Assembly: GCA_018433865.1 (NCBI GenBank)
Contig: JAHDQJ010000004.1
Coordinates: forward strand, 1-64,000
DNA from: Spirochaetales bacterium
GTDB taxonomy: Bacteria > Spirochaetota > Spirochaetia > Sphaerochaetales > Sphaerochaetaceae
Direction: 5' to 3'
DNA: 64,000 nucleotides
Positions 1 to 64,000 of the stretch are shown here, one piece after another; position 1 is the stretch's first letter, and each line of letters opens with the position of its first letter. The notes under the pieces were generated by a model, which worked only from the letters and a program-made list of their open reading frames with translations, did no database searches and was not told where the DNA came from. A program made the translations under genes and the position numbers.

Positions 1-451
1 AACACTAAAGATGGGAACCGGCCCCTCGTCTTGTTCTTCCTGCGGCACTATAGCACATTGAGGTACTCGGTAAACCCTGTTCTATACCCCAGTGACAAAG
101 TCCCTTTCATTACCTCAGGACTTTATCACTTCCCAATGAGGGCCAAACCGGAAGAGAGGTTCCCGATACTTGAAAAAGCATCCAAGGTATTGCACACTGT
201 ACTGGCATTCAGTTGCAAAATGAGGGGGGGGTACACCATCTGCCAAGAAGAGCACCTCCCTTCATCTTTTCCTCCTGATGAAAGGCTATTCTCATTTTAA
301 GCGTACAATGCGAATCCTGTCACTATAATTTATTTCGCCAGAAACAGCTAAGATTCTATTAGTTTAACTTACTAAGCAACATCTGCGAGGGCAAGACCCT
401 CAGCAGGGCCGAGGACTGGCTGAACGATCGTGGTTTCAATGGTGGGGCCCT
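1..451. other. Left-end region with no confident intact gene
   Basis: No intact gene is supported here. An 89-codon open frame at 31-300 has no recognisable family, no Shine-Dalgarno and an odd composition, so I do not call it. In a frame open from about 363 to 480, the residues read CEGKTLSRAEDWL and then SQRISELLA. This resembles a piece of an IS1634-like DDE transposase, but I recall that family only loosely. That frame runs straight into the ISL3-type remnant that follows, in a different phase, as expected of layered insertion-sequence debris. Confidence 0.35.
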
Positions 452-826
452 GTGTTCGCAGAGGATCAGCGAGCTGCTTGCATGGTGTATGTCTTGGCCG
501 AGATGCTCAAGCTTTCTTTTGCTTGCACCCAACCGCAAGAGTTCGAACGAAGCCTGGACTTATGGCTCAGAACTGCCCACCATGCGCGTATCCCCGAGCT
601 GGATGGATTTTGCAAGATGATCCGCAGCCATTTCCAAGGAGTGGTCAACCATGCTCGCTATCCCATCTCGAATGGACCGTTGCAAGGAACCAACAACTTG
701 ATCAAAACGATCAGGAGACAGGCGTTCGGCTATCGTGACCAACACTACTTCCTCTTGAAAATCTGGGAGGCGACCAGAAAACACCCAAAGAACAGGTCCT
801 TCCTGTCACACAGCTTTCGGGCATGA
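452..826 (+). pseudogene. ISL3-family transposase, C-terminal remnant
   Basis: About 124 codons match the C-terminal end of ISL3-family transposases (DDE recombinases of insertion sequences). The telling segment is the pattern ISNGPLQGTNNLIK followed by IRRQAFGYRD, which corresponds to the family's region around the last catalytic acidic residue. Full-length ISL3 transposases are around 400 residues, so roughly three quarters is missing. The open frame continues upstream without a convincing start, and the GTG at 452 is only the first possible initiator. I infer a dead fragment lying just downstream of the initiator tRNA gene, which is read on the other strand. Confidence 0.72.
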
Positions 827-967
827 ACCTAAAAAAACACAAAACCGGCGCATTTCGCTCTCCTCTCAGAGGGGTCATCTGTAACCCCATCTGAAAGTCA
901 GATTGATAAAACGCCGGTCTTTCCGGTGATGAATCTGTAAACCGCTATATAATAACGATTTGCTGTA

Positions 968-1040
968 TAGCAGGGACAGGACTCGAACCTGCGACCTCCG
1001 GGTTATGAGCCCGACGAGCTGCCAACTGCTCTACCCTGCG
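968..1040 (-). tRNA. Initiator tRNA-fMet (CAT)
   Basis: A full cloverleaf can be drawn on the minus strand: 7-bp acceptor, D arm with GAGC/GCTC, anticodon loop CTCATAA (anticodon CAT), T arm GCAGG-TTCGAGT-CCTGT and discriminator A; 73 nt in all. The anticodon stem carries three consecutive G:C pairs next to the loop, and the first acceptor pair is mismatched (C1 against U72). Both are hallmarks of initiator rather than elongator tRNA-Met. CCA is not encoded. Confidence 0.95.
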
Positions 1041-1053
1041 TCGACAAGAGCAT

Positions 1054-1082
1054 ACTATATCGAGGTATGAGGAAAGAGTCAA
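1054..1082 (-). promoter_or_regulatory. Promoter of the initiator tRNA
   Basis: On the minus strand TTGACT, a 17-nt spacer and TATAGT end about 13 nt before the mature 5' end of the tRNA. This is a near-consensus sigma-70 promoter at the right distance for a tRNA gene. Confidence 0.8.
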
Positions 1083-1117
1083 CAGCTTGGGGAAAGGAAT
1101 CGTCACCTCTTTCTGGA

Positions 1118-1233
1118 TGGGACAAAAAGATACACTATTTATCTGACAGATATGTTGGGCGAGCGGTGATGGGACAGGTTTATTCAAAAATTCTTATATC
1201 ACGGTCCATGTGGGACAAAATGACACTATTTAT
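1118..1233. repeat. Two direct repeats resembling insertion-sequence end sites
   Basis: The motif TGGGACAAAA followed by GA and ACACTATTTAT occurs at 1118-1142 and again at 1211-1233, with a one-to-two-base difference. A third partial TGGGACA lies at about 1170. Repeated transposase-binding motifs of this size are typical of the multi-repeat ends of some insertion-sequence families such as IS21. No transposase gene is left beside them. Origin from an insertion-sequence end is inference. Confidence 0.5.
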
Positions 1234-1241
1234 AGTAAAAC

Positions 1242-1257
1242 CATTGAAATTTCAATG
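1242..1257. promoter_or_regulatory. 16-bp perfect palindrome, candidate activator site for hsp20
   Basis: CATTGAAATTTCAATG is a perfect palindrome centred about 155 nt upstream of the predicted start of transcription of the following small heat-shock gene. Enhancer-binding activators of sigma-54 usually bind palindromes 100-200 nt upstream, so position and symmetry fit. The activator is unknown. Confidence 0.45.
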
Positions 1258-1377
1258 AAATTTAAGGATTTCCTTTGCGATACGTTCTCTGTGCGAAGAT
1301 TGTCGTTTCCTATGGAATAGTAAACAAAACATTATAATGAAAAGAAATAAAAATTTTTTGCAAAATCACAAGAAAAG

Positions 1378-1396
1378 TTGGCACGCTTGTTGCTTA
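1378..1396 (+). promoter_or_regulatory. Sigma-54 (-24/-12) promoter of hsp20
   Basis: TTGGCACG, four bases, then TTGCTTA. The invariant GG at 1380-1381 and GC at 1392-1393 are separated by exactly 10 nt, as in the sigma-54 consensus TGGCAC-N5-TTGC. Transcription would start near 1405, giving a leader of about 55 nt. Confidence 0.82.
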
Positions 1397-1440
1397 TAGA
1401 TAGATGACCGGCAAGGGGCCGGCAGGAAACAGAACAATAA

Positions 1441-1458
1441 AATTACGGAGGTGTAATT
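1441..1458 (+). promoter_or_regulatory. Hairpin presenting the hsp20 Shine-Dalgarno in its loop
   Basis: AATTAC (1441-1446) and GTAATT (1453-1458) are perfectly complementary and enclose GGAGGT as a six-base loop, directly abutting the ATG at 1459. The stem is AU-rich and would melt easily. A ribosome-binding site held in such a small loop could give temperature- or structure-dependent translation; this is inference from the sequence. Confidence 0.45.
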
Positions 1459-1902
1459 ATGAAATACGTCGTTACCAGAAATTCCAACCCGGTGAGTGTC
1501 GCCCGTGACTTCGACAGCTTGTTCAATAGCTTGTGGAACAACTGGGGCATTCCTTCCACCAAGACTCCTTCGGTAGACATCTGGGAGAATGAGAAGGCTT
1601 ACATGCTGGAGGCAGAGCTTCCCGGATACTCCGAGAAGGATGTGGATGTCCACATCGACAAGCACGTGTTGAAGATCAGCAGCCTCTGTGAGGCGGAGAA
1701 AGAGGTCAAGGGAACGAAGGACGAACCCAACTACCTGATCCGCGAGCGTTCATGCAGGGGCTTTGAGCGCAGCTTCACCCTTCCTGAGGGGATCGATGAG
1801 GACAACATCGAAGGCGAGTTCAAGAACGGAGTTCTGACCATCACCATGCCGAAGGTTCCCGCGAAACAGCCCAAGAAGATCGATGTGAAGATCAAGAAAT
1901 AA
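1459..1902 (+). CDS. Small heat-shock protein, Hsp20/alpha-crystallin family
   Basis: This 147-residue ATP-independent holdase chaperone would bind unfolding proteins in the cytoplasm. The alpha-crystallin domain spans about residues 37-130 and contains the family signature NGVLTITMP near its end; a short basic tail with an I-D-V element follows, matching the oligomer-locking I-x-I/V motif. Length is normal for bacterial Hsp20. Start: ATG preceded by GGAGGT six nt upstream. It is apparently monocistronic, with a sigma-54 promoter before it and a strong hairpin after it. No CIRCE element or sigma-32-like promoter was seen, so control by sigma-54 is the best reading. Confidence 0.95.
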   Translation: MKYVVTRNSNPVSVARDFDSLFNSLWNNWGIPSTKTPSVDIWENEKAYMLEAELPGYSEKDVDVHIDKHVLKISSLCEAEKEVKGTKDEPNYLIRERSCRGFERSFTLPEGIDEDNIEGEFKNGVLTITMPKVPAKQPKKIDVKIKK

Positions 1903-1924
1903 AGAATCGGGTACATCCACCCTG

Positions 1925-1951
1925 CGAGAGCCGCCAGTTTGGCGGCTCTCG
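1925..1951 (+). terminator. Hairpin terminator after hsp20
   Basis: A perfect 12-bp stem (CGAGAGCCGCCA with TGGCGGCTCTCG) and a 3-nt loop lie 23 nt after the stop codon. There is no U-tract, so it may act as a stabiliser or Rho-assisted terminator. Confidence 0.6.
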
Positions 1952-1992
1952 TGCGTCCGGGAGAAACTTCGCTGGTCTGCATGTACAACCTT

Positions 1993-2001
1993 TGCTATAT
2001 T
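1993..2001 (+). promoter_or_regulatory. Extended -10 promoter of the encapsulin operon
   Basis: TGC followed by TATATT forms an extended -10 element 33 nt upstream of the cargo gene. No good -35 hexamer is visible at 16-18 nt, consistent with an extended -10 promoter. Transcription would start about 2008. Confidence 0.5.
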
Positions 2002-2034
2002 TGAAGTGGAAACACATGAGCCGGAGGAGGAAAC

Positions 2035-2376
2035 ATGGCCTATTCAGAACCGTATGATGCATTGGACGAAAAGACACGTGAGATATCACGTGCCATCACC
2101 AGTCTCCGTGAGGAGCTCGAGGCTATCGATTGGTACAACCAAAGGGTAGCGACCTCGAAAGATGCCTCCTTGAAAGAGGTCATGGCACACAACCGCGATG
2201 AGGAGATCGAACACGCTTGCATGACCATCGAGTGGCTGCGCCGAAACATGGAGAAGTGGGATGACGAGTTGCGGGACTACCTGTTCACCAACGGGTCGTT
2301 GATCGCGGTAGAGGAGGGAGCGGCCTCCACGGAAGATTCCGGGTCCGCGCTTTCCATCGGCACCATGAAAGAGTGA
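2035..2376 (+). CDS. Encapsulated ferritin (EncFtn), encapsulin cargo
   Basis: This 113-residue two-helix ferritin-like protein forms a ferroxidase site only when it dimerises, and feeds iron into an encapsulin shell. Visible signatures are EELEAIDWYNQR (26-37) and AHNRDEEIEHA (51-61). By comparison with Rhodospirillum EncFtn, the metal ligands should be Glu27, Glu57 and His60. The tail ends in LSIGTMK, matching the LxIGSLK-type targeting peptide that docks cargo inside family-1 shells. Start: ATG with GGAGGAGG upstream. The shell gene follows after 17 nt, so both are one operon. It probably protects against free iron and peroxide. Confidence 0.93.
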   Translation: MAYSEPYDALDEKTREISRAITSLREELEAIDWYNQRVATSKDASLKEVMAHNRDEEIEHACMTIEWLRRNMEKWDDELRDYLFTNGSLIAVEEGAASTEDSGSALSIGTMKE

Positions 2377-2393
2377 GAGAAGGAGAATTGCAC

Positions 2394-3185
2394 ATGGATA
2401 TGTTGAAAAAGGAATTGGCACCGTTGTCCACCCGTGTCTGGAAGGAGATCGAAGCGAGAGCAGAAGAGATCCTTCGCTCACGCCTCAGTGCCCGCAAGGT
2501 CGTACGGGTGGTCGGTCCGCTCGGGTGGAACCATACCGCGGTGGCCGAAGGTCGCCTCGATCTCGTGGATGACAGTGGCGATGTGAAAGTGGGCGTCTAC
2601 CGTGTGGCACCGCTTTCGGAAGCACGGGTCCGCTTCTCCCTCAACAGGTGGGAGATGGACAACCTCAACCGTGGGGCGAAGGACATTGACCTTGATGCCT
2701 TGGATGCGGCGGCCGAGAAGATCGCCGATTTCGAAGAGCACGCCATTTACCATGGATTCAAAGCGGGTGGTATCGTGGGCCTGGCGGAAGCCGCGGCGCA
2801 TAAGGCGGTCAAGTTCGGCACCGACGGCAGCACCATCATGGAGTCGGTCACCGTGGCGCTCGTTACCCTTCGGGCCAGCCACGCCCAAGGGCCCTGCACT
2901 TTGGTCGTGGGAACCAAGGCTTGGATGGCCCTGCAGAAGGAAATCCAGGGGATTCCGCTCACCGAAAGGATCGAGCGGCTCATCGGAGGCAAGGTCATCC
3001 ACAGCCTCGCCATAGACGGAGCCTATCTGTTGCCCTATGATGACGAGAACCTTGAACTGACCATCGGACAAGACTTCGCCATAGGATACGAGTCGCACGA
3101 CACGAAGGAGGTGACGCTCTTCTTGACCGAGTCTTTCACCTTCCGCGTCCTTGATCCCAACCTGATCGTTCCCTTCACCGTCTGA
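2394..3185 (+). CDS. Family 1 encapsulin shell protein
   Basis: A 263-residue HK97-fold shell protein (family 1, linocin/CFP29-like) that self-assembles into an icosahedral protein nanocompartment. Supporting features are the N-terminal helix with LAPLSTRVWKEIE, the P-domain stretch EDIDLDALD-like (here KDIDLDALDAAAEKIADFEE), and the C-terminal segment LFLTESFTFRV. Length is typical (about 265). I chose the ATG at 2394 because AGAAGGAG lies about ten nt upstream; an in-frame GTG at 2373 overlaps the cargo gene and lacks support. It pairs with the upstream ferritin cargo as an iron-storage compartment. Confidence 0.93.
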   Translation: MDMLKKELAPLSTRVWKEIEARAEEILRSRLSARKVVRVVGPLGWNHTAVAEGRLDLVDDSGDVKVGVYRVAPLSEARVRFSLNRWEMDNLNRGAKDIDLDALDAAAEKIADFEEHAIYHGFKAGGIVGLAEAAAHKAVKFGTDGSTIMESVTVALVTLRASHAQGPCTLVVGTKAWMALQKEIQGIPLTERIERLIGGKVIHSLAIDGAYLLPYDDENLELTIGQDFAIGYESHDTKEVTLFLTESFTFRVLDPNLIVPFTV

Positions 3186-3193
3186 GATTGACT

Positions 3194-3230
3194 CGGGCAC
3201 CCAGCAGACATTCTTCCGGGTGCCCGCTTT
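3194..3230 (+). terminator. Terminator of the encapsulin operon
   Basis: A 9-bp perfect stem (CGGGCACCC with GGGTGCCCG), a 15-nt loop and then CTTTCCT just after the encapsulin stop codon. Confidence 0.65.
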
Positions 3231-3239
3231 CCTCCGGGC

Positions 3240-3269
3240 TTGCCTCTTGTACCGTCAAGGTGATAGATT
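3240..3269 (+). promoter_or_regulatory. Promoter placing transcription start at the MATE start codon
   Basis: TTGCCT, an 18-nt spacer, then TAGATT preceded by TG (extended -10). The -10 ends 7 nt before the ATG at 3277, which predicts a leaderless mRNA. Confidence 0.6.
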
Positions 3270-3276
3270 GACTGGC

Positions 3277-4665
3277 ATGCAAGTCATTCCCCAGAACAAA
3301 ATGGCCGTCAAGCCCGTCGGATCGCTGTTGGTGGGCATGGGTCTTCCCATCATGCTCTCCATGATGGTACAGGCCATGTACAATATCGTGGACTCCATAT
3401 TCATCGCACGATTGAGCGAGGAAGCCCTCACCGCAGTCTCCCTCGCATTCCCCATACAGATGCTGATGATCTCCATGGGAGTCGGAACCGCGATCGGCAT
3501 GAACTCACTGCTTTCCCGGCGGTTGGGGGCACGCAACGCCGAAGAAGCTTCCGCGGTCGCGATGCATGGTCTGTTCCTCGCAATCGTCATCTGGCTCCTA
3601 TTCGCACTTTTCGGTGCGCTGCTCACTCCGGTGTTCTTCCAGTGGTTCACCTCGGACCGATCCATCATCTCCATGGGACAGTCTTACCTGATCATCTGTA
3701 CCACGCTGTCCCTTGGCATCTTCGGCCAGGTGGTCTGTGAGCGGATCATGCAAGGAACCGGTGATACCATCCATCCGATGATCACCCAAGGGATGGGAGC
3801 GATCATCAACATCATATTGGACCCGATCCTCATCTTCGGACTGTTCGGCATGCCCCGTCTGGGAGTCACGGGAGCGGCCATCGCGACGGTGGTGGGGCAG
3901 TGGGCTGCGATGGGTCTCGCTTTTTTCTTCATGCTCCGCAAGACACATGAGCTTACGTTCCGGTTCAGGGGTTTCAGACCGGAGAAGCGGTTGATCATCG
4001 ACATCTATCGTGTGGGATTCCCCTCGATCATCATGCAATCGATCGGATCAGTCATGACCGTAGGCATGAACACCATCCTCATCTCATTCAGCGCCACCGC
4101 GGTCGCGGTCTTCGGCATCTATTTCAAGCTGCAGAGTTTCATCTTCATGCCGGTCTTCGGGCTGGTCACCGCCATGATTTCCATCGTCGCGTTCAACTAT
4201 GGCGCACGCAACCGTCACCGGGTCACCGCGGTGATCCGCATCGGCGCACTCATTGCCAGCACCATCATGATCGTCGGCATGACGATCTTCCAGGTAGCGC
4301 CGCGAATGCTGCTCGAGCTGTTCGACGCGTCGCCTGACATGCTTGCGATCGGCATGAAAGCACTGCGACGCATCAGCCTCCACTTTCCCCTCGCAGCGAT
4401 CGCCATCACCCTCAGCTCATCCTTCCAGGCAATGGGCAAGGGCATGTACAGCCTCATGATGTCGCTCGTCAGGCAGTTGGTGTTCCTCCTGCCTGCCTCC
4501 TATCTGCTTTCGCAGGTATGGGGATTGGATACGCTCTGGTATGCATTCCTCCTCTCGGAGGTTGCATCGATCACGATGAGCCTCTTCATGTTCCGGCATA
4601 TCTATCACACCAAGATCAAGCATCTCGGGGCGGACCAGGAATCTCAGATGCTCAGTCGAGGATGA
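3277..4665 (+). CDS. MATE family multidrug/cation antiporter
   Basis: A 462-residue integral membrane protein with about 12 hydrophobic segments in two similar halves, as in MATE exporters that expel organic cations and drugs in exchange for Na+ or H+. It carries MATE-like features: VGMGLPIMLSMMVQAMYNIVDS at the start of helix 1, and FCERIMQGTG-like (VCERIMQGTGD) after helix 5. The start is set at the ATG at 3277 because a promoter -10 ends 7 nt before it. An in-frame TTG at 3268 is an alternative with a weak AAGGTG. The 3' end overlaps the convergent cupin gene by 14 nt. The substrate cannot be told from sequence. Confidence 0.9.
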   Translation: MQVIPQNKMAVKPVGSLLVGMGLPIMLSMMVQAMYNIVDSIFIARLSEEALTAVSLAFPIQMLMISMGVGTAIGMNSLLSRRLGARNAEEASAVAMHGLFLAIVIWLLFALFGALLTPVFFQWFTSDRSIISMGQSYLIICTTLSLGIFGQVVCERIMQGTGDTIHPMITQGMGAIINIILDPILIFGLFGMPRLGVTGAAIATVVGQWAAMGLAFFFMLRKTHELTFRFRGFRPEKRLIIDIYRVGFPSIIMQSIGSVMTVGMNTILISFSATAVAVFGIYFKLQSFIFMPVFGLVTAMISIVAFNYGARNRHRVTAVIRIGALIASTIMIVGMTIFQVAPRMLLELFDASPDMLAIGMKALRRISLHFPLAAIAITLSSSFQAMGKGMYSLMMSLVRQLVFLLPASYLLSQVWGLDTLWYAFLLSEVASITMSLFMFRHIYHTKIKHLGADQESQMLSRG

Positions 4666-4993
4666 TCAGCGCAAGGAATACCAGCGGTTCGTCCTGCTCA
4701 TTGCGGATGGCGTGGCTCGCACCGTTTCCCGTGATCACCAGGTCTCCCGATCGCACCACCTTCTCTCCGTCCGACTCGGTGACGATGCCCTCTCCGCTGA
4801 GGATCCAGTAGTACTCGGTCTCACCTTCGTGCACATGTTCCCCGATCGATACTCCCTTCTTCAGGGTGAATTGGGTGAATACCCTGCAATGTCGCATCTC
4901 TTCCTGCATCTGCAGGTCGAGCGTCTGGCACTCGCCGTTGCCGCCGCGGATCTGTCGTTCACGATAGAGCATCTCGTGCGGATGTTTGATCAT
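4652..4993 (-). CDS. Cupin-domain protein
   Basis: A 113-residue single-cupin protein. Cupin motif 1 is visible as GEHVHEGETEYYWILSGEG and motif 2 as GDLVITGNGASHAIRN; the histidines and the glutamate would bind a divalent metal. Such stand-alone cupins are isomerases, dioxygenases or sugar-binding proteins, and sequence alone does not say which. Start: ATG with AAGGAGTG upstream. It is followed upstream on the same strand by the unknown gene that ends at 5014 (20-nt gap), so the two are probably co-transcribed. Confidence 0.85.
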   Translation of the reverse strand: MIKHPHEMLYRERQIRGGNGECQTLDLQMQEEMRHCRVFTQFTLKKGVSIGEHVHEGETEYYWILSGEGIVTESDGEKVVRSGDLVITGNGASHAIRNEQDEPLVFLALIILD

Positions 4994-5013
4994 GGTGTCT
5001 CACTCCTTGTTCC

Positions 5014-5784
5014 TCAGTGGAAATTCGCCGAACGTCCCCACTCATAGTGGTACTTGCGGATCGCTTCCTTGTCCGGCATAGGATAGCATATGATGCCATC
5101 CTTGTGTCGGGCAAAGAAGATCCCCTGTCCGATGCTCTGGTAGCTGAAACGGTTCGAGCACGAACGGTCTATGGTCTTCGAACGTTTTCCCGGGTGGCGC
5201 TTGATCTCCTCGAAACAGCTCTGCATGTGTTCCTGGCCACCGTGGTCATACAGTCCGCCGACGTTTCCCGTATGCTCCATGTTCCCGAGATCGATGATCT
5301 TCACATCGGCAAAGACGATCGCAGGGACCGAGATGTGGTTGGTGGGATCGAGCAGATAGCGCGAGAAGGGCTCGGGAGGCAAGCTGCTGGCGACCAGGGG
5401 AGTGACCGGACACAACTCCTTGTACAGTGCATAGCCCTTCCAGTAGAGGGGAGGCGAGACCGGTTCCTTGGCAATCTCCAGGCACCTGCCATCCATGGTC
5501 ACCAGATAGAGGTTCCCCAGCACGTCTAGCGGAATGCGCTCCAGTACCCGGTAGACACCGAGGTATACCGAGTGCTTCGGGCTTCCGTCCGGATGGGGTA
5601 CACAGGACCTCCTCGCATACTCCCAATCGAAATCGCTGCCGAACTCCTGCGTCAGCTCGGCGAACACCAGCTGTTCCGCGGCGGTCTTCCTCGATCCGGT
5701 AGCCATGTAGGCTCCGAACTCGTGACTTTCCAACATCGAGGTAATCAATGCCTCTGTTGGACTGACCATCAGATAGATATGCAT
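5014..5784 (-). CDS. Conserved-looking protein of unknown function, 256 residues
   Basis: I do not recognise this family. The protein appears soluble and has no signal peptide. It is rich in histidine, tyrosine and cysteine, with local patterns such as MEHTGNVGGLYDHGG and CSNRFSYQSIGQG. Codon use matches the neighbouring genes, and AAGGAGGTG sits 4 nt upstream of the ATG, so it is a real gene. It is followed after 20 nt by the cupin gene on the same strand, which suggests a shared small-molecule or sugar-related role. The many His, Asp and Glu residues could bind metal, but this is a guess. Confidence 0.7.
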   Translation of the reverse strand: MHIYLMVSPTEALITSMLESHEFGAYMATGSRKTAAEQLVFAELTQEFGSDFDWEYARRSCVPHPDGSPKHSVYLGVYRVLERIPLDVLGNLYLVTMDGRCLEIAKEPVSPPLYWKGYALYKELCPVTPLVASSLPPEPFSRYLLDPTNHISVPAIVFADVKIIDLGNMEHTGNVGGLYDHGGQEHMQSCFEEIKRHPGKRSKTIDRSCSNRFSYQSIGQGIFFARHKDGIICYPMPDKEAIRKYHYEWGRSANFH

Positions 5785-5860
5785 CGGACACCTCCTTCCC
5801 TGTTGCGCACCTGCAGTGTATCATATCCGCAGAAGCCAGAGGCACAGCATTTTTCGGCAA

Positions 5861-5889
5861 TTGCCCAAAACCGCCTCATCTGCTACGGT
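5861..5889 (+). promoter_or_regulatory. Promoter of the nfnA-nfnB-EIIA operon
   Basis: TTGCCC, a 17-nt spacer, then TACGGT with an upstream TGC. It ends 8 nt before an in-frame ATG at 5898, 20 codons ahead of the Shine-Dalgarno-backed start of nfnA, so either start could be used. Confidence 0.5.
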
Positions 5890-5957
5890 ATATCAGCATG
5901 CACGCACGGTTTGCATCCTGGCATCCGTGCACGCCCACACCGGGCTTGGAGGTACGC

Positions 5958-6806
5958 ATGTTCACCATCTTGGAAAAACAGAAACTATCCGCGGAGGTCT
6001 TCCGCATGAAGCTCCTCGCACCGAACATAGCGAGGGAACGCAAAGCGGGCCAATTCGTGATCATCCAACAAGGTGGCGAATACGCCGAACGCATTCCCCT
6101 CACCATCGCCGACGCCGATTCATCGGAAGGTTCCATCACGATCGTGTTCCAGGCAGTCGGTGAGGGTACTCACCGCTTGGCCACCCTCGAACCGGGACAG
6201 GCGATCGAGAATGTGCTCGGACCACTTGGGCAACCGACCCATATCGAGCATTACGGGAAGGTCGTCTGCGTCGGCGGCGGCGTCGGCGTCGCGCCCATGC
6301 ATCCGATCGCGCAGGCGATGAAGCAGGCCGGAAACGAGGTGAAGATCATTATCGGAGCAAGAAACCGGGACCTGGTGATCCTCGAGCACGAGATGTCCCT
6401 GATCGCAAGCGAGTTGATCGTCTGTACCGATGATGGCAGCTACGGCAGGAAAGCCTTGGTGACCGAACCGTTGAAAGAGCTGTGCGAATCGTGGAAGCCC
6501 GATCTTGTCGTGGCAATCGGACCGCCGGTCATGATGAAATTCTGCACCCTCACGACCAAGCCGTTCGGTGTTCCCACGATCGTGTCGCTGAATACCATCA
6601 TGATCGACGGAACCGGCATGTGCGGCGGATGCAGGGTCAGCATCAACGGCCGGACCAAGTTCGTATGTGTCGACGGTCCTGAGTTCGATGCCTTCGCAGT
6701 CGATTGGGACAATCTGCTCATGCGGTTGGGAACCTACCGGCCACAGGAACAGGTCGCGCACCATCGCTGTCACATTGGACTGGAGATAAAGGAGGGGGAG
6801 GCATGA
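5958..6806 (+). CDS. nfnA: NfnA-type NADH-dependent ferredoxin:NADP+ oxidoreductase, small subunit
   Basis: A 282-residue FAD/NAD-binding subunit of the sulfide dehydrogenase/NfnA family. Together with NfnB it would catalyse flavin-based electron bifurcation between NADPH, NAD+ and ferredoxin in the cytoplasm. Visible features: N-terminal FAD-binding barrel, the Rossmann loop VVCVGGGVGVAPMHP, and a C-terminal [2Fe-2S] ligand cluster beginning MCGGCRVS with a further cysteine in KFVCVDGPEFDA. Start: ATG with GGAGG 5 nt upstream; a longer form from ATG 5898 would be leaderless. It overlaps nfnB by 4 nt, implying translational coupling. Confidence 0.88.
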   Translation: MFTILEKQKLSAEVFRMKLLAPNIARERKAGQFVIIQQGGEYAERIPLTIADADSSEGSITIVFQAVGEGTHRLATLEPGQAIENVLGPLGQPTHIEHYGKVVCVGGGVGVAPMHPIAQAMKQAGNEVKIIIGARNRDLVILEHEMSLIASELIVCTDDGSYGRKALVTEPLKELCESWKPDLVVAIGPPVMMKFCTLTTKPFGVPTIVSLNTIMIDGTGMCGGCRVSINGRTKFVCVDGPEFDAFAVDWDNLLMRLGTYRPQEQVAHHRCHIGLEIKEGEA

Positions 6807-8308
6807 CTGACCACCTGAGCCCCACTGAGCTTGAGAGGGATGCGCGGGCGGTGCTCGATTCCATCGGAAACAGGAACCTCTCGGTGAAGGAACGCCTCGC
6901 CATACCCATGCAAGCGATGCCGGTCCAGGACCCCTCGGAAAGAATCGGGAACATGGATGAGGTAGCCCTCGGATACTCCGATGCCCAAGTGAGGGTGGAG
7001 TCGATGCGGTGCCTGCAATGTGCAACTGCCCCGTGTGTGAAAGGGTGCCCCGTAAGCATCGACATCCCCCGATTCATCGCCAAGGCAGCCGAAGGCGATT
7101 ATGCAGCATCGGTCGCGGTGATCAAGGAGAGTTCCATGCTTCCCGCGATCTGCGGACGCGTATGTCCGCAGGAGTCGCAATGCCAGCTGACCTGTACCGT
7201 CGGAAAGTCGCTCAAGGATATCGACAAGGCAGTGAACATCGGTCGGATCGAACGGTATGTGGCGGATTGGGAATCAAGGAATCACGTGCGGAAGAACCCT
7301 GCGGTCGCCCCTCCCTCGGGAAAGAAAGTGGCGGTCGTGGGAAGCGGTCCCGCCTCCATGACCGCGGCGGCCGACCTTCGCCGCGCCGGTCATGAGGTGT
7401 TCATGTTCGAGGCACTGCACAAGGCCGGTGGCGTGTTGGTCTACGGGATTCCCGAGTTCCGGCTTCCCAAGCGGATCGTCCAGGAGGAACTGGATGCATT
7501 GCATGCGATGGGTGTCCGGATCGAGCGGAACTTTCTTGTCGGGAGAACCGCGAAGATACACGACTTGATGGAGCGGGAAGGCTTCGATGCGATATTCCTC
7601 GGAACCGGGGCAGGATTGCCGAAGTTCCTTGATGTAGAGGGAGAGAATCTCATCGGCGTATTCAGCGCGAACGAGTATCTGACCCGAAGCAACCTGATGC
7701 GTGCCTATGACAAGATGCGAGCGGGAACCCCGCTCTACGATTCCAAGAGAGTGGCGGTTTTCGGCGGGGGAAACGTCGCGATGGATGCCGCACGCACTGC
7801 ATTGCGCCTCGGAGCCGAGGAGGTGACGATCATCTATCGCCGTACGGACGAAGAGATGCCGGCACGACGCGAGGAGGTCTTGCATGCCAAGGAGGAGGGA
7901 GTCCGCTTCCTGTTCCTGCACGCACCGTTGCGCATCATCGGGGATGAGAAGGGAAGGGTCTCCCATGTCGAGCTCATCACCTGTGAACTCGGTGAGCCTG
8001 ATGCGTCGGGAAGGCGCTCGCCCGTGGAAGTGCCCGGAACCGAGGCACTGCACCCCTATGATACCGTCATCGTGGCAATCGGCAACGCCTCGAACCCATT
8101 GATCGAGAAGACCACCAAGGGGCTTGACGTGAACCGCCGGGGGAATATCATAGTGGATGAACAGACCTGCGCTACCTCGATGGAGGGAGTCTATGCCGGC
8201 GGCGACATCGTCCTCGGAGCAGCGACGGTGATCCTCGCGATGGGGCAGGGAAGGAAGGCCGCGAAGGCGATGAATGCGTATCTGGAGCACAAAGGAGAGA
8301 GAGTGTGA
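6803..8308 (+). CDS. nfnB: NfnB / glutamate-synthase-small-subunit-like flavoprotein
   Basis: A 501-residue homologue of NfnB and of the NADPH-dependent small subunit of glutamate synthase. It carries two N-terminal [4Fe-4S] cluster motifs (CLQCATAPCVKGCP and CGRVCPQESQCQLTC), a first dinucleotide fold VVGSGPASMTAAADL for FAD, and a second fold FGGGNVAMDAARTA for NADPH. No glutamate-synthase large subunit lies nearby, while an NfnA partner does, so NADH-dependent ferredoxin:NADP+ transhydrogenation is the better call. Start: ATG after GGAGGGGGAGG, overlapping nfnA by 4 nt. It overlaps the downstream EIIA gene by 4 nt. Confidence 0.88.
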   Translation: MTDHLSPTELERDARAVLDSIGNRNLSVKERLAIPMQAMPVQDPSERIGNMDEVALGYSDAQVRVESMRCLQCATAPCVKGCPVSIDIPRFIAKAAEGDYAASVAVIKESSMLPAICGRVCPQESQCQLTCTVGKSLKDIDKAVNIGRIERYVADWESRNHVRKNPAVAPPSGKKVAVVGSGPASMTAAADLRRAGHEVFMFEALHKAGGVLVYGIPEFRLPKRIVQEELDALHAMGVRIERNFLVGRTAKIHDLMEREGFDAIFLGTGAGLPKFLDVEGENLIGVFSANEYLTRSNLMRAYDKMRAGTPLYDSKRVAVFGGGNVAMDAARTALRLGAEEVTIIYRRTDEEMPARREEVLHAKEEGVRFLFLHAPLRIIGDEKGRVSHVELITCELGEPDASGRRSPVEVPGTEALHPYDTVIVAIGNASNPLIEKTTKGLDVNRRGNIIVDEQTCATSMEGVYAGGDIVLGAATVILAMGQGRKAAKAMNAYLEHKGERV

Positions 8309-8814
8309 GCACGTTCTCCGATCTCGGATCGGTAATCTGCCACATCGATGCCACCACCAAGGCCGAAGCCATCGGCGAGGTGATCGACAAGTGCACGATC
8401 TTCCACAGCCTTCCCGACCTCAGCCGATTCAAGCGTGCGGTGCTCAACCGCGAGGCTATCGAGACCACGGGAATCGGCCACGGCATTGCGATCGCGCACG
8501 GGAAGATCAGGAACCTCACACACGTCCAGGTAGGACTCGGACTCTCCGAGTGCGGGATCGAGTACGATGCGAAGGACGGCATGCCGGTCCACTTCCTCTT
8601 CGTCATCGCCAGTTCCCCGACCCGTCAGTTCGAGTACATCCGTACCCTCAGCGCACTGTTGCGCACCGTACGCAGTGCGGAGGTACGGAACGAGTTGCTC
8701 CGGCTTGATGAGAACTACGAGTGTCCCGATCCCATCTCATCACAAGGCGATTCGCTCATGAGGATGCTCGCGGACCAACACTTCTCCTGGATCTGGCACC
8801 GGAACAATCAGTAG
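8305..8814 (+). CDS. PTS EIIA domain protein (EIIA-fructose/nitrogen type)
   Basis: A 169-residue stand-alone EIIA type-2 domain, the fold of PtsN and fructose EIIA proteins. The phosphorylatable histidine is His65 in GIGHGIAIAHGK, matching the family motif GIGxGIAIPH. No EIIB, EIIC or sugar gene is adjacent, which favours a regulatory role similar to PtsN over transport. The gene starts with GTG overlapping the nfnB stop by 4 nt, so it is translated with the transhydrogenase; this suggests a link between redox or nitrogen status and the PTS phosphorelay. The 3' end overlaps fthC by 7 nt on the opposite strand. Confidence 0.85.
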   Translation: MSTFSDLGSVICHIDATTKAEAIGEVIDKCTIFHSLPDLSRFKRAVLNREAIETTGIGHGIAIAHGKIRNLTHVQVGLGLSECGIEYDAKDGMPVHFLFVIASSPTRQFEYIRTLSALLRTVRSAEVRNELLRLDENYECPDPISSQGDSLMRMLADQHFSWIWHRNNQ

Positions 8815-9389
8815 CGGACGCTCGGAGTGATCACCGCGTCCAGTTTCACATCATGGATCTCAGTTGGCAGGTCCGCTACGATCTGGAAATCGAAACACAC
8901 GCCGATCGAGATCATCCCGGCCGGCTTTCCTGCAAGGAAGCGATCATAGAATCCCTTCCCGCGTCCCAATCGCCCGCACCGGGGCGAGAAGGCGAGACCG
9001 GGGACCAGCACCAGGGAGCTCCCCTGCCCATCAAGTTGCACGGGAGGGCACGATACGGGATCGGGTTCCGCGATGCCCCAGCGATTCTTCATCATGTGCT
9101 CCTGCCAAGCGGGACCGACCTCATGGAAACGCAGGGTCCCATCGCTTCGGCACACCGGCAGTCCCACCCGCTTCCCCTCCGTGATGGCGCGGTCCAGCAG
9201 GAGGCGCAAGTCGGGCTCGCTTGGGAGTGAGACGAAAGCCAGCACCGCCGTACAGGTACGGTATGCATCGGATGCGGCCACGTTCGCTGCCAACGCCTCC
9301 GACCCGACTTGCCGCTCATCCACCCCGAACGAAAGCAACCGTTCCCGCATCACTCGCCGCAATGATGCCTTCTCTTCCCGTATCGTCAT
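8808..9389 (-). CDS. 5-formyltetrahydrofolate cyclo-ligase
   Basis: A 193-residue enzyme that uses ATP to convert 5-formyl-THF to 5,10-methenyl-THF, returning the storage folate to the one-carbon pool. Recognisable elements are the N-terminal basic helix KASLRRVMRERLLS, the ATP-binding C-terminal motif GRLGRGKGFYDRFL, and D-x-x-LDAVITP near the end. Length is standard. I chose the ATG at 9389 because homologues begin there and a TATACT box ends 7 nt upstream; there is no Shine-Dalgarno, so the mRNA is probably leaderless. It is divergent from the acyltransferase. Confidence 0.9.
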   Translation of the reverse strand: MTIREEKASLRRVMRERLLSFGVDERQVGSEALAANVAASDAYRTCTAVLAFVSLPSEPDLRLLLDRAITEGKRVGLPVCRSDGTLRFHEVGPAWQEHMMKNRWGIAEPDPVSCPPVQLDGQGSSLVLVPGLAFSPRCGRLGRGKGFYDRFLAGKPAGMISIGVCFDFQIVADLPTEIHDVKLDAVITPSVRY

Positions 9390-9396
9390 GCCGCAT

Positions 9397-9458
9397 AGTA
9401 TAGCACGCATGCAAGCAGGAGAAAAATTTTCCACGAAGCCGTGCTTCTCTGGTACTAT
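9397..9458. promoter_or_regulatory. Divergent leaderless-type promoters of fthC and the acyltransferase
   Basis: On the minus strand TATACT (9397-9402) ends 7 nt before the fthC ATG, with a weak TTTTCT -35 at 17 nt. On the plus strand TACTAT (9453-9458) ends 7 nt before the ATG at 9466; its -35 is poor. The 77-nt intergenic gap has no usable Shine-Dalgarno for either gene. Confidence 0.5.
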
Positions 9459-9465
9459 GAAGGGC

Positions 9466-10353
9466 ATGGAAACGATTCCGAATACATCAGGCTTCACCAG
9501 GATAGATATCGGTAATCTGCTGAAAAGCCATTTCCCGAAAATTTCCCCGTTCGTGCCCCGATGGACGATACGGAACCTTGAGCGATTGCTCCACATCGGG
9601 GAAATCAACGATTTCCTGGAAGCACATTTCCAAGACGATCCTCGCGAGTTCGTCCGCCAGTGTGTCCTGTACTTCGAACTGACCGGTACGGTGCGGGGAC
9701 AACAGTACCTGGAAGACGCCGCATCGAACCGTCCGGTCATCGTGGCGAACCATCCCCTCGGCGGTCCCGAGTCCCTGGTCCTCATGGATGTCCTGGCCTC
9801 CTACGCCCCGGAGGTCCGCATGGTGACGAAGGGGATCATCGGGGAAATCAAGCCTCTGCAACCATTGTTGGTCCCGATACCGAAGAAACATGATCGTTCC
9901 TCTGTCGAGCGGTTCAAGACAGCCTTCGCTTCCGATCACCCCATCATCATCTTCCCTGCAGGATACTGTTCCCGGGTACTCTCCAACGGTGAGATCTTCG
10001 ATTTTGCGTGGCACCCGACATTCGTGAAGATGGCCCGCAAATTCGACCGGCCAGTCCTCCCGGTCCATATCTCAGGAGCGAATTCCAAGAAATTCTACCG
10101 GATCAGTGCGTGGCGCAGGGCCTTGCACATCAAGACGAGTCTCGAGTCGCTGTATCTCCCCGATGAGATGTACAAGCAGCGCGGAAACTCCTTGGTCCTG
10201 ACGTTCGGCCATCCGATAACCCCGGATGCCTTGGTGCATGATATCCCTGACAATTCATTGGCGGACCGGATCCGCAACCATGTGTTCCGCTTGGGCAAGA
10301 TGCCGTCCGCGTGCTTCGATTGCGACGTCGAGCCGTTGCTTCCGCTCATGTGA
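9466..10353 (+). CDS. Lysophospholipid acyltransferase family protein
   Basis: A protein of about 295 residues with a glycerolipid acyltransferase (PlsC-like) core. Block I is visible as NHPLGGPESLVLMD, where His and Asp lie in the family H-x(n)-D arrangement with a longer spacing than the usual NHxxxxD. Block III-like FPAGYCSRV contains the expected F-P-G stretch. It probably acylates a lipid precursor at the membrane; it resembles the hemolysin/ornithine-lipid acyltransferase branch, though the substrate is uncertain. The start at ATG 9466 follows a TACTAT box by 7 nt; ATG 9457 lies inside that box. The 3' end overlaps ecfT by 8 nt. Confidence 0.82.
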   Translation: METIPNTSGFTRIDIGNLLKSHFPKISPFVPRWTIRNLERLLHIGEINDFLEAHFQDDPREFVRQCVLYFELTGTVRGQQYLEDAASNRPVIVANHPLGGPESLVLMDVLASYAPEVRMVTKGIIGEIKPLQPLLVPIPKKHDRSSVERFKTAFASDHPIIIFPAGYCSRVLSNGEIFDFAWHPTFVKMARKFDRPVLPVHISGANSKKFYRISAWRRALHIKTSLESLYLPDEMYKQRGNSLVLTFGHPITPDALVHDIPDNSLADRIRNHVFRLGKMPSACFDCDVEPLLPLM

Positions 10354-11059
10354 GCAGGAAAAACAGTCCCAGCACCACGGTCGTCAGCGAAAGAAGGATC
10401 ACATCGCAGCGGTTGAACGGGATGCCGTCGCGCAGTGCATCGGGATCGAAGTTGCGTGAGCGCAATGCCGATTCCAGCTCCTCGGCCCGCTGTAGCAACA
10501 GGGTGAACACGGTCGATCCGTAGGAGACGATCCGTCGTACCGGGTGACGCCACACCGACTCCCCACGGGCCTTTCTCGCTTGTGATACCTGGGACGCTAC
10601 ATCGAAGAGCAGCGGGATCGTGCTGAGTGTCAGTTCCAATGTCGCCCCAGCACGATATCCCCGTTTGGGAAATATCGGTTCCAATGCATGCCCGATCGCA
10701 CGTGCCAGGTCATCGGGAGCTGTGGTATCGGAAAAGAGCAGACCCATCAGCACGATCGCAGCGAACCGAGCTACGATTGCAGTCGGCATTTCCCAGGAGC
10801 GGAAATGCAAGGCGCTCGCTACCGCCATGAGCGTTCCCATGACGAAGAAGAACCGCAACTCCCTCCGGTAGGAACGGATGGGAAGCCTGATGATCAAGGC
10901 GAGCGTGGCGAAGAGGATGAGGCACAGCAGTGCACGGAGCGCACCCGATCGGGCGATGAAGGTCGAACAGGCCAGCAGGCATGCGATCTTGGTCAGTGGG
11001 TGGGACCGGTTGAGCAGTGTGTCCCGGTCCCTGAAGTGGAAGAGGCTTACTTCAACCAT
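10346..11059 (-). CDS. ECF transporter transmembrane subunit EcfT (BioN-like)
   Basis: A 237-residue membrane scaffold of an energy-coupling-factor vitamin transporter. It has four to five hydrophobic segments in the first half, then the cytoplasmic coupling helices with the signature SQARKARG that contact the ATPase, and a final membrane helix. It is the last gene of the order bioY-ecfA-ecfT and overlaps ecfA by 13 nt. With BioY present, this should be the dedicated biotin importer BioMNY. Family members in CbiQ clusters move cobalt instead, but the context here is clearly biotin. Confidence 0.88.
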   Translation of the reverse strand: MVEVSLFHFRDRDTLLNRSHPLTKIACLLACSTFIARSGALRALLCLILFATLALIIRLPIRSYRRELRFFFVMGTLMAVASALHFRSWEMPTAIVARFAAIVLMGLLFSDTTAPDDLARAIGHALEPIFPKRGYRAGATLELTLSTIPLLFDVASQVSQARKARGESVWRHPVRRIVSYGSTVFTLLLQRAEELESALRSRNFDPDALRDGIPFNRCDVILLSLTTVVLGLFFLLT

Positions 11060-11811
11060 GTCAGATGAGCCACCGGAATCGGCTTGCCATGGTACGAGGG
11101 GCGACGGACGCCGAAGTGTTCGACGATCCCGAGCACCCGTTCGGGTGCATCCTGGACGACGATATTCCCTCCATCGAGCAGGACCATCGAGTCTGCGTGT
11201 GCGAGCAGCTTCTCGATCTCATGCGTCGCGACGAGGATGGTGGTTCCTTGTCGCTTGAGTTCCACCAGCGATTCCAGCACCTGCACGATCCCCGGATAAT
11301 CGAGGTTCGCGAAAGGCTCGTCGAGCATGAGGATCTTCGGTTGCATCACCAGGACTCCGGCGATCGCCACACGCCTCCGTTCGCCGCCGGAGAGTGTACG
11401 CGGCCGCTGGTGCAACAACGGTGCAAGATCCAACAGCCGGACCACCGATCCGATGCGCGCCGTGCGTTCCTTGTCCGGTACCTGAAGATTCTCCAGACCG
11501 AACAGGATATCGCGTTCTACCGTCTGGCCGACCAGCTGAGTATCCGCATCCTGGAACACCAAGCCGATCGATTTGTTGCGCTCTTTCGGACGCTTGGAGA
11601 GATCCTTCCCATCGACTCTGATGATTCCTCCATCGGGATTGAGCAGCCCTTTGATACAACGCAGAAACATGCTCTTTCCGGTTCCGTTGCGTCCCGAGAG
11701 GACGACGAACTCGCCATGGCCGACACGCATGCTCACGCCCTTGAGTATCTTGTGTTCCTTCCCTGCCGCATAGGAGAGCGCCTCGATGTCAAGCGCCGGG
11801 TCCGGACTCAT
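11047..11811 (-). CDS. ECF transporter ATPase (BioM-like)
   Basis: A 254-residue ABC ATPase that powers the ECF biotin importer. Walker A is GRNGTGKS, the Q-loop FQDADTQLVG is typical of ECF/CbiO ATPases, the signature is LSGGERRR, Walker B KILMLDEPF and the switch histidine ATHEIE. The start is the ATG at 11811, because AAGGAG is six nt upstream; an earlier ATG at 11817 abuts that sequence directly. It overlaps bioY by 23 nt and ecfT by 13 nt, so the three genes are translationally coupled. Only one ATPase gene is present, so the complex would use a homodimer. Confidence 0.92.
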   Translation of the reverse strand: MSPDPALDIEALSYAAGKEHKILKGVSMRVGHGEFVVLSGRNGTGKSMFLRCIKGLLNPDGGIIRVDGKDLSKRPKERNKSIGLVFQDADTQLVGQTVERDILFGLENLQVPDKERTARIGSVVRLLDLAPLLHQRPRTLSGGERRRVAIAGVLVMQPKILMLDEPFANLDYPGIVQVLESLVELKRQGTTILVATHEIEKLLAHADSMVLLDGGNIVVQDAPERVLGIVEHFGVRRPSYHGKPIPVAHLTWLK

Positions 11812-12391
11812 CTGCATCTCCTTCGGGTTGTGCGGCAAGGAACTGACGGACCTGCGGTGCGAAGATATTCCCCAGGATCACTACCGAGACGATCTTGATC
11901 AAATCCCCGGCGATGAACGGAAGCAGTCCGATCGCCACTGCTTCTTCCCAGCTGATGCGCAGTATCATCTTCAAGTAGGGCAATCCCAGAAGGTAGAGGG
12001 CCACCGTTCCCGTGATGGTTCCTGCGATGATCCATGCCAGTTGCCCCGTAGTGGTCTTCTCGCCGGCAGGATCTTTCCTGAAACCCCGGTCGGCGAAGAT
12101 TCCGGCCAACGGGCCCGCGACAAGCCAGCTGATGAGAAACCCTCCGGTGGGTCCCGCAAGGTGTGCGAATCCGCCGACACCTCCCGAGAATACGGGGAGC
12201 CCGACCACACCCAAGACCAGATAGGTGGCGATCGAGGCGAGCGCGATCGCCTTCCCCGCGAGGATTCCCGCGAGAAGGACGAACGCGGTTTGCAAGGTCA
12301 CCGGTACAGGACCGATCGGGATGGCGGTGTAAGCGCCGACCACGATCAAGGCAGCACACAGTGCAGTGATGATGATACGTCGTAGGTTCAT
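11789..12391 (-). CDS. bioY: Biotin transporter substrate-binding subunit BioY
   Basis: A 200-residue, six-helix S-component that binds biotin at the membrane. The family features are GPVPVTLQT near residue 30, then GLPVFSGGVGG followed by GPTGGFLI, and a C-terminal LPFIAGDLIKIV segment. Start: ATG with AGGAG seven nt upstream. Its promoter (TTTACA, 17 nt, TATAGC) has its -35 inside a BirA operator half-site, so transcription should stop when biotin is plentiful. Together with the two downstream genes it makes a complete importer. Confidence 0.95.
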   Translation of the reverse strand: MNLRRIIITALCAALIVVGAYTAIPIGPVPVTLQTAFVLLAGILAGKAIALASIATYLVLGVVGLPVFSGGVGGFAHLAGPTGGFLISWLVAGPLAGIFADRGFRKDPAGEKTTTGQLAWIIAGTITGTVALYLLGLPYLKMILRISWEEAVAIGLLPFIAGDLIKIVSVVILGNIFAPQVRQFLAAQPEGDADESGPGA

Positions 12392-12409
12392 GTGCGACTC
12401 CTATGGCTA

Positions 12410-12485
12410 GCTATACCATGGATCATGACTATTGTAAACATTATGATAGCATTTGGTTTACAATCAGCTGCGATTCGCGTATCCT
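12410..12485. promoter_or_regulatory. Back-to-back bioY and birA promoters
   Basis: Minus strand: TTTACA (12433-12438), 17-nt spacer, TATAGC (12410-12415), driving bioY. Plus strand: TTTACA (12457-12462), 17-nt spacer, TATCCT (12480-12485), driving birA. Both -35 hexamers are part of the BirA operator arms. Confidence 0.8.
12431..12464. promoter_or_regulatory. BirA operator
   Basis: ATTGTAAAC and GTTTACAAT are perfect inverted 9-bp arms separated by 16 nt, matching the widespread BirA operator TTGTAAAC-N14-16-GTTTACAA. Bound holo-BirA would cover the -35 box of both divergent promoters at once. Confidence 0.93.
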
Positions 12486-12502
12486 GCGTGCAAGAGGTGT
12501 CC

Positions 12503-13522
12503 ATGTCATCCAAGCAAACCGTGCTGGCATTGCTGGAACGCAACAAAGGCGACCATATCTCAGGCGAGGCGATCGCGAGACAGCTGGAGATCACTCGGGC
12601 GGCTGTCTGGAAATCCATTGCGGAGTTGCGGGCTGACGGCCATGTGATCGAAGCCTCCACCCGGATCGGCTACCGACTTGCCCAAGGAAGCGACATCCTG
12701 ACCAAGGAGGGACTGTCATCGGCCTTGGCCAGTTTATCCCTGGAACACCTTCCGTTGTACTACCACCCGATGATAGGCTCTACGAACAGGGAAGCGAAGC
12801 GGCTCGCACTTGAGGGAGCTGCGCACGGTACGGTGGTAGTCGCAGGCACGCAGTCCGAAGGGAGGGGAAGGAACGGAAGGTCCTTCCACTCCCCCCGGGG
12901 AAGCGGAATCTACCTGAGCATGATACTCCGTCCCGATGTCAGCACTTCGGTCGCCCTGCGCATCACCAGCGCCGCCGCGGTTGCGGTGGCGAGGGGAATC
13001 GCGGAGTCTTGTCATCTCGAGGTGGGAATCAAATGGGTCAATGACCTGCTGCTCGAGGGGAAAAAGGTGTGCGGAATCCTCACCGAGGGAGTCAGCGGCT
13101 TCGAAAGCGGACGGATCGAGAGCATCGTCGTGGGTATCGGGATCAACCACAGCGTTCCCGAAGGCGGGTTCCCCGCCGATATCGCGCAGATTGCCGGTGC
13201 GCTGTTCGCAAGAGAATTCCCCCCGTGTGCAACCAGGGCACACGTTGCGGGAACGATCATCGCCCATCTGCTCAAGGTGACCGACAGGCTCGACGATCCA
13301 TCGGTCATGGCAGAGTACCGTCATCGCAGCGTGGTGATCGGCCAGCATGTGCTGGTGATCCAAGGATCGTCCCAGGAGCAAGCCCTCGCGACCGGCATCG
13401 CCGATGATGGCGCGTTGATCGTACGGATGGCAAACGGGGAGGAGCGGCACCTTCGCTCCGGGGAGATTTCGTTGCGTCCTGTCGGCAATTCGGCGTGGGG
13501 AATGGCGGGAAAAAAAGGATGA
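12503..13522 (+). CDS. birA: Biotin-protein ligase and biotin-operon repressor BirA
   Basis: A 339-residue bifunctional protein. The N-terminal winged helix-turn-helix (about residues 1-65, with ISGEAIARQLEITRAAVWK) binds the operator just upstream. The central catalytic domain makes biotinyl-AMP and transfers biotin to carboxylases; its ATP/biotin loop is GRGRNGR and the core has KWVNDLLL. A C-terminal SH3-like domain ends the protein. I chose the ATG at 12503 because AAGAGGTG precedes it and the HTH begins directly after. The presence of the HTH and the operator between birA and bioY together imply autoregulation. Confidence 0.95.
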   Translation: MSSKQTVLALLERNKGDHISGEAIARQLEITRAAVWKSIAELRADGHVIEASTRIGYRLAQGSDILTKEGLSSALASLSLEHLPLYYHPMIGSTNREAKRLALEGAAHGTVVVAGTQSEGRGRNGRSFHSPRGSGIYLSMILRPDVSTSVALRITSAAAVAVARGIAESCHLEVGIKWVNDLLLEGKKVCGILTEGVSGFESGRIESIVVGIGINHSVPEGGFPADIAQIAGALFAREFPPCATRAHVAGTIIAHLLKVTDRLDDPSVMAEYRHRSVVIGQHVLVIQGSSQEQALATGIADDGALIVRMANGEERHLRSGEISLRPVGNSAWGMAGKKG

Positions 13523-13526
13523 GGGG

Positions 13527-13556
13527 TTGACATGATGTGTTTTGGCGGGGTATAAA
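13527..13556 (+). promoter_or_regulatory. Promoter of tRNA-Phe
   Basis: TTGACA, an 18-nt spacer, TATAAA; ends 12 nt before the tRNA 5' end. Confidence 0.82.
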
Positions 13557-13568
13557 CGTGAACGTTGC

Positions 13569-13641
13569 GCCGCTTTAGCTCAGTAGGTAGAGCAAAGGAC
13601 TGAAAATCCTTGTGTCCTCGGTTCAATTCCGAGAGGCGGCA
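13569..13641 (+). tRNA. tRNA-Phe (GAA)
   Basis: A 73-nt cloverleaf with acceptor GCCGCTT/AGGCGGC, D arm TAGCTCAGTAGGTAGAGCA, anticodon loop CTGAAAA (anticodon GAA) and T arm CTCGG-TTCAATT-CCGAG. The discriminator is A and CCA is not encoded. Confidence 0.95.
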
Positions 13642-13678
13642 AACAGGGACTTCCCCGATATCCATAGATCTCGATGAC

Positions 13679-13706
13679 AGGCGCACTTCCGGTGCGCCTC
13701 TTTTCT
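13679..13706 (+). terminator. Terminator of tRNA-Phe
   Basis: AGGCGCAC and GTGCGCCT form an 8-bp stem with a 5-nt loop, followed by CTTTTCT. The next 217 nt up to 13923 hold no gene I can support. Confidence 0.75.
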
Positions 13707-13923
13707 GTTCCCATGCAGGAATCCGGGATCTCATGAAAGGCTCATGCAGCCCAACGGTCCGTGTGTCTGGCGGTTTGCCACTACTGGTGTGCACCATGGG
13801 TCGACTTCTTTGCCATGGCCACCCTGCGAAACCCGGTGGGCATCGCCGCTTCTTCCGATCCATTCTCCTCAGGCAACACCTCATTTTCCTCGTGGACAAG
13901 CACTGGAAACATTCTCGGCGTAC

Positions 13924-14253
13924 TCAATCCTCCAAGAAGTATGAACGGTCGACCTTGAACACCTTGGAGAGGATTTCGATGATCTCATCGCTCGGCTCTA
14001 TCCCCTTCTTGCGCTTTATGTTCCGCACTTTCAAAAGCGGCCACCCACTCATCTGGGCGATGTCGTGGTCATCCAGGTCTTGCTCTTCTGCGATCTTGAA
14101 GAGCTTGATATGGAATGTGTCGGTGACTTCGGTCTTGGTTACCGACTTGACATCGATCTGCCGATACTTGCGACAGTAGATCGAACAAGTCGAATCGGGA
14201 ATCTTGCATCCGACGAAGAACTGACAACTCTGTTCCCTGCTTCTCCAGCTCAT
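13924..14253 (-). CDS. Small cysteine-containing protein with C-terminal HTH-like segment
   Basis: A 109-residue protein of unrecognised family. The N-terminal third has four cysteines (Cys10, Cys16, Cys23, Cys27; Cys16-x6-Cys23-x3-Cys27) that could bind zinc or an iron-sulphur cluster. The C-terminal 60 residues (from about KLFKIAEEQDLDDHDIAQMS to the end) look like a helix-turn-helix of the Xre type, with EIIEILSKVFKVDRSYF matching the usual last helices. The ATG at 14253 is supported by GGAGGGAGGTG; the longer open frame upstream has no start signal. I infer a small DNA-binding regulator that may sense metal or redox state. Confidence 0.6.
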   Translation of the reverse strand: MSWRSREQSCQFFVGCKIPDSTCSIYCRKYRQIDVKSVTKTEVTDTFHIKLFKIAEEQDLDDHDIAQMSGWPLLKVRNIKRKKGIEPSDEIIEILSKVFKVDRSYFLED

Positions 14254-14536
14254 ACAGGCACCTCCCTCCGGCGCTTTGTTGCTCTGGATCCTTTCGATTC
14301 CGGCATGCATCCTTGGTGAACACACTGTCTCTTTATCCACCTTTATCAAGATATCATCAATACAGAAATGCATGATCATGTGGGCATTCCCTTTGAAAAT
14401 GGACCCTCGCGCACCGAGTCGATTCCTGCGCGGAAATTGTTCCGGAATCCGGACACAAGGGTACCATGAGGAATATCTTCAATGATAGTGGCTTCCTGCA
14501 ATCCAACTGCCAAAGAGAGTCCGATCCTCCACCCAC

Positions 14537-14565
14537 TTGCCCCACCTCGTCTTGCACGGTACACT
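14537..14565 (+). promoter_or_regulatory. Promoter placing transcription start at the dprA start codon
   Basis: TTGCCC, exactly 17 nt, then TACACT ending 6 nt before the ATG at 14572. There is no Shine-Dalgarno, so a leaderless mRNA is predicted. The rest of the 318-nt gap from 14254 has no other gene. Confidence 0.68.
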
Positions 14566-14571
14566 CGGTGC

Positions 14572-15537
14572 ATGGACATCGCCGCTCACACCGCACGGAA
14601 CATCCACGAAGCGACGAACTTCGAGACACTCGCCCTCGCGCTGAAGATAACCGATGCATCGGTGGAGCCGATCTTCGAACGCATCGGCGAAGAAATCTCC
14701 CTTGCCGACCCGCTTACATTGCATCCGAATACCTATGCCTCGTTTTCCGGGTTGGATGTTACCGAGCTCCTCGAGATCCATTCCTTCGTGAAAGCACGGT
14801 TCCTGCGCTTGGAATTCACCGATGTCGTGCTCAGAAGAGGTGATGGGATGTATCCGGCACACGTGGCAACCACACCCGACTCCCCCCGTTTCCTCTATCT
14901 CCGCGGTGATGCAGGACTGCTGTCGAGAAAATGCGTCAGTGTCATCGGGACCAGGACCCCGAGCGATGAGGGGCGTCGGTATGCCAAGGAGACCGTACAG
15001 GCGTTGGCTCGCCATGATGTGGCGATCCTCAGCGGCTTGTCCATGGGCATCGAAGGCATGGCCCATATCACGGCGCTCGCCAGTGGCACCCCGACCATCG
15101 CGGCGATCGGAACCAGCCTGATCGAGGCCTATCCTGTCGAGCACCGCAAGCTGCAACAGGCCATCGCCGAACATGGTCTGCTCGTCTCCCGTTTCTCTCC
15201 TGCCAGACAGACGGAAAAGTGGCACTTCCTGCTGCGCAACCAGCTGATGAGCATACTCTCCAACGGGACGGTGATCATCGAGGACCGCGACGGGGGGTCG
15301 GCGGTGAAGCAGGCCTCCTATGCGTTGGAACAGAAGCGCAAGGTGATGCTCTTCCAGCACGTCCTCGACAATCGCAGCCTTCTGTGGCCGCGGCGTCTCT
15401 CGCTGAAGAACGGAGTCCTTGTGGTCAAGCAACCCGATCATATCCACGCACGGCTGTTTCCCACCGGAAAGAGGGAGGAACCGAAGGATGGTAACGAGAT
15501 GCGACAAGGGCAGCTTTCCCTCTTCGACTTATCTTGA
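14572..15537 (+). CDS. dprA: DNA-processing protein DprA (divergent)
   Basis: A 321-residue DprA/Smf-type protein, which loads RecA on incoming single-stranded DNA during transformation and takes part in recombination. The Rossmann-like core is clear: VSVIGTRTPSDEGRRYA, ILSGLSMGIEGMAH and GTPTIAAIGTSLIEAYPVEH correspond to the DprA motifs VGSRxPT, VSGLARGID and GTGLDxxYPxEN. It is more divergent than usual: the ID of the GID motif is IE, and the E-N at the third motif is E-H. Start and leaderless promoter as described at 14537. No competence operon is next to it. Confidence 0.8.
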   Translation: MDIAAHTARNIHEATNFETLALALKITDASVEPIFERIGEEISLADPLTLHPNTYASFSGLDVTELLEIHSFVKARFLRLEFTDVVLRRGDGMYPAHVATTPDSPRFLYLRGDAGLLSRKCVSVIGTRTPSDEGRRYAKETVQALARHDVAILSGLSMGIEGMAHITALASGTPTIAAIGTSLIEAYPVEHRKLQQAIAEHGLLVSRFSPARQTEKWHFLLRNQLMSILSNGTVIIEDRDGGSAVKQASYALEQKRKVMLFQHVLDNRSLLWPRRLSLKNGVLVVKQPDHIHARLFPTGKREEPKDGNEMRQGQLSLFDLS

Positions 15538-15562
15538 CACTGGCAGGTTCCTTGCATAGTAT
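15534..15562 (+). promoter_or_regulatory. Promoter placing transcription start at the alaS start codon
   Basis: TTGACA, 17 nt, TAGTAT; it ends 8 nt before the ATG at 15571. There is no Shine-Dalgarno and no room for a T-box leader. The -35 overlaps the dprA stop codon. Confidence 0.78.
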
Positions 15563-15570
15563 TCAACCCT

Positions 15571-17355
15571 ATGAAAGCACACGAACTACGCGACAAATTC
15601 ATAGAATTCTTTGTATCCAAGGATCATACGCAGATCTCCGGAGCCTCCCTGATTCCCGAGAACGATCCTACGGTCCTCTTCACGACGGCAGGGATGCACC
15701 CGCTCGTCCCCTACATCCTCGGCCAGGATCATCCGGCAGGTACACGCTTGGTCGACTACCAGAAGTGCATCCGTACCGGAGACATCGATGCAGTCGGCGA
15801 TCCGCACCACCTTACCTTCTTCGAGATGCTCGGAAACTGGTCCCTCGGCGATTATTTCAAGGAAGAGGCGATTCGCTACAGTCATGAGTTCTTGACCAAG
15901 TGGCTGCAGATAAACCCGGACAAGCTTTCGGTCACCGTATTCGCCGGTGATGCGGATGTTCCGCGGGACGTTGAGTCCGCTGAGGTCTGGAAGAGCCTCG
16001 GCATCCCATCGGAGCGCATCTATTTCCTCCCCCGAGAGGACAACTGGTGGGGTCCCGCAGGGGAAGCCGGTCCGTGCGGTCCCGATTCCGAGATGTTCAT
16101 CGACACCGGAAGGCCCGCATGCTCTGACGATTGCCGGCCAGGATGCAAATGCGGCAAGTATTTCGAGATCTGGAACGACGTGTTCATGGGGTATCGCAAG
16201 ACGCCCGAAGGCGATTATGTGGCGATGGACCGCAAGTGCGTCGACACGGGCATGGGAATCGAACGGACCATCGCGGTGCTGCAGGGCAAGACCAGCGTCT
16301 ATGAGACGGAGGTCTTCGTGCCGATCATCGGCGAGATCGAGAAGCTGGGCAAGGTACGCTACGGAAACGATGCACAGACCGACACTTCGGTCCGCATCAT
16401 CGCCGACCATGTCCGTACCAGTGTGTTCATCCTCGGAGACCAGCGTGGAGTCAAACCCTCCAATGTCGGACAGGGATACATCCTCCGCAGGCTGATCAGG
16501 CGGGCAGTCCGTCACGGACGCAAGCTCGGCATCGAGGGGAAGTTCCTCGGCGCCCTCGCCACCGTGGTGATGGATATGTACGGAGATGCCTATCCCGAAT
16601 TGATCGAGAACCGTGATTTCGTCATGACCGAGCTTGCGTTGGAGGAGGAGAAGTTCTCCACCACGTTGCAGAAGGGCGAGCATGAGTTCGAGAAGATGCT
16701 TCCCAACCTGCTGAAGGGGAACACGCGCGTCATCAACGGGCGGATCGCCTTCAAGCTCTACGATACCTACGGATTCCCCATCGAGCTGACTGAGGAACTT
16801 GCCCATGAGCACGGTTTCTCCGTAGACCTCGAGGGATTCGACGATGCCTTCCAGAAGCACCAGGAGATCAGCCGGGCGGGAGCGGAACAGCAGTTCAAGG
16901 GAGGCTTGGCCGACCATAGCGATCTGACTACCGCGCTCCATACGGCGACGCACCTGTTGCACCAGGCCTTGCGGACCGTCCTCGGTACGCATGTCGGACA
17001 GAAGGGGTCGAACATCACGCCGGAGCGCCTGCGCTTCGACTTCACCCATGAGGAACCGATGACGAAGGAACAGCTTAAGCAGGTCGAGGATATCGTGAAC
17101 GAAGTGATCGATCGAGACCTGCCGGTTTCCTTCGAGACCATGACGGTCGAGGAAGCGAAGGAGAAGGGTGCGATCGCATTCTTCGAGAGCAAGTACGGCG
17201 AACAGGTCAAGGTCTACAGCGTGGGAGACTTCTCCAAGGAGGTCTGCGGCGGTCCGCACGTCGAACACACCGGAAACATGGGACACTTCAGGATACAGAA
17301 GGAACAATCCTCATCCGCCGGCGTGAGGAGAATCAAGGCCGTTCTGGAGAAATAG
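15571..17355 (+). CDS. alaS: Alanyl-tRNA synthetase, short form without C-Ala domain
   Basis: A 594-residue enzyme that charges tRNA-Ala. The class II catalytic domain fills the first half (YQKCIRTGDID-like motif 1, FFEMLGNWSLGDYFKEEA and motif 3 GQGYILRRLIRRAVRHG). The editing domain carries HTATHLLHQAL (HxxxH zinc site) and CGGPHVEHTG. The protein ends at RRIKAVLEK, so the C-Ala oligomerisation/tRNA-binding domain of the usual 870-residue enzyme is missing; the same length is known in Borrelia and similar in Treponema. It appears monocistronic, with a promoter that starts transcription at or next to the ATG and a strong terminator behind it. Confidence 0.96.
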   Translation: MKAHELRDKFIEFFVSKDHTQISGASLIPENDPTVLFTTAGMHPLVPYILGQDHPAGTRLVDYQKCIRTGDIDAVGDPHHLTFFEMLGNWSLGDYFKEEAIRYSHEFLTKWLQINPDKLSVTVFAGDADVPRDVESAEVWKSLGIPSERIYFLPREDNWWGPAGEAGPCGPDSEMFIDTGRPACSDDCRPGCKCGKYFEIWNDVFMGYRKTPEGDYVAMDRKCVDTGMGIERTIAVLQGKTSVYETEVFVPIIGEIEKLGKVRYGNDAQTDTSVRIIADHVRTSVFILGDQRGVKPSNVGQGYILRRLIRRAVRHGRKLGIEGKFLGALATVVMDMYGDAYPELIENRDFVMTELALEEEKFSTTLQKGEHEFEKMLPNLLKGNTRVINGRIAFKLYDTYGFPIELTEELAHEHGFSVDLEGFDDAFQKHQEISRAGAEQQFKGGLADHSDLTTALHTATHLLHQALRTVLGTHVGQKGSNITPERLRFDFTHEEPMTKEQLKQVEDIVNEVIDRDLPVSFETMTVEEAKEKGAIAFFESKYGEQVKVYSVGDFSKEVCGGPHVEHTGNMGHFRIQKEQSSSAGVRRIKAVLEK

Positions 17356-17375
17356 TGCGATGCGGCGCTACACCT

Positions 17376-17410
17376 TCCCCTTGCAGTGATGCTGCGAGGG
17401 GATATTTTTT
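17376..17410 (+). terminator. Intrinsic terminator of alaS
   Basis: An 11-bp stem from TCCCCTTGCAG paired with the downstream CTGCGAGGGGA (one G-U pair), a 5-nt loop, then TATTTTTT. Confidence 0.88.
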
Positions 17411-17562
17411 CACGTCCTAGGGATCACATGATTCTCTCTTGTTGACACATCCTTATGACATCATGGCATCATTTGCCTTGACAACCCCCAACGGCAGTAT
17501 GACAATACAGATACGTATTGGCATCCAATACCAAGAATAGACACAGCGACAAGGGGGATACC

Positions 17563-18021
17563 ATGAAAAAGATCCTGTTGGTGGCAGTGCTGTTGCTCCT
17601 GATTTCCTCAGCGGCTCTGTTCGCAGCCGAGCCTCGCGAGGGAATCAAGGCCGGGCTGGTCACGGGTCTGCCGTTCCACATCGGAGCGATTGGGGAGTAT
17701 GATTTCGGAGTGGCGTCCGCGTCGGTTGCGCTCGGGTATGGTTCCGGCTCATTCCTTTTGCGGATGGGGGGCGACTATCACTTCGACAAGCCGTTCGTGA
17801 ACTCGGATTGGGGCATCGACCTCTATCTCAGTGTCGGCGGACACCTCGATATCTTTATCTTCAGCGGGGGTGCCGCGGTCGCACTCGGTATCCCGGTGAC
17901 CTGGTCGTGGTACATGGATGACCTTCCGCTGAAGTTCTTCGTCAAGGCTGGACCAGAGATCTTCTTCAATTTCGGAGGACTCGATTTCCTGGGTTCCGCT
18001 GGCGCGATGTACCAGTTCTGA
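17563..18021 (+). CDS. Small secreted, barrel-like protein
   Basis: A 152-residue protein with a clear signal peptide: KK, a leucine/valine-rich core and a cleavage site after ALFAA around residue 22. The mature part alternates hydrophobic and polar residues with many glycines and ends in aromatic MYQF, as in outer-membrane beta-barrels. It shares length and layout with the protein at 21525-21989, so they are probably distant paralogues. Start: ATG with AAGGGGGA upstream. A TTGACA with a GACAAT box 17 nt away lies about 70 nt upstream. Function unknown. Confidence 0.78.
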   Translation: MKKILLVAVLLLLISSAALFAAEPREGIKAGLVTGLPFHIGAIGEYDFGVASASVALGYGSGSFLLRMGGDYHFDKPFVNSDWGIDLYLSVGGHLDIFIFSGGAAVALGIPVTWSWYMDDLPLKFFVKAGPEIFFNFGGLDFLGSAGAMYQF

Positions 18022-18029
18022 CGCCGCGC

Positions 18030-18581
18030 TCAGTTCTCCTCGAGGGTGACCGTGATGCCGTCGATTGCACTGCGCATGCGTGCGATCGGTTGCCAATCCC
18101 ACCCGATCACGGTTGAGATGCCAAGCAGTTCACGCATATGACAATTGGCGATTGCACGGCGCATGTGTTCCCCCTGCCTCTCGGTAGGGGTCTCATGTGC
18201 CGTGGTCTCATGCAACAGGGTGCACACCGTGCCGATCGGAACCCACCTCTCGGCAATCCCGAGTGAGACTTCCTCGGCAGTGCGGTCGGTATTTCCCCGG
18301 CCGCCCGACCAAAAGGCTTCAAGATAGATGTTCTCGAACCTGAGCATTCCGTTGTAATACTCGCGGACGATGCCCATCGGTTCTCCCGCGCTCACGATGA
18401 GGCCCAACTCTTCCCTGCATTCACGTTCCGCGCACGCTTGGAGGCTCTCAGACGGTTCCACGCCTCCTCCGGGGAGGATGTATTGGTCACGCTCTGTCAT
18501 GCACGAGAACACGATGCTGCCATGGTGACGCACGACTGCCCTGCAGGTCCGCCTGAACCACGGGGCGAATGCGTCCGCCAC
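18030..18581 (-). CDS. Nudix hydrolase
   Basis: A 183-residue protein with a complete Nudix box GGGVEPSESLQACAERECREELG, here quoted as GGGVEPSE plus ERECREELG (about residues 37-59), which binds Mg2+ and cleaves a nucleoside diphosphate linked to another moiety. The N-terminus has basic residues and RAVVRHHGSIVFS before the box. The substrate is unknown; flanking genes do not help. It starts with GTG at 18581 without a Shine-Dalgarno and without an alternative ATG before residue 28, so the exact start is uncertain. The C-terminal 60 residues are not typical of the core fold. Confidence 0.85.
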   Translation of the reverse strand: MADAFAPWFRRTCRAVVRHHGSIVFSCMTERDQYILPGGGVEPSESLQACAERECREELGLIVSAGEPMGIVREYYNGMLRFENIYLEAFWSGGRGNTDRTAEEVSLGIAERWVPIGTVCTLLHETTAHETPTERQGEHMRRAIANCHMRELLGISTVIGWDWQPIARMRSAIDGITVTLEEN

Positions 18582-18629
18582 GGGCGGCGCTATCTCATCA
18601 TGGATGGTGTATCGCTTGATGATGGGGCC

Positions 18630-19667
18630 TCACTGCGGGTTTGCGGCAGCCAATTGCCCGCACGCTCCGTTCACAGAGCGTCCTCGGGAAAAACGACGGG
18701 TGTACGGGACGCCTAGCAGATCCAGTTCCCTGGTGAAGGCGGCGATCTCCTTCGCATCGGGAGTCTGCCAATCGAGTTCAGAGGCGGGATTCCACGGGAT
18801 GAGGTTCACCATGACATCCATGCCGCGGATGAATTGGGCGAGCCTCCTCGCCGAGTCGGAGTCGGTATTCTGACCGCTGAGCATCACATACTCGAGGGTG
18901 AAACGCTTGCCCGCCACGTGCTGGTACCGCAACAGTGCCGTTTTCAGATCATCGAGCGGATAGGCTTTGTTCACCGGCATGAGGTGTGTCCTGAGTCCAT
19001 TGTCGGCTGTCACCAACGAAACGGCGAGCTTCACCGGGAGGTTGATCTCCGCAAGCTTGAGGATCCCGGGGACGAGGCCGCAGGTACTGATCGTGATCCT
19101 GGGAAAGCCGATGTTGAAGCCTTGCGGGTCGTGCAGGTACTTGATGGCCTGTACGACCTCCGCGAAATTGGCCATCGGTTCTCCCATGCCCATGAACACG
19201 ATGTGACTGGTATCGGGAGCGATCCTCCTGAGATGGACGAACTGCTCGATGATCTCGAACGCCTGCAAGTCCCTCACCAGGCCCATCGTACCGGTACGGC
19301 AGAAGGAGCATCCCATCGCACATCCGACCTGGCTGGAGAGACAGGCGGTCTTCCGTTCCTCCTTGTCGGTGAGCAGCACGCACTCGACTACTTTCGCATC
19401 ATGCAACCGGATCGCAAGCTTCGTGGCACCGGACGAGTCGGTCCTGGAGTCGATCACGGTACTGGAGGTGAGCGATGGCATCAGATGATCCAAATCGGCC
19501 CGCAGCATCTTCGGCAGGTCGGTCATCTGCTCGAAATCGGTCACGCATCGGATGAGCCATTGGTGGACCTGCTTGGCCTGATAGGATTTCTCCAGGCCGA
19601 GTGCTCCCAAGATTTCATTCGGTTTCATGCCGTACAGGCTCTTGGGCATCTTCTTTTGCTCATCCAT
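18630..19667 (-). CDS. rlmN: 23S rRNA/tRNA adenine-C2 methyltransferase RlmN
   Basis: A 345-residue radical SAM enzyme that methylates C2 of A2503 in 23S rRNA and A37 in some tRNAs by a methyl-cysteine mechanism. The [4Fe-4S] motif is CAMGCSFC (about residues 114-121) and the second catalytic cysteine is in NGACGQL near the C-terminus; both are intact. GEPMANF and the RFTLEYV segment also match. The N-terminal accessory domain includes LGLEKSYQAKQVHQWL. Start: ATG with AAAGAGGT upstream. It follows the OPT transporter gene by about 30 nt on the same strand and may share its transcript. Confidence 0.95.
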   Translation of the reverse strand: MDEQKKMPKSLYGMKPNEILGALGLEKSYQAKQVHQWLIRCVTDFEQMTDLPKMLRADLDHLMPSLTSSTVIDSRTDSSGATKLAIRLHDAKVVECVLLTDKEERKTACLSSQVGCAMGCSFCRTGTMGLVRDLQAFEIIEQFVHLRRIAPDTSHIVFMGMGEPMANFAEVVQAIKYLHDPQGFNIGFPRITISTCGLVPGILKLAEINLPVKLAVSLVTADNGLRTHLMPVNKAYPLDDLKTALLRYQHVAGKRFTLEYVMLSGQNTDSDSARRLAQFIRGMDVMVNLIPWNPASELDWQTPDAKEIAAFTRELDLLGVPYTRRFSRGRSVNGACGQLAAANPQ

Positions 19668-19697
19668 GGCTCAGGACCTCTCTTTGCTCACCACAGT

Positions 19698-21323
19698 CTA
19701 CGCGAACATCGCGATAATGGCCAGTAGGACACCGGTGATTCCCTCGCCACCGAGCAATCCGCTGGAGATGAGGCTGGTCTGTTCGGCGATCCTTCCTGCT
19801 CCTTTCTTGCCGACGATGCGTCTCGCAGCGAGGAAGACCAGTGCGCCGAACCCCATGATCGTGGAGATGCTGATGGGGAGGTAGACACCAAGACCCAAGG
19901 TGGCTGCGGGGATGGAAAGTACATACAACGCCACGCCGATGACGGCTCCGGCGAAGAACGCAGGAACGTGTCCGAGTCCTCCGACCATCGCGGTGACCGC
20001 CCTGGCCTGCGGGGCAGGGAGCATCTCGCTGCCGAACCCGCCGAACGAGTCCTTCAGGACGAAAAGCGCGACGACCGCGACAACCGATCCGATCACCCCG
20101 CCGATTCCCTCGGCGATGATCTGCGACGAAGCGCGGGTTCCCACAAGGTGTCCCGACTTCAGGTCGTTCGACATGTCTCCGGTGAGACCACATGCCACCG
20201 CGGTGACACCGGCGACGGAGAAGGCTGCGATCGTGGAGGGATTCCAGATCACCTGGATCGCCAGGAGGACCAGGATTCCGAAGATTTCCATCGGGTTGAT
20301 GCCGGTCTGGCCCGTCAGCATCGCGGCCAGCTGCGTCGTCAGATAGATGCCGACGATCGTGATGATCGCCTGGAGGAAGCTGATCTCGGTCCCCGCACTC
20401 AAGAGGATGAGGACCCCTGCGATCACCGCGAGGGTTGCCCAGCGCGCCTTGCCAGCGGGGATGATGGAGACGTACACAGGAGCCGATGGTTGTTTCTTGG
20501 CATGCGCGGACCGCACGATCTTTTGGTAAGCGGCCTTCAACAGGATGCCGATGCCGGTTCCCACCATGAGACCGATACCGAGGTTTTGCCTGAACAGGTC
20601 GGCCGCCTGGATGTCAGCGAACAATCCGGCAGCGATGCCGATCGGGGTAAGCAGCAGGTATCCGAGCACCGCGCCGCCAAGCCAGACGAGCGAGAGGACG
20701 GGACCGATGATCGCCCCGATACCCGCTGCCATCGGAGAGACCCACATCGAGATCGCGGGGACCAGCGCTCCGCCGCCATAGAAGACCAACACCGCGGGAA
20801 TCACGGGTATGCCATCCCTGAAGATGGTGAAGAGGGCACTCGCTCCCATGCACGTGAAGAGCAGCACAGCCCCCTTACCCTTGCTCGTACTGGCGATGAG
20901 GGTGTTGTAGGCGGCTTGTCCCATCGGGTAGGGAAGCTGTTCCTCGACGATATAGCGTTGCCGGGCGATGATGGTGAAGAGGGTACCGAGCAGAGCTCCG
21001 CTGAGCGTGATGATGATGATCTGCAGGGGAGAGACGAGGGCATTCGCATCGAGCATCCAGATTCCCGGTATGGTGAACGCCAGGCCTCCCGAGACCATCG
21101 CCCCCGCACTCATCATCGTATGCGTGACGTTGATTTCCTGCAAAGAGGAACCTTTGAACCTCTTGAGGATCGCCACGCTCACCACCGTCACGAATACGGT
21201 GGGCCAGGGTAACGCCCCCATGCGCAGTGCGACATACATGGAGCTGCTGGTGATGATGACCAGCCCGATGATTCCTATGATGAGACCACGAAGGGTCAGT
21301 TGATTGCCAAGGTTCCTGTCCAT
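19698..21323 (-). CDS. OPT family transporter
   Basis: A 541-residue membrane protein with about 14-16 hydrophobic segments, of the oligopeptide transporter (OPT) family that takes up peptides or metal chelates with protons. Characteristic stretches are QLPYPMGQAA in the first half and GLTGDMSNDLKSGHLVGT in the second, the latter strongly conserved in bacterial OPT proteins. Start: ATG with GGGGAGGA upstream. rlmN follows on the same strand. The substrate (peptide or siderophore-like compound) cannot be assigned. Confidence 0.9.
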   Translation of the reverse strand: MDRNLGNQLTLRGLIIGIIGLVIITSSSMYVALRMGALPWPTVFVTVVSVAILKRFKGSSLQEINVTHTMMSAGAMVSGGLAFTIPGIWMLDANALVSPLQIIIITLSGALLGTLFTIIARQRYIVEEQLPYPMGQAAYNTLIASTSKGKGAVLLFTCMGASALFTIFRDGIPVIPAVLVFYGGGALVPAISMWVSPMAAGIGAIIGPVLSLVWLGGAVLGYLLLTPIGIAAGLFADIQAADLFRQNLGIGLMVGTGIGILLKAAYQKIVRSAHAKKQPSAPVYVSIIPAGKARWATLAVIAGVLILLSAGTEISFLQAIITIVGIYLTTQLAAMLTGQTGINPMEIFGILVLLAIQVIWNPSTIAAFSVAGVTAVACGLTGDMSNDLKSGHLVGTRASSQIIAEGIGGVIGSVVAVVALFVLKDSFGGFGSEMLPAPQARAVTAMVGGLGHVPAFFAGAVIGVALYVLSIPAATLGLGVYLPISISTIMGFGALVFLAARRIVGKKGAGRIAEQTSLISSGLLGGEGITGVLLAIIAMFA

Positions 21324-21524
21324 GTTGAATCCTCCCCGTGACGATGCAAAACTATAGCAGATTGACGAAAATAGGTTAAGTGTACGGAACGGAAAGGGGA
21401 AAACTTGTAACTTTAAAGGCTTTCGGAAATTTTATTTACCATATTGTGTGGATAATCGAAGCCTTTTGCAGTATTATTCATACAGTAATCAAAGAGGGAA
21501 GGATTCCCAAAGGAGATGAAACGT

Positions 21525-21989
21525 ATGAAGAAAGTTTTTCTCGTGCTCGCTCTTGTCCTTATCATTGCATTGCCCGTCTCTGCAGCAGGCTATATGAAGA
21601 CTAATGGTGTCGGTGCCGGTATCACACTTGGCTACCCGACCGGCCTGACCGTAAGATACGGAATGGATGATTTCCGGTTGCTCGGAAATCTTACCTGGGA
21701 TTTTGGAAGCGGATTCTCTCTGGATGTTGGTGCACTCTATGACATTACTGATGTGAAACTGGGTGATTTCCCCATTTACATCAACGGAGGAGCTCTCGCC
21801 GGGGTAGGCTTATATAGCAATGACTTCCTGCTTTCTGTCAATGGTATAGTTGGTGCTTCCTATTACCTCGAAGACTATCCTGTGGAAATTTTCCTTAACC
21901 TTGCTCCTGGCGCAAATATCATCAAACCTGCTGGCGCAAGTATTTTTAGCTTCAAGGGTGGCCTAGGAGGGGTGTGGTACTTCGAGTAG
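21525..21989 (+). CDS. Small secreted, barrel-like protein (second copy)
   Basis: A 154-residue protein with a signal peptide (KKVFLVLALVLIIALPVSAAG) cut near residue 21, and a glycine- and aromatic-rich mature part that ends in VWYFE, as in small outer-membrane barrels. The pattern GITLGYPTGLTVRYG resembles the corresponding part of the protein at 17563-18021. I prefer the ATG at 21525 because AAAGGAG is nine nt upstream; the ATG at 21516 directly abuts it. The gene and its leader are visibly more AT-rich than the surroundings, which may mean later acquisition or high expression. Function unknown. Confidence 0.78.
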   Translation: MKKVFLVLALVLIIALPVSAAGYMKTNGVGAGITLGYPTGLTVRYGMDDFRLLGNLTWDFGSGFSLDVGALYDITDVKLGDFPIYINGGALAGVGLYSNDFLLSVNGIVGASYYLEDYPVEIFLNLAPGANIIKPAGASIFSFKGGLGGVWYFE

Positions 21990-22027
21990 ACAAATCCAAG
22001 GATGTTCCAAACATCTGATGCTTCATG

Positions 22028-22062
22028 ACGGTCATGGCAGATTCCCTGTCGTGACCGTTTTT
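22028..22062 (+). terminator. Terminator between convergent genes
   Basis: ACGGTCATGGCAG pairs with CTGTCGTGACCGT over 13 bp including G-U pairs, with a 5-nt loop and TTTTTC behind it. It lies between the barrel-like gene and the end of hflX. Confidence 0.75.
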
Positions 22063-23337
22063 CTATGCCCCCAAGCCTGAGAACGGCAACAATCGTGCGA
22101 TGAGGTGCTGGGGGACACGGGCACGTACCTTCACTCCCTCATCCAGGTACTCGATATCCAAAATCGTTCCTTGGTTGCGGATCAGGGCGACCAAGTCGCT
22201 TCTGCCGTGCGGGAAGAGGTAGAGGAACTCGGGATGGGCCACGGAGGCCATCTCTGTCATCGATGCGAGCAGGGCCTCGATGCCTGTTCCTTGCTTGACC
22301 GAACCGGCGATCGCCTCCGGATGTTCCGAGCGTATCCTGGCGATGGAGAACTCGTCGTGGAGTGCATCCATCTTGTTGATGAAGATGATCATCGGCTTTC
22401 CTTCGCACCCGAGTTGCGCGAGAACTTCCATCGTCGTCTGGTAGCACTGGAGCATGTCGGGGTGGGAGGCGTCGACCACGTGGATGATGAAGTCGTCGTA
22501 CCGAGCCTCCTCGAGGGTCGACTTGAAGGCGTCCACCAGATGGTGGGGCAAGTCACTGACGAACCCTACCGTATCGGAGAGGAGTATCTCTCCTCCCTGC
22601 GGGAGCGGGATTTTCCTCGTGGTGGGATCGAGGGTGGCGAAGAGCTTGTCCTCGACCAGGACCTCGCTGCGGGCGAGCAGGTTGAGCAAAGACGATTTGC
22701 CCGCGTTGGTGTAGCCTACGATCGCTGCGGTGGGGACGGTGCCGTTCAGACGGCTCTTGCGTTGGATGCTCCGCTGTGCCTCGACTTTCCTCAGTTCCTC
22801 TTTCAGGCTCGAGATCCTGTTGAGCACTATCCTGCGGTCGATCTCCAGCTGTGTCTCTCCTTCGCCGCGGGTGCCCTTCGTGCCTCCCCGTTGCCGGGAG
22901 AGGTGGGTCCACTTCCTCGTCAGGCGAGGCAACGAGTACTCCTGTCTCGCCAGTGCCACCTGGAGCACCGCCTCCTTCGTGGCCGCACGGTCGCTGAAGA
23001 TCTGGAGGATCACCTCCTGACGGTCGATCACCGCGATGTCCAGTTGCTGTTCGAGGTTCCGCTGTACCCGTGGAGGGAGATCGCGGTCGAATACGATGCA
23101 ATCGGCTTGCGACTCTTCCACCAGGGCCTGCAACTCGGCGACCTTTCCCGAGCCGATCAAGGTCGCACTATTGATCTCCCTGAGCGGGATGATCAGGGAG
23201 GAAACGGAGAGTGCCCCCATGGTTTTCACGAGGCTCACGAGCTCCTCGAGCCGTGCCTGTGCACGCCTGATCTCTTCTCCTTGGGTCCTGATGGTGACGA
23301 TGCATGCCTTGGTCTGTTCTTGTTCGGTCCTGATCAA
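22063..23337 (-). CDS. hflX: Ribosome-associated GTPase HflX
   Basis: A 424-residue GTPase that splits stalled or hibernating 70S ribosomes. The N-terminal HflX domain and glycine-rich linker (RQRGGTKGTRGEGETQLEID) precede the G domain: G1 GYTNAGKSS, G3 DTVGFVSDLP, G4 NKMD. Length is normal. The start is unusual: no ATG or GTG is in phase near the N-terminus; TTG at 23337 lacks a Shine-Dalgarno, while AAGGAG sits 8 nt before an in-frame ATC at 23352. One of these non-AUG codons must be used. It is divergent from ychF. Confidence 0.93.
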   Translation of the reverse strand: MIRTEQEQTKACIVTIRTQGEEIRRAQARLEELVSLVKTMGALSVSSLIIPLREINSATLIGSGKVAELQALVEESQADCIVFDRDLPPRVQRNLEQQLDIAVIDRQEVILQIFSDRAATKEAVLQVALARQEYSLPRLTRKWTHLSRQRGGTKGTRGEGETQLEIDRRIVLNRISSLKEELRKVEAQRSIQRKSRLNGTVPTAAIVGYTNAGKSSLLNLLARSEVLVEDKLFATLDPTTRKIPLPQGGEILLSDTVGFVSDLPHHLVDAFKSTLEEARYDDFIIHVVDASHPDMLQCYQTTMEVLAQLGCEGKPMIIFINKMDALHDEFSIARIRSEHPEAIAGSVKQGTGIEALLASMTEMASVAHPEFLYLFPHGRSDLVALIRNQGTILDIEYLDEGVKVRARVPQHLIARLLPFSGLGA

Positions 23338-23385
23338 TGATGTGTCGCTGATGTGACTAGCTCCTTCGGTACTCCTTGCGGATGG

Positions 23386-23414
23386 TTACCTTTCCTCACA
23401 GTATATGCTATACT
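23386..23414 (+). promoter_or_regulatory. Promoter of ychF
   Basis: TTACCT, 17 nt, then TATACT about 34 nt before the ATG, with GAGG as the ribosome-binding site. Confidence 0.6.
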
Positions 23415-23447
23415 CCTCGCGCATTACAAGCGAACAAAGAGGTCCCC

Positions 23448-24554
23448 ATGGGTTTGAATTGCGGTATCGTCGGCTTGCCGAATGTGGGCAAGTCCACCAT
23501 CTTCTCAGCACTTTCCAGCGCTCCCGCAGAGGCAGCGAATTATCCGTTTTGCACCATAGATCCCAATATCGGCATGGTGAGCGTGCCCGACAAGCGACTT
23601 GATCGGATCGTCGACCTGATCCCCACGAAACGGGTCGTTCCCGCTACTGTCGAGTTCGTCGATATCGCAGGGTTGGTCGCAGGAGCATCGAAGGGCGAGG
23701 GTCTGGGAAACCGTTTCCTCGGATCCATCCGCGAGGTGGGAGTGCTCGTGCACGTCGTGCGCTGTTTCGAGAATCCCGACATCATCCACGTTGCCAATCA
23801 GATCGATCCCGCGAGTGACATCGAGACGATCAACATAGAACTCGCGTTGGCAGACCTCGAGACGGTGGAGAAACGGTACCAGAAGGTATCGAAGGCGAAC
23901 CGGCTCGACAAGGAGGCGGCGAAACAGGCCGCCCAGGTGATGCCGATCCTCGAATCCTTGCGCGAGACACTCGGCAATGGAGGGGCGGCACGAAGCCTCG
24001 GTTTCGGCGAAGAGGAGAAGAAGCTGATCAGCGACCTGCACCTGATCACCCTCAAGCCGATGATCTATGTGTGCAACGTCGATGAGGAGAGCATCCTCGA
24101 GGAGAATGATCACGTGCGCGTCGTCCGGGAGATCGCCAGTCGTGAGGGAGCCGAGACGGTGGTGATCTGCGGCAAGATCGAAGCGGAAATCGCCGCGCTC
24201 GATACCCAGGATGAGCGCGATGAGTTCCTCGAGGCCGTCGGATTGGATGAGTCTGGACTCAACCGACTGATCCACTCAGGGTACAGGACCTTGGGCTTGC
24301 GTACGTTCTTCACCGCCGGGAGCGATGAGGACCGTGCATGGACATTCCGCGCGGGAGACAAGGCTCCCCAGGCTGCGGGGGTGATCCATACCGACTTCGA
24401 GAAGGGCTTCATCAAGGCCGAGGTGTACCACTGTGACGACCTGTTCACCTACGGAAGCGAACAGAAGGTCAAGGAAGCGGGGAAGCTGCGGATCGAGGGC
24501 AAGGAGTATGAAGTGCGCGATGGGGACATCATGCACTTCAGGTTCAACGTCTGA
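23448..24554 (+). CDS. ychF: Redox-regulated ATPase YchF (OLA1)
   Basis: A 368-residue Obg-family protein that prefers ATP over GTP and binds ribosomes. G1 is GLPNVGKST, G3 is DIAGLVAGASKGEGLGN, and the G4 position is NVDE instead of NKxD, the known cause of ATP preference. A coiled segment and the C-terminal TGS domain (EGKEYEVRDGDIMHFRFNV region, here named by its end DIMHFRFNV) complete the family layout. Start: ATG with AAAGAGG upstream. The stop codon is directly followed by the stop of the convergent lipoprotein gene, with no gap. Confidence 0.96.
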   Translation: MGLNCGIVGLPNVGKSTIFSALSSAPAEAANYPFCTIDPNIGMVSVPDKRLDRIVDLIPTKRVVPATVEFVDIAGLVAGASKGEGLGNRFLGSIREVGVLVHVVRCFENPDIIHVANQIDPASDIETINIELALADLETVEKRYQKVSKANRLDKEAAKQAAQVMPILESLRETLGNGGAARSLGFGEEEKKLISDLHLITLKPMIYVCNVDEESILEENDHVRVVREIASREGAETVVICGKIEAEIAALDTQDERDEFLEAVGLDESGLNRLIHSGYRTLGLRTFFTAGSDEDRAWTFRAGDKAPQAAGVIHTDFEKGFIKAEVYHCDDLFTYGSEQKVKEAGKLRIEGKEYEVRDGDIMHFRFNV

Positions 24555-25286
24555 TCACCATGTCGCGCTGAATGTGATCGGATCGGAGAGCAACAGGAAG
24601 TCGATCAGGGGAATGTCGAACCTGATCGAGTTCGGGCTCTCTTTCACACCTCCGGAGAAGCTCTTGATCGGGCTCGGAGTGGTGAGCCGGAGGCTGATGA
24701 CGCTGTCGTCGATCGCAGGAGGACCTTCCTCGCCGAGGATATAGCTGATCATGTCCAGATACTCCTCTTCGCTCATCCCCTCGTTGTACAGGGGCCCGAA
24801 GGTCTCGAAATTGGGGTCGGCGAGGAACGGGATCATGCGCGCGAGCTGGGGATAATTGTTGATGTCGAGGAAGATCGAGAGGGTGGTATCCGTTTTCGAT
24901 TGCGTGACGCGCACGATGGACTGCGGCTCGCGGCGGTTCAGGTCCTTCAGCAGGTCTTCGAGACTGCTGAACGTGAAGTCGATGAAATAGCCGTTTCCCC
25001 CGATCTTCGCCGAGGCGACGTTGGTCGCGCTGGGAGTCTCGTGCAGCTGCCCGACGAAGTCGTCGATGCTCGCATCCATGATGGATGTGGTGCGCTCCTC
25101 GGGTGAGAACGGTTCGAAATCCTCAAGGACGGTGAGGAAGAAGTCATAGACATAGAGGTCGGTAGTCGCCCATCCCGAACGGTTCCGGGTCATGCTGATG
25201 CCCTGTTGCAGGACACAACCGCTGAACGAAATTATGGCAAGTACGACCGCTGACGCGCACATCATGCGCAAACCTCTTGTGCTCAT
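24555..25286 (-). CDS. Lipoprotein of unknown function
   Basis: A 243-residue protein with a type II signal peptide: a hydrophobic stretch and lipobox FSGC at about residues 21-24. The mature part is acidic and soluble-looking, with SLEDLLKDLN and a region DISYILGEEGPP-like near the middle; no family is recognised. Start: ATG with AAAGGAG 8 nt upstream; a longer frame to 25340 lacks any signal. It lies 60 nt downstream of the radical SAM gene on the same strand, so it could be the last gene of that operon. It is convergent with ychF. Confidence 0.75.
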   Translation of the reverse strand: MSTRGLRMMCASAVVLAIISFSGCVLQQGISMTRNRSGWATTDLYVYDFFLTVLEDFEPFSPEERTTSIMDASIDDFVGQLHETPSATNVASAKIGGNGYFIDFTFSSLEDLLKDLNRREPQSIVRVTQSKTDTTLSIFLDINNYPQLARMIPFLADPNFETFGPLYNEGMSEEEYLDMISYILGEEGPPAIDDSVISLRLTTPSPIKSFSGGVKESPNSIRFDIPLIDFLLLSDPITFSATW

Positions 25287-25348
25287 CGGAACGACTCCTT
25301 TTGCATACTGTAGACCAGGGCATGCCTGCCGGGCAAGCAAAACCTACG

Positions 25349-26998
25349 TTATCCCATCATCGGTTCCACGAACAGTACCCCGTCCTCCATGAATATCCAA
25401 TAGGGTTGCGCTTCCTCCGCTGCCGGGTACGTGCTGACGAACTCATCCAGCTGCATGGTGTCCAAAAGTGCGAGCTGGTCGGCATCGTGGCTCAGGTAGA
25501 CCACCGGACTCTCACCGGTCTGCTGAAGGTGCGAGATTCCCTGGTGCAGCTCCATGAATCCGAGCAGCGCGGGAAGGAGTTCCTCCCGTCCGTGCTTCTG
25601 ATACAGGGCGCGGATGAAACGGTCCTGGATGCTGAACACATCCTCATCCTCTTCCTCCGGAAACTGTTGGAGGTACTCGGCGAAAGAGTCGAGCAATTCG
25701 ACCGGGCGGAGCGAAAGGCCCGAACAGGCCGCTTGGAACCACATCACCGCCTGACCCGTCGTATAGAAGAGGTCGCACGCCTCCTTCAATCGCAGTGCAC
25801 GAGCGATGTCGGTCTCATTCATGGTGGGACTTTCGAGCAACAGGTAGGGACTTCCCGTCTGGTGCCTGAGCTGCAAGGATCCGGCATCCTCGGCAAGCTG
25901 CGTGCCGGGAAGCAACGCAAGGAGGAAGATGTCGAGATTGCTCGGCTTGCAGGAAATCGCGAAGTCGAGGCTCTCCCGGAAACTTTCCAAGGTATCGTGC
26001 GGCAGCCCGATGATCAGGTCGAGACCGAATACTACCCCGTGGCTGTTCAACAGCGCGATCTTCTCGGCAAACACCTTGGGGTCGAACCGTCTCCCGATGG
26101 CCCGCAACACCTGTGGGGAGCTGCTCTGCAAGCCGATCTGCAACGAACAATGCACTTGCCCGAACAGTCGGGCCGTCTCTTCCTCAAGCAATTCCGCACG
26201 GACTTCGAACGTGAAGTGCATGGTCGCCGGTGCACGCCGGGCCAGAAGGGTGAGCATGCGGACCGTGCGCTTGCGATCCATGTTGAACGTAGGGTCCAAC
26301 ACGAATACATGGGGGACCTCCGCGTTGATGAGCAACTCGAGTTCCCGTTCGATCCGTTCGTCGGGATATTGGCGGACGAGGCGGCTTCCCCTCGACTCGA
26401 AGCAGAACGCACAGTGGTAGGGACACCCCCTGGTCATCTCCCACAACACTCCCGGATACCGGGTGGGATCGGCCGTCCCGGCAAGCAATGGTGAGGCCAA
26501 CAGCGAAAGGTCCTGAGGATAGCAGGGGAGGGCTGCCATGTTGGTGGGACTCAGGATTCCCGGGCCATCTGCGGACAATCCGTCTGCAAGTCGTGCCACG
26601 GCACCGACGACCGACTCCTCTCCCTCGCCCAAGACGATGAAGTGTACACCCATGCCGAGCAGCTCGATTCCCTTGGCACCCGCTTCCGGTCCTCCGGCGA
26701 AGAGCGTCACATCGGGGGCGATGCGGCCCAACGCGGAGATGAAACGATCGAACCACGCCCTGTTGTAGAGGTAGAGGGAAAGTCCCACGAGCGATGCTCC
26801 TCGCGAGGCAACTTGGGCTGCGGCATCCTCCGGATCATCGGTATCCGCGAGGAAATGATCGAGTGATGAGGTGACCCGATGTGCGGTCCTGGGATCGCTT
26901 CGCAGTGCGGTGAGGATGCAAAGCGCTCCCAAGGGATATGCCATGGGGGAACTTTCTATCGAACACGCGACGAGTACGACTTGAAAGGGGTCACGCAT
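25349..26998 (-). CDS. B12-binding domain radical SAM protein
   Basis: A 549-residue protein. The N-terminal 140 residues form a cobalamin-binding-type Rossmann domain (SLVGLSLYLYNRAWF, then LFAGGPEA), followed by a radical SAM barrel with CPYHCAFC at about 205 and the SAM-binding GLDLIIGLPHDT region. The C-terminal third resembles the DUF4080-type extension. Such proteins methylate or rearrange unactivated carbons, but many have no known substrate. The ATG at 26998 begins one nt after the LiaF-like gene stop, so the genes are co-transcribed; the function in this context is unknown. The B12-binding DxHxxG motif is not evident, so cobalamin may bind base-on or not at all. Confidence 0.85.
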   Translation of the reverse strand: MRDPFQVVLVACSIESSPMAYPLGALCILTALRSDPRTAHRVTSSLDHFLADTDDPEDAAAQVASRGASLVGLSLYLYNRAWFDRFISALGRIAPDVTLFAGGPEAGAKGIELLGMGVHFIVLGEGEESVVGAVARLADGLSADGPGILSPTNMAALPCYPQDLSLLASPLLAGTADPTRYPGVLWEMTRGCPYHCAFCFESRGSRLVRQYPDERIERELELLINAEVPHVFVLDPTFNMDRKRTVRMLTLLARRAPATMHFTFEVRAELLEEETARLFGQVHCSLQIGLQSSSPQVLRAIGRRFDPKVFAEKIALLNSHGVVFGLDLIIGLPHDTLESFRESLDFAISCKPSNLDIFLLALLPGTQLAEDAGSLQLRHQTGSPYLLLESPTMNETDIARALRLKEACDLFYTTGQAVMWFQAACSGLSLRPVELLDSFAEYLQQFPEEEDEDVFSIQDRFIRALYQKHGREELLPALLGFMELHQGISHLQQTGESPVVYLSHDADQLALLDTMQLDEFVSTYPAAEEAQPYWIFMEDGVLFVEPMMG

Positions 26999-26999
26999 G

Positions 27000-27752
27000 T
27001 CAGCTGATATCCACGCCGCCAAAGGCAGCAAGACACCTGACCGTCACGGTCGGCGCACCGAAGACCGCGGGCTTCTTCGTCTTGTTGTCGACACCTCCGA
27101 ACAGCGGGGTCGCCCTTGTCACCACATGAACGTTGGGAGGAAAATGGATGTCTATGCCGCCGAAGACCGCGGAGGCATCGATGACGATATCGTGATCGAT
27201 GCATGCATCGCGCAGGTCGACGGTGAGTCCGCCGAAGAGTGCGAACATCGTACACCCGTCGAGATTTCCCGAAGCGTTACGGATCTCCTGGCCTGCGAAT
27301 ACAGCTGTATAGCTCGGATTGTCTGAATCGTCGGTCTTCCTCGGTCCTTCGTTCCTCTTGGCACTCTCCTGCCGAGGTTCCCGGTGCGGTTGTTCGTAGG
27401 TGCGTCCCGCCTGCTCGGACGTATCGGGATCGCGCTGTTGCTGCCGGGGATTAAAGATGAACAGGAGCCCGAAACCGATGATCGCGGCTCCGACGACATA
27501 CTTGGTATCGAACCAATCGGGAATCCAGTTCCTCTGTTCGGCAAGCAACCATGCGCCGAGGACAAGCAGTCCGAAGTTCCACGGACCCACGCCGGTACCG
27601 CTGATGGAGATGATCGCGACGAGGATGATGGGGACGGCCCACCATCCGGTGAAGAAGAGCGAGAACTCTATCCCCGCGGCTTTCAATATCAGGTTGAGCC
27701 CGACGAACACGATGATCAGGCCGACAACCAACTTGGCAGTATTGTGTCTCAT
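27000..27752 (-). CDS. LiaF-like membrane protein (cell-envelope stress family)
   Basis: A 250-residue protein with three or more hydrophobic segments in the first 105 residues, a polar proline/arginine-rich linker, and a C-terminal beta-rich domain with repeated glycine motifs (FGGLTVDL, FGGIDIHFP, FGGVDN, FGGVDIS). This matches the LiaF/YvqF family (DUF5668-type N-terminus plus DUF2154-like C-terminus), whose best-known member restrains the LiaRS envelope-stress system. No LiaS/LiaR pair is next to it. Start: ATG with no Shine-Dalgarno but a CACAAT box 7 nt upstream, so the mRNA is predicted leaderless. It leads an operon with the radical SAM gene. Confidence 0.8.
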   Translation of the reverse strand: MRHNTAKLVVGLIIVFVGLNLILKAAGIEFSLFFTGWWAVPIILVAIISISGTGVGPWNFGLLVLGAWLLAEQRNWIPDWFDTKYVVGAAIIGFGLLFIFNPRQQQRDPDTSEQAGRTYEQPHREPRQESAKRNEGPRKTDDSDNPSYTAVFAGQEIRNASGNLDGCTMFALFGGLTVDLRDACIDHDIVIDASAVFGGIDIHFPPNVHVVTRATPLFGGVDNKTKKPAVFGAPTVTVRCLAAFGGVDIS

Positions 27753-27759
27753 GCATCAC

Positions 27760-27820
27760 ATTGTGGCGACATGGCACGCTGGTGTCAATCGTTGACAAAA
27801 CCCCGGCCACTTCCTATAAC
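27760..27820. promoter_or_regulatory. Symmetric divergent promoters of the LiaF-like gene and topA
   Basis: TGTCAA-TCG-TTGACA (27783-27797) is a perfect inverted repeat in which each arm is a consensus -35. Minus strand: TTGACA, 17 nt, CACAAT (27760-27765), ending 7 nt before the LiaF-like ATG. Plus strand: TTGACA, 17 nt, TATAAC (27815-27820), about 60 nt before topA. Confidence 0.75.
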
Positions 27821-27879
27821 TGTAGTTCCTGCGTGGTCGCGCTTCGGTTTGCCGGCGGCGCTCGATAAGGACGGTTCCC

Positions 27880-30450
27880 ATGGCGAAAAAGCAGAATCAA
27901 GAGAGCAAGACGCTGATCATCGTCGAGTCTCCCACCAAGGCGAGGACGATCAAGAAGTTCCTCCCGGGAGATTGTACGGTCATTGCGTGCAACGGACACG
28001 TGAGGGACCTCCCCCCGACGGACCTGGCGATCGATGTGGCCCGGGGATACGAGCCGAAGTATGTGATCTCCAAGGGAAAAGAAAAGATCATCAAGGAACT
28101 CAAGAGCGAATTGGCGACCAGTACCCAGTTGCTGCTCGCGACCGATGAGGATCGCGAGGGTGAGAGCATCTCTTGGCACTTGCTCGAGCTGCTGAAACCC
28201 AAGGTACCGTACAAGCGGATGGTATTCCACGAGATCACCAAGAAGGCGATCCTCCATGCGTTGGAACATGGGAGGGAGCTGGACATGGACCTGGTGAATG
28301 CACAGGAGGCACGGCGGGTTCTCGACCGTCTTTATGGCTACACGATCTCGCCGCTGCTCTGGAGGAAGATCGGACAGAAGAATCTCTCCGCAGGCCGGGT
28401 GCAGAGCCCGGGATTGCGCATGGTCGTACAACGGGAACGCCAACGCATCCGGTTTGTCACTGCCGAATACTGGGACCTGAAGGCCTCGTTGTCCAAGGAG
28501 GGTGATTCCGTATCTTTCGAGGCGAAACTTGAGTCGGTCGATGGTGTAAGGATTGCTACCGGAAAGGATTTCAATGCAGATACCGGTTCTCTGGGACATC
28601 ATAAGAACGTAATGCTCCTTGATGAAGTGAAAGCAAGGGAACTTGCCGGACGACTGCAGACGGCCAGCTGGCGCGTGGTGTCGGTCGAGGAGAAAGAACG
28701 CAAGCAACGTCCGTCCCCGCCGTTCATCACCTCCACGTTGCAGCAGGAAGGGAGCAGGAAACTGCACCTGAGCGCGAAGGAGACGATGCGCGTCGCCCAG
28801 AAACTCTATGAGAGCGGATTGATCACCTACATGCGGACCGACTCGCCTTCGCTCAGCCAGGAGGGTATCAGGGGGGCACGCGATGCGGCGGGCTCGTTGT
28901 TCGGTCTTGACTATCTCTCTGCCTCCCCCCGCCAGTATGCTGCCAAAAGTTCCTCCGCCCAGGAAGCCCACGAAGCGATCAGGCCCGCTGGTGACAGTTT
29001 CGTCCACCCCGACAGCTCAGGCTTGCACGGAGTGGAGAAGGCGCTCTATGACCTGATCTGGAAACGGACGCTCGCGAGCCAGATGGCCGAGGCGGTCAAG
29101 GCTTCCACGGTGGTGAAGATACAGTCCGACGACACGATCTTCAGCGCCACGGGGAACAGGATACTCTTCCCGGGATTCATCAGGGTCTATGTCGAGGGAA
29201 AGGATGACCCCGAATCGGCCCTCGAGGATACCGAAAGCTTGCTCCCCGAGCTTTCGGCCGAGATGGCGCTGCATCTTGCGGCGATCGAACCGCTGTCCCA
29301 TGAGACGAAACCTCCCGCCAGGTTCACCGAGGCGACCTTGGTCCAGGAATTGGAAAAGCAGGGAATCGGCAGGCCTTCCACCTATGCGACGATCATCGAC
29401 AAGCTGTTCGAGAAAAAGTATGTGGTGAAAGACGGATCGGCCCTGGTTCCCACGTTCATCGGCTTCGCGGTGGTACAGCTGCTCGAGCGCAACTTCACCG
29501 ATCTCGTGGAGTATGAGTTCACCTCGAGGATGGAGGATGGCCTTGATGCGATCGCCGAGGGAAGAGCCAACAGACTCGACTTCCTCACCTCCTTCTATGA
29601 GGGGGATGAAGGATTGCAGCAGGAGGTCGAGCGAAAGTTCGCGCAGATCAAGCCGAGCGATGCGAAACGAGTCGAACTTCCTCAGATCCCTCCCGACTAT
29701 TCGGTACTGATCGGAAAGTTCGGTCCCTATGTCGCGAAGCCGGGACAGGGTGAGGAGGAAAACTCGACCACCAGCATCCCCGCCCATATCCATCCGGGAA
29801 CTCTCACGCCTGAAGCGCTGGAGAACCTCTTCACGAAGAAGGAGAACGGAGCGGATGGTCCCGAGCCGATAGGAACGGACCCCATCTCAGATCTTCCCAT
29901 CTACCTGTTCGACGGAAAGTTCGGCATGTTCTTCCAGCTCGGTCTCGGCTCCGAAAAGAATCAGAAGCCGAAGCGGTGGACGGTCCCGAAGGGTGTTGAT
30001 CCGAGTACGATGACTGTCGATGAGATCTCACCGTATCTTCATCTGCCCAGGACGATCGGCACGCATCCCGAGTCGGGCAAGCCCGTGATCTCCTCGATCG
30101 GAAAGTACGGTCCCTATGTGGGATGCGACGGTGAGTTCAGGTCCATCAAGAGCGTGAAGGACGTGCTCTCCATCACGCTCGAGCAGGCGTTGTCACTCCT
30201 CGCAGCACCCAAGCCGGGGAGAGGGGGAAAGGCGAAGGGGGCGAAGGCGAGTGCCGAGCCGGTGAAGTCCTTCGGTGAGCTCGACGGTGAACCTTTGGCA
30301 GTCCACAACGGAAAATACGGATTCTACGGAAAATGGGGAAAACTCAACTTCCCGCTTCCGAAAGAGATGAAGAAGGATGCTTCGGCCCTGGAGAGTCTCA
30401 CGATGGAGATGATGGAGCAGCTTGCCCGCAGCAAGAAGGAAGAGTCCTGA
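27880..30450 (+). CDS. topA: DNA topoisomerase I
   Basis: An 856-residue type IA topoisomerase that relaxes negative supercoils. The TOPRIM domain has ATDEDREGE (near residue 90) and the catalytic tyrosine is Tyr317 in ITYMRTDS. After the core, the C-terminus carries Topo_C repeats with GKFGPYV, GKFGMFF and GKYGPYVGC plus an alanine/lysine-rich segment; the four-cysteine zinc fingers of E. coli TopA are absent. Start: ATG with AAGGACGG upstream. Promoter as described at 27760-27820. The end overlaps a small bidirectional hairpin shared with the PAP2 gene. Confidence 0.96.
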   Translation: MAKKQNQESKTLIIVESPTKARTIKKFLPGDCTVIACNGHVRDLPPTDLAIDVARGYEPKYVISKGKEKIIKELKSELATSTQLLLATDEDREGESISWHLLELLKPKVPYKRMVFHEITKKAILHALEHGRELDMDLVNAQEARRVLDRLYGYTISPLLWRKIGQKNLSAGRVQSPGLRMVVQRERQRIRFVTAEYWDLKASLSKEGDSVSFEAKLESVDGVRIATGKDFNADTGSLGHHKNVMLLDEVKARELAGRLQTASWRVVSVEEKERKQRPSPPFITSTLQQEGSRKLHLSAKETMRVAQKLYESGLITYMRTDSPSLSQEGIRGARDAAGSLFGLDYLSASPRQYAAKSSSAQEAHEAIRPAGDSFVHPDSSGLHGVEKALYDLIWKRTLASQMAEAVKASTVVKIQSDDTIFSATGNRILFPGFIRVYVEGKDDPESALEDTESLLPELSAEMALHLAAIEPLSHETKPPARFTEATLVQELEKQGIGRPSTYATIIDKLFEKKYVVKDGSALVPTFIGFAVVQLLERNFTDLVEYEFTSRMEDGLDAIAEGRANRLDFLTSFYEGDEGLQQEVERKFAQIKPSDAKRVELPQIPPDYSVLIGKFGPYVAKPGQGEEENSTTSIPAHIHPGTLTPEALENLFTKKENGADGPEPIGTDPISDLPIYLFDGKFGMFFQLGLGSEKNQKPKRWTVPKGVDPSTMTVDEISPYLHLPRTIGTHPESGKPVISSIGKYGPYVGCDGEFRSIKSVKDVLSITLEQALSLLAAPKPGRGGKAKGAKASAEPVKSFGELDGEPLAVHNGKYGFYGKWGKLNFPLPKEMKKDASALESLTMEMMEQLARSKKEES

Positions 30451-30461
30451 GAACGGACTCT
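30441..30461. terminator. Small hairpin between topA and the PAP2 gene
   Basis: AGAGTCC and GGACTCT form a 7-bp stem over the topA stop codon, immediately adjacent to the convergent PAP2 stop. There is no U-tract. Confidence 0.4.
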
Positions 30462-31367
30462 TCACGTGCGTTCGAACAGCCTGTGCGAGCCGATTTTGAT
30501 CCTGCTGCCGAGATAGGGGTAGAGCGCAGTCGCCCACAGTCCGACCAACAGGTACCGCAGCACGGTCACCGCAAGGTGGTCCCCGAGTACCGCCTTGAGT
30601 CCCTGGATTCCGAGCAGGACGACCACACCGAGCACATAGCGCAGGATCTTGATCGGAACCGTACCGTCGGTCACATAGGAAATCTTCCGTTCTTCCCAGG
30701 CAAATCCAAGGTACCCCCCGCCGGCAAGCGCGAACAGTTTCAGCGGATCCATGAATGCGACAGGATCGGCCACATGGGATGCGATGAGGATCGCGATGAG
30801 GATCGCAATCAGCGCGGAGACGGCTCCCGTCATGACAGAGAAGCGCCAGAGAGCCTCCTTCCGGTCATACAGCCGGTCGAACCATCCGAAGAGCACGACA
30901 GTCACCGTGATGCCGAGCGCCAGGCCCGCGAATACGTCGATCGGCCAGTGGACGCCCAAGTACATCCTGGAAATACCGACAAGGAGAATGGCGAGTGCAC
31001 AGAGGATGGAGAGCCACTGTTTCCGGTAGGCAGCAGCGAGTGCGCTGTAGAACGAGGCGGCTCCGGTCGTGTGGCCGCTCGGGAATGAATAGCCGGTAGC
31101 GGTCGCGACGCGTTTGCCTTCGATCGTATCGAGCACCTGGAACGGTCGGGGAGCCTTCACCAATGCCTTGAGTACGCTCATGCCGATCAGGGAGGTGAAG
31201 AGGGTGCTGAAGATGGCGAACCCGCGTTTCTTCGATGCACACCAGAGAAAACAGGCCACCGCGAGGATGAATACCGTCTCTTCACCGAGCATCGTCATCA
31301 GTTCTACGAGCCGGTCGAGAACCGGAGTGGATATCCTCTGGAAGAATTCCATGATCATCAGTTGCAT
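30462..31367 (-). CDS. PAP2-family membrane phosphatase
   Basis: A 301-residue membrane protein with the three PAP2 acid-phosphatase motifs intact: KALVKAPRP, PSGHT and SRMYLGVHWPIDV. The last histidine and aspartate are the catalytic pair that hydrolyses lipid phosphates (phosphatidic acid, undecaprenyl pyrophosphate or sphingoid phosphates) on the outer face. Six or more hydrophobic segments are present, with an additional C-terminal membrane portion of about 120 residues beyond the usual 200-residue core. Start: ATG with AAGGAGGT seven nt upstream. The exact substrate is unknown. Confidence 0.9.
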   Translation of the reverse strand: MQLMIMEFFQRISTPVLDRLVELMTMLGEETVFILAVACFLWCASKKRGFAIFSTLFTSLIGMSVLKALVKAPRPFQVLDTIEGKRVATATGYSFPSGHTTGAASFYSALAAAYRKQWLSILCALAILLVGISRMYLGVHWPIDVFAGLALGITVTVVLFGWFDRLYDRKEALWRFSVMTGAVSALIAILIAILIASHVADPVAFMDPLKLFALAGGGYLGFAWEERKISYVTDGTVPIKILRYVLGVVVLLGIQGLKAVLGDHLAVTVLRYLLVGLWATALYPYLGSRIKIGSHRLFERT

Positions 31368-31455
31368 CTTCAGGACCTCCTTGGACCGTTGCAGTATAGC
31401 TGAGTACGAGAGGGCCTTCAAGTTTGGAAGTTGGGAAAAAGTGCCGAAAAGGGTG

Positions 31456-31484
31456 TTGACAAAACTTCATCCTTGTTGTAGTTT
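31456..31484 (+). promoter_or_regulatory. Promoter of tRNA-Asp
   Basis: TTGACA, 17 nt, TAGTTT; ends 15 nt before the tRNA 5' end. Confidence 0.75.
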
Positions 31485-31499
31485 CTCCTTGCTACTGAT

Positions 31500-31573
31500 G
31501 AGGGTGTAGCGAAGCTGGTTATCGCGACGGCCTGTCACGCCGTAGATCGCGGGTTCGAGTCCCGTCACTCTCG
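31500..31573 (+). tRNA. tRNA-Asp (GTC)
   Basis: A 74-nt cloverleaf with acceptor GAGGGTG/CACTCTC, anticodon loop CTGTCAC (anticodon GTC), T arm GCGGG-TTCGAGT-CCCGT and discriminator G, as in most tRNA-Asp. CCA is not encoded. Confidence 0.94.
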
Positions 31574-31579
31574 TTCAAG

Positions 31580-31608
31580 ACCGCTCTGGGTGTACCGGAG
31601 CGGTTTTT
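31580..31608 (+). terminator. Terminator of tRNA-Asp
   Basis: ACCGCTC and GAGCGGT form a 7-bp stem followed by TTTTT, directly upstream of mnmA. Confidence 0.8.
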
Positions 31609-31646
31609 CGTTTCTGAAGGACACTCGTCATGAGTGCGGAGGCTGT

Positions 31647-32708
31647 ATGAGAATCTTGGTAGGAATGAGCGGTGGCATCGACTCGTCGGTCGCGGCGCTC
31701 CTCTTGAAGGAGGCGGGACACGAGGTGGTCGGTGTGACCATGTCGATCTGGAGGGAGGGGAATCCCTTCTCCGGTGAGCTCAAGAAGAATGCGTGCTTCG
31801 GGCCGAACGAAGAGGAAGATATCGCGGAGGCACGGCGGATCAGCGGTCTGCTTGGCATCGAATACCACGTGCTCGATTGTGCGAAGGAGTATGAACGGAT
31901 CGTACTTGAGGATTTTCGCAACGAATATCTGGCGGGCAGGACCCCGAACCCCTGCGTCTGGTGCAACAGTCTGATCAAGTTCGGTGCGTTGCCGAAGATC
32001 GCGAGACAGAAGGGGATCGTCTTCGACAAGTTTGCCACGGGACATTATGCCCGCATCTCCCATGAAGGAGGGCGGTGGCTCTTGCGCCAAGCTGCGGACA
32101 AGCGCAAGGACCAGACCTATTTCCTCTACCGGTTGAGCCAGGAACAGCTCTCCGAAGTCCTCTTCCCGCTCGGGGAGCTGAGAAAGGAGGAGGCGAGGGC
32201 CCTGTGCGTGAAGCATGGTTTCTTCAGCGAGACGAAGGAAGAGAGCCAGGACTTCTACAGCGGCGATTACAGCGATCTCTTGCATACCGAACCGAAGAGG
32301 GGTGAGATCGTCGATACTGCTGATACGGTTCTCGGGTACCACGACGGATACTGGAAGTTCACGATCGGACAACGGCGAGGACTTGGCGTGGCCTCGGATC
32401 GGCCCCTCTACGTCCTCTCATTGGATGCACAGCGCAACCGGGTCGTGGTGGGACATGAGGAGCAGACTTTCAAGGATGCCCTCATTGCCGAGCGGTTGAA
32501 CTGGATCGGTGTGGAGAAGCCGGAACTCTCGTGCGAAGTGGAAGCGAAGATCCGCTCCACCGGCACGGCGAGACCGGCGATCGTCGAGGCCTTGGATGAC
32601 GATATGGTCTCCGTACGGTTTGCAGAGGCCCAGAAGGCGGTCACTCCCGGGCAGTCGGTGGTCTTTTATCGCGAGGATGTCGTCCTCGGCGGTGGAGTCA
32701 TTCGCTGA
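31647..32708 (+). CDS. mnmA: tRNA 2-thiouridine(34) synthase MnmA, variant lacking the second catalytic Cys
   Basis: A 353-residue ATP-dependent thiolase that installs 2-thiouridine at U34 of tRNA-Glu, -Gln and -Lys. The PP-loop is SGGIDSS (8-14) and the first cysteine motif is NPCVWCN (Cys103, Cys106). In E. coli-type enzymes a second catalytic cysteine lies in a motif of the ESQDIC kind; here it reads ESQDFY with Tyr204 in its place. A third conserved cysteine (Cys50, in ACFGPNEEED) is present, so Cys50/103/106 could hold an iron-sulphur cluster instead of using the disulphide mechanism. Start: ATG with GGAGG upstream, right after the tRNA-Asp terminator. Confidence 0.92.
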   Translation: MRILVGMSGGIDSSVAALLLKEAGHEVVGVTMSIWREGNPFSGELKKNACFGPNEEEDIAEARRISGLLGIEYHVLDCAKEYERIVLEDFRNEYLAGRTPNPCVWCNSLIKFGALPKIARQKGIVFDKFATGHYARISHEGGRWLLRQAADKRKDQTYFLYRLSQEQLSEVLFPLGELRKEEARALCVKHGFFSETKEESQDFYSGDYSDLLHTEPKRGEIVDTADTVLGYHDGYWKFTIGQRRGLGVASDRPLYVLSLDAQRNRVVVGHEEQTFKDALIAERLNWIGVEKPELSCEVEAKIRSTGTARPAIVEALDDDMVSVRFAEAQKAVTPGQSVVFYREDVVLGGGVIR

Positions 32709-32724
32709 AAGATTCAGAATCTTA

Positions 32725-32753
32725 TTGATTGAGCGGTGCAATCGTGGTTTAAT
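32725..32753 (+). promoter_or_regulatory. Promoter of nagB
   Basis: TTGATT, 17 nt, TTTAAT, about 30 nt before the ATG of nagB. Confidence 0.55.
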
Positions 32754-32783
32754 TTTTCCTGCAGAGATGCAAAGGAGAGACTC

Positions 32784-33599
32784 ATGCGCCTGATCATTCA
32801 ACCCGATTACGAGAAACTGTCCTGCTGGGCGGCCCACCATATCGCCAAGGCAATCAAGGATTTTGCCCCATCCTCCGACCGACCCTTCGTGCTCGGGCTT
32901 CCCACCGGATCCTCTCCGGTAGGGACCTACAAGCAGTTGGTTGCGCTCTGTCGCAGCGGAGATCTGTCGTTCAAACACGTGGTGACCTTCAACATGGACG
33001 AGTATATCGGCTTGCCGCATGATCACCCGCAGAGTTACCACGCGTTCATGTGGGACCATCTGTTCAGTCTCGTCGATATCCCGAAGGAGCAGGTGCACAT
33101 CCCCGACGGCACCGCCGAGGATGTGGGTGCCGAATGTGCATCCTATGAGGACAAGATCGCTGCGTATGGCGGCATCGAGCTGTTCCTCGGTGGCGTGGGA
33201 GCTGATGGCCACATCGCGTTCAACGAGCCATATTCCTCCTTGGCCTCCCTCACGCGCGTGAAATCGCTCACCTATGATACGAAAGTGATGAACTCACGCT
33301 TCTTCGGCAATGACATCGCAAAGGTTCCCTCCACTGCGATCACCGTCGGGGTGAAGACGGTGATGGACGCGAGGGAAGTGGTGCTGCTGGTGAACGGACA
33401 CGGGAAGGCGAGGGCCTTGCAGGCAGCGGTCGAGGGACCGGTGAGTCACGCATGGACATGCAGCGCGCTGCAGATGCATCCGAAGGCGATCATCGTATGC
33501 GATGAAGCATCGACAGTGGAACTGAAGGTCGGTACCTACAAGTATTTCAAGGACATCGAGGCACAGAACCTTACTCCCGCATGCCTGCTCGCCGACTGA
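32784..33599 (+). CDS. nagB: Glucosamine-6-phosphate deaminase
   Basis: A 271-residue enzyme converting glucosamine 6-phosphate to fructose 6-phosphate plus ammonia, the last step of amino-sugar catabolism. Family motifs are visible: [13 protein letters not shown] for phosphate binding, FNMDEY with the catalytic aspartate, and [11 protein letters not shown] with the ring-opening histidine. Length equals E. coli NagB. Start: ATG with AAAGGAGA upstream. nagA and a PTS transporter are not in this window, so it is a stand-alone gene. Its 3' end overlaps the convergent GDPD gene by 29 nt. Confidence 0.95.
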
Positions 33600-34410
33600 C
33601 CGATTCCCTGAGACCCATCTGCGAGGCAACCTTGATCACCGTCGCGGGATCGTCGGTCATGATCGTGTCGACTCCCATGGAGAAGAGTTGCCGCATCAGC
33701 TGTTCATCGTTGATCGTCCATACCTGGATGACACAACCGAGCTTGTGGAATGATTCGATGAACCCTGGGGTGATCACCTCGATGCCCCATTGACGGATCG
33801 GAACCTGGAACACCGGTGTCCTTCCCAATCGCAGATCCTTGGGGAGCGTGTGGGTCTTTTGCCGCAGAAGCAGCGGAATCACCTCAAGCGTGGTCAGGCT
33901 GGTGAGGATGCGCGGGTTTCTCTTGCGCATCAGCTTGAGATTGGCCAGGTGAAAGCTAGCGCAGAGGACACGGTCCTCCGCGTGGTGGGCTGTCACCACC
34001 CGCTCGAAGGCCTCGACGATCGCGCTGTCGGCGCTCTTGAGGTCGACATTGAACCGTTGGTGGGGACATGCCTCCAATGCCTCGTCAAGCGTTGCCATGC
34101 GCACTCCGGTTCCCCTGAACGGAAAGGTCTTTCCCCCATCCTTGGTGAACGTGTAGCCCGCGTCGAGCGTCTTGAGCTCCTTCAGGTCATGATCCTCTAC
34201 TTTCCCGCTACCGTCTGTGTTCCGCTCAAGCGTCGGGTCGTGCCAGATGACCACCTGACCGTCCTTCGTCAGGTGGACGTCCGTCTCGATGACATCGATG
34301 TCCATGGAGAGTGCGCTCCTGAAGGCCTCCAACGTATTCTCGGGATAGTTGTGGCTGTCACCCCGGTGGGCCACCACACGTGGCATCGGATCCAAGAACG
34401 GTTCACGCAT
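33571..34410 (-). CDS. Glycerophosphodiester phosphodiesterase
   Basis: A 279-residue GDPD/UgpQ-type enzyme that splits deacylated phospholipids into sn-glycerol 3-phosphate and an alcohol. The catalytic motifs are present: [12 protein letters not shown] at the start, [13 protein letters not shown], and [10 protein letters not shown]. Later NVDLKS and MTDDP match the other strands of the TIM barrel. No signal peptide is visible, so it acts in the cytoplasm. It overlaps the upstream trmJ by 8 nt and is probably cotranscribed with it. The 3' end runs into the nagB stop region. Confidence 0.92.
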
Positions 34411-35146
34411 CTTCTGTCGTCTCCTCCTGCTTGTGCAGTTTCAAGCGCGACATCTTGATGAACATCTTCTCCAGACGCTTGGCCTCTTTCTCGCTGAGGG
34501 TGGCACGGGCGAGGATGTCGCGGAAGAATCGTTGGACCTCGGGACGCTCGTCGAGCTTGTAGAATCCGATGGCATCGAACGATTGTCCGATGGTGTTCGC
34601 CACCTCCTGGAGTCGGCTCTCCACGATAGGCTCGAATCCGAGGGTATCGTTCAACTCACGGAACAGGGTATAGGCTATGATCTGGACCGCCTGTGAGAGA
34701 TTGAGGCTTGGGAAAGCCTCGCTGGTCGGAATCCTCACGCCCATGTGGCAAAGGTGCAGCTCCTCGTCGGTGAGACCGTCCGCTTCGCGGCCGAAGACGA
34801 TCGAGACGATCCCCTCTCCCGTATCTGCGATCCGCTTTGCCAGCTGCTCGGGAAGCAAGGCGAAATACTTGCGGTTCTTTCCCCGCCTGCGCGATGCTCC
34901 GACGGAGAGCACACTGTCCTGCAGCGCTTCACGGAGTGTGGAAAATCGCTCATGCTGCTCATACAGGTCGTAGGCGTGGATGGCGAGTGTCCTCACCCGT
35001 GTCTCGTCATAGACCTTGTCACCGGTGATCGCCAGGCGCCTGATGCCCATCGTCTTCATTGCCCTGCACACCGAGCCGATGTTGGCGCCGTCCTGTGGTT
35101 CCACGAGGACGATCCTGATCCTGTCCAGATTCGGGTTCGATTCCAT
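34403..35146 (-). CDS. tRNA methyltransferase of the TrmJ/SpoU class
   Basis: A 247-residue SPOUT RNA ribose methyltransferase. The N-terminal motif VLVEPQDGANIGSVCRAMK and the deep-knot motifs VFGREADGLTDEE and SLNLSQAVQI match TrmJ (2'-O methylation of position 32 in tRNAs). A C-terminal helical extension is also TrmJ-like. The ATG has no Shine-Dalgarno; TTGGAT, 17 nt, TATGAA ends 8 nt before it, so the mRNA may be leaderless. It is divergent from the permease gene, and its promoter overlaps that of the permease. Confidence 0.88.
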   Translation of the reverse strand: MESNPNLDRIRIVLVEPQDGANIGSVCRAMKTMGIRRLAITGDKVYDETRVRTLAIHAYDLYEQHERFSTLREALQDSVLSVGASRRRGKNRKYFALLPEQLAKRIADTGEGIVSIVFGREADGLTDEELHLCHMGVRIPTSEAFPSLNLSQAVQIIAYTLFRELNDTLGFEPIVESRLQEVANTIGQSFDAIGFYKLDERPEVQRFFRDILARATLSEKEAKRLEKMFIKMSRLKLHKQEETTEDA

Positions 35147-35154
35147 ATGCTCAT

Positions 35155-35196
35155 TTCATATCAGATATTGCAGTATTATCCAAGCTGGAATATAGT
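35155..35196. promoter_or_regulatory. Overlapping divergent leaderless-type promoters (trmJ and perM-like)
   Basis: Plus strand: TTGCAG (35168-35173), 17 nt, TATAGT (35191-35196), ending 6 nt before the ATG at 35203. Minus strand: TTGGAT (35178-35183), 17 nt, TATGAA (35155-35160), ending 8 nt before the trmJ ATG. The two promoters interleave, so both cannot be bound at once. Confidence 0.65.
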
Positions 35197-35202
35197 GGGG
35201 AC

Positions 35203-36393
35203 ATGTTGGAGCAGGTGAAGAAACCGAAGGATGCAGGCAAGACGGCGGTGATCATCATTGCGGTCATCCTTGTGGGCGCCGTGATGAAGATTGGTGCGGC
35301 GGTCACGTTGCCGCTCGTCATTTCCCTGTTCCTCTTCCTCCTGTTCAATCCCTTCCTCAACAGATTGGAGAAACTGAAGGTACCACGTTGGCTCGGCGTG
35401 GTCATCGCGATGCTCCTGTTGCTGGTGATCTTCCTTTTCGCCGGTTGGTTCTTCTTCTTCACGATCGATCGCCTGGTGCAGCGGCTTCCGATGTATATCC
35501 GTCGGTTCACCGTGATCGACGCTTGGGTCGCGGAGAAGCTTGATCTGGATGCCGGGACGAGCTTTCTGACCTACCTCAATTTCGATTGGCAGGGGATCAT
35601 CCTCAGTTCGCTCTCATCGGTGAGCGGAAAAGCGATCAATGTCATCTCGATGGCCTCCCTCATCTATATTTTCGTTCTCTTCCTCCTCATGGAGCGTCAG
35701 TCGCTGATTCCGAAGCTCAAGATCGCAGCACCGGGAGGAAAGGGGATGCGGGTCGCAGTGCTCTTCGAGCGGGTGAACCGGCAGGTCTCGAAGTACTTGT
35801 TGCTGAAGGCGCTCATCAGCGTGGCGACCGGCGTGCTCTTCTACCTTGCGAGCCTGGCGACCGGACTCGACTTTGCGATCATGTGGGGTGTCCTTGCTTT
35901 CATCCTCAACTTCATCCCCAGCATCGGATCCATCATCATCACCATCATGACCATCGTGATGGCACTGCTGCAGTTCTTCCCCAACTGGGCCAATATCATC
36001 TACGTGGCAGTCTTGATGATCTCGATCCAGACCGTGCTCGGCAATATCCTCGACCCCAGGATCCAAGGCGTGCAACTGAACCTCAGTCCCTTCGTGATCC
36101 TCGTCTCCCTCTCCCTGTGGGGCTTCATCTGGGGTGTGGCCGGCATGTTCCTCGCCGTTCCGATCACCAGCGTCCTCCAGATCGTCTGTGCGAACGTACA
36201 GTCGCTCAAGCCGGTCGCGGTGATGATCGGCAGCGGCAGGTCCTATCGCAAGATCATCGAGGAGGAGCGCCGCCGCGCCCGCGAGCGGGCCAAGCGACGG
36301 GCTGAGCGGGAGAGGAGACGGGCCCAGCGTGCCAACCACAACGGTCTCAGTCCAACACAGACTGATGTGCCCGAGGAAACGCCTCGTGAGTGA
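35203..36393 (+). CDS. AI-2E/PerM family permease
   Basis: A 396-residue membrane protein of the AI-2E transporter family (PerM/TqsA-like), with about seven hydrophobic segments. The family feature is visible in the long helix with GLDFAIMWGVLAFILNFIPSIGS, quoted by its core LNFIPSIGS, and in GNILDPRIQG downstream. Members export diverse solutes, sodium or quorum signals; the specificity here is unknown. The C-terminal 50 residues are very arginine- and glutamate-rich (RRRARERAKRRAERERRR), probably cytoplasmic and RNA- or lipid-contacting. Start: ATG 35203, with a -10 box ending 6 nt before it. It overlaps the next gene by 8 nt. Confidence 0.87.
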   Translation: MLEQVKKPKDAGKTAVIIIAVILVGAVMKIGAAVTLPLVISLFLFLLFNPFLNRLEKLKVPRWLGVVIAMLLLLVIFLFAGWFFFFTIDRLVQRLPMYIRRFTVIDAWVAEKLDLDAGTSFLTYLNFDWQGIILSSLSSVSGKAINVISMASLIYIFVLFLLMERQSLIPKLKIAAPGGKGMRVAVLFERVNRQVSKYLLLKALISVATGVLFYLASLATGLDFAIMWGVLAFILNFIPSIGSIIITIMTIVMALLQFFPNWANIIYVAVLMISIQTVLGNILDPRIQGVQLNLSPFVILVSLSLWGFIWGVAGMFLAVPITSVLQIVCANVQSLKPVAVMIGSGRSYRKIIEEERRRARERAKRRAERERRRAQRANHNGLSPTQTDVPEETPRE

Positions 36394-37282
36394 GGCCGAT
36401 GTGCAGTGGCAGGAACTTGCTCCCCAGGATCCCGACACTTTGGATGAGCCTTCCAGGAAAGAGGCCTTGCGCATGTTCTCCGATCATGTGTGGGCATTCT
36501 ATCGTGCACGCGGCAGAGCCTTTCCCTGGCGTGAGACGGATGATCCCTACCGCATCCTCCTGTCCGAGCTCATGCTCCAGCAGACGCAGACGGAGCGGGT
36601 ATTGCCCAAGTACGAGCTGTTCTTGCAGCAGTGGCCGACTTTGCAGGCCATGGCCGGTGCCTCCACCCTCGAGCTTCTTGCCTCGTGGCGGGGCTTGGGC
36701 TACAACAGGAGGGCGCTTGCCTTGCGTACGATCGCCCGGATGAGCGAACAATACGGTTGGACGTTGCCGGCCGATGAGCAGGTCCTGCGATCGATGCCGA
36801 TGGTCGGTCCGGCGACCAGCGCGGCGATCCTCTCGTTCGCGTATCATCAGAAGGCCCTCTATCTTGAGACGAACATCAGGCGGGTACTGATCCATCATTT
36901 TCATCCCGACCAGGATGCCGTGAAGGACAAGGCGCTTCATGAAGACCTCGCGCAACTCTTGGAACTGCAGGATGATTGCAAGCACTGGTACTATGCGTTG
37001 ATGGATTACGGGGTATTCCTGAAGAAGGTGTTGGTGAATCCCAATCGCCGCAGCGCCCACTACGTGCGTCAGGGAACATTCAAGAACTCGGACAGACAGT
37101 TGCGTGGCATGCTTCTGTTGCTCTTCACCGAACAAGGCCCGCTCGACATGGCCGCATTGCAAGGTGCGCTGCCCTTCGAACCCGAGCGCATCGAACGGTG
37201 CCTTGCTTCCCTGGAGGACGAAGGCTTCATCATGGGCGTCTCGGAGCAGGGCTCCGTGCGCTATGGCATCCGGTCCGAGTGA
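36386..37282 (+). CDS. A/G-specific adenine glycosylase-like protein without Fe-S cluster
   Basis: A roughly 298-residue HhH-GPD protein related to MutY, which removes adenine opposite oxidised guanine. The catalytic glutamate is Glu61 in LSELMLQQTQTE, and the helix-hairpin-helix MPMVGPATSAAILS is recognisable. Two changes stand out: the MutY catalytic aspartate in LDGNVxRV is a glutamate (LETNIRRV, Glu161), and the four-cysteine Fe-S motif after ALMDYG is absent. The C-terminal part is not a MutT-like domain but a predicted winged-helix segment. Start: GTG 36386 with GAGG upstream; ATG 36365 is the alternative. It overlaps the permease gene end, so it is translationally coupled. Confidence 0.75.
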   Translation: MSEADVQWQELAPQDPDTLDEPSRKEALRMFSDHVWAFYRARGRAFPWRETDDPYRILLSELMLQQTQTERVLPKYELFLQQWPTLQAMAGASTLELLASWRGLGYNRRALALRTIARMSEQYGWTLPADEQVLRSMPMVGPATSAAILSFAYHQKALYLETNIRRVLIHHFHPDQDAVKDKALHEDLAQLLELQDDCKHWYYALMDYGVFLKKVLVNPNRRSAHYVRQGTFKNSDRQLRGMLLLLFTEQGPLDMAALQGALPFEPERIERCLASLEDEGFIMGVSEQGSVRYGIRSE

Positions 37283-38184
37283 GAAGCCTGTTCCTGCCGA
37301 TCGACCCACACGTTTCCCAGCATCCCGCACAGGATGACCAATGCACCGATCAGCAGGTGTATGCTGAAGAGACCGAACATGATCGCATCGAGTATGATGG
37401 ATGTGATGATCTGCGCGCTGCTGAGCAGGAGCGCCGAGTAGATCGCGGGAATCCGCGGGATGACATGGTTGGTTCCGGTGACGACGATCACCGCGAGCAA
37501 ACCGCCTCCGAGCATGAGATGGATCGGGACCTCAGTGACATGCGTGATCGCATCCAAGGTCCTTTCTGCGGAGGTGAGTGCATAGACCAAGGAGGCGAAC
37601 ACGAAGCCGCTGATCACGTTGTTCCGTGCGCTGAAGAGGACGCCCTTGTAGGAGGCGAGCCGTGAATTGTAGACCATCTGGACCATCGTCAGGATCCCGG
37701 TAGCCGTACCGATGATCACATAGGGGATGGAGAAGCTTCCCCCCTGCGAGGCCATGATCGCGATCCCGATGAAACTCACCGAGAGGGTGAGGACTTTTTT
37801 CCTGCTTATCCTGTAGGTACGCATCCCCATGAATCCGGTGAGATCGAACAGAAGCGAACCCAACGATTGGCCGAACACCGCAGTGGCCATCGAGAGCGAT
37901 GCTCCGATGTTCGTGATGGTGATGTAGTTCGCATTGATGATCAAGAATCCGAACAGCCCGCCGAAGTAAAGGTACCAGGGAGCCTTCCTGCGCTCGGTAG
38001 GCTCGTTGCGATGCAACCTGATTCCGATCATGATGATCGTGATGGCGATGATGCCGATCATGTGGTTGAACAGGAACGAGACAGCCATGGTGGAGACCTG
38101 GCCGAATCGGGTGTTGAGCACTACCATGACGGAAATGACACTGCCTATCGCAGCGGCGAGAACGTAATCGGATGTCCGGTGCAT
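37261..38184 (-). CDS. DMT superfamily permease
   Basis: A 307-residue membrane protein with about ten hydrophobic segments arranged as two halves, typical of drug/metabolite transporters (DUF606/YdcZ or EamA type). The first half has NTRFGQVSTMAVSFLFNH, the second NNVISGFVF and RIPAIYSALLLSS. The substrate is not predictable. The ATG at 38184 has no Shine-Dalgarno; TTGGTG, 17 nt, TACAAT ends 6 nt before it. The longer frame to 38337 is not used. The 3' end overlaps the MutY-like gene by 22 nt on the opposite strand. Confidence 0.82.
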   Translation of the reverse strand: MHRTSDYVLAAAIGSVISVMVVLNTRFGQVSTMAVSFLFNHMIGIIAITIIMIGIRLHRNEPTERRKAPWYLYFGGLFGFLIINANYITITNIGASLSMATAVFGQSLGSLLFDLTGFMGMRTYRISRKKVLTLSVSFIGIAIMASQGGSFSIPYVIIGTATGILTMVQMVYNSRLASYKGVLFSARNNVISGFVFASLVYALTSAERTLDAITHVTEVPIHLMLGGGLLAVIVVTGTNHVIPRIPAIYSALLLSSAQIITSIILDAIMFGLFSIHLLIGALVILCGMLGNVWVDRQEQASHSDRMP

Positions 38185-38190
38185 ACGGCG

Positions 38191-38219
38191 ATTGTAGCAC
38201 GGCTCACCTCTTTCACCAA
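38191..38219 (-). promoter_or_regulatory. Promoter placing transcription start at the DMT permease start codon
   Basis: TTGGTG, 17 nt, TACAAT on the minus strand; ends 6 nt before the ATG at 38184. Confidence 0.62.
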
Positions 38220-38224
38220 GCGGC

Positions 38225-38253
38225 TTGAGGATTGCCGTTGCTGCTGGTATACT
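38225..38253 (+). promoter_or_regulatory. Promoter of the small lipoprotein
   Basis: TTGAGG, 17 nt, TATACT. It gives a leader of about 62 nt. The same layout recurs before the 5'-nucleotidase gene. Confidence 0.7.
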
Positions 38254-38321
38254 CTTCCCATACAGCTCACAAGATGTTCTGCTCATGCTTGTCTTCATCC
38301 GGGAGCCAGGGGAGGATTGCA

Positions 38322-38507
38322 ATGAAGCGAGGCGCACTGATCGTAATGGTGATGGTGGTTGCCGTCACATTGATGATGGGAGTAGGGTGCAGTACCAGCA
38401 CAACCGTAGAACCGGAACCCGTGGTGATTCCGGTGATGGCACCGGCACCGGCCCCAGTCGCGGTACCGATGGCTGCTCCCCCCGCTCCGGTGGTTTCCGC
38501 TCCGTAG
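38322..38507 (+). CDS. Small proline/alanine-rich lipoprotein
   Basis: A 61-residue lipoprotein: two basic residues, a hydrophobic core, lipobox GVGC (Cys21) and then about 40 residues of almost only Pro, Ala, Val and Met. It has no folded domain. The leader and N-terminus resemble those of the next gene (5'-nucleotidase lipoprotein), which has the same order of promoter, Shine-Dalgarno GGAGGAT(T)GCA, signal peptide and Pro/Ala-rich spacer. I infer a duplicated lipoprotein head that lost or never had its enzyme domain, or a spacer-like envelope peptide. Start: ATG with GGGGAGGA upstream. Confidence 0.7.
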   Translation: MKRGALIVMVMVVAVTLMMGVGCSTSTTVEPEPVVIPVMAPAPAPVAVPMAAPPAPVVSAP

Positions 38508-38598
38508 AAGCAGTTTTCCGATTCCGAACCGATTTCCACTACACCCAATCCCTATCAGTGTAACGATTGCGGATGTCGTGTTGTCTTCCAGAAGTAAC

Positions 38599-38627
38599 TT
38601 GAGAATATTCGCCTGCGGTTGTACACT
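38599..38627 (+). promoter_or_regulatory. Promoter of the 5'-nucleotidase lipoprotein
   Basis: TTGAGA, 17 nt, TACACT; about 65 nt before the ATG at 38693. It mirrors the promoter at 38225-38253. Confidence 0.68.
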
Positions 38628-38692
38628 TGCAGTACATTGCTCATGCTGTCCTGACATGCGCATGCGGTCATCCAAGATCCAAGGAGGATGCA

Positions 38693-40591
38693 ATGAAGAA
38701 GAGAATGTTCATCCTGGCGGCGATGGTACTCACCATCTTCGTACTGCTGTTCTCCGGTTGTGCGACAACGGAACGGGTCGAACCGATCGAAGCAATCGCC
38801 GAACCTGCGATCCCGGCGACAGCGCCCGTCGCAGTGCAACCAGAACAACCGATGGAGCCTCCTGCGGTCGTGGAAGAGAAGGTGCCTTCCGAACAGTCTG
38901 AAAGGACCGTCAAGCTGATTGTCACCAGCGACATCCACGGGAGCCTGTTCCCCTATGACTTCATACGCAACGAGGTTGCGAAGACCAGCCAGATGCAGGT
39001 TGCCAGCTATGTCGAACAGGAACGAGCGTTGCCACAGAGCGTGATACTTTTGGACAACGGAGATGTGCTGCAGGGCCAGCCGATCGTCTACTACTACAAC
39101 TTCGTGAAGACCGATGCTCCGCATATCGTTCCCGCGGTGATGAATGACATGCGCTATGACGCAGCATCCGTCGGCAATCATGACATCGAGGCAGGTCCTG
39201 AGGTCTATCTCAGGGTAGCCGAAGAGGCTGCGTATCCCTACCTTGCCGCGAACGCCGTTTACATCGACAGCGGTGAGCCGGTGACGAAGCCGTATGTGAT
39301 TCTCGAGCGTGATGGCTTGCGGATCGCAGTGATGGGGATGATCACCCCCTATATCCCGAAGTGGCTGCCCCAGAACCTCTATGAGGGGGTACGGTTCGAA
39401 GATATGGTCGAGACCGCACAGAAATGGATGAGTGCGATTCTTGCGGAGAAACCCGACTTGGTGGTCGGGCTCTTCCATGCAGGAGTCGACGAGACCTACA
39501 GCGGGAATGCCGATGAGAAGGGCAATGAAAATGCGAGCAAGCTGGTAGCCCAGCGTGTCGCAGGGTTCGATGTCATATTCACGGGACATGATCACCAGGA
39601 TACCGATATGGTCGTGCAGGATCCGAACGGGAAGGAGGTCGCGATCGTCGGAGCGATGAACGGAGGCCGTTCGGTGGCGACCGCCACTGCGACGTTCGCA
39701 CGCGATGAGCGGCTCGGCTCCTTCGTCTTGCGGTCGGTCGACGGGCAGACCGTCATGATGGACTCGCAGGTTCCGCATGAAGTGCTCATGAAGAAATACC
39801 AGCCGGTGATCGATGAGGTTACCCAGTGGGTTTCCAGGCCCGTAGGTTCGATCAGCGAGACGGTCTCGTCGCGCGATTCGATGTTCGGGGATTCCAAGTT
39901 CGTCGACCTGATCCACAGCATCCAGCTGGAGAAGACCGGAGCCGACCTTTCCATCTCCGCACCGCTTTCGCTCGACGCGACGATCAAGCAAGGACCTGTC
40001 TACGTACGCGACATGTTCAGCCTCTATCCGTATGAGAACCTGCTGTTCACGATGGAGATGACAGGGCGCGAGATCAAGGCACTGCTCGAATATTCCTATC
40101 AGCACTGGTTCAACCAGATGAAGTCGCTCGATGACGATCTGATCAACTTCAAGCGGGATGCGGAGGGCAACCTCATCTTCAATACCCGCTACAACACCTA
40201 TGATACCGCGACTCGTTACTACAACTACGACAGTGTCGCGGGGATCAACTACGTGGTGGATATCACGAAGAGTGCAGGCCAACGCATTTCCATCAAGACG
40301 ATGACGAAGGGAGGACCGTTCCAACTGGACAGGACCTACAAGGTGGCGATCAACTCCTATCGTGCCCAAGGGGGAGGGGGACACCTCGCCGCCGCGGGCA
40401 TCGATGCGCAGGAAGCATTGCGCAGGATCCTGTTCTCCACCGACAAGGATCTGCGCTACTACCTGATGGAGGCGTTCGAGACCAAAGGAGAGATCGTTCC
40501 CTCCGTGGACAACAACTGGCTGGTGATCCCGAATCTCTGGGTGCAGCGAGGCATCAAGAACTCCTATCCGAAGCTCTATACGAACCCATGA
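38693..40591 (+). CDS. 5'-nucleotidase/2',3'-cyclic phosphodiesterase family lipoprotein
   Basis: A 632-residue surface or periplasmic lipoprotein (lipobox FSGC, Cys22) that hydrolyses nucleotides. After a Pro/Ala-rich spacer to about residue 65, the metallophosphatase domain has the metal ligands in TSDIHGSLFP, LLDNGDVLQGQP, SVGNHDIEAG and FTGHDHQDTD. The C-terminal 5'-nucleotidase domain follows, with NLLFTMEMTGREI and YRAQGGGGHLAAAG. It most resembles the CpdB/YfkN branch acting on 2',3'-cyclic nucleotides and 3'-nucleotides. Start: ATG with AAGGAGGA upstream. It probably scavenges phosphate and nucleosides. Confidence 0.92.
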   Translation: MKKRMFILAAMVLTIFVLLFSGCATTERVEPIEAIAEPAIPATAPVAVQPEQPMEPPAVVEEKVPSEQSERTVKLIVTSDIHGSLFPYDFIRNEVAKTSQMQVASYVEQERALPQSVILLDNGDVLQGQPIVYYYNFVKTDAPHIVPAVMNDMRYDAASVGNHDIEAGPEVYLRVAEEAAYPYLAANAVYIDSGEPVTKPYVILERDGLRIAVMGMITPYIPKWLPQNLYEGVRFEDMVETAQKWMSAILAEKPDLVVGLFHAGVDETYSGNADEKGNENASKLVAQRVAGFDVIFTGHDHQDTDMVVQDPNGKEVAIVGAMNGGRSVATATATFARDERLGSFVLRSVDGQTVMMDSQVPHEVLMKKYQPVIDEVTQWVSRPVGSISETVSSRDSMFGDSKFVDLIHSIQLEKTGADLSISAPLSLDATIKQGPVYVRDMFSLYPYENLLFTMEMTGREIKALLEYSYQHWFNQMKSLDDDLINFKRDAEGNLIFNTRYNTYDTATRYYNYDSVAGINYVVDITKSAGQRISIKTMTKGGPFQLDRTYKVAINSYRAQGGGGHLAAAGIDAQEALRRILFSTDKDLRYYLMEAFETKGEIVPSVDNNWLVIPNLWVQRGIKNSYPKLYTNP

Positions 40592-40611
40592 TTTTCCGAG
40601 TGCCACGCACG

Positions 40612-40636
40612 ATGGCCGCCGCGAGGCGGCCATTCT
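40612..40636 (+). terminator. Hairpin terminator after the 5'-nucleotidase gene
   Basis: ATGGCCGCC and GGCGGCCAT form a 9-bp perfect stem with a GCGA tetraloop, just before the cobT promoter. U-tract is weak. Confidence 0.6.
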
Positions 40637-40638
40637 CA

Positions 40639-40667
40639 TGGACAGGATCCGCATGCATCGTTACACT
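40639..40667 (+). promoter_or_regulatory. Promoter placing transcription start at the cobT start codon
   Basis: TGGACA, 17 nt, TACACT; ends 6 nt before the ATG at 40674. No leader is left for a cobalamin riboswitch. Confidence 0.68.
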
Positions 40668-40673
40668 ATCGGC

Positions 40674-41744
40674 ATGAAACGGGAACAGGATACGGATCGG
40701 GAAATCCTCGCACGGCAGGCGTGGGAGATTTGGGACGACAAGGCAAAGCCCCAGCTGTCGCTCGGTCGACTTGAGCAGATCGCCGTCGATATCGTATGCA
40801 TGCGCGGTGAACTGCATCCCAAGCTCGGAAGACCTGCCATGCTGCTCTTCGCTGCCGACCACGGCATCGTGGAGGAGAAGGTTTCGTCCAGTCCTCAGGA
40901 AATCACCTGGCAGCAGTGCACGAACTTCGCATGCGGAGGAGGTGCGATCGCATTGTTGTGCCGGCTCAATGGGATCGACCTGACGGTGATCGATGTCGGG
41001 GTTGCCCACGAGTTTCCTGCGCACGTTCCCATCGTATCGCGCAAAGTGAGGAACGGAACACGCAATTTTGCGAAAGAACCGGCCATGACAGGACAGGAAC
41101 TCGCCTCGGCGATGGACAGCGGAGTCCGGATGGTGCGTCACGTACACGAGGAGGGACGGGCAGTCGTCGCATTCGGTGAGATGGGAATCGGCAACACCAC
41201 CAGCTCCTCCGCTGTGATGGCTTGCCTGACCGGCATCAGCGTCGAACGGTGCACCGGAAGGGGAGCAGGGTTGTCGGCGGATGCACTGGCGCACAAGAAG
41301 CGTGTGATCGCCGATGCAATCTCCCTGCATGGGAATCCAGATACTCCCGAGCACGTGCTCAGGATATTCGGCGGGTATGAGATGGCTGCGATCACTGGCG
41401 GGATGCTTGAGGCCGCAAGGCGCAGGATGGTGATCCTCGTCGATGGGTTCATCGCCTCCACAGCGGCGCTGGTGGCGATCGGCATCGATCAGCGGTGCAA
41501 GGATCACATGCTGTTTTGCCACGAATCGGACGAGGGCGGACATCGCATCCTGATGGAACATTTGCACGTACGGCCGATCCTCTCCCTCTCGATGCGGCTT
41601 GGCGAAGGAACCGGTGCCGCAGTGGGGTGGACGATCATCCGCCAAGCGATGGCATTGTATGAGGACATGACCAGTTTCGACGCTGCCCGGGTAACCAACT
41701 CGGTAGCGCTGCTGAAGGAACAGGGGGTAAGCTTCCATGCGTGA
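40674..41744 (+). CDS. cobT: Nicotinate-nucleotide:dimethylbenzimidazole phosphoribosyltransferase
   Basis: A 356-residue enzyme that makes alpha-ribazole phosphate, the lower-ligand half of cobalamin. Family motifs: LFAADHGIVEE, GGGAIALLCR, FGEMGIGNTTSSSA and GGYEMAAITGGML, the last followed by the catalytic-side glutamate region near the C-terminus. The ATG has no Shine-Dalgarno and a -10 box ends 6 nt upstream, suggesting a leaderless transcript. It is the first gene of the nucleotide-loop cluster cobT-cobU-cobS and overlaps cobU by 8 nt. No corrin-ring genes are present, which fits salvage of cobinamide. Confidence 0.95.
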   Translation: MKREQDTDREILARQAWEIWDDKAKPQLSLGRLEQIAVDIVCMRGELHPKLGRPAMLLFAADHGIVEEKVSSSPQEITWQQCTNFACGGGAIALLCRLNGIDLTVIDVGVAHEFPAHVPIVSRKVRNGTRNFAKEPAMTGQELASAMDSGVRMVRHVHEEGRAVVAFGEMGIGNTTSSSAVMACLTGISVERCTGRGAGLSADALAHKKRVIADAISLHGNPDTPEHVLRIFGGYEMAAITGGMLEAARRRMVILVDGFIASTAALVAIGIDQRCKDHMLFCHESDEGGHRILMEHLHVRPILSLSMRLGEGTGAAVGWTIIRQAMALYEDMTSFDAARVTNSVALLKEQGVSFHA

Positions 41745-42273
41745 GCATCTGGAACATGGAGTGACATTGGTGATCGGAGGTGCCCGCAGCGGAAAGAGCT
41801 CATACGCCGAAACGCTCGCCTGTTCCTTGACCGACCGACCGATCTATCTTGCAACCGCGGAGATCACGGACGAGGAGATGCGGCTCAGGATCGAACGGCA
41901 CAGGAAACAACGCGAAGGCAAGTTCTCCCTGACCGTGGAGGAACCGCTTGAGTTGGCGACTGCGTTGGAGAAGATCGGACCGTCTCCCGTGGTGCTGGTC
42001 GATTGCGTGACCGTGTGGATGGGCAACCTGCTGTATCATGAAGGACTGTCGGATCGGTATCGCCAGGTGGAAGAACTGCTGGACTATTGCACGCATCCTT
42101 CGCAGCGCCTGTTGATCGTCTCGAACGAAGTGGGTTCGGGCATCGTTCCCGCGGATCCGATGAGCAGGCACTTCAGGGACCATGCCGGGTGGCTCAACCA
42201 ATCGCTCGCCAGGATTGCAGACACGGTGGTGTGGGTGGTCGCGGGCATCCCCGTGACGATCAAGGGGGCATGA
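41737..42273 (+). CDS. cobU: Adenosylcobinamide kinase / guanylyltransferase
   Basis: A 178-residue bifunctional enzyme that phosphorylates adenosylcobinamide and then attaches GMP. The P-loop is GGARSGKSSYAE, and the guanylylated histidine should lie in ERHRKQREGKF. The C-terminal segment VSNEVGSGIVPADPMSRHFRD is highly characteristic of CobU. It overlaps cobT by 8 nt and cobS by 4 nt, so the three proteins are translated together. Confidence 0.95.
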   Translation: MREHLEHGVTLVIGGARSGKSSYAETLACSLTDRPIYLATAEITDEEMRLRIERHRKQREGKFSLTVEEPLELATALEKIGPSPVVLVDCVTVWMGNLLYHEGLSDRYRQVEELLDYCTHPSQRLLIVSNEVGSGIVPADPMSRHFRDHAGWLNQSLARIADTVVWVVAGIPVTIKGA

Positions 42274-43028
42274 TGACGCACGGAATAGGACTCGCCAGTG
42301 CGTTCAGGACCCTAACTGTCCTTCCCTTCCCGGGAAAGGAGTCCGAGCACGCTTCCACGACGCTCTTCTGGTTTCCCGTGGTCGGCCTGGTCATCTCCCT
42401 CGCGAGTCTCTTCCTCGGACGCCTCGTGCTCCTTGGCACATCGGCGTTGCTTGCCTCAGCCATGGTGATCGCGTTCCAGGCATACCTTACGCGAGCTTTC
42501 CATCTTGACGGCTTGGCAGACATGGCCGACGGTTTCGGTGGGGGTTGGGAGCGCGAACAGATCTTGCGCATCATGAAGGATTCGCACGTAGGGGCCTTCG
42601 GTGTGATCACCGTTGTCTTGACGCTGATCGTCAAGATTGCTGCCCTCGAAGCATTGCTGGATGCTCAGCTGCTTCTTCCGCTGCTCATCGTCCCGATTCT
42701 TTCCCGGACCATCGTCGTCTTGCAGACCGTCGCGAATCCCTATGCGCGTCCCGAGGGAGGTACTGCAGGGGAGTTGGTGACCGGCGCACGGTGGTACCAC
42801 GCGATGGTGGCCATAGGGTGGAGCGCACTCCTCCTCGTGCTGGTTCCCGGCATGCCCTGGCTGTTCGTGCTGTGGTCTGCTCTCTCCGGAATCATGGTCG
42901 CCATCCTGATTGCGTGGCGCTCACGTGTCAGGATCGGCGGGATCACCGGCGATCTGCTCGGTGCGACCGCCGAGTTGTCCGAGACGGCGATGTATATCTG
43001 CATCGTGTTCGTCTCGCACTTGCAATAA
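42270..43028 (+). CDS. cobS: Cobalamin synthase CobS
   Basis: A 252-residue membrane enzyme that joins adenosylcobinamide-GDP with alpha-ribazole phosphate to give cobalamin. The signature FHLDGLADMADGFGGGW provides the Mg2+-binding aspartates. About six to seven hydrophobic segments are present. The start is the ATG at 42270, overlapping the cobU stop by 4 nt with AAGGGGG upstream; the next codon is also ATG. It completes a three-gene nucleotide-loop pathway with cobT and cobU. Confidence 0.94.
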   Translation: MMTHGIGLASAFRTLTVLPFPGKESEHASTTLFWFPVVGLVISLASLFLGRLVLLGTSALLASAMVIAFQAYLTRAFHLDGLADMADGFGGGWEREQILRIMKDSHVGAFGVITVVLTLIVKIAALEALLDAQLLLPLLIVPILSRTIVVLQTVANPYARPEGGTAGELVTGARWYHAMVAIGWSALLLVLVPGMPWLFVLWSALSGIMVAILIAWRSRVRIGGITGDLLGATAELSETAMYICIVFVSHLQ

Positions 43029-43081
43029 CCGCCCGTAATGGGCAATATGTTCCAAAAAGAATTCGAGCAGCGGAGGAAGGA

Positions 43082-44080
43082 ATGAAGAAAAGTCGTTGGG
43101 GAATCCTTGGTGCGGCGGGTATCGCGCGCAAGCAGCTGATCCCTGCACTGCACGCCAGCGGACAGTGCGAGCTGGTTGCGGTCGCTTCCCGTGATCAGGC
43201 GAGAGCAGAGGCCTATGCGCAAGAGAACGGCATCCCGGTTGCCTACGGATCATATGAGCAACTGTTGGCCGATCCCTCCATAGATATCATCTATAATCCG
43301 CTTCCGAATCACCTCCATGTGGAATGGACGGCAAAGGCCGTCGAGGCGGGAAAGCATGTCCTTTGCGAGAAGCCGCTTGCACTGTCTGTCGAGGATGTAA
43401 GGAAGTTGATCGCACTGCGAGACAAGACCGGACTGCTGATCGGCGAGGCTTATGCGATGTTCCACCAGCCTCGCCTCGAGTCGCTGAAGCACCACTTGGA
43501 GAAGAAAAGCTTCGGAACGCTCGAGAGTGCGCACGGCAGCTTCTACCTGACAAACACCAATCCCCACGACATCCGGAACGCCTATGCCCACGGAGGAGGA
43601 GCGTTGTGGGACATCGGAGTCTACCCCGTCACCGTGGGGAGGTGGATGTTCGGAGAGGAACCTTCCGAGGTCTCTTGCGCGATGGACCTCGATCCGCGTT
43701 TCGGTGTGGATCACCATACCACGGGAATCCTCAGGTTCCCCTCCGGTGGCCAGATGAGCTTCGCATGCGGCATGCGTCATCCGTTCCATGCAGCGATGAC
43801 CTTGTACACCGAATCGCACCGGATCGAAGTCGGACGGGCCTATTTCAGCGATACCGCCTCACAGTATGTGTTTGAGGTCTTCGACGGAGCGCAACCCCCT
43901 GCGGTGAAGACCTACAGTTTCGCTCCGGTGAACCAGTATCAATTGGAATGCGAGCACTTCGCCGATTCGGTTGCCGACGGCAGACCCTTCATCGGGTCGC
44001 TGGAGCAGACGCTCGCCAACACCAAGGTGATCCTCGCCCTGTTCAAGGCCGCCGACAGCGGTCGATTCGAGAAGGTGTGA
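43082..44080 (+). CDS. Gfo/Idh/MocA-family oxidoreductase
   Basis: A 332-residue NAD(P)-dependent oxidoreductase acting on a sugar or cyclitol. The N-terminal Rossmann fold has GILGAAGIARKQL, then IIYNPLPNHLHVEW, and the family motif EKPLAL contains the lysine that binds substrate and cofactor. The second domain shows GGGALWDIGVYPVTVGRW. It begins 53 nt after cobS with GGAGGAAGGA upstream and is followed after one nt by thrH, so it is likely the fourth gene of the cob operon or has its own weak promoter. The exact substrate is not apparent. A relative lies at 54889-55839. Confidence 0.88.
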   Translation: MKKSRWGILGAAGIARKQLIPALHASGQCELVAVASRDQARAEAYAQENGIPVAYGSYEQLLADPSIDIIYNPLPNHLHVEWTAKAVEAGKHVLCEKPLALSVEDVRKLIALRDKTGLLIGEAYAMFHQPRLESLKHHLEKKSFGTLESAHGSFYLTNTNPHDIRNAYAHGGGALWDIGVYPVTVGRWMFGEEPSEVSCAMDLDPRFGVDHHTTGILRFPSGGQMSFACGMRHPFHAAMTLYTESHRIEVGRAYFSDTASQYVFEVFDGAQPPAVKTYSFAPVNQYQLECEHFADSVADGRPFIGSLEQTLANTKVILALFKAADSGRFEKV

Positions 44081-44081
44081 C

Positions 44082-44690
44082 ATGCGGATTGTATGCTTGG
44101 ATCTCGAAGGTGTGCTGATTCCGGAGATTTGGATCAATTTCGCCCTGAAGACGGGCATCGAGGAGCTGAAGCTCACTACCCGCGATGTCCCCGACTATGA
44201 TGTGCTGATGCGTGGGAGACTGAAGATCCTGAAGGAACGGGGACTGACCCTCCACGATATCCGGCAAGTGATCGGGAGTCTTTCCCCGCTGGATGGCGCC
44301 TGTGCTTTCCTCGACCGGCTCAGGAGCAAGACCCAGGTGGTGATCCTCAGTGATACATTCACCGAGTTTGCCCAGCCGTTGATGGAGAAGCTCGCCTGGC
44401 CGACTATCTTCTGCAACAGCCTGGTCGTCGATGACAGGGGCATGATCGTCGATTATCGGTTGCGGCAGCAGGATGGCAAGTACAAGGCGGTGAAGGCCTT
44501 GCAGGGAATCGGGTTCACCGTGTTTGCAGCGGGAGACTCCTATAACGACCTGACGATGATCAAGGCTGCCGACCAAGGGGCCCTGTTCAGGGCTCCCCAG
44601 CGGATCATCGAAGAGGAACCGCAGTTGCCCCATACGACCGATTATGAAGAATTCGAAACGATCATCGATGAATTTCTCGCGAAAGGATGA
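44082..44690 (+). CDS. thrH: ThrH: phosphoserine phosphatase / phosphoserine-homoserine phosphotransferase
   Basis: A 202-residue HAD-superfamily protein. The nucleophile motif is LDLEGVLIPE (Asp7, with Glu9 in the place of the second Asp, as in ThrH), motif II LSDTF, and motif IV GDSYNDLTM. ThrH proteins hydrolyse phosphoserine and can also pass its phosphate to homoserine, giving an entry to threonine synthesis. The length fits ThrH (about 205). It starts 1 nt after the oxidoreductase stop with AAGGTG upstream. Pseudomonas ThrH was the reference I compared with, from memory. Confidence 0.88.
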   Translation: MRIVCLDLEGVLIPEIWINFALKTGIEELKLTTRDVPDYDVLMRGRLKILKERGLTLHDIRQVIGSLSPLDGACAFLDRLRSKTQVVILSDTFTEFAQPLMEKLAWPTIFCNSLVVDDRGMIVDYRLRQQDGKYKAVKALQGIGFTVFAAGDSYNDLTMIKAADQGALFRAPQRIIEEEPQLPHTTDYEEFETIIDEFLAKG

Positions 44691-44777
44691 TCTTGGGAAA
44701 GATTTCTCTTGACGGATTGCGAAAAGGCATCCATCTTTATTGATACTGTTTGAAGTACGATTGCCGAGGTGTCTGGT

Positions 44778-45143
44778 ATGAGTGAAGAATTCTATGCTGA
44801 GATGGAGCAAAAATTACTTGAGTTGCGCAGGGAGATTCTTGAGAGCATTGCTGCTGAGGATGAGGATTTTCGTGGAATGATCAATGCCATGGGGATCAAG
44901 GACTTGGGAGACATTGCTGCCGACGATATCGCCAGCAAGAAGATGGAGGCCCTGAACCAGCACGCCGCGAATCGGTTGAAGAGTGTCGAGGCTGCACTGA
45001 CACGATTGAAGAACGGACGGTACGGAGTATGCCTCCAGTGCGGCGCGATCATCCCGGAGGAGCGTTTGCGTGCCATCCCCTATGCCGTAATGTGCGTGAA
45101 CTGCAAAAGTGGGGAAGAGGGACCGAAGCGCAAGTCGTGGTAA
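44778..45143 (+). CDS. DksA/TraR-type C4 zinc-finger protein
   Basis: A 121-residue RNA-polymerase-binding regulator of the DksA/TraR class. A coiled-coil of about 70 residues is followed by a C4 zinc finger: CLQCG with the second pair in CVNC. The short coiled-coil and the sequence YGVCLQCGAIIPEERLRAIPYA fit the TraR/YbiI-type branch more than full DksA (150 residues). It may modulate transcription of rRNA or stress genes together with ppGpp. Start: ATG with GAGGTG upstream; a GTG 9 nt earlier is the alternative. Its own terminator follows. Confidence 0.85.
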   Translation: MSEEFYAEMEQKLLELRREILESIAAEDEDFRGMINAMGIKDLGDIAADDIASKKMEALNQHAANRLKSVEAALTRLKNGRYGVCLQCGAIIPEERLRAIPYAVMCVNCKSGEEGPKRKSW

Positions 45144-45169
45144 TGCCCTGCAAGCCGTCTCGGAACGAC

Positions 45170-45208
45170 AACCCCTGGTCAGTCCAAGAACCAGGGGTTC
45201 TTTTTTTC
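45170..45208 (+). terminator. Intrinsic terminator after the zinc-finger gene
   Basis: AACCCCTGGT and ACCAGGGGTT form a 10-bp stem followed by CTTTTTTT. The stem overlaps the stop codon of the convergent MBL gene. Confidence 0.88.
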
Positions 45209-45835
45209 CCTGCCGATGGTCGTTGACGATCCGTGACCCGGATACACTACGGTCGTGTCACGCAGTGGAAACAGTCTTTCCCTGATCGACGGGATGATCG
45301 CCCTTGGGTCGCTGTAGGGCAGGTCGGTCCTGCCTATGGTCCCGGCGAACAGCGTATCTCCCGAGAACAGCAGCTCTTGTGTCTCTTGGTAGAGGCAAAT
45401 CGAGCCCGGCGTATGACCGGGGGTGTGGATGACGATGAGGTTGCACCCTTCGATCCGGTCTCCGTCAGCGAGTACCTGTGTAGGCTCCGGCACGTCTTCC
45501 CAAAGGGACCGAGGAATCACCCGCTGGTCGGGATCGACCGTCATGGCGAACCGGCGTGAGCTATCGACTCCCTCTTTTCCAAGAAGGAACGCATCCGCAG
45601 CATGCACATGAATCGGAAGGTCGTCGAAAGCATCGCACAAACCCGGGAGGCCCAGCACGTGATCCCAATGGGAGTGGGTAAGGATCACCGCCTGGACTTC
45701 CAGATCATGACTCGTGATATGTGCTGCAAGTGCATCACCGTCGAACCCCGGATCCACGATCCATACCTTCCTGCCGTCGATCAGCAGGTGGCAGTTCGTC
45801 CGGTATGGCCCGAGACGGAATGTCTGCACCTCCAC
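45179..45835 (-). CDS. Metallo-beta-lactamase-fold hydrolase (glyoxalase II-like)
   Basis: A 218-residue hydrolase with the MBL zinc motif THSHWDH, then HTPGHTPGS and SGDTLFAG carrying further ligands, and PGHG near the end. It is similar to glyoxalase II, persulphide dioxygenase or related thioesterases; the exact substrate is unknown. It starts with GTG, three nt after the stop of the upstream gene, and the Shine-Dalgarno AAGGAG overlaps that stop codon. It is therefore cotranscribed with the degenerate DEAD-box gene. Confidence 0.9.
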   Translation of the reverse strand: MEVQTFRLGPYRTNCHLLIDGRKVWIVDPGFDGDALAAHITSHDLEVQAVILTHSHWDHVLGLPGLCDAFDDLPIHVHAADAFLLGKEGVDSSRRFAMTVDPDQRVIPRSLWEDVPEPTQVLADGDRIEGCNLIVIHTPGHTPGSICLYQETQELLFSGDTLFAGTIGRTDLPYSDPRAIIPSIRERLFPLRDTTVVYPGHGSSTTIGREKKNPWFLD

Positions 45836-45838
45836 GGC

Positions 45839-47437
45839 TTACTCCTTGTTCGAGTAGCTGACCGACGCGATGCGTCCCCTGATATCCATGCCGTTCAGTT
45901 TCTCGATGGCCTTCTCAGCATGTTCCTGGTTCAAGGTGATGAAGGAGTATTTGTCGTGGACACGGATCGAATAGATATCTTCCTTTGTGATTCCCAGTTG
46001 ATCCTGGACGATCTGGGCGAGTTCCTTCGCATAGAGCCGTCGCATCTTTCCGATGTTCAGGTACAGGGTCCTGGCTCCTTCGGGGATGTTCTGCTCCTCT
46101 TGTTCCCGTGCCTCTTGGGTCCGCTCGAGGGGAGCTTTCTTGGCCCGTTGCGGTTTCTCCTTCACCGTCTCTGCCGCTGCTTGCGGTTTCGCCGGGCTTG
46201 GCTGGGCCTTCGGCTTGCTTGCGACTTTCTTCTCACCGGAGGCGAGCAGCTCACGCAGCAAGTACGCAGCGAAATAGCCGCGACGGTGGAACGGTACGTT
46301 CTTCTTGATGGTCTTCTTCAGGGTCTCGAGTTCTTCGGGATTCGAGTCGATGTTCAGTTTTGCGACAAGCATCTGGATCTTGCCGGCAAGGACCTCGCCG
46401 GTCTCCGGTACAGGTTTGTTTTCGTTGTTCATGAGCAGGGTCTCCTTGGATGTGGTGATTTCTTGAGCCTCATCAGGCCCAACGATCGCGACTATCTGCT
46501 GGAACGGGAAATTTCCCTCATTGAGATGTCGGATCATGGAAAGCAGTTCCCCGCTGTTCAGATCGATTGCAACCACGGTATCGACGGCAACGGTCTGCGG
46601 GACCTTCAACTCGGACAACCGATCGAAACCGATTCCGATGGCCCCGATGGGGGGAACTGTTGCACGCAATTGCTTTTCCAAAGCAGTCCAAGACTTGCTT
46701 GTCTTGTGAATCACAAGATACTGTTGCCCCTGCAAGGCATACAGGATATCGAGGCAGCTTGAACGCGCGTGCGGTGGCGTACTGATGACTTTGAGGGGAT
46801 GGACAGGCCGCTCCCATTCGGCTTGCGTCAACACCAGAGGGTCGGTCACCAGTTCGTTCGGGGTTCTCGCGAGATGGGAAAGTGTTCCTGTGTACAGCTC
46901 GATGCGTACCGAAGGGTTCAGTTTCGTGAAAATGAACTGGCAGTCATCGAGGAACGCACAGGCCCTAACCTCCATCTGCTCGTCAGTCTCTTCTTCGAGC
47001 CGGAGAAAATCATAGGCAAGGACGACTGCTTTCGTGGAAGAGAGAAAGATATTGTCCCTGCGGATGTGATCGATGGCTCGCTGCGGTGTGGTCGCCAGGA
47101 CCCGAGACTTGCCGTTGAGAACCGATAGGTCTGCCCGGGGTGATTGCGTCTCGGACAGACAGGTGAAGGCATCGCAGATATCCTTGTCAGCCCGTTCGAG
47201 CTGGCTCTCCATCTGCTCCTGTGAGATCAGCAGGAGGACCGAAGGTTCGCTTGCAACCGGTCTGTTGGTTTCCTTTCCCCGATGTTTCTGGGATTTCACC
47301 AAATCGATGCAGCGTGACAATGCAATGGGCACGACATGCTGTCCGACCTCAATGAATATCGGTTGGTGTGTCGTTCCCTTTGTCTTCAGCTCGTCCAATG
47401 CATTTTGAAGCAGGGAGGGGATTCCTTGTGAAGTCAT
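45839..47437 (-). CDS. Degenerate DEAD-box protein with DbpA-type RNA-binding tail
   Basis: A 532-residue protein. The last ~75 residues look like the DbpA/CsdA RRM-like domain (TLYLNIGKMRRLYAKELAQI, then IYSIRVHDKYSFI, then IRGRIASV). The first 350 residues follow the helicase layout, yet the motifs are lost: motif I GxGKT reads IFIEVGQHVVPIAL, motif Ib is TTPQRAIDHIRR, motif II DEAD reads VVLAYDFLRL, SAT reads TGT, and the arginine-rich motif VI is missing. A lysine/alanine/proline linker joins the parts. I infer a catalytically dead RNA-binding protein, perhaps of the ribosome. Start: ATG with GGAGGTGG upstream. Confidence 0.78.
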   Translation of the reverse strand: MTSQGIPSLLQNALDELKTKGTTHQPIFIEVGQHVVPIALSRCIDLVKSQKHRGKETNRPVASEPSVLLLISQEQMESQLERADKDICDAFTCLSETQSPRADLSVLNGKSRVLATTPQRAIDHIRRDNIFLSSTKAVVLAYDFLRLEEETDEQMEVRACAFLDDCQFIFTKLNPSVRIELYTGTLSHLARTPNELVTDPLVLTQAEWERPVHPLKVISTPPHARSSCLDILYALQGQQYLVIHKTSKSWTALEKQLRATVPPIGAIGIGFDRLSELKVPQTVAVDTVVAIDLNSGELLSMIRHLNEGNFPFQQIVAIVGPDEAQEITTSKETLLMNNENKPVPETGEVLAGKIQMLVAKLNIDSNPEELETLKKTIKKNVPFHRRGYFAAYLLRELLASGEKKVASKPKAQPSPAKPQAAAETVKEKPQRAKKAPLERTQEAREQEEQNIPEGARTLYLNIGKMRRLYAKELAQIVQDQLGITKEDIYSIRVHDKYSFITLNQEHAEKAIEKLNGMDIRGRIASVSYSNKE

Positions 47438-47513
47438 TCCACCTCCACGGAGATTTCGTTCATGCGATGCTCTTTTCCATCATCTGAGGTCAGAATAGCC
47501 AGTGGTGCTTGCT

Positions 47514-47542
47514 TTGTCAAGGAACTGCCGATATGGTAATAT
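47514..47542 (+). promoter_or_regulatory. Promoter of the coiled-coil gene
   Basis: TTGTCA, 17 nt, TAATAT; about 28 nt before the ATG at 47570. Confidence 0.65.
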
Positions 47543-47569
47543 GTGACCATCCGGGATCAAGGAGCGTGC

Positions 47570-48709
47570 ATGGGTCGGCAACGAAGCCAAATCGAAGTAG
47601 TGGAACGACAGATCGCGGTGGTCGATCATGACATGGAAGTGCTGTTGGCTGAGCTTGGCATGCATGTCCTCTCGCTCAGGCAACCTGTCGTGGGAGGAGA
47701 CCTTTCGGACGCCTACCAGGCCTTGGCCAAGGAAAAATTGTTGCTGGACAACCTGACTGCACGGATTTCCCACCTGCAGCAGTTGGGAAGAAGCCTCCAG
47801 GACGCCAACTCACACATCAATACGCTCAAGCAGCGCATCGCCTCCCATGAACAGGATCTCAGGATCGTCCATGGACGGATCGGCGTGATAGCATGGGAGG
47901 AAGCCTCCTCCGAGGTTCTCTCCGAGGAGATCGCAGGTCTCTTGCCGATGATCGGGCAAAGGAAGGAAAAGGTGGCCTCCTTGAAGGCACGGCAGGAGCA
48001 AGTGATCTCCAGGTCCGACGGAAGCGGTACGCTTTTGCGGCTACCCATGAAGCTCCGTGCGTTCCTGGTCTCCCGAAGATTGGAGAAATATGCGCGGGGA
48101 CACGAGGAATTCTTCATCGAGACGGGGAAGGCGATCGCGGATGCTTCGGCTATCCGTCATCTTGCGAGCAACTCGGCAGTGGCGCTCGATGAGGAATATC
48201 ACGCGATCGCCGACCGGATTGCTGCGTGGAGGGAGGAAATGTCCCTCATGCACAGCAGGATCACGAGGGACAAGAGCAAGCTTGAGGAGGTCGGAGTCGC
48301 CGGTTCGGTCGAGCGGAAGATCCAGGAGCTTGAACAGACCCACAGGGATAAGGTCAGGGATGTGTCGCAATCGGCAGTTGCCTACGCGAAAAGAATCTGT
48401 GCGCTTGAGAATCCTTGGAAATCGGTGGAAGTGAATGCCGAGACTTTGCGTTGCTATGACCAGATACGGCGACATGAGAGGATCAGGAAGCAACTGGAAA
48501 AGAGAATCGGTGAATTGCACATCGAGAGCAACATCGGTGAGTTGGTCTTCCTGATCGAACAGGATGAGGAGCGCATCCGGCACATCCGCCAGATGATCGA
48601 GCAGCATAATCGGCAGATCGAGGACATCCAGCGCTCCATCGGATCGAACAGGGAAAAGATCGGCGAGTACAAGCGGTCACTCGCCTCGAGTCTCGAGCGG
48701 GAGGACTGA
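47570..48709 (+). CDS. Long coiled-coil protein of unknown function
   Basis: A 379-residue protein, nearly all predicted coiled-coil with heptad-like leucine, isoleucine and charged residues throughout. A short globular-looking break occurs around residues 150-180 (SRSDGSGTLLRLPMKLRAFLVS). There is no signal peptide and no family that I recognise. It may be a scaffold or a regulator of envelope synthesis, since it precedes mltG by five nt. Start: ATG with AAGGAG five nt upstream. Its codon use matches neighbours, so it is a real gene. Confidence 0.75.
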   Translation: MGRQRSQIEVVERQIAVVDHDMEVLLAELGMHVLSLRQPVVGGDLSDAYQALAKEKLLLDNLTARISHLQQLGRSLQDANSHINTLKQRIASHEQDLRIVHGRIGVIAWEEASSEVLSEEIAGLLPMIGQRKEKVASLKARQEQVISRSDGSGTLLRLPMKLRAFLVSRRLEKYARGHEEFFIETGKAIADASAIRHLASNSAVALDEEYHAIADRIAAWREEMSLMHSRITRDKSKLEEVGVAGSVERKIQELEQTHRDKVRDVSQSAVAYAKRICALENPWKSVEVNAETLRCYDQIRRHERIRKQLEKRIGELHIESNIGELVFLIEQDEERIRHIRQMIEQHNRQIEDIQRSIGSNREKIGEYKRSLASSLERED

Positions 48710-48714
48710 TACTG

Positions 48715-50154
48715 ATGCCAGTCCGTCGCGAACACACCGATTCGGTACGATCGGAGACGCAATCCCGAGCTCATCGGTATGATGCATTGCAGAAAAAGAC
48801 TGCGAAGGATGCTTCGCAGATGGATTTGGGCTTCGATGCACCGCCTCCATCACGAAGCGATGCCCAGCAGATCGTACAGGAGCGCAAGAAGAGCAAGCAG
48901 GCTTCTGCAAAGCCTGCGACGAAGGTGGTGAGACCCGCCCCCACCAAAGGGCCGGCTGTCGAAACATCCTCTGCAGCCGTAGAACCCGTGAAGGCACAGC
49001 CCGTCAAGCCGAAGGCAAAGGGCACACAACCAAGCAAAGGTAAGGCGACTCGCAAGACACAAGGTTCCGCAAAGAAGGCTGCCGGTTCCAAAGCCCAACC
49101 CAAGGGGAAGGTGCAGGAAAAATCGCACAAGAAGAGGACCGTACTGCATGTCGAGATCTCCTTGCCGGTGTTCATCACGCTTGTGATCGTCGTCGCACTG
49201 CTCGCCGGGTCGGCGATAGCGATGCAGATCATACGGGTGCAGAACAGATCTGTCGGACTTCCCGCGATCCAGGAGCCCGAGTACAGGAGCATCACCGTGG
49301 AGGCGGGCATGAGTGCCCGTCAGGTTTCCCAATTGCTTGAACAAGCACACCTGATCGATGATGCGAGGGCATTCGAGCGTTTCCTTGAGGTTAGCGGAGA
49401 TGCTCGTCGCCTGCAACAAGGAACCTACCTGTTCAAACGGGGCATGTCCTACGCCTCGATTGCAGAGGAGATGGTGAACATACCGCAAGCCGTATCCAAG
49501 CGGTCGCTTGTGGTCTATGCGGGGTATACCTTGCGGGATATCGATTCCTTGCTGGGAAACTCGGGACTTGCTGGTGACGGAGAGTTCCTCCAAGCAGTCC
49601 AGACCGTAGCGTTCGAACGGGGATTGCCGTTCACGGAAGGGTGGTTCCTCAGCGGCACCTATGAGATCTCCCAGCAGAAACACGTGGCACTCTCACTGGC
49701 GATCGCGATGCAGGACGCATTGAATGAAGCCGTCCGTCCTTATCTGGCTGAATTGGAGCGTCTGGACATCACGCTCGCCCAAGCGATCATCATTGCCTCC
49801 ATGATCCAGCGTGAGACGAACGAGGTCTCGCAGATGCCGATCATCTCGGGAGTCATCCACAATCGGATCAAGGCAGACATGCCGCTCGGCATCGATGCAA
49901 CGCTCCGTTACGGATTGGGCGTGTGGGATCGTCCCTTGACCGAGACGGAACTGCAGTCCGATCATCCGTTCAACACCAGGCGGACACAGGGACTTCCTCC
50001 TTCCGGCATCGGTGCGGCCAGTATGGCCGCCTTGGATGCCGCGTTGATGCCGCAGGATCATCAGTGGTACTACTATATCCATGACAAGCAGGGAAACCTG
50101 CACCCTGCGAAGACCTATGGGGAACACAAGGAGAATATCGCCCGATACCTGTGA
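48715..50154 (+). CDS. mltG: Endolytic peptidoglycan transglycosylase MltG
   Basis: A 479-residue membrane-anchored lytic transglycosylase (YceG family) that cuts nascent glycan strands. The first 140 residues form a basic, Lys/Ala/Pro-rich cytoplasmic tail, followed by one transmembrane helix (about 147-170). The periplasmic part has a LysM-like subdomain and the catalytic glutamate Glu367 in SMIQRETNEV, with NTRRTQGLPPSGI as the second conserved region. The cytoplasmic tail is unusually long compared with E. coli MltG (340 residues). The coiled-coil gene upstream is five nt away, so both are likely cotranscribed. Confidence 0.92.
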   Translation: MPVRREHTDSVRSETQSRAHRYDALQKKTAKDASQMDLGFDAPPPSRSDAQQIVQERKKSKQASAKPATKVVRPAPTKGPAVETSSAAVEPVKAQPVKPKAKGTQPSKGKATRKTQGSAKKAAGSKAQPKGKVQEKSHKKRTVLHVEISLPVFITLVIVVALLAGSAIAMQIIRVQNRSVGLPAIQEPEYRSITVEAGMSARQVSQLLEQAHLIDDARAFERFLEVSGDARRLQQGTYLFKRGMSYASIAEEMVNIPQAVSKRSLVVYAGYTLRDIDSLLGNSGLAGDGEFLQAVQTVAFERGLPFTEGWFLSGTYEISQQKHVALSLAIAMQDALNEAVRPYLAELERLDITLAQAIIIASMIQRETNEVSQMPIISGVIHNRIKADMPLGIDATLRYGLGVWDRPLTETELQSDHPFNTRRTQGLPPSGIGAASMAALDAALMPQDHQWYYYIHDKQGNLHPAKTYGEHKENIARYL

Positions 50155-50181
50155 TGGGCGAAACAATTGCGCTGCATGATA

Positions 50182-50210
50182 TTGAGTTTTTTTCTTCGAT
50201 GTTGTAAGGT
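50182..50210 (+). promoter_or_regulatory. Promoter of tRNA-Leu
   Basis: TTGAGT, 17 nt, TAAGGT; about 30 nt before the tRNA. Confidence 0.5.
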
Positions 50211-50239
50211 GTTGAGCGTCGTCGAAGGACGATTCACGC

Positions 50240-50323
50240 GCCGGCGTGGTGAAATTGGTAGACACGATAGACTCAAAATCTATTGGGGGCAACTCTGTAT
50301 CGGTTCGAGTCCGATCGCCGGTA
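50240..50323 (+). tRNA. tRNA-Leu (CAA)
   Basis: An 84-nt class II tRNA with a long variable arm. Acceptor GCCGGCG/CGCCGGT (one G-U pair), anticodon loop CTCAAAA (anticodon CAA), T arm ATCGG-TTCGAGT-CCGAT and discriminator A. CCA is not encoded. Confidence 0.93.
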
Positions 50324-50349
50324 GTACTTATGATGTAGGAATTTACAAG

Positions 50350-50380
50350 AAATCCACCGGAGCTTATCCAGTGGATTTTT
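50350..50380 (+). terminator. Terminator of tRNA-Leu
   Basis: AAATCCAC and GTGGATTT form an 8-bp stem, then TT. The hairpin is 26 nt after the tRNA. Confidence 0.75.
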
Positions 50381-50836
50381 CATGTCTGGGTTCCCCATGC
50401 AGACTGCATCATCCATTGATAGAGACCTCTCAGCAGCTATCACATTATAAAATTGTCATAATATTTCGATGAAGTGACGGATGATATAGATAAAATCATG
50501 ATTGACAGTCATTGACAGTCATTGACAGGCGGTCTTATCATGGAAGTGACCGGCAGCTGAAGGATGGTGTTGCGGCACCAATTCCGAACGCTAAGGCGAC
50601 GCTCATGTCCATTGCCATGCATATGTCTGTGTTGCCATCCCTTCGGATATCCTTCCATACCGTGAATTGAATATAAGAATATCCCATAACTTCAATCTGT
50701 AAAAATATATGATGACATCGTTACAGAAAATTATCGGAAGATTCCGTCAGCAAAGGCCTACGCCTTCTATAAAACGGTCCTGATGATGGATCGCCTATGA
50801 ATCCGAAGCAAAGGAGTTGCTTCAAGGGAGAATCCC
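50381..50836. other. 456-nt non-coding gap before the InlB-repeat lipoprotein
   Basis: This stretch holds no gene I can support. It is AT-rich compared with the surroundings. Its only clear structure is a run of three 10-bp repeats at 50501-50530 (listed separately). The sequence between 50531 and 50836 shows no hairpin or open frame of note; the lipoprotein gene has AAGGGAGA upstream of its ATG. Confidence 0.6.
50501..50530 (+). repeat. Three tandem 10-bp repeats each carrying a TTGACA box
   Basis: ATTGACAGTC occurs twice in succession and then once as ATTGACAGGC. Each unit contains a consensus -35 hexamer on the same helical face. The middle one has a TATCAT 18 nt downstream (50536-50541), which could be a -10. 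Confidence 0.6.
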
Positions 50837-52555
50837 ATGATTGCAAGACAACGAATCGTGTACGTCCTGGTCCTGATCGCATGGATGGTGGGAATCAGCG
50901 GATGTGAACTGTCACACACACCGATGGCCGGTACCGGGACCATCGCCGGCAGGGTGACTTTCTCAAACAGCCCTGACCATCAAGGTATCATCGTCTCCTT
51001 GGAGAAACGGGATGGGGAACTCACGGAGACTGTCTCTCGGACACTCCACGGGGGTGCCAAGGCATCCTCTACACGGGTATTGGCTGATCAGACGATGACC
51101 GATGGTTCTGGAGGCTATCGGTTCATCAATGTCCCCGAAGGCGATTATACTATCTATGCTTCCTCCGAGGATTCTTCAGAGAAGGCTCTCCACACATCCA
51201 TACGGGTGGAGAGAGGACGGACGGTCACTGCTGCCGACCTGCATCTTACCTCGGTGGGCAGCATCATGGGCAAGATAACCCTCGATGGAGATTCTGAGGG
51301 GAATATGGGATTCATGGTATTCATCGCCAATACCTCCTACATGGCCATTACCGGTGATGGAGGAGATTTCACCATCTCGAACGTGCCCTCGGGTGAAGAC
51401 TATGAGTTGGTCATCATGCGTGGTGGGGATATCATTCGATGGGGAGATGTCGATGTCACAGCGGGAGAGAGCAACGACCTGGGAGAATTGGCATGTGAGT
51501 CTACCGATTTCCCTGGATTGCAGTCGATCGTCTGGAAAGGATCGCTTGCCGCAGCTCCTGCAAGTCCCCAGAGGAACTGGGCCTACTTCAACACCACCGA
51601 TGGCAATTCTTATATATATGACGGAAGCGAATGGGACCTTCTTGCCCGCTCGGGTGCCGATGGCACGCCAGGCTTCACCGGACCGGCCGGACCGGCCGGA
51701 CCTCCCGGTTTATCGATCTTCTGGCAGGGAGAGTCTGCCTCTGCGCCAACCAATCCTCTGCTGTATTGGGCCTACTACAATACGGTTGACGGGGTCTCCT
51801 ACATTTTCGATGGAACGGAGTGGGATCTTCTTGCCGGAGGCGGCAGGGCATTGCTTTGGGTCACGTATGATGGGAATGGCAGTGATGGGGGGATCGTTCC
51901 CGGACTGCAAATATCGTATGTTGGTGACATGATGACCCTCAGCAACAATGAGGGGAACCTGACGCGCACAGGGTATGCTTTCGTAGGGTGGAACACACAA
52001 GCGGACGGAACGGGTACCGATCATGCCGCGGGGGAAACCGTTGCATTGAGCACAACGGCCACCTTGTATGCCAAGTGGGCAGAGATCACCCTGACCTACG
52101 ATGCCAATGGCGGATCTTGGATCGGAGAGCCGACAATCGAGAGGCATTCTCCCGGAACGATGGTCACGCTGCTGGATTGGATGTGTGTCACCAAGGAGGG
52201 AGAAGATATCGTATCTTGGAATACCAAAGCGGATGGAAGCGGGACGGACCATGGTTTGGGGGGCTCCTTCGTGATGCCGGCAGCACCTGTCGTACTGTAT
52301 GCGCAATGGCATGCGAAACCTGTGTTGACCTACTATCCCAATTACCCGGACGATAGTCCCGGCTCTCCTATCACGCAAGAGGTCTCCTGCCATGGGACAA
52401 TCGCACTTCCCAGTGGTGGATTCTTCTATCCCGGATACCGGTTTGTCGGTTGGGCAGGCTCCCCCGGTGGTTCCGTATCGTATCCTGCAGGACATCCCAT
52501 GACCAATGTGTACTCAGACATGTCATTCTATGCCGTATGGGCACCGACGACCTGA
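50837..52555 (+). CDS. Surface lipoprotein with InlB-type repeats and a collagen-like insert
   Basis: A 572-residue lipoprotein (lipobox ISGC, Cys23). Domains in order: carboxypeptidase-regulatory-like beta sandwiches (about 34-120 and 130-205); a module W-x-G...WAYYNTxDGxSYIxDGxEWDLLA present twice (about residues 232-270 and 295-333); between the copies a short collagen-like stretch GFTGPAGPAGPPG; then three InlB/Flg_new-type repeats with GYAFVGWNTQADG, EDIVSWNTKADG and GYRFVGWAG. Such repeats are common on bacterial surface proteins that bind host or matrix material. Start: ATG with AAGGGAGA upstream. No operon partner. Confidence 0.85.
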   Translation: MIARQRIVYVLVLIAWMVGISGCELSHTPMAGTGTIAGRVTFSNSPDHQGIIVSLEKRDGELTETVSRTLHGGAKASSTRVLADQTMTDGSGGYRFINVPEGDYTIYASSEDSSEKALHTSIRVERGRTVTAADLHLTSVGSIMGKITLDGDSEGNMGFMVFIANTSYMAITGDGGDFTISNVPSGEDYELVIMRGGDIIRWGDVDVTAGESNDLGELACESTDFPGLQSIVWKGSLAAAPASPQRNWAYFNTTDGNSYIYDGSEWDLLARSGADGTPGFTGPAGPAGPPGLSIFWQGESASAPTNPLLYWAYYNTVDGVSYIFDGTEWDLLAGGGRALLWVTYDGNGSDGGIVPGLQISYVGDMMTLSNNEGNLTRTGYAFVGWNTQADGTGTDHAAGETVALSTTATLYAKWAEITLTYDANGGSWIGEPTIERHSPGTMVTLLDWMCVTKEGEDIVSWNTKADGSGTDHGLGGSFVMPAAPVVLYAQWHAKPVLTYYPNYPDDSPGSPITQEVSCHGTIALPSGGFFYPGYRFVGWAGSPGGSVSYPAGHPMTNVYSDMSFYAVWAPTT

Positions 52556-52837
52556 AGCGGAAGCATTTCAACTGAGAGAAGCTCCTTTTGCATCGCACAG
52601 GTGTATGCTTGTCAAGAACGAATTCAGTCATGATGGAGAGTATGATTGCGATGTCCTCATGTCATGGATTTGATTTGTTCCGAAACGGAGCTATACTCTC
52701 CTTGGAGACCGAGGATCATCAAATCATGAAAGCGTCTCTGAAGTGAGTTCCCCATGTGTTTCCCGGACATCGCAGAGAGACTTCCACCGATACACGGGAG
52801 ATCATACCGGCTTTCCGGCATCTGTTGGAGGTGTCCC

Positions 52838-54652
52838 ATGCGACGAACACTATCCTGTTTCGGACTTATGGCGATCATCTTGCTGTTGATCGGGTGCGTT
52901 TCCATGACTGGCAGGTATGCACTTGTGGAGCCTCCGCGAAACTCAGGATCTTCCCTGCTGGTATTGGAAGTCGGCAATAAGTCAGGGCAATATCATTCTG
53001 CCTTGACGAACAACGGCAACACCGGATGGATTCCCTGGGTGGTCGATCACCAGGGAAAGCTCGTGCATTTCAAGTTGTACGACAGCGATCTGCATCTGGA
53101 TTCCCTTTATTATGCGGAAGATGTGAAATCTGGCATGTATACCCTGAAAGGATTCGTTCACATCTGGTCGGACACTTCGAAAAGTCCGAAGCTCAGTGCG
53201 TTCTCCTTCAACCCGTACGACAACCTTCCGTATCAGGGGAGACAGGAATTTGCCCTGCAAGACTCCATAACCCTCAGGCTCGCAGAAGCACAGATAGCCT
53301 CCTTCGGGCGATATTTCATCAAGGCAGTCTGGAAAGGGGGCTATGCTTCACCAGCGTACGATCGGTGGATGATCGATCCCACGACTTTCTTTGCGGAATC
53401 TCTTCCCGGCGATCCAAGAGCACTTGAGGTACTGGCGCTCTGGAAGACCCCTGTGTGGATGTCTTGGGTGAGAAACAGGACGCTTGTCGCGAATGGCATG
53501 CTTTCCACACCCAAGGAAGACCCGGTTTCGGCAACTGTGCAGGAGGTGGACCCGGAATCTGCACGGGAAACCTTTGCGGACCGCGAGACGGCTCCCGTGA
53601 TCCCCTCTGTACAGGCCAATTTCCAATCACAAGGCATCCTTGCATTCGATGCGGGAGGCTGGCACACGATGATCGTCCGAGCTGATGGGACGGTGTGGGG
53701 AGTGGGAAACAACGAGCGGGGACAGCTGGGCACTCCGGATACGACGAACCAAGCCAAACCGATCACCATGTTCGGCCACACCCGTTCATTGGCACTCGGA
53801 CAATCCTTTTCGCTTGTGCTGAGGCAAGACGGTACCGTGTGGGCGACAGGGAACAATCATGCAGGCGTGCTCGGTGATGAGACGAACGACGATGCCTCAA
53901 GCTTCCATCTTGTAGCAGAGGACACGGAATCCATTGCAGCAGGGTATATCCATAGCATCCTTGTCAAGCAGGATGGCTCACTGTGGACAGCAGGAGACAA
54001 CAGGGGAGGACAACTCGGTGACGGTACGCAGGAGAGTCGAAACCGGTTCATCACCGTCGCCAGCAATGTCGCCACAGCCTCTGCAGGAGGGTATCATTCC
54101 TGCTATATCACCAAAGATGGCACCTTGTACGGCTTTGGTTACAACGCCAGCGGTCAACTTGGTGACGGTTCCACGATCATGCGCTCCAGGCCAATCAAGA
54201 TCATGGACAGTGTCATCGCCGTTGCATGCGGAGCCTATCACACGATGATCCTGAAGACAGACGGCACCTTGTGGGCGACAGGGAATAATGAGTATGGACA
54301 ACTCGGAGACGGAACTGCGACAAACAGAAACGTGCCAGTACAGGTTGCCCAGGGAGTCTCTTCTGTCAGCGCAGGGGAGTTGTTCACTCTCTTCGTGAAA
54401 CACGACGGTACGCTTTGGGCTACCGGTTACAACGATCAAGGACAGCTTGGTGATGGCACTCGTGATCACAAGACCCTTCCCGTACAAGTCATGGAAAACA
54501 TAGTCGCTGTCGAAACCGGGTATGCACACACGCTCGTCCTAGACCGCGACGGACAATTGTGGGGGTTCGGCAGCAACTCAGCCGGACAGCTTGGTGACGG
54601 GACAGATAACAACTACAAGGTATCGGCGGTTCGGGTATTCCTGAACGAGTGA
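52838..54652 (+). CDS. Lipoprotein with a seven-repeat RCC1 beta-propeller
   Basis: A 604-residue lipoprotein (lipobox LIGC, Cys20). The first 240 residues have no recognised fold. From about residue 265 to the end there are seven RCC1-type repeats of 47-48 residues, each with the core AxGxxHTxxLxxDGTLWATGxNxxGQLGDGT in variable form, as in AGGWHTMIVRADGTVW and AGYIHSILVKQDGSLW. Seven blades would close into a complete propeller that usually mediates protein or carbohydrate binding. Start: ATG with GGAGGTG 5 nt upstream. Terminator at 54733. It follows the InlB-repeat lipoprotein after 282 nt, which holds no gene. Confidence 0.88.
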   Translation: MRRTLSCFGLMAIILLLIGCVSMTGRYALVEPPRNSGSSLLVLEVGNKSGQYHSALTNNGNTGWIPWVVDHQGKLVHFKLYDSDLHLDSLYYAEDVKSGMYTLKGFVHIWSDTSKSPKLSAFSFNPYDNLPYQGRQEFALQDSITLRLAEAQIASFGRYFIKAVWKGGYASPAYDRWMIDPTTFFAESLPGDPRALEVLALWKTPVWMSWVRNRTLVANGMLSTPKEDPVSATVQEVDPESARETFADRETAPVIPSVQANFQSQGILAFDAGGWHTMIVRADGTVWGVGNNERGQLGTPDTTNQAKPITMFGHTRSLALGQSFSLVLRQDGTVWATGNNHAGVLGDETNDDASSFHLVAEDTESIAAGYIHSILVKQDGSLWTAGDNRGGQLGDGTQESRNRFITVASNVATASAGGYHSCYITKDGTLYGFGYNASGQLGDGSTIMRSRPIKIMDSVIAVACGAYHTMILKTDGTLWATGNNEYGQLGDGTATNRNVPVQVAQGVSSVSAGELFTLFVKHDGTLWATGYNDQGQLGDGTRDHKTLPVQVMENIVAVETGYAHTLVLDRDGQLWGFGSNSAGQLGDGTDNNYKVSAVRVFLNE

Positions 54653-54732
54653 CGAGTCAGCCTCACCAGCGAACTTGAGTCGTTTCAGATCAGGGAATTC
54701 TTTTCCACACAGGATAGTTGCATGCAACGCGG

Positions 54733-54764
54733 GGCTCGCTCCATCTCGGGGCGAGCCTTTTATT
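54733..54764 (+). terminator. Terminator after the RCC1 lipoprotein gene
   Basis: GGCTCGC and GCGAGCC form a 7-bp stem with an 11-nt loop, followed by TTTTATTT. Confidence 0.78.
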
Positions 54765-54888
54765 TCTCTCTCATCTCTTACCATTTTCAGATATCCAAGG
54801 TATGCTGTTTCCATGGATGGCCGATCTGAGGACGGTCATGGCAGTCGACAGGTAAGACAAACCAGGAAGCAACGGGAGGTTCCGTACC

Positions 54889-55839
54889 ATGAGAGTAGGC
54901 ATAATCGGTGCAGGTGGCATTGCAAGGAAGATGGCGAAGACGATCAACGGCATGGAGAGCACCCAACTCTATGCCATTGCTTCCAGATCCTTGGAAAAGG
55001 CGAAAGCCTTCGCAGCGGAATTTGCTGTCGAGAAAGCATACGGATCGTACGAGGAGATGGTGTTGGACAAGAACGTGGATCTCGTCTATGTGGCGACTCC
55101 GCACTCACACCACCATCAGCACTGCCTGCTGGCACTTGAGCACGGCAAGCACGTGCTGTGCGAGAAAGCGTTCACGTTCAATGAGGCCCAAGCAGCGGAA
55201 GTGCTTGCTTTCGCAAAGGAAAAGCATCTTCTGGTTGCCGAAGCGATATGGACACGATATCTGCCGATGAGACACATGTTGGATGAAGTGATTGCTTCCG
55301 GGATCATCGGTGAGGTGTGTTCGCTGACCGCCAACCTCGGCTATGTGATCAACCATGTACCGCGTCTGGCCGATCCTGAACTTGCCGGCGGAGCCTTGCT
55401 TGACCTCGGCGTCTATACCATCAACTTCATGCTGATGGTGCTGGGGAACGATTATGAGAGATTCGATTCCACGGTCACAATGACCGATACCGGTGTGGAC
55501 GCGCAAAACAGCATGACGTTCATCTATCCGGAGGGAAAGATGGCGATCCTGCACACGACACAACTGGCGAGCACCGACAGGAGAGGCATGATCTTCGGAA
55601 CCAAGGGATACATCGAAGTGACGAACATCAACAACCCTGAATGGATACGGGTCTTTGATACCGAGCATGTGTTGCTGAAGGAAATCAAGCAACCTCAGCA
55701 GATCACCGGATTCGAGTATCAAGTCGAGGCCTGCAGGACGGCGATATCGGCAGATGCGATCGAGTGCCCCGAGATGCCGCACCAAGAAATCCTGCGCGTC
55801 ATGAGGATCATGGATCTTATCCGTTCACAGTGGAAATGA
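54889..55839 (+). CDS. Gfo/Idh/MocA-family oxidoreductase (second member)
   Basis: A 316-residue NAD(P)-dependent dehydrogenase. The Rossmann start is VGIIGAGGIARKMAKTI, followed by YVATPHSHHHQHCL and CEKAFTFNEAQA, where Glu-Lys is the family's catalytic/cofactor pair. The second domain has GGALLDLGVYTINFML. It resembles dimeric dihydrodiol dehydrogenase-like members. It is related to the protein at 43082-44080 but clearly different in sequence. Start: ATG with GGGAGG upstream (11 nt). It is monocistronic, and a strong hairpin follows. Substrate unknown. Confidence 0.88.
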   Translation: MRVGIIGAGGIARKMAKTINGMESTQLYAIASRSLEKAKAFAAEFAVEKAYGSYEEMVLDKNVDLVYVATPHSHHHQHCLLALEHGKHVLCEKAFTFNEAQAAEVLAFAKEKHLLVAEAIWTRYLPMRHMLDEVIASGIIGEVCSLTANLGYVINHVPRLADPELAGGALLDLGVYTINFMLMVLGNDYERFDSTVTMTDTGVDAQNSMTFIYPEGKMAILHTTQLASTDRRGMIFGTKGYIEVTNINNPEWIRVFDTEHVLLKEIKQPQQITGFEYQVEACRTAISADAIECPEMPHQEILRVMRIMDLIRSQWK

Positions 55840-55852
55840 AAACGTCCTCCGA

Positions 55853-55889
55853 TGGTGGTTCCAATCCGTGCCATGGATTGGAATCACCA
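55853..55889. terminator. Strong hairpin between convergent genes
   Basis: TGGTGGTTCCAATCC pairs with GGATTGGAATCACCA over 15 bp (one G-U) with a 7-nt loop. It overlaps the stop codon of the Wzi-like gene on the minus strand and could terminate both. Confidence 0.7.
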
Positions 55890-57539
55890 CTTCTGTGACA
55901 CTCCCAGGATAAGCTGGACATCGGTTGCTTTGTGTTGGGTCGCTTCCTCGATCCGATGCAACGCGTCGATTCTTGCCCAGATGCGCGTTGATCCATGGAG
56001 AATGTCCGCCATCTCCCACGCGCCCCATAGTCCCGCCCTGTATACCCAGGTGACGGGGTTGCTCGGAGTCGATACCACCGGCATCTCCCCAAACTTGAAT
56101 TCCGTATCGATATTCGTCTGCCCATGGCCCATCACAAACAGCTCCGCACCGCCAGAGTGTCCATGGAGTCCCATCCATTCGACAGCCAATGTACCGACAA
56201 GTGCATCCCCTCCGTAGCGGTATCCAAGGAACTCCCGATGCGGTATGTAGCCCCAAAACTGGTCCCGCTCGCGTGTCATGACGATGAAGTCCACTTTATC
56301 CCGCAGATACAGGAACGGATCCGTGTAGGTTGCCTCCGCGGTGATGCGCCACGTGCCACGCTCCCGCGGAACTATTCCCTTCGTTCCTATCTGATACCCC
56401 AAAGCACCCGGCTGCTGATTGCCCTCGGTCGGTGCGGTCACTTGATCCACCGTGCATGATGCATACACATGCAGGCGAGGCAAGACCGTCGCCATGATGG
56501 TAAGGTCTGCGATCGCATTGAACTGGCTGCGGTTGCTGAGATTGTGGAAGATGAAGAGCGGGTTCAGGTACTTTGCATTGAACTGGGTGTCCTGGTACAT
56601 GACGTTCTCGGATATTTCGACCCGTAACCACGAAGCGGGAACGAACTCGATGCGATGGGCCAGGAACATCCTGATCGTGGGATCGTCGGCAGCTGCGGGA
56701 ACATACGGATGCCTATGTCGCGTCGTATAGCCGGGAGGATCCATGAACATGGTCAAGCTCGTGAACTTGAATCGTTCGGAGAACAGGGTAAGGCGAACAT
56801 ACTCATGGTACTTCGCATGATCCCCTATGACGAGATTCCCCGAATACCCGGGACCCCAGGAGATGAGGTCCCTGCCGAATTGCAGCGACGCATAACTGTT
56901 GCCCGTTGCGATGAAGGCCCTGGAGGGAGTGTCGAAATCGTGCGTGCCGCTGCCGGGTAGGTTTGACGAGACTTTCGGAGTGAATACCAAAGAGTCCGTC
57001 GGCATGACACTGCTCGGATCGGCCGATGCGAAGCGATTGTTCCGTATGCCGAAATTGCTATACAGGTACATCGCAGGTCCCAACCACGCCTCTCCGTCGA
57101 CAAGCAGGAGCGGGTGGCGTCTTTCCTGATCCCAATACCAGTCATGTTCCGTCGTGAAATCGGTATCATCGGCATGGAAGTAACCTTCCAATCCCAACGT
57201 GAGTGAACCGGTACCAGAGAATCCATGCGGAGAATCCATCTGTGTTCCCGAAAGTTCCCTTGCCAAGATGTCATACCTACTCTGGCTTGAACGTGAAAGC
57301 TTTTCCCGTTCGATCCTGGAGAGATGGTGCTGCAATTCGGCGATCGACCATGGTCCTGCCGAACTGGGAACGACCAACCCTTGTTCGATGGAAAGATCCG
57401 ATATCCATGCGGGGATGTATGAGTCGGAGGGAACTATCTTCTGCAGGTTCTGTACCTGCCGTGCGAATACAGGGGCAAGAAGCAGACACAGGAGAACAAT
57501 TGAGCATGCTACTTGATAAAACCTTGATTTCCCGGACAA
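55884..57539 (-). CDS. Wzi-like outer-membrane barrel protein
   Basis: A 551-residue protein with a signal peptide (basic start, hydrophobic stretch LLCLLLAPVFA). The mature N-terminus has a helical bundle (SDSYIPAWISDLSIEQGLV) and the remainder is aromatic- and glycine-rich strands ending in GVSQKW, typical of an outer-membrane beta-barrel. It resembles the capsule-assembly Wzi family, which anchors polysaccharide at the cell surface. The start is TTG at 57539, with GAGGGATGAGGA upstream. It is divergent from a relative, and both share the same N-terminal layout, so they arose by duplication. Confidence 0.72.
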   Translation of the reverse strand: MSGKSRFYQVACSIVLLCLLLAPVFARQVQNLQKIVPSDSYIPAWISDLSIEQGLVVPSSAGPWSIAELQHHLSRIEREKLSRSSQSRYDILARELSGTQMDSPHGFSGTGSLTLGLEGYFHADDTDFTTEHDWYWDQERRHPLLLVDGEAWLGPAMYLYSNFGIRNNRFASADPSSVMPTDSLVFTPKVSSNLPGSGTHDFDTPSRAFIATGNSYASLQFGRDLISWGPGYSGNLVIGDHAKYHEYVRLTLFSERFKFTSLTMFMDPPGYTTRHRHPYVPAAADDPTIRMFLAHRIEFVPASWLRVEISENVMYQDTQFNAKYLNPLFIFHNLSNRSQFNAIADLTIMATVLPRLHVYASCTVDQVTAPTEGNQQPGALGYQIGTKGIVPRERGTWRITAEATYTDPFLYLRDKVDFIVMTRERDQFWGYIPHREFLGYRYGGDALVGTLAVEWMGLHGHSGGAELFVMGHGQTNIDTEFKFGEMPVVSTPSNPVTWVYRAGLWGAWEMADILHGSTRIWARIDALHRIEEATQHKATDVQLILGVSQKW

Positions 57540-57617
57540 TTCCTCATCCCTCTTTTCGAATCTTGTTGTATAGTATCCAAGATACCAGAAAAATACTCTT
57601 TATAGGAGATTGTCCCG

Positions 57618-59414
57618 ATGAAAACACCTCGATCGTTGTGCACGGTATTTTTATGTATGCTTTTCTGTTCCATGTTCCTGCTGCCGCTTGCTGCTTCCGA
57701 GCCGAACGGCGCTCGCCACATTCCTCTCGACTCATGGCTTTACGAGGGGTTGGACACCCTGTATCACGAATCCGCAAAGGTCATTCCGTTCACGGCCCGA
57801 CCCTATGCAGTGGATGAGTACCGGTATCACTTGGGCGGTATCGACAGGGAAGGGCTCTCCTCATCGGGGAAGGACCTGTTCGCGAGGATCGAGACCGAGC
57901 TGATTCCCCGCATGGTCTACTCGGAAGAGTCGGCGGCGTTCTCATTCACCGCAATCCTCTCTCCCGAAATCTACCTGAATACCGACAAGACCCTGATCTG
58001 GGATGATGCATACCAGCACTACCTGAACGAGTACGCCTACGGGTATGTCGACAGGTTGCCGCTCCTCTCAATCCCGATACGGTTCTGGGCCGGAGACAGC
58101 TTCTTCTCCGAGATCTCGATCGATATCAAGGAACAGCCGGGAGTAGGGCTCTATCCGACCGCCACGTTTCCCGCACCCTCGACGAACGATCCCTACGTGA
58201 ACTGGAATAATGTTCCCATGGGATTCGACCATATCTATCATCACTTCCCGGATAGTTATTACATGAGCTTCGGCAAGCAGCATTGGAATCTCTATCTCGG
58301 TTCTTCCGAACATTCGATCGGTACCGGACGTACCGGAAACCTGATTCTCAGCAAGGATGCGGACAAGATTCCCGGGCTCAGGATGTCATGGTACAACAAG
58401 AAGTTCAGATACAACTTCACGTATCTCTCCCTCAATCCCGGATTGGGAAACTCAGGGGCCTATGTGAATGAGTCGGACGTTCGCATGTCATTGCACCTGC
58501 CGTCGCTCACCACCGGTTACAATCCGAAGATCTACAGTACCAATCTTACAACGGATGGCAATTACGATGGGTATATGGATACCGGACTCTATCCCTACAA
58601 AGGGTACCTGACCCACACGATGGAATTCCGGTTGCTCAGTGAGCGTCTCTACATCGGAGTGACCGAAGCGGCAGTCTATGCCAGGGCAGTACCCGAGTTG
58701 TTCACATTCATGCCCTTGGCCTTCTGGCACAACGGGAACAACGGAGCACAGACGAACTCCCTCCTCGCACTGGATGTGCAGGTTGCAATCGGACCGTGGG
58801 CACAGCTTTACGCTTCAGGAGTGATGGATCAATTCACGATGACGCACGAAAGCAACACGACAGAACCTCCCGCCAATGGCTTCATCGTGGGAGCGCTGAG
58901 CAGGTATCCGCTGCAGGACGGATACATGACCGGAGGTGCCGAGTACGTCTATACGAGTGATTGGCTCTACACACATACCTATTGGCTCGAAACCCCGACA
59001 GTCACGCAGCGGAACACCGCGATCACTCGTGGCGGATACAACGTCAGGATGCTGGGCTACAGCCAGGGCAATGACTATCAGCAGTTGCATGTCGACCTCG
59101 GGTATGCAGTCCCGGGTAAGTACGGACTCTCCGCATCCTACAACTATGGAATCAAGGGCCCGTACGATGTGTTCATGCGTTCTCCCCAGAATAAGGATGG
59201 TACGGTGCTCGATCCCACCGGGGATCGGAAGAATTGGCCCGACGCGATTCACCACCAGGTTGGCCTGAGCGGACAGTATCAGTATCACAAGGCCGTGGGA
59301 GTCGGGTTGCATGCCTATTACTCGCATGTATCCAACTACAAGCACTCGCCAGGTGATACCATGCAGAATCTTGAGGTCTCTTTCAGTGTGAGCATCGACG
59401 TGGGAGCATTCTGA
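57618..59414 (+). CDS. Wzi-like outer-membrane barrel protein, divergent paralogue
   Basis: A 598-residue protein with a signal peptide ending near residue 27 (LLPLAASEP). The helical start SWLYEGLDTLYHESAKVIPF followed by RPYAVDEYRYHLGGIDREGL aligns with the same region of the neighbour on the other strand, and the barrel ends in SVSIDVGAF. It carries more tyrosine and histidine than the neighbour. Start: ATG with TAGGAG upstream. The 78-nt divergent gap includes TATAGTAT and TACTCT-type boxes that may serve both genes. A function in polysaccharide anchoring or transport is inferred from the Wzi resemblance. Confidence 0.72.
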   Translation: MKTPRSLCTVFLCMLFCSMFLLPLAASEPNGARHIPLDSWLYEGLDTLYHESAKVIPFTARPYAVDEYRYHLGGIDREGLSSSGKDLFARIETELIPRMVYSEESAAFSFTAILSPEIYLNTDKTLIWDDAYQHYLNEYAYGYVDRLPLLSIPIRFWAGDSFFSEISIDIKEQPGVGLYPTATFPAPSTNDPYVNWNNVPMGFDHIYHHFPDSYYMSFGKQHWNLYLGSSEHSIGTGRTGNLILSKDADKIPGLRMSWYNKKFRYNFTYLSLNPGLGNSGAYVNESDVRMSLHLPSLTTGYNPKIYSTNLTTDGNYDGYMDTGLYPYKGYLTHTMEFRLLSERLYIGVTEAAVYARAVPELFTFMPLAFWHNGNNGAQTNSLLALDVQVAIGPWAQLYASGVMDQFTMTHESNTTEPPANGFIVGALSRYPLQDGYMTGGAEYVYTSDWLYTHTYWLETPTVTQRNTAITRGGYNVRMLGYSQGNDYQQLHVDLGYAVPGKYGLSASYNYGIKGPYDVFMRSPQNKDGTVLDPTGDRKNWPDAIHHQVGLSGQYQYHKAVGVGLHAYYSHVSNYKHSPGDTMQNLEVSFSVSIDVGAF

Positions 59415-59437
59415 CACTCCTGTGGCGCTCACAAAGA

Positions 59438-59472
59438 ATCGGGCTGGTGTCAACCTTGACGACCAGCCCGAT
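59438..59472. terminator. Bidirectional hairpin between the Wzi-like gene and nhaC
   Basis: ATCGGGCTGGT and ACCAGCCCGAT form an 11-bp perfect stem with a 13-nt loop between two convergent genes. Confidence 0.72.
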
Positions 59473-59498
59473 CTGTATTCGGATACGATCCTGAGTGT

Positions 59499-61079
59499 CT
59501 ATTCGACTGCTATGTGCTTTGCATCGAGCAGGGCAATCTCCTCTGCACTGAAGTGCTTCTTCTGGTACCGGGAGCCGAGTATCCTGGAAAGTACCACAAG
59601 TGCGACGATACCGATGATCAACAGCAGCCAACCGATCCTGATGAAGGAAGAGAGCAGGTACAGAACCGCACTGATACCTGCGACGAGTACTGCATACGGC
59701 ATCTGCGTCTTCACGTGCGCGATATGGTCCGATCCTGCGAAGATCGAAGCCATGACCGTGGTATCGGAGATCGGGCTGCAGTGGTCACCGAAGATCGCTC
59801 CTGCAAAGATCGAGCCGATGATCACGGGAATCAGCGACGCACCACCGATGGAGAAGGCCAACGGGATGCCGATCGGTGTCATGATTGCCATCGTTCCCCA
59901 GGAGGTACCGGTGGAGAATGAGATGAACATGCAGATGACGAAGATCAGGAAGGGCAACAGCGCGGGGCTCATCCAGCTCTCGGTCGCCCCTACGACGAAG
60001 TCTGCCGTTCCCAATGCGTCGGTGACCGCACCGATCGCCCACGCGAGGATCATGATGATGATCGCGGGGAGCATCGTCCGAATGCCTCCCATGACGGTAT
60101 CCTCGATGTCCTTGAAGCTGAATTTCTGGATCAGCGCAAGGATGACACCTACCAAGGACATGGCGAATGCTGCCCAGGTGAGCGCGACATCCACTTCGGT
60201 ATCCGCGAGCGCATCCATCAGGTTCTTTCCTTCAGGACCCCCTCCTGTGTACCATAGTGCCCAGATGCCTACACCGATGAGTGTGACCAACGGAAGGATG
60301 AAGAACCAGATATTGGCTTTCTCCTGGTTGATCGGATCTCCGAGATCCATCTCTACCGAACTGAGCGGGACCGCTCCGTCATCGATCAGCTTTCCCGTTT
60401 TCAAGGCACGCAGTTCCGCGGTTGCCATCGGACCGAAATCCTTGCCGAAGATGAACAGGGGCACTGCGACGAGACTGAGTATGCTGTAGAAGTTCCACTG
60501 GATGGATGAGAGAAAGGCGAAGTAGGGCTGGGTCTCCACCATCGACATCGAGACGAATGCAGCGGCGATCAGGGAGACCTGGAAACCGATCCAGTCCGAT
60601 ACCGGACCGATCGTTGCCATGGGAGCTGCCGTCGCGTCCAGAATGTAAGCCAGCTTTTCCTTGGAGACGCGATACCGCGCGTTGATATCCTTTGATGCGT
60701 TTCCTGCGATGACAGAGTTCACGTAATCGTTGAAGAACACGACGATTCCCAGGATAAATGCGAAGAATTGTGCCCGTTTCCGATTGTTGAGCTTCTGTTC
60801 AAGGGAACGGGTGAGCGCGTAGGAGCCTCCTACCTTGTACATGAACGCAGCCCCGATTCCGAGCAGCGCCACCAATACCAGGAACCTGGCATTCCAGCTG
60901 TCGACCATGACATCCTTCATCCACGTGAAGGTCATGGCCGTTGCACCGAACGGATTTCCCATGCTGAAGATGAGCCCTCCGATCCAGATGCTCACGAACA
61001 GCGAGATCACCACCTTCCTGGTCAGGATGGCCAACGCTACGGCGACCAATGGTGGTACGATTGACCAAATACCAAACAT
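59499..61079 (-). CDS. Na+/H+ antiporter of the NhaC family
   Basis: A 526-residue antiporter with about 12 hydrophobic segments. Family-like features: FFNDYVNSVIAGNASKDIN, DATAAPMATIGPVSDWIGF, STGTSWGTMAIMTPIGIPLA and FGDHCSPISDTTVMAS, all characteristic of NhaC. It would exchange Na+ for H+ (or malate/lactate in some relatives) and maintain ion balance. The C-terminus is a short charged tail. Start: ATG with AAGGAGGA upstream; promoter TTGACT, 17 nt, AATAAT at 61116-61144. Confidence 0.92.
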   Translation of the reverse strand: MFGIWSIVPPLVAVALAILTRKVVISLFVSIWIGGLIFSMGNPFGATAMTFTWMKDVMVDSWNARFLVLVALLGIGAAFMYKVGGSYALTRSLEQKLNNRKRAQFFAFILGIVVFFNDYVNSVIAGNASKDINARYRVSKEKLAYILDATAAPMATIGPVSDWIGFQVSLIAAAFVSMSMVETQPYFAFLSSIQWNFYSILSLVAVPLFIFGKDFGPMATAELRALKTGKLIDDGAVPLSSVEMDLGDPINQEKANIWFFILPLVTLIGVGIWALWYTGGGPEGKNLMDALADTEVDVALTWAAFAMSLVGVILALIQKFSFKDIEDTVMGGIRTMLPAIIIMILAWAIGAVTDALGTADFVVGATESWMSPALLPFLIFVICMFISFSTGTSWGTMAIMTPIGIPLAFSIGGASLIPVIIGSIFAGAIFGDHCSPISDTTVMASIFAGSDHIAHVKTQMPYAVLVAGISAVLYLLSSFIRIGWLLLIIGIVALVVLSRILGSRYQKKHFSAEEIALLDAKHIAVE

Positions 61080-61115
61080 ACGATTCCTCCTTCATTTCAT
61101 CGTGATCCTGGGCAA

Positions 61116-61144
61116 ATTATTGCACACCCCGGAAAAGGAGTCAA
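61116..61144 (-). promoter_or_regulatory. Promoter of nhaC
   Basis: TTGACT, 17 nt, AATAAT on the minus strand. The remaining intergenic sequence to 61455 holds no gene. Confidence 0.5.
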
Positions 61145-61455
61145 AACAAATACTTGTCATGAAACAAATTGTACGTGGTTCATGTAGCAGTAATATTGTA
61201 CACCATATACCGCTCGTTGATTGGAAGAAATGCAAATCCTTGCATTGTCCGTCCTGTCACCCTAGGCTTCGCGGAAACAGGTCCACAAATGTGGACCATA
61301 TCTGTTCGGTCAGGCAACTAAGAACCGCATACATGGATGGCATGGTGCATCTTCGGATTGTGGTCTTGCGTCATGCCTTTCCTCTGGTTTCCGTCTTGAT
61401 CCTCATGCATGAGCGGCTGGCATGCTTGAATCGGGCGAAAGCTTCATATATGGAT

Positions 61456-61486
61456 GAAAAGAGGCCGGATCCCTAAGGAACCGGCC
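61456..61486 (-). terminator. Terminator of hcp
   Basis: On the minus strand GGCCGG and CCGGCC (with inner CC/GG pairs) form a stem followed by TCTTTTC, 25 nt after the hcp stop. Confidence 0.75.
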
Positions 61487-61510
61487 CCATGTGACCCGAA
61501 ATCATGTCGC

Positions 61511-63070
61511 TTACGCGAGCAATTTCTTCAGATCCGCCTCCGCGGTCGAGATCGGGGTGATGGCAAAGTTTTCCACCAAAATTTTCAGTACGTTCGGGGA
61601 GACGAACGCGGGAAGCGTCGGTCCGAGATGGATGTTCTTCACCCCGAGGTGGAGCAGGGTAAGCAGCACGCATACCGCCTTCTGCTCATACCAGGAGAGG
61701 ATGAAGCTCAACGGCAGCTCGTTCACCGAGCAGTTGAACGCGTTGGCGAGCGCGAGCGCCACCTGGATCGCACCGTAGGAATCGTTGCACTGTCCCATGT
61801 CGAGCATCCTCGGGATACCGCCGATCTCCCCGATTTTCATGTCGTTGAACCGGAACTTGCCACACGCGAGGGTGAGGATCACCGTATCATCCGGAGACTT
61901 CTCCACGAAATCGGTGTAGTAGTTGCGTCCGACACGAGCACCATCACAACCGCCGACGAGGAAGAAGTGCTTGATGGCTCCTGCCTTGACCGCATCAATG
62001 ACCTTTCCGGCGACAGACAGGACCGTAGCGCGACCGAATCCGGTAGTCATCGTCGATCCGCCGTTGATGCCGGTCATCTTCTTTTCCTCACGATAGCCAC
62101 CGAGTGCGAGCGCCTTCTCGATCACCGGTGTGAAATCCTTGTTCTCACCGATATGGACGAGACCGGGGTAGGAGACCACCTCGGTGGTGAAGACGCGATC
62201 CATGTAGTTCTGCTTCGGGGGCATGAGGCAGTTGGTGGTGAAGAGCACCGCGCCAGGCATGTCGAGGAATTCCTTCTGCTGGTTCTGCCATGCAGTACCG
62301 AAGTTGCCTTTCAAATGCTTGAACGCCTTGAGCTTCGGATATCCGTGTGCAGGGAGCATCTCACCGTGCGTGTAGATATTGATGCCTTTCCCCTCGGTCT
62401 GCCTGAGCAGCTCGTGAAGATCGAACAGGTCGTGTCCGCTGACCACGATGAAGGGACCTTTCTCGATCGCAAGGGGAACCTCGACGGGAACCGGATCACC
62501 ATATGTGGTGGTATTCGCCCTGTCGAGCATCTCCATGCACTTCAGGTTCACTTCTCCGGTCTTCAGGACCAAGGGGAGCAACTGTGATGCATCCATGTCA
62601 CTGCCGATGGCACGCATGGCGGTGAAGAAGAATTCATTCACTTCATCATCAAAGTAGCCCAGGACCCACGCATGGTACGCGTAGGCACCCATGCCCCGCA
62701 ATCCCAGCAGGATGAGTGTCTTCAGGGACCGGATATCCTCATTGCCCCTCCAGATGTCAGCCATGGGATACGCATCGGTCTTCCCGCCAAGCGCTGCAGT
62801 CTTCGCATCGATGCGGCTGATCAGTTCTTTCAGCACCGGATCGTTGAAGTTGACATTCGTGATGGCGGTGAACTGGCCTTCCAGCATGATGTGCGCCACT
62901 TCCTTGGAAAGTTTCTTCCCTTCCGCGGCACGTGCCAAGGCAACCAGTGCCCCGGTCATCTCATCCTGCAAGTTTGCGGTGTCAGCCATCTTTCCGCATA
63001 CTCCCTTGGCTCCCGTACAGGCTTTGCCACCTGCAGTCTGCTCACACTGGAAACAGAACATTTCGGACAT
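61511..63070 (-). CDS. hcp: Hydroxylamine reductase (hybrid-cluster protein)
   Basis: A 519-residue Fe-S protein that reduces hydroxylamine or nitric oxide and guards against nitrosative stress. The N-terminal cysteines Cys6, Cys9, Cys18 and Cys24 (spacing C-x2-C-x8-C-x5-C) match the [4Fe-4S] form found in strict anaerobes such as Desulfovibrio; the hybrid-cluster ligands are in SGHDLFDLHELL, FTTNCLM, GGCDGA, CGKFRFN and QCNDSYGA. Start: ATG with GAGGAGGA upstream. It is followed on the same strand by nothing for 431 nt and preceded by the cupin-like gene. Confidence 0.95.
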   Translation of the reverse strand: MSEMFCFQCEQTAGGKACTGAKGVCGKMADTANLQDEMTGALVALARAAEGKKLSKEVAHIMLEGQFTAITNVNFNDPVLKELISRIDAKTAALGGKTDAYPMADIWRGNEDIRSLKTLILLGLRGMGAYAYHAWVLGYFDDEVNEFFFTAMRAIGSDMDASQLLPLVLKTGEVNLKCMEMLDRANTTTYGDPVPVEVPLAIEKGPFIVVSGHDLFDLHELLRQTEGKGINIYTHGEMLPAHGYPKLKAFKHLKGNFGTAWQNQQKEFLDMPGAVLFTTNCLMPPKQNYMDRVFTTEVVSYPGLVHIGENKDFTPVIEKALALGGYREEKKMTGINGGSTMTTGFGRATVLSVAGKVIDAVKAGAIKHFFLVGGCDGARVGRNYYTDFVEKSPDDTVILTLACGKFRFNDMKIGEIGGIPRMLDMGQCNDSYGAIQVALALANAFNCSVNELPLSFILSWYEQKAVCVLLTLLHLGVKNIHLGPTLPAFVSPNVLKILVENFAITPISTAEADLKKLLA

Positions 63071-63125
63071 CGGTTCCTCCTCGGGGGCGATTCCCCCAAT
63101 TTCGTGATTCTCGCGAATTTGGCGA

Positions 63126-63428
63126 TTATTGTGTCTTGACTACGAAGAGGTGCATCGTGCCCTCCCCGAGATTCCTGATTCCCAACAGGGTGTCGGCAGG
63201 GATGCCGACGATGGAGCCCTCAGGGTACCGATGCTCCTCTTGGCTGTCCAAGGTAAGGCCGAGGACTCCCTTGGTGATGATCATGTGTGCAGCCTCCGCC
63301 GTCTTGTGCGGATCTACCGAAGCGTGTTCGGCAAGGCTCAGGTGATTGATCCGCACATCGCCTGTGGCGACGATGCGTTCCACTGCTGTCGCATCAGCGG
63401 TGCTGAATGCGTAGGTTTTCTCTATCAT
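63126..63428 (-). CDS. Small cupin-like protein
   Basis: A 100-residue protein with a single predicted cupin-like barrel; HLSLAEHASVDPHKT and LGLTLDSQEEHRYPEGSIVGIP fit the two motifs but with fewer metal histidines than a standard cupin. The function is unknown. It begins 13 nt after the PNPOx-fold gene and is followed 55 nt later by hcp, so the three genes may form one redox-linked operon. Start: ATG with GAGAGGTC upstream; longer frames lack a Shine-Dalgarno. Confidence 0.65.
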   Translation of the reverse strand: MIEKTYAFSTADATAVERIVATGDVRINHLSLAEHASVDPHKTAEAAHMIITKGVLGLTLDSQEEHRYPEGSIVGIPADTLLGIRNLGEGTMHLFVVKTQ

Positions 63429-63441
63429 GTCGTGACCTCTC

Positions 63442-63930
63442 TCATGTCGTGGTTTGACTCGGTTTCGGCAGCTTGGCCTTCGCACTCATCTGCGTGATGT
63501 CGATCCGGATGACTGAAGTCTCATTCCGTGCACGTGCGATGTATGCTTCGGCTTCCTGGGTGAATTCGGGCGAATATTTTCGTGCGAGTGCCATCAAGCC
63601 ATCATGTCTTTCCTGTTCATCGGTGACAATCCTGGCTGTGCCGAAGACGACGACCGATTCGTACTCGGTGGAGAATTGGGCTGGAAGGAGGCGGGTCTTT
63701 CCGACGACAGTGAAGCATATCCTGCCATCGGCACCGATGAGACGCAGCTTCTTGCCCTCTGTCGCCCCATGGATATAGATGCGTTCCCCCGCAAGTGCGA
63801 ATGAGATCGGGATCGCATAGGGACTGCCGTCACCATCGATCATGGAGAGGATCCCGTACGGGGCCGTTTCAAGCACCTGTTTGGCAAATGCACCGTCCTG
63901 TTGTCTATCTTTTCTTCGCATCATGTCCAT
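63442..63930 (-). CDS. Pyridoxamine 5'-phosphate oxidase-fold flavoprotein (NimA-like)
   Basis: A 162-residue flavin-binding split-barrel protein of the PNPOx/NimA class: APYGILSMIDGDGSPYAIPISFAL and IYIHGATEGKKLRLI are the conserved strands. Relatives reduce nitro compounds or bind flavin or heme. I placed the start at the ATG at 63930; an earlier ATG at 63939 is possible. A TATAGT box lies 11 nt before the 63939 ATG and 20 nt before 63930. It heads an apparent run with the small cupin and hcp. The upstream region carries operator-like repeats. Confidence 0.78.
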   Translation of the reverse strand: MDMMRRKDRQQDGAFAKQVLETAPYGILSMIDGDGSPYAIPISFALAGERIYIHGATEGKKLRLIGADGRICFTVVGKTRLLPAQFSTEYESVVVFGTARIVTDEQERHDGLMALARKYSPEFTQEAEAYIARARNETSVIRIDITQMSAKAKLPKPSQTTT

Positions 63931-63997
63931 ATGATACACTGACTATATCATGAAATCATCCAAGATAATGTTGCAATTGCAACCAAAAGTGTATCAT
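63931..63997. promoter_or_regulatory. Operator-like region upstream of the PNPOx-fold gene
   Basis: ATGATACACT (63931-63940) and AGTGTATCAT (63988-63997) are perfect 10-bp inverted arms 47 nt apart. Between them is the palindrome TTGCAATTGCAA (63971-63982) and the -10 box TATAGT (minus strand). A divergent regulator gene may begin beyond the window. Which regulator binds is unknown. Confidence 0.5.
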
Positions 63998-64000
63998 GAT

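Follow-up and report, generated by a model that had tools for sequence, protein, structure and literature searches.

A spirochaete gene for a DEAD-box-derived pseudo-helicase with a conserved internal start and a putative nested RRM protein

Within a 64,000-nucleotide stretch of spirochaete DNA (the window), we describe a gene that we interpret, with a probability of about 0.78, as encoding two products: a catalytically dead long protein with the order RecA1, RecA2, dimerization domain, and RRM, and an internally started protein consisting of the dimerization domain and RRM. At the level of sequence, this interpretation draws on the loss of the helicase motifs, the order of the domains, the conservation of the internal start, the use of the same site as the sole start in orthologues that consist only of the C-terminal part (hereafter the tail), and the repeated loss of the RecA-like part (the core). 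An earlier sequence-only reading of the window had recognized the pseudo-helicase and its RRM and had overlooked the conserved internal start, the class-wide spread, and the repeated reduction to tail-only genes.

We also lean, with less assurance, toward a broader scenario of a class-wide RNA-binding system of spirochaetes that would descend from an ancient gene for a DEAD-box helicase, now a pseudo-enzyme with a dimeric RRM protein nested in it. Translation from the internal start would have made the tail independent of the helicase, and individual lineages would have dropped the helicase part and retained the tail as an RNA chaperone or ribosome factor in its own right, amounting to gene birth by internal start. 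A pseudo-helicase family would then occur almost throughout a bacterial class to which Treponema belongs, and one could follow how an enzyme gave way to a stand-alone RNA-binding protein, with the internal start in place before several independent losses of the enzyme part. For annotation, a single 'DEAD-box/DbpA' label hides a likely second product, and a widespread, uncharacterised family of spirochaete RNA-binding proteins is marked for experiments.

Domain architecture and loss of helicase motifs

The long ORF has the coordinates and strand assigned to it in the sequence-only reading, and its 532 codons run without interruption (Table 1). Besides weak DEAD and CshA-fragment matches, its C-terminus is the only part recognized by profile libraries: the Pfam DbpA RRM matches residues 456-523 (E 2e-16), an NCBIfam CshA fragment covers residues 102-187 (E 1e-5), and the match to the DEAD profile is no better than E 0.041. 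The protein is absent from a genome-wide DEAD domain search (E<=0.001), in which 16 places were listed.

Table 1. Features of the pseudo-helicase gene and its surroundings, in window coordinates
Feature	Position	Strand	Basis
Pseudo-helicase long ORF, 532 aa	45839..47437	-	Uninterrupted reading frame
RecA1-like domain, residues 1-205, catalytic motifs lost	46823..47437	-	Model and structure alignment (Z about 14, rmsd 3.4-3.7, ~175 residues)
Retained motif Ib region, TPQRAIDHIRRDNI, residues 117-130	47048..47089	-	11-gene alignment and motif comparison
RecA2-like domain, residues 211-335, motifs IV-VI unrecognisable	46433..46807	-	Model and structure alignment
Internal Shine-Dalgarno AAGGAGA, coding K331-E332-(T333)	46441..46447	-	Codon conservation, blind scan, starts of tail-only genes
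Internal start codon ATG (M336)	46430..46432	-	Codon conservation, blind scan, weak RNA structure
Nested in-frame short gene, 197-aa dimerization and RRM protein (predicted)	45839..46432	-	Homology to stand-alone tail-only genes
Three-helix domain, residues 346-399, counterpart of the Hera/CshA dimerization domain	46241..46402	-	Model and structure alignment
Low-confidence linker, residues 402-449	46091..46234	-	Model
DbpA-type RRM, residues 455-528	45854..46075	-	Pfam, model, profile alignment, Foldseek
Promoter-like TTGACA-17-TATTCT, 5' of the long ORF	47492..47520	-	Consensus match only
MBL-fold hydrolase gene, 3 bp past the pseudo-helicase stop	45179..45835	-	Neighbour of full-length and tail-only orthologues

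The predicted structure of the long ORF (mean pLDDT of 82, with 29 aligned sequences as input) consists of alpha/beta domains at about residues 27-203 and 215-319, three helices at 346-399, a weak linker, and an RRM at 455-528, and its top Foldseek matches are DbpA (E 3e-15), CshA, and Hera. With two alpha/beta RecA-like domains in the model and these matches, the helicase fold can be followed as had been claimed, and the C-terminal RRM-like domain appears as intact as it was said to be, both in the Pfam match and in the modelled RRM. In VIA-align, residues 1-205 align with many RecA1 domains (scores in Table 1). The Hera fragment 3ear, comprising RecA2 and the dimerization domain, aligns with model residues 211-398 (Z 14.1, 3.6 A over 175 residues), and CshA 5ivl covers residues 1-398 with its RecA domains in a different relative position (rmsd 16.8). 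Residues 346-398 are covered by Hera 3ear, Hera 3i32, and CshA 5ivl alike. This match of the helical domain to the Hera dimerization domain is obtained only when the model is compared as a whole; for the short-isoform model, RRMs filled the match list, and the best Foldseek match was DbpA. Because the fold comparison gives the order RecA1, RecA2, dimerization domain, and RRM, the modelled architecture is that of Hera and CshA rather than that of DbpA, and the earlier description of the protein as a DbpA derivative is not supported. DbpA is not known to have a dimerization domain.

As a reference for the motifs, we used L001, an intact DeaD encoded elsewhere in this genome (AQTGTGKT, PTRELA, TPGR, DEAD, SAT, HRVGRTGR). 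This DeaD-like protein of 666 aa, with P-loop, DEAD, SAT, and motif VI intact, is the only other DbpA-RRM protein of the genome. Two of its orthologues, from two genomes of the same genus (L234, L235), carry one in-frame TGA in the aligned range, with the helicase part open. In the alignment of the pseudo-helicase with L001, VGQHVVPI takes the place of the Walker A motif AQTGTGKT, ISQEQM that of PTRELA, LAYDFL that of LDEADE at the DEAD position, and YTGTL that of FSATMP at the SAT position, and no stretch resembles motif VI. The Q motif, Walker A, DEAD, SAT, and motif VI are all gone, and the losses are common to 11 full-length genes from six genera of the Sphaerochaetaceae. Motif Ib is kept, with TPQR for the TPGR of L001 and IDHIRR alongside; no other part of the core is as well conserved as this stretch, in which T117, R120, I122, D123, H124, R126, R127, N129, and I130 are invariant in the 11 genes. 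The assertion that all catalytic motifs had been lost thus stands for Walker A, DEAD, SAT, and motif VI and fails for motif Ib. Judged by its sequence, the long ORF would encode a catalytically dead derivative of a DEAD-box protein, one that has lost both its ATPase and its helicase motifs.

When the 51 core-bearing members of the family are tabulated, Walker A GK[TS] is kept in 10, DExD in one (L224), SAT in one (L106), and motif VI in none. Walker A, DExD, and SAT occur together in 0/51, so an intact family member was not found; the nearest to intact are L222 (GKT and DEDE, without SAT) and L224 (DEPD, without Walker A). Since the model has two RecA-like folds and the close orthologues share the losses, with no intact motif set among them, neither of the results that could have overturned the pseudo-helicase proposal was obtained from the structure prediction or the orthologue search. 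Either loss of the ATPase was an early event, the P-loop being the last motif to decay, or it happened many times. In the small genomes of family f10, we observe a RecA1-only gene (L109) with a complete P-loop, AGKNTGKT, and without DEAD, possibly a nucleotide-binding intermediate.

An internal start site and a nested short gene

Tail-only genes of Sphaerochaeta start with AAGGAGA..CTCATG, and the identical string lies inside the long gene, where it codes for KETLLM (46447-46430). In a codon alignment of the 11 long genes, 149 degenerate columns are conserved at the amino acid level, of which three are codon-invariant, all within the internal start site: K331 (AAG, 11/11), E332 (GAG, 11/11), and L335 (CTC, 10/10). 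The background frequencies in this alignment are 44% for AAG among Lys codons and 36% for GAG among Glu codons, and the best codon-conservation window of the whole gene begins at residue 331.

As some outgroup junctions had first been recognized by their Shine-Dalgarno sequence (SD), we added a blind scan of 26 genes, looking 10-45 codons before the dimerization helix for ATG or GTG preceded by an SD of 5 nt or longer. The scan was positive in 23/26 genes, where 1.3 would be expected from the same genes, and the distance to the second dimerization helix is constant at 26-31 codons. By inspection, 20 of 23 further core-bearing genes from other families also have the internal start (those without it being L216, L222, and L228). 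The internal start is thus at its fixed place in 43/49 core-bearing genes, with none scored in the other six (L042, L109, L110, L216, L222, L228). Over 44 genes, the start codon is ATG in 39 and GTG in 5, and the residues encoded by the SD are KE, QE, EE, EG, KG, or HEGR, such that the nucleotides are kept and the residues vary. This spelling of the SD through different residues argues for selection on the RNA at this site. Predicted RNA structure around the internal start is weaker than the gene average in 18/18 genes. The intact DeaD orthologues have no fixed internal site, and 6/22 have scattered sites when a wider interval is allowed. At the level of its conserved sequence, the long gene has the hallmark of a gene within a gene, a conserved SD with a start codon that lies in frame within the parent ORF.

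The AAGGAG sits exactly at the boundary between RecA2 and the dimerization domain, where it might serve as a translational pause that aids folding at the domain border, with no start and only the long pseudo-helicase being made. We consider this highly improbable: a start codon is unnecessary for pausing, yet ATG or GTG is present at fixed spacing throughout the 44 genes, the same site is the sole start of the tail-only orthologues, and the local RNA is weakly structured, as it is at starts.

In the two-product reading that we prefer, the internal SD and ATG336 would drive separate translation of the 197-aa protein. On the minus strand between 45100 and 47700, the ORF included, the only promoter-like site is the one preceding the long ORF, which suggests that both products are translated from one mRNA. 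A promoter of the short form's own was rejected as a candidate, though not thereby excluded, with no promoter-like site inside the ORF on this strand. Long and short products would form homo- and heterodimers via the Hera-like domain, and their ratio would set the amount of dead core on RNA. The short product would be the universal working part, an RNA-binding protein of the chaperone or ribosome-assembly type, and the dead core an optional passive extension that touches RNA via the retained motif Ib or docks a partner.

Distribution across the Spirochaetia and the fate of the core

The tail is present in all 75 good genomes and all 22 genera of the Sphaerochaetaceae, a family that constitutes its whole order in the genome collection used. 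Six genera (g1, g2, g6, g16, g20, g21) have full-length pseudo-helicases, and the remaining genera have tail-only genes or genes with one degenerate RecA domain. Full-length and tail-only genes of this family represent one locus, since both adjoin the MBL-fold hydrolase gene, and a functional link between the hydrolase and the pseudo-helicase is possible. Also near the gene, at 47543-48709 (+), is the gene for a coiled-coil-like protein, divergently transcribed and fast-evolving, with about 22-74% identity at the same locus in relatives.

Across the class Spirochaetia, the tail is found in 204/247 good genomes and 102/113 genera; it was not found in family f17, whose genomes are 0.9-1.8 Mb. 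As the universal part, the tail must have a function of its own. Other classes of Spirochaetota (G376, G395, G399, G441, and others) have proteins of 160-190 aa that match only the RRM part of the tail and, from this resemblance, may be further tail-only relatives.

For gene architecture, 30 further genomes from other families were read. A tree of 111 tails, rooted at its midpoint rather than by an outgroup, requires nine changes between core-bearing and tail-only genes, seven of them forced by well-supported branches. We read these changes as losses because independent gain of the same dead core in the same place is implausible; the dead core would thus have been lost several times in the Spirochaetia with the tail kept. 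An apparent core remnant upstream of tail-only Sphaerochaeta genes (L134, L068) was discarded, as the tblastn extension proved spurious once translated.

Repeated loss of the core, together with its faster divergence than the tail and the earlier loss of RecA2 in many lineages, could also mean that the core is a decaying pseudogene part carried by an essential tail and that the long product is functionless. We find this unlikely, given that all core-bearing genes read have open frames, that neither motif Ib nor W208 varies among the 11 genes, and that the core persists in distant families. Furthermore, dN/dS between L010 and L011 is 0.15 for RecA1, 0.32 for RecA2, and 0.06 for the tail, values that indicate purifying selection on the core, weaker than that on the tail.

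The tail-only genera also bear on whether the short protein antagonises the long one through mixed dimers, as RpnS does with RpnL. The gene layout is the same as in Rpn, with a separately translated C-terminal oligomerization part (PMC10327210). Such antagonism is nevertheless very unlikely to be the role of the short protein, which must have one of its own because tail-only genes persist in whole genera without a long form, and the long form has no recognisable activity to inhibit.

RNA recognition and relation to known systems

It had been proposed that the protein is a pseudo-DbpA that still binds 23S rRNA at hairpin 92 and serves as a ribosome factor or as a competitor of true DbpA. The RRM is indeed of the DbpA type, and its profile matches the YxiN RBD (E 3e-8). 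In YxiN, the positions in contact with RNA include K427, I436, G437, and I439 (PMC3695512); in the profile alignment, I436 and I439 remain Ile, K427 becomes Asp, and G437 becomes Tyr, such that 2/4 are kept and recognition of hairpin 92 does not find support. Because the Gua2 contacts are main-chain, these changes weaken, without excluding, a YxiN-like pocket. Hera, whose domains come in the same order, recognises GGGPyr instead of the loop (PMC3695512), and a search of the genome for DbpA-RRM proteins did not find DbpA proper. On the side of the proposal, TPANIC_1029 of Treponema pallidum is annotated as a DbpA RNA-binding domain protein for rRNA processing and is among the 50 most transcribed genes (PMC8525777); our tail-only match G204:C1:1124846-1125403, whose position fits, is very probably this gene. 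On balance, we regard a pseudo-DbpA directed to hairpin 92 as improbable and continue to favour the two-product reading. Close kinship of the RRM with the plastid ribosomal protein cS22, its best sequence match, was dropped, as the match is to the general RRM.

Eukaryotic pseudohelicases, genes within genes, and internal starts are already known, the last being common in Ribo-RET data (PMC9094748). A bacterial DEAD-box pseudo-helicase was not found in the literature searched, most subscription papers being outside its reach. Neither was the combination of a dead helicase with a nested start, its class-wide conservation, or the reduction series.

The closest counterparts in architecture are the dimeric helicases Hera (Thermus), CshA, and CsdA/DeaD, which share the order RecA1, RecA2, dimerization domain, and RRM-like domain. 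Unlike them, the pseudo-helicase lacks the ATPase and unwinding motifs, has an internal start that would release the tail, and has a core that is evolutionarily dispensable. DbpA and YxiN share the RRM family, and DbpA is the best Foldseek match of both the long and the short models, but DbpA is an active helicase, and two of the four YxiN RNA contacts are changed here. TPANIC_1029 resembles our protein in its DbpA RNA-binding domain annotation and differs in being tail-only (PMC8525777). Utp25/Def, a pseudohelicase of the yeast SSU processome with dispensable motifs, is likewise RNA-related and has a DEAD-box fold; it is eukaryotic, and the part of the source available to us mentions neither a DbpA RRM nor a nested start (PMC9539457). 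We assume that Utp25/Def and the spirochaete pseudo-helicase are of independent origin. Finally, genes within genes that make a C-terminal part separately from an internal in-frame start are known from Rpn (PMC10327210) and Cas8b/Cas11b (PMC11899642), and the C-terminal part of Rpn is an oligomerization domain (PMC10327210), as is predicted for the short form here. In contrast to these systems, the nested part in spirochaetes lies within a dead helicase and is also encoded by itself in many genomes, and the remainder of the parent gene has been lost repeatedly.
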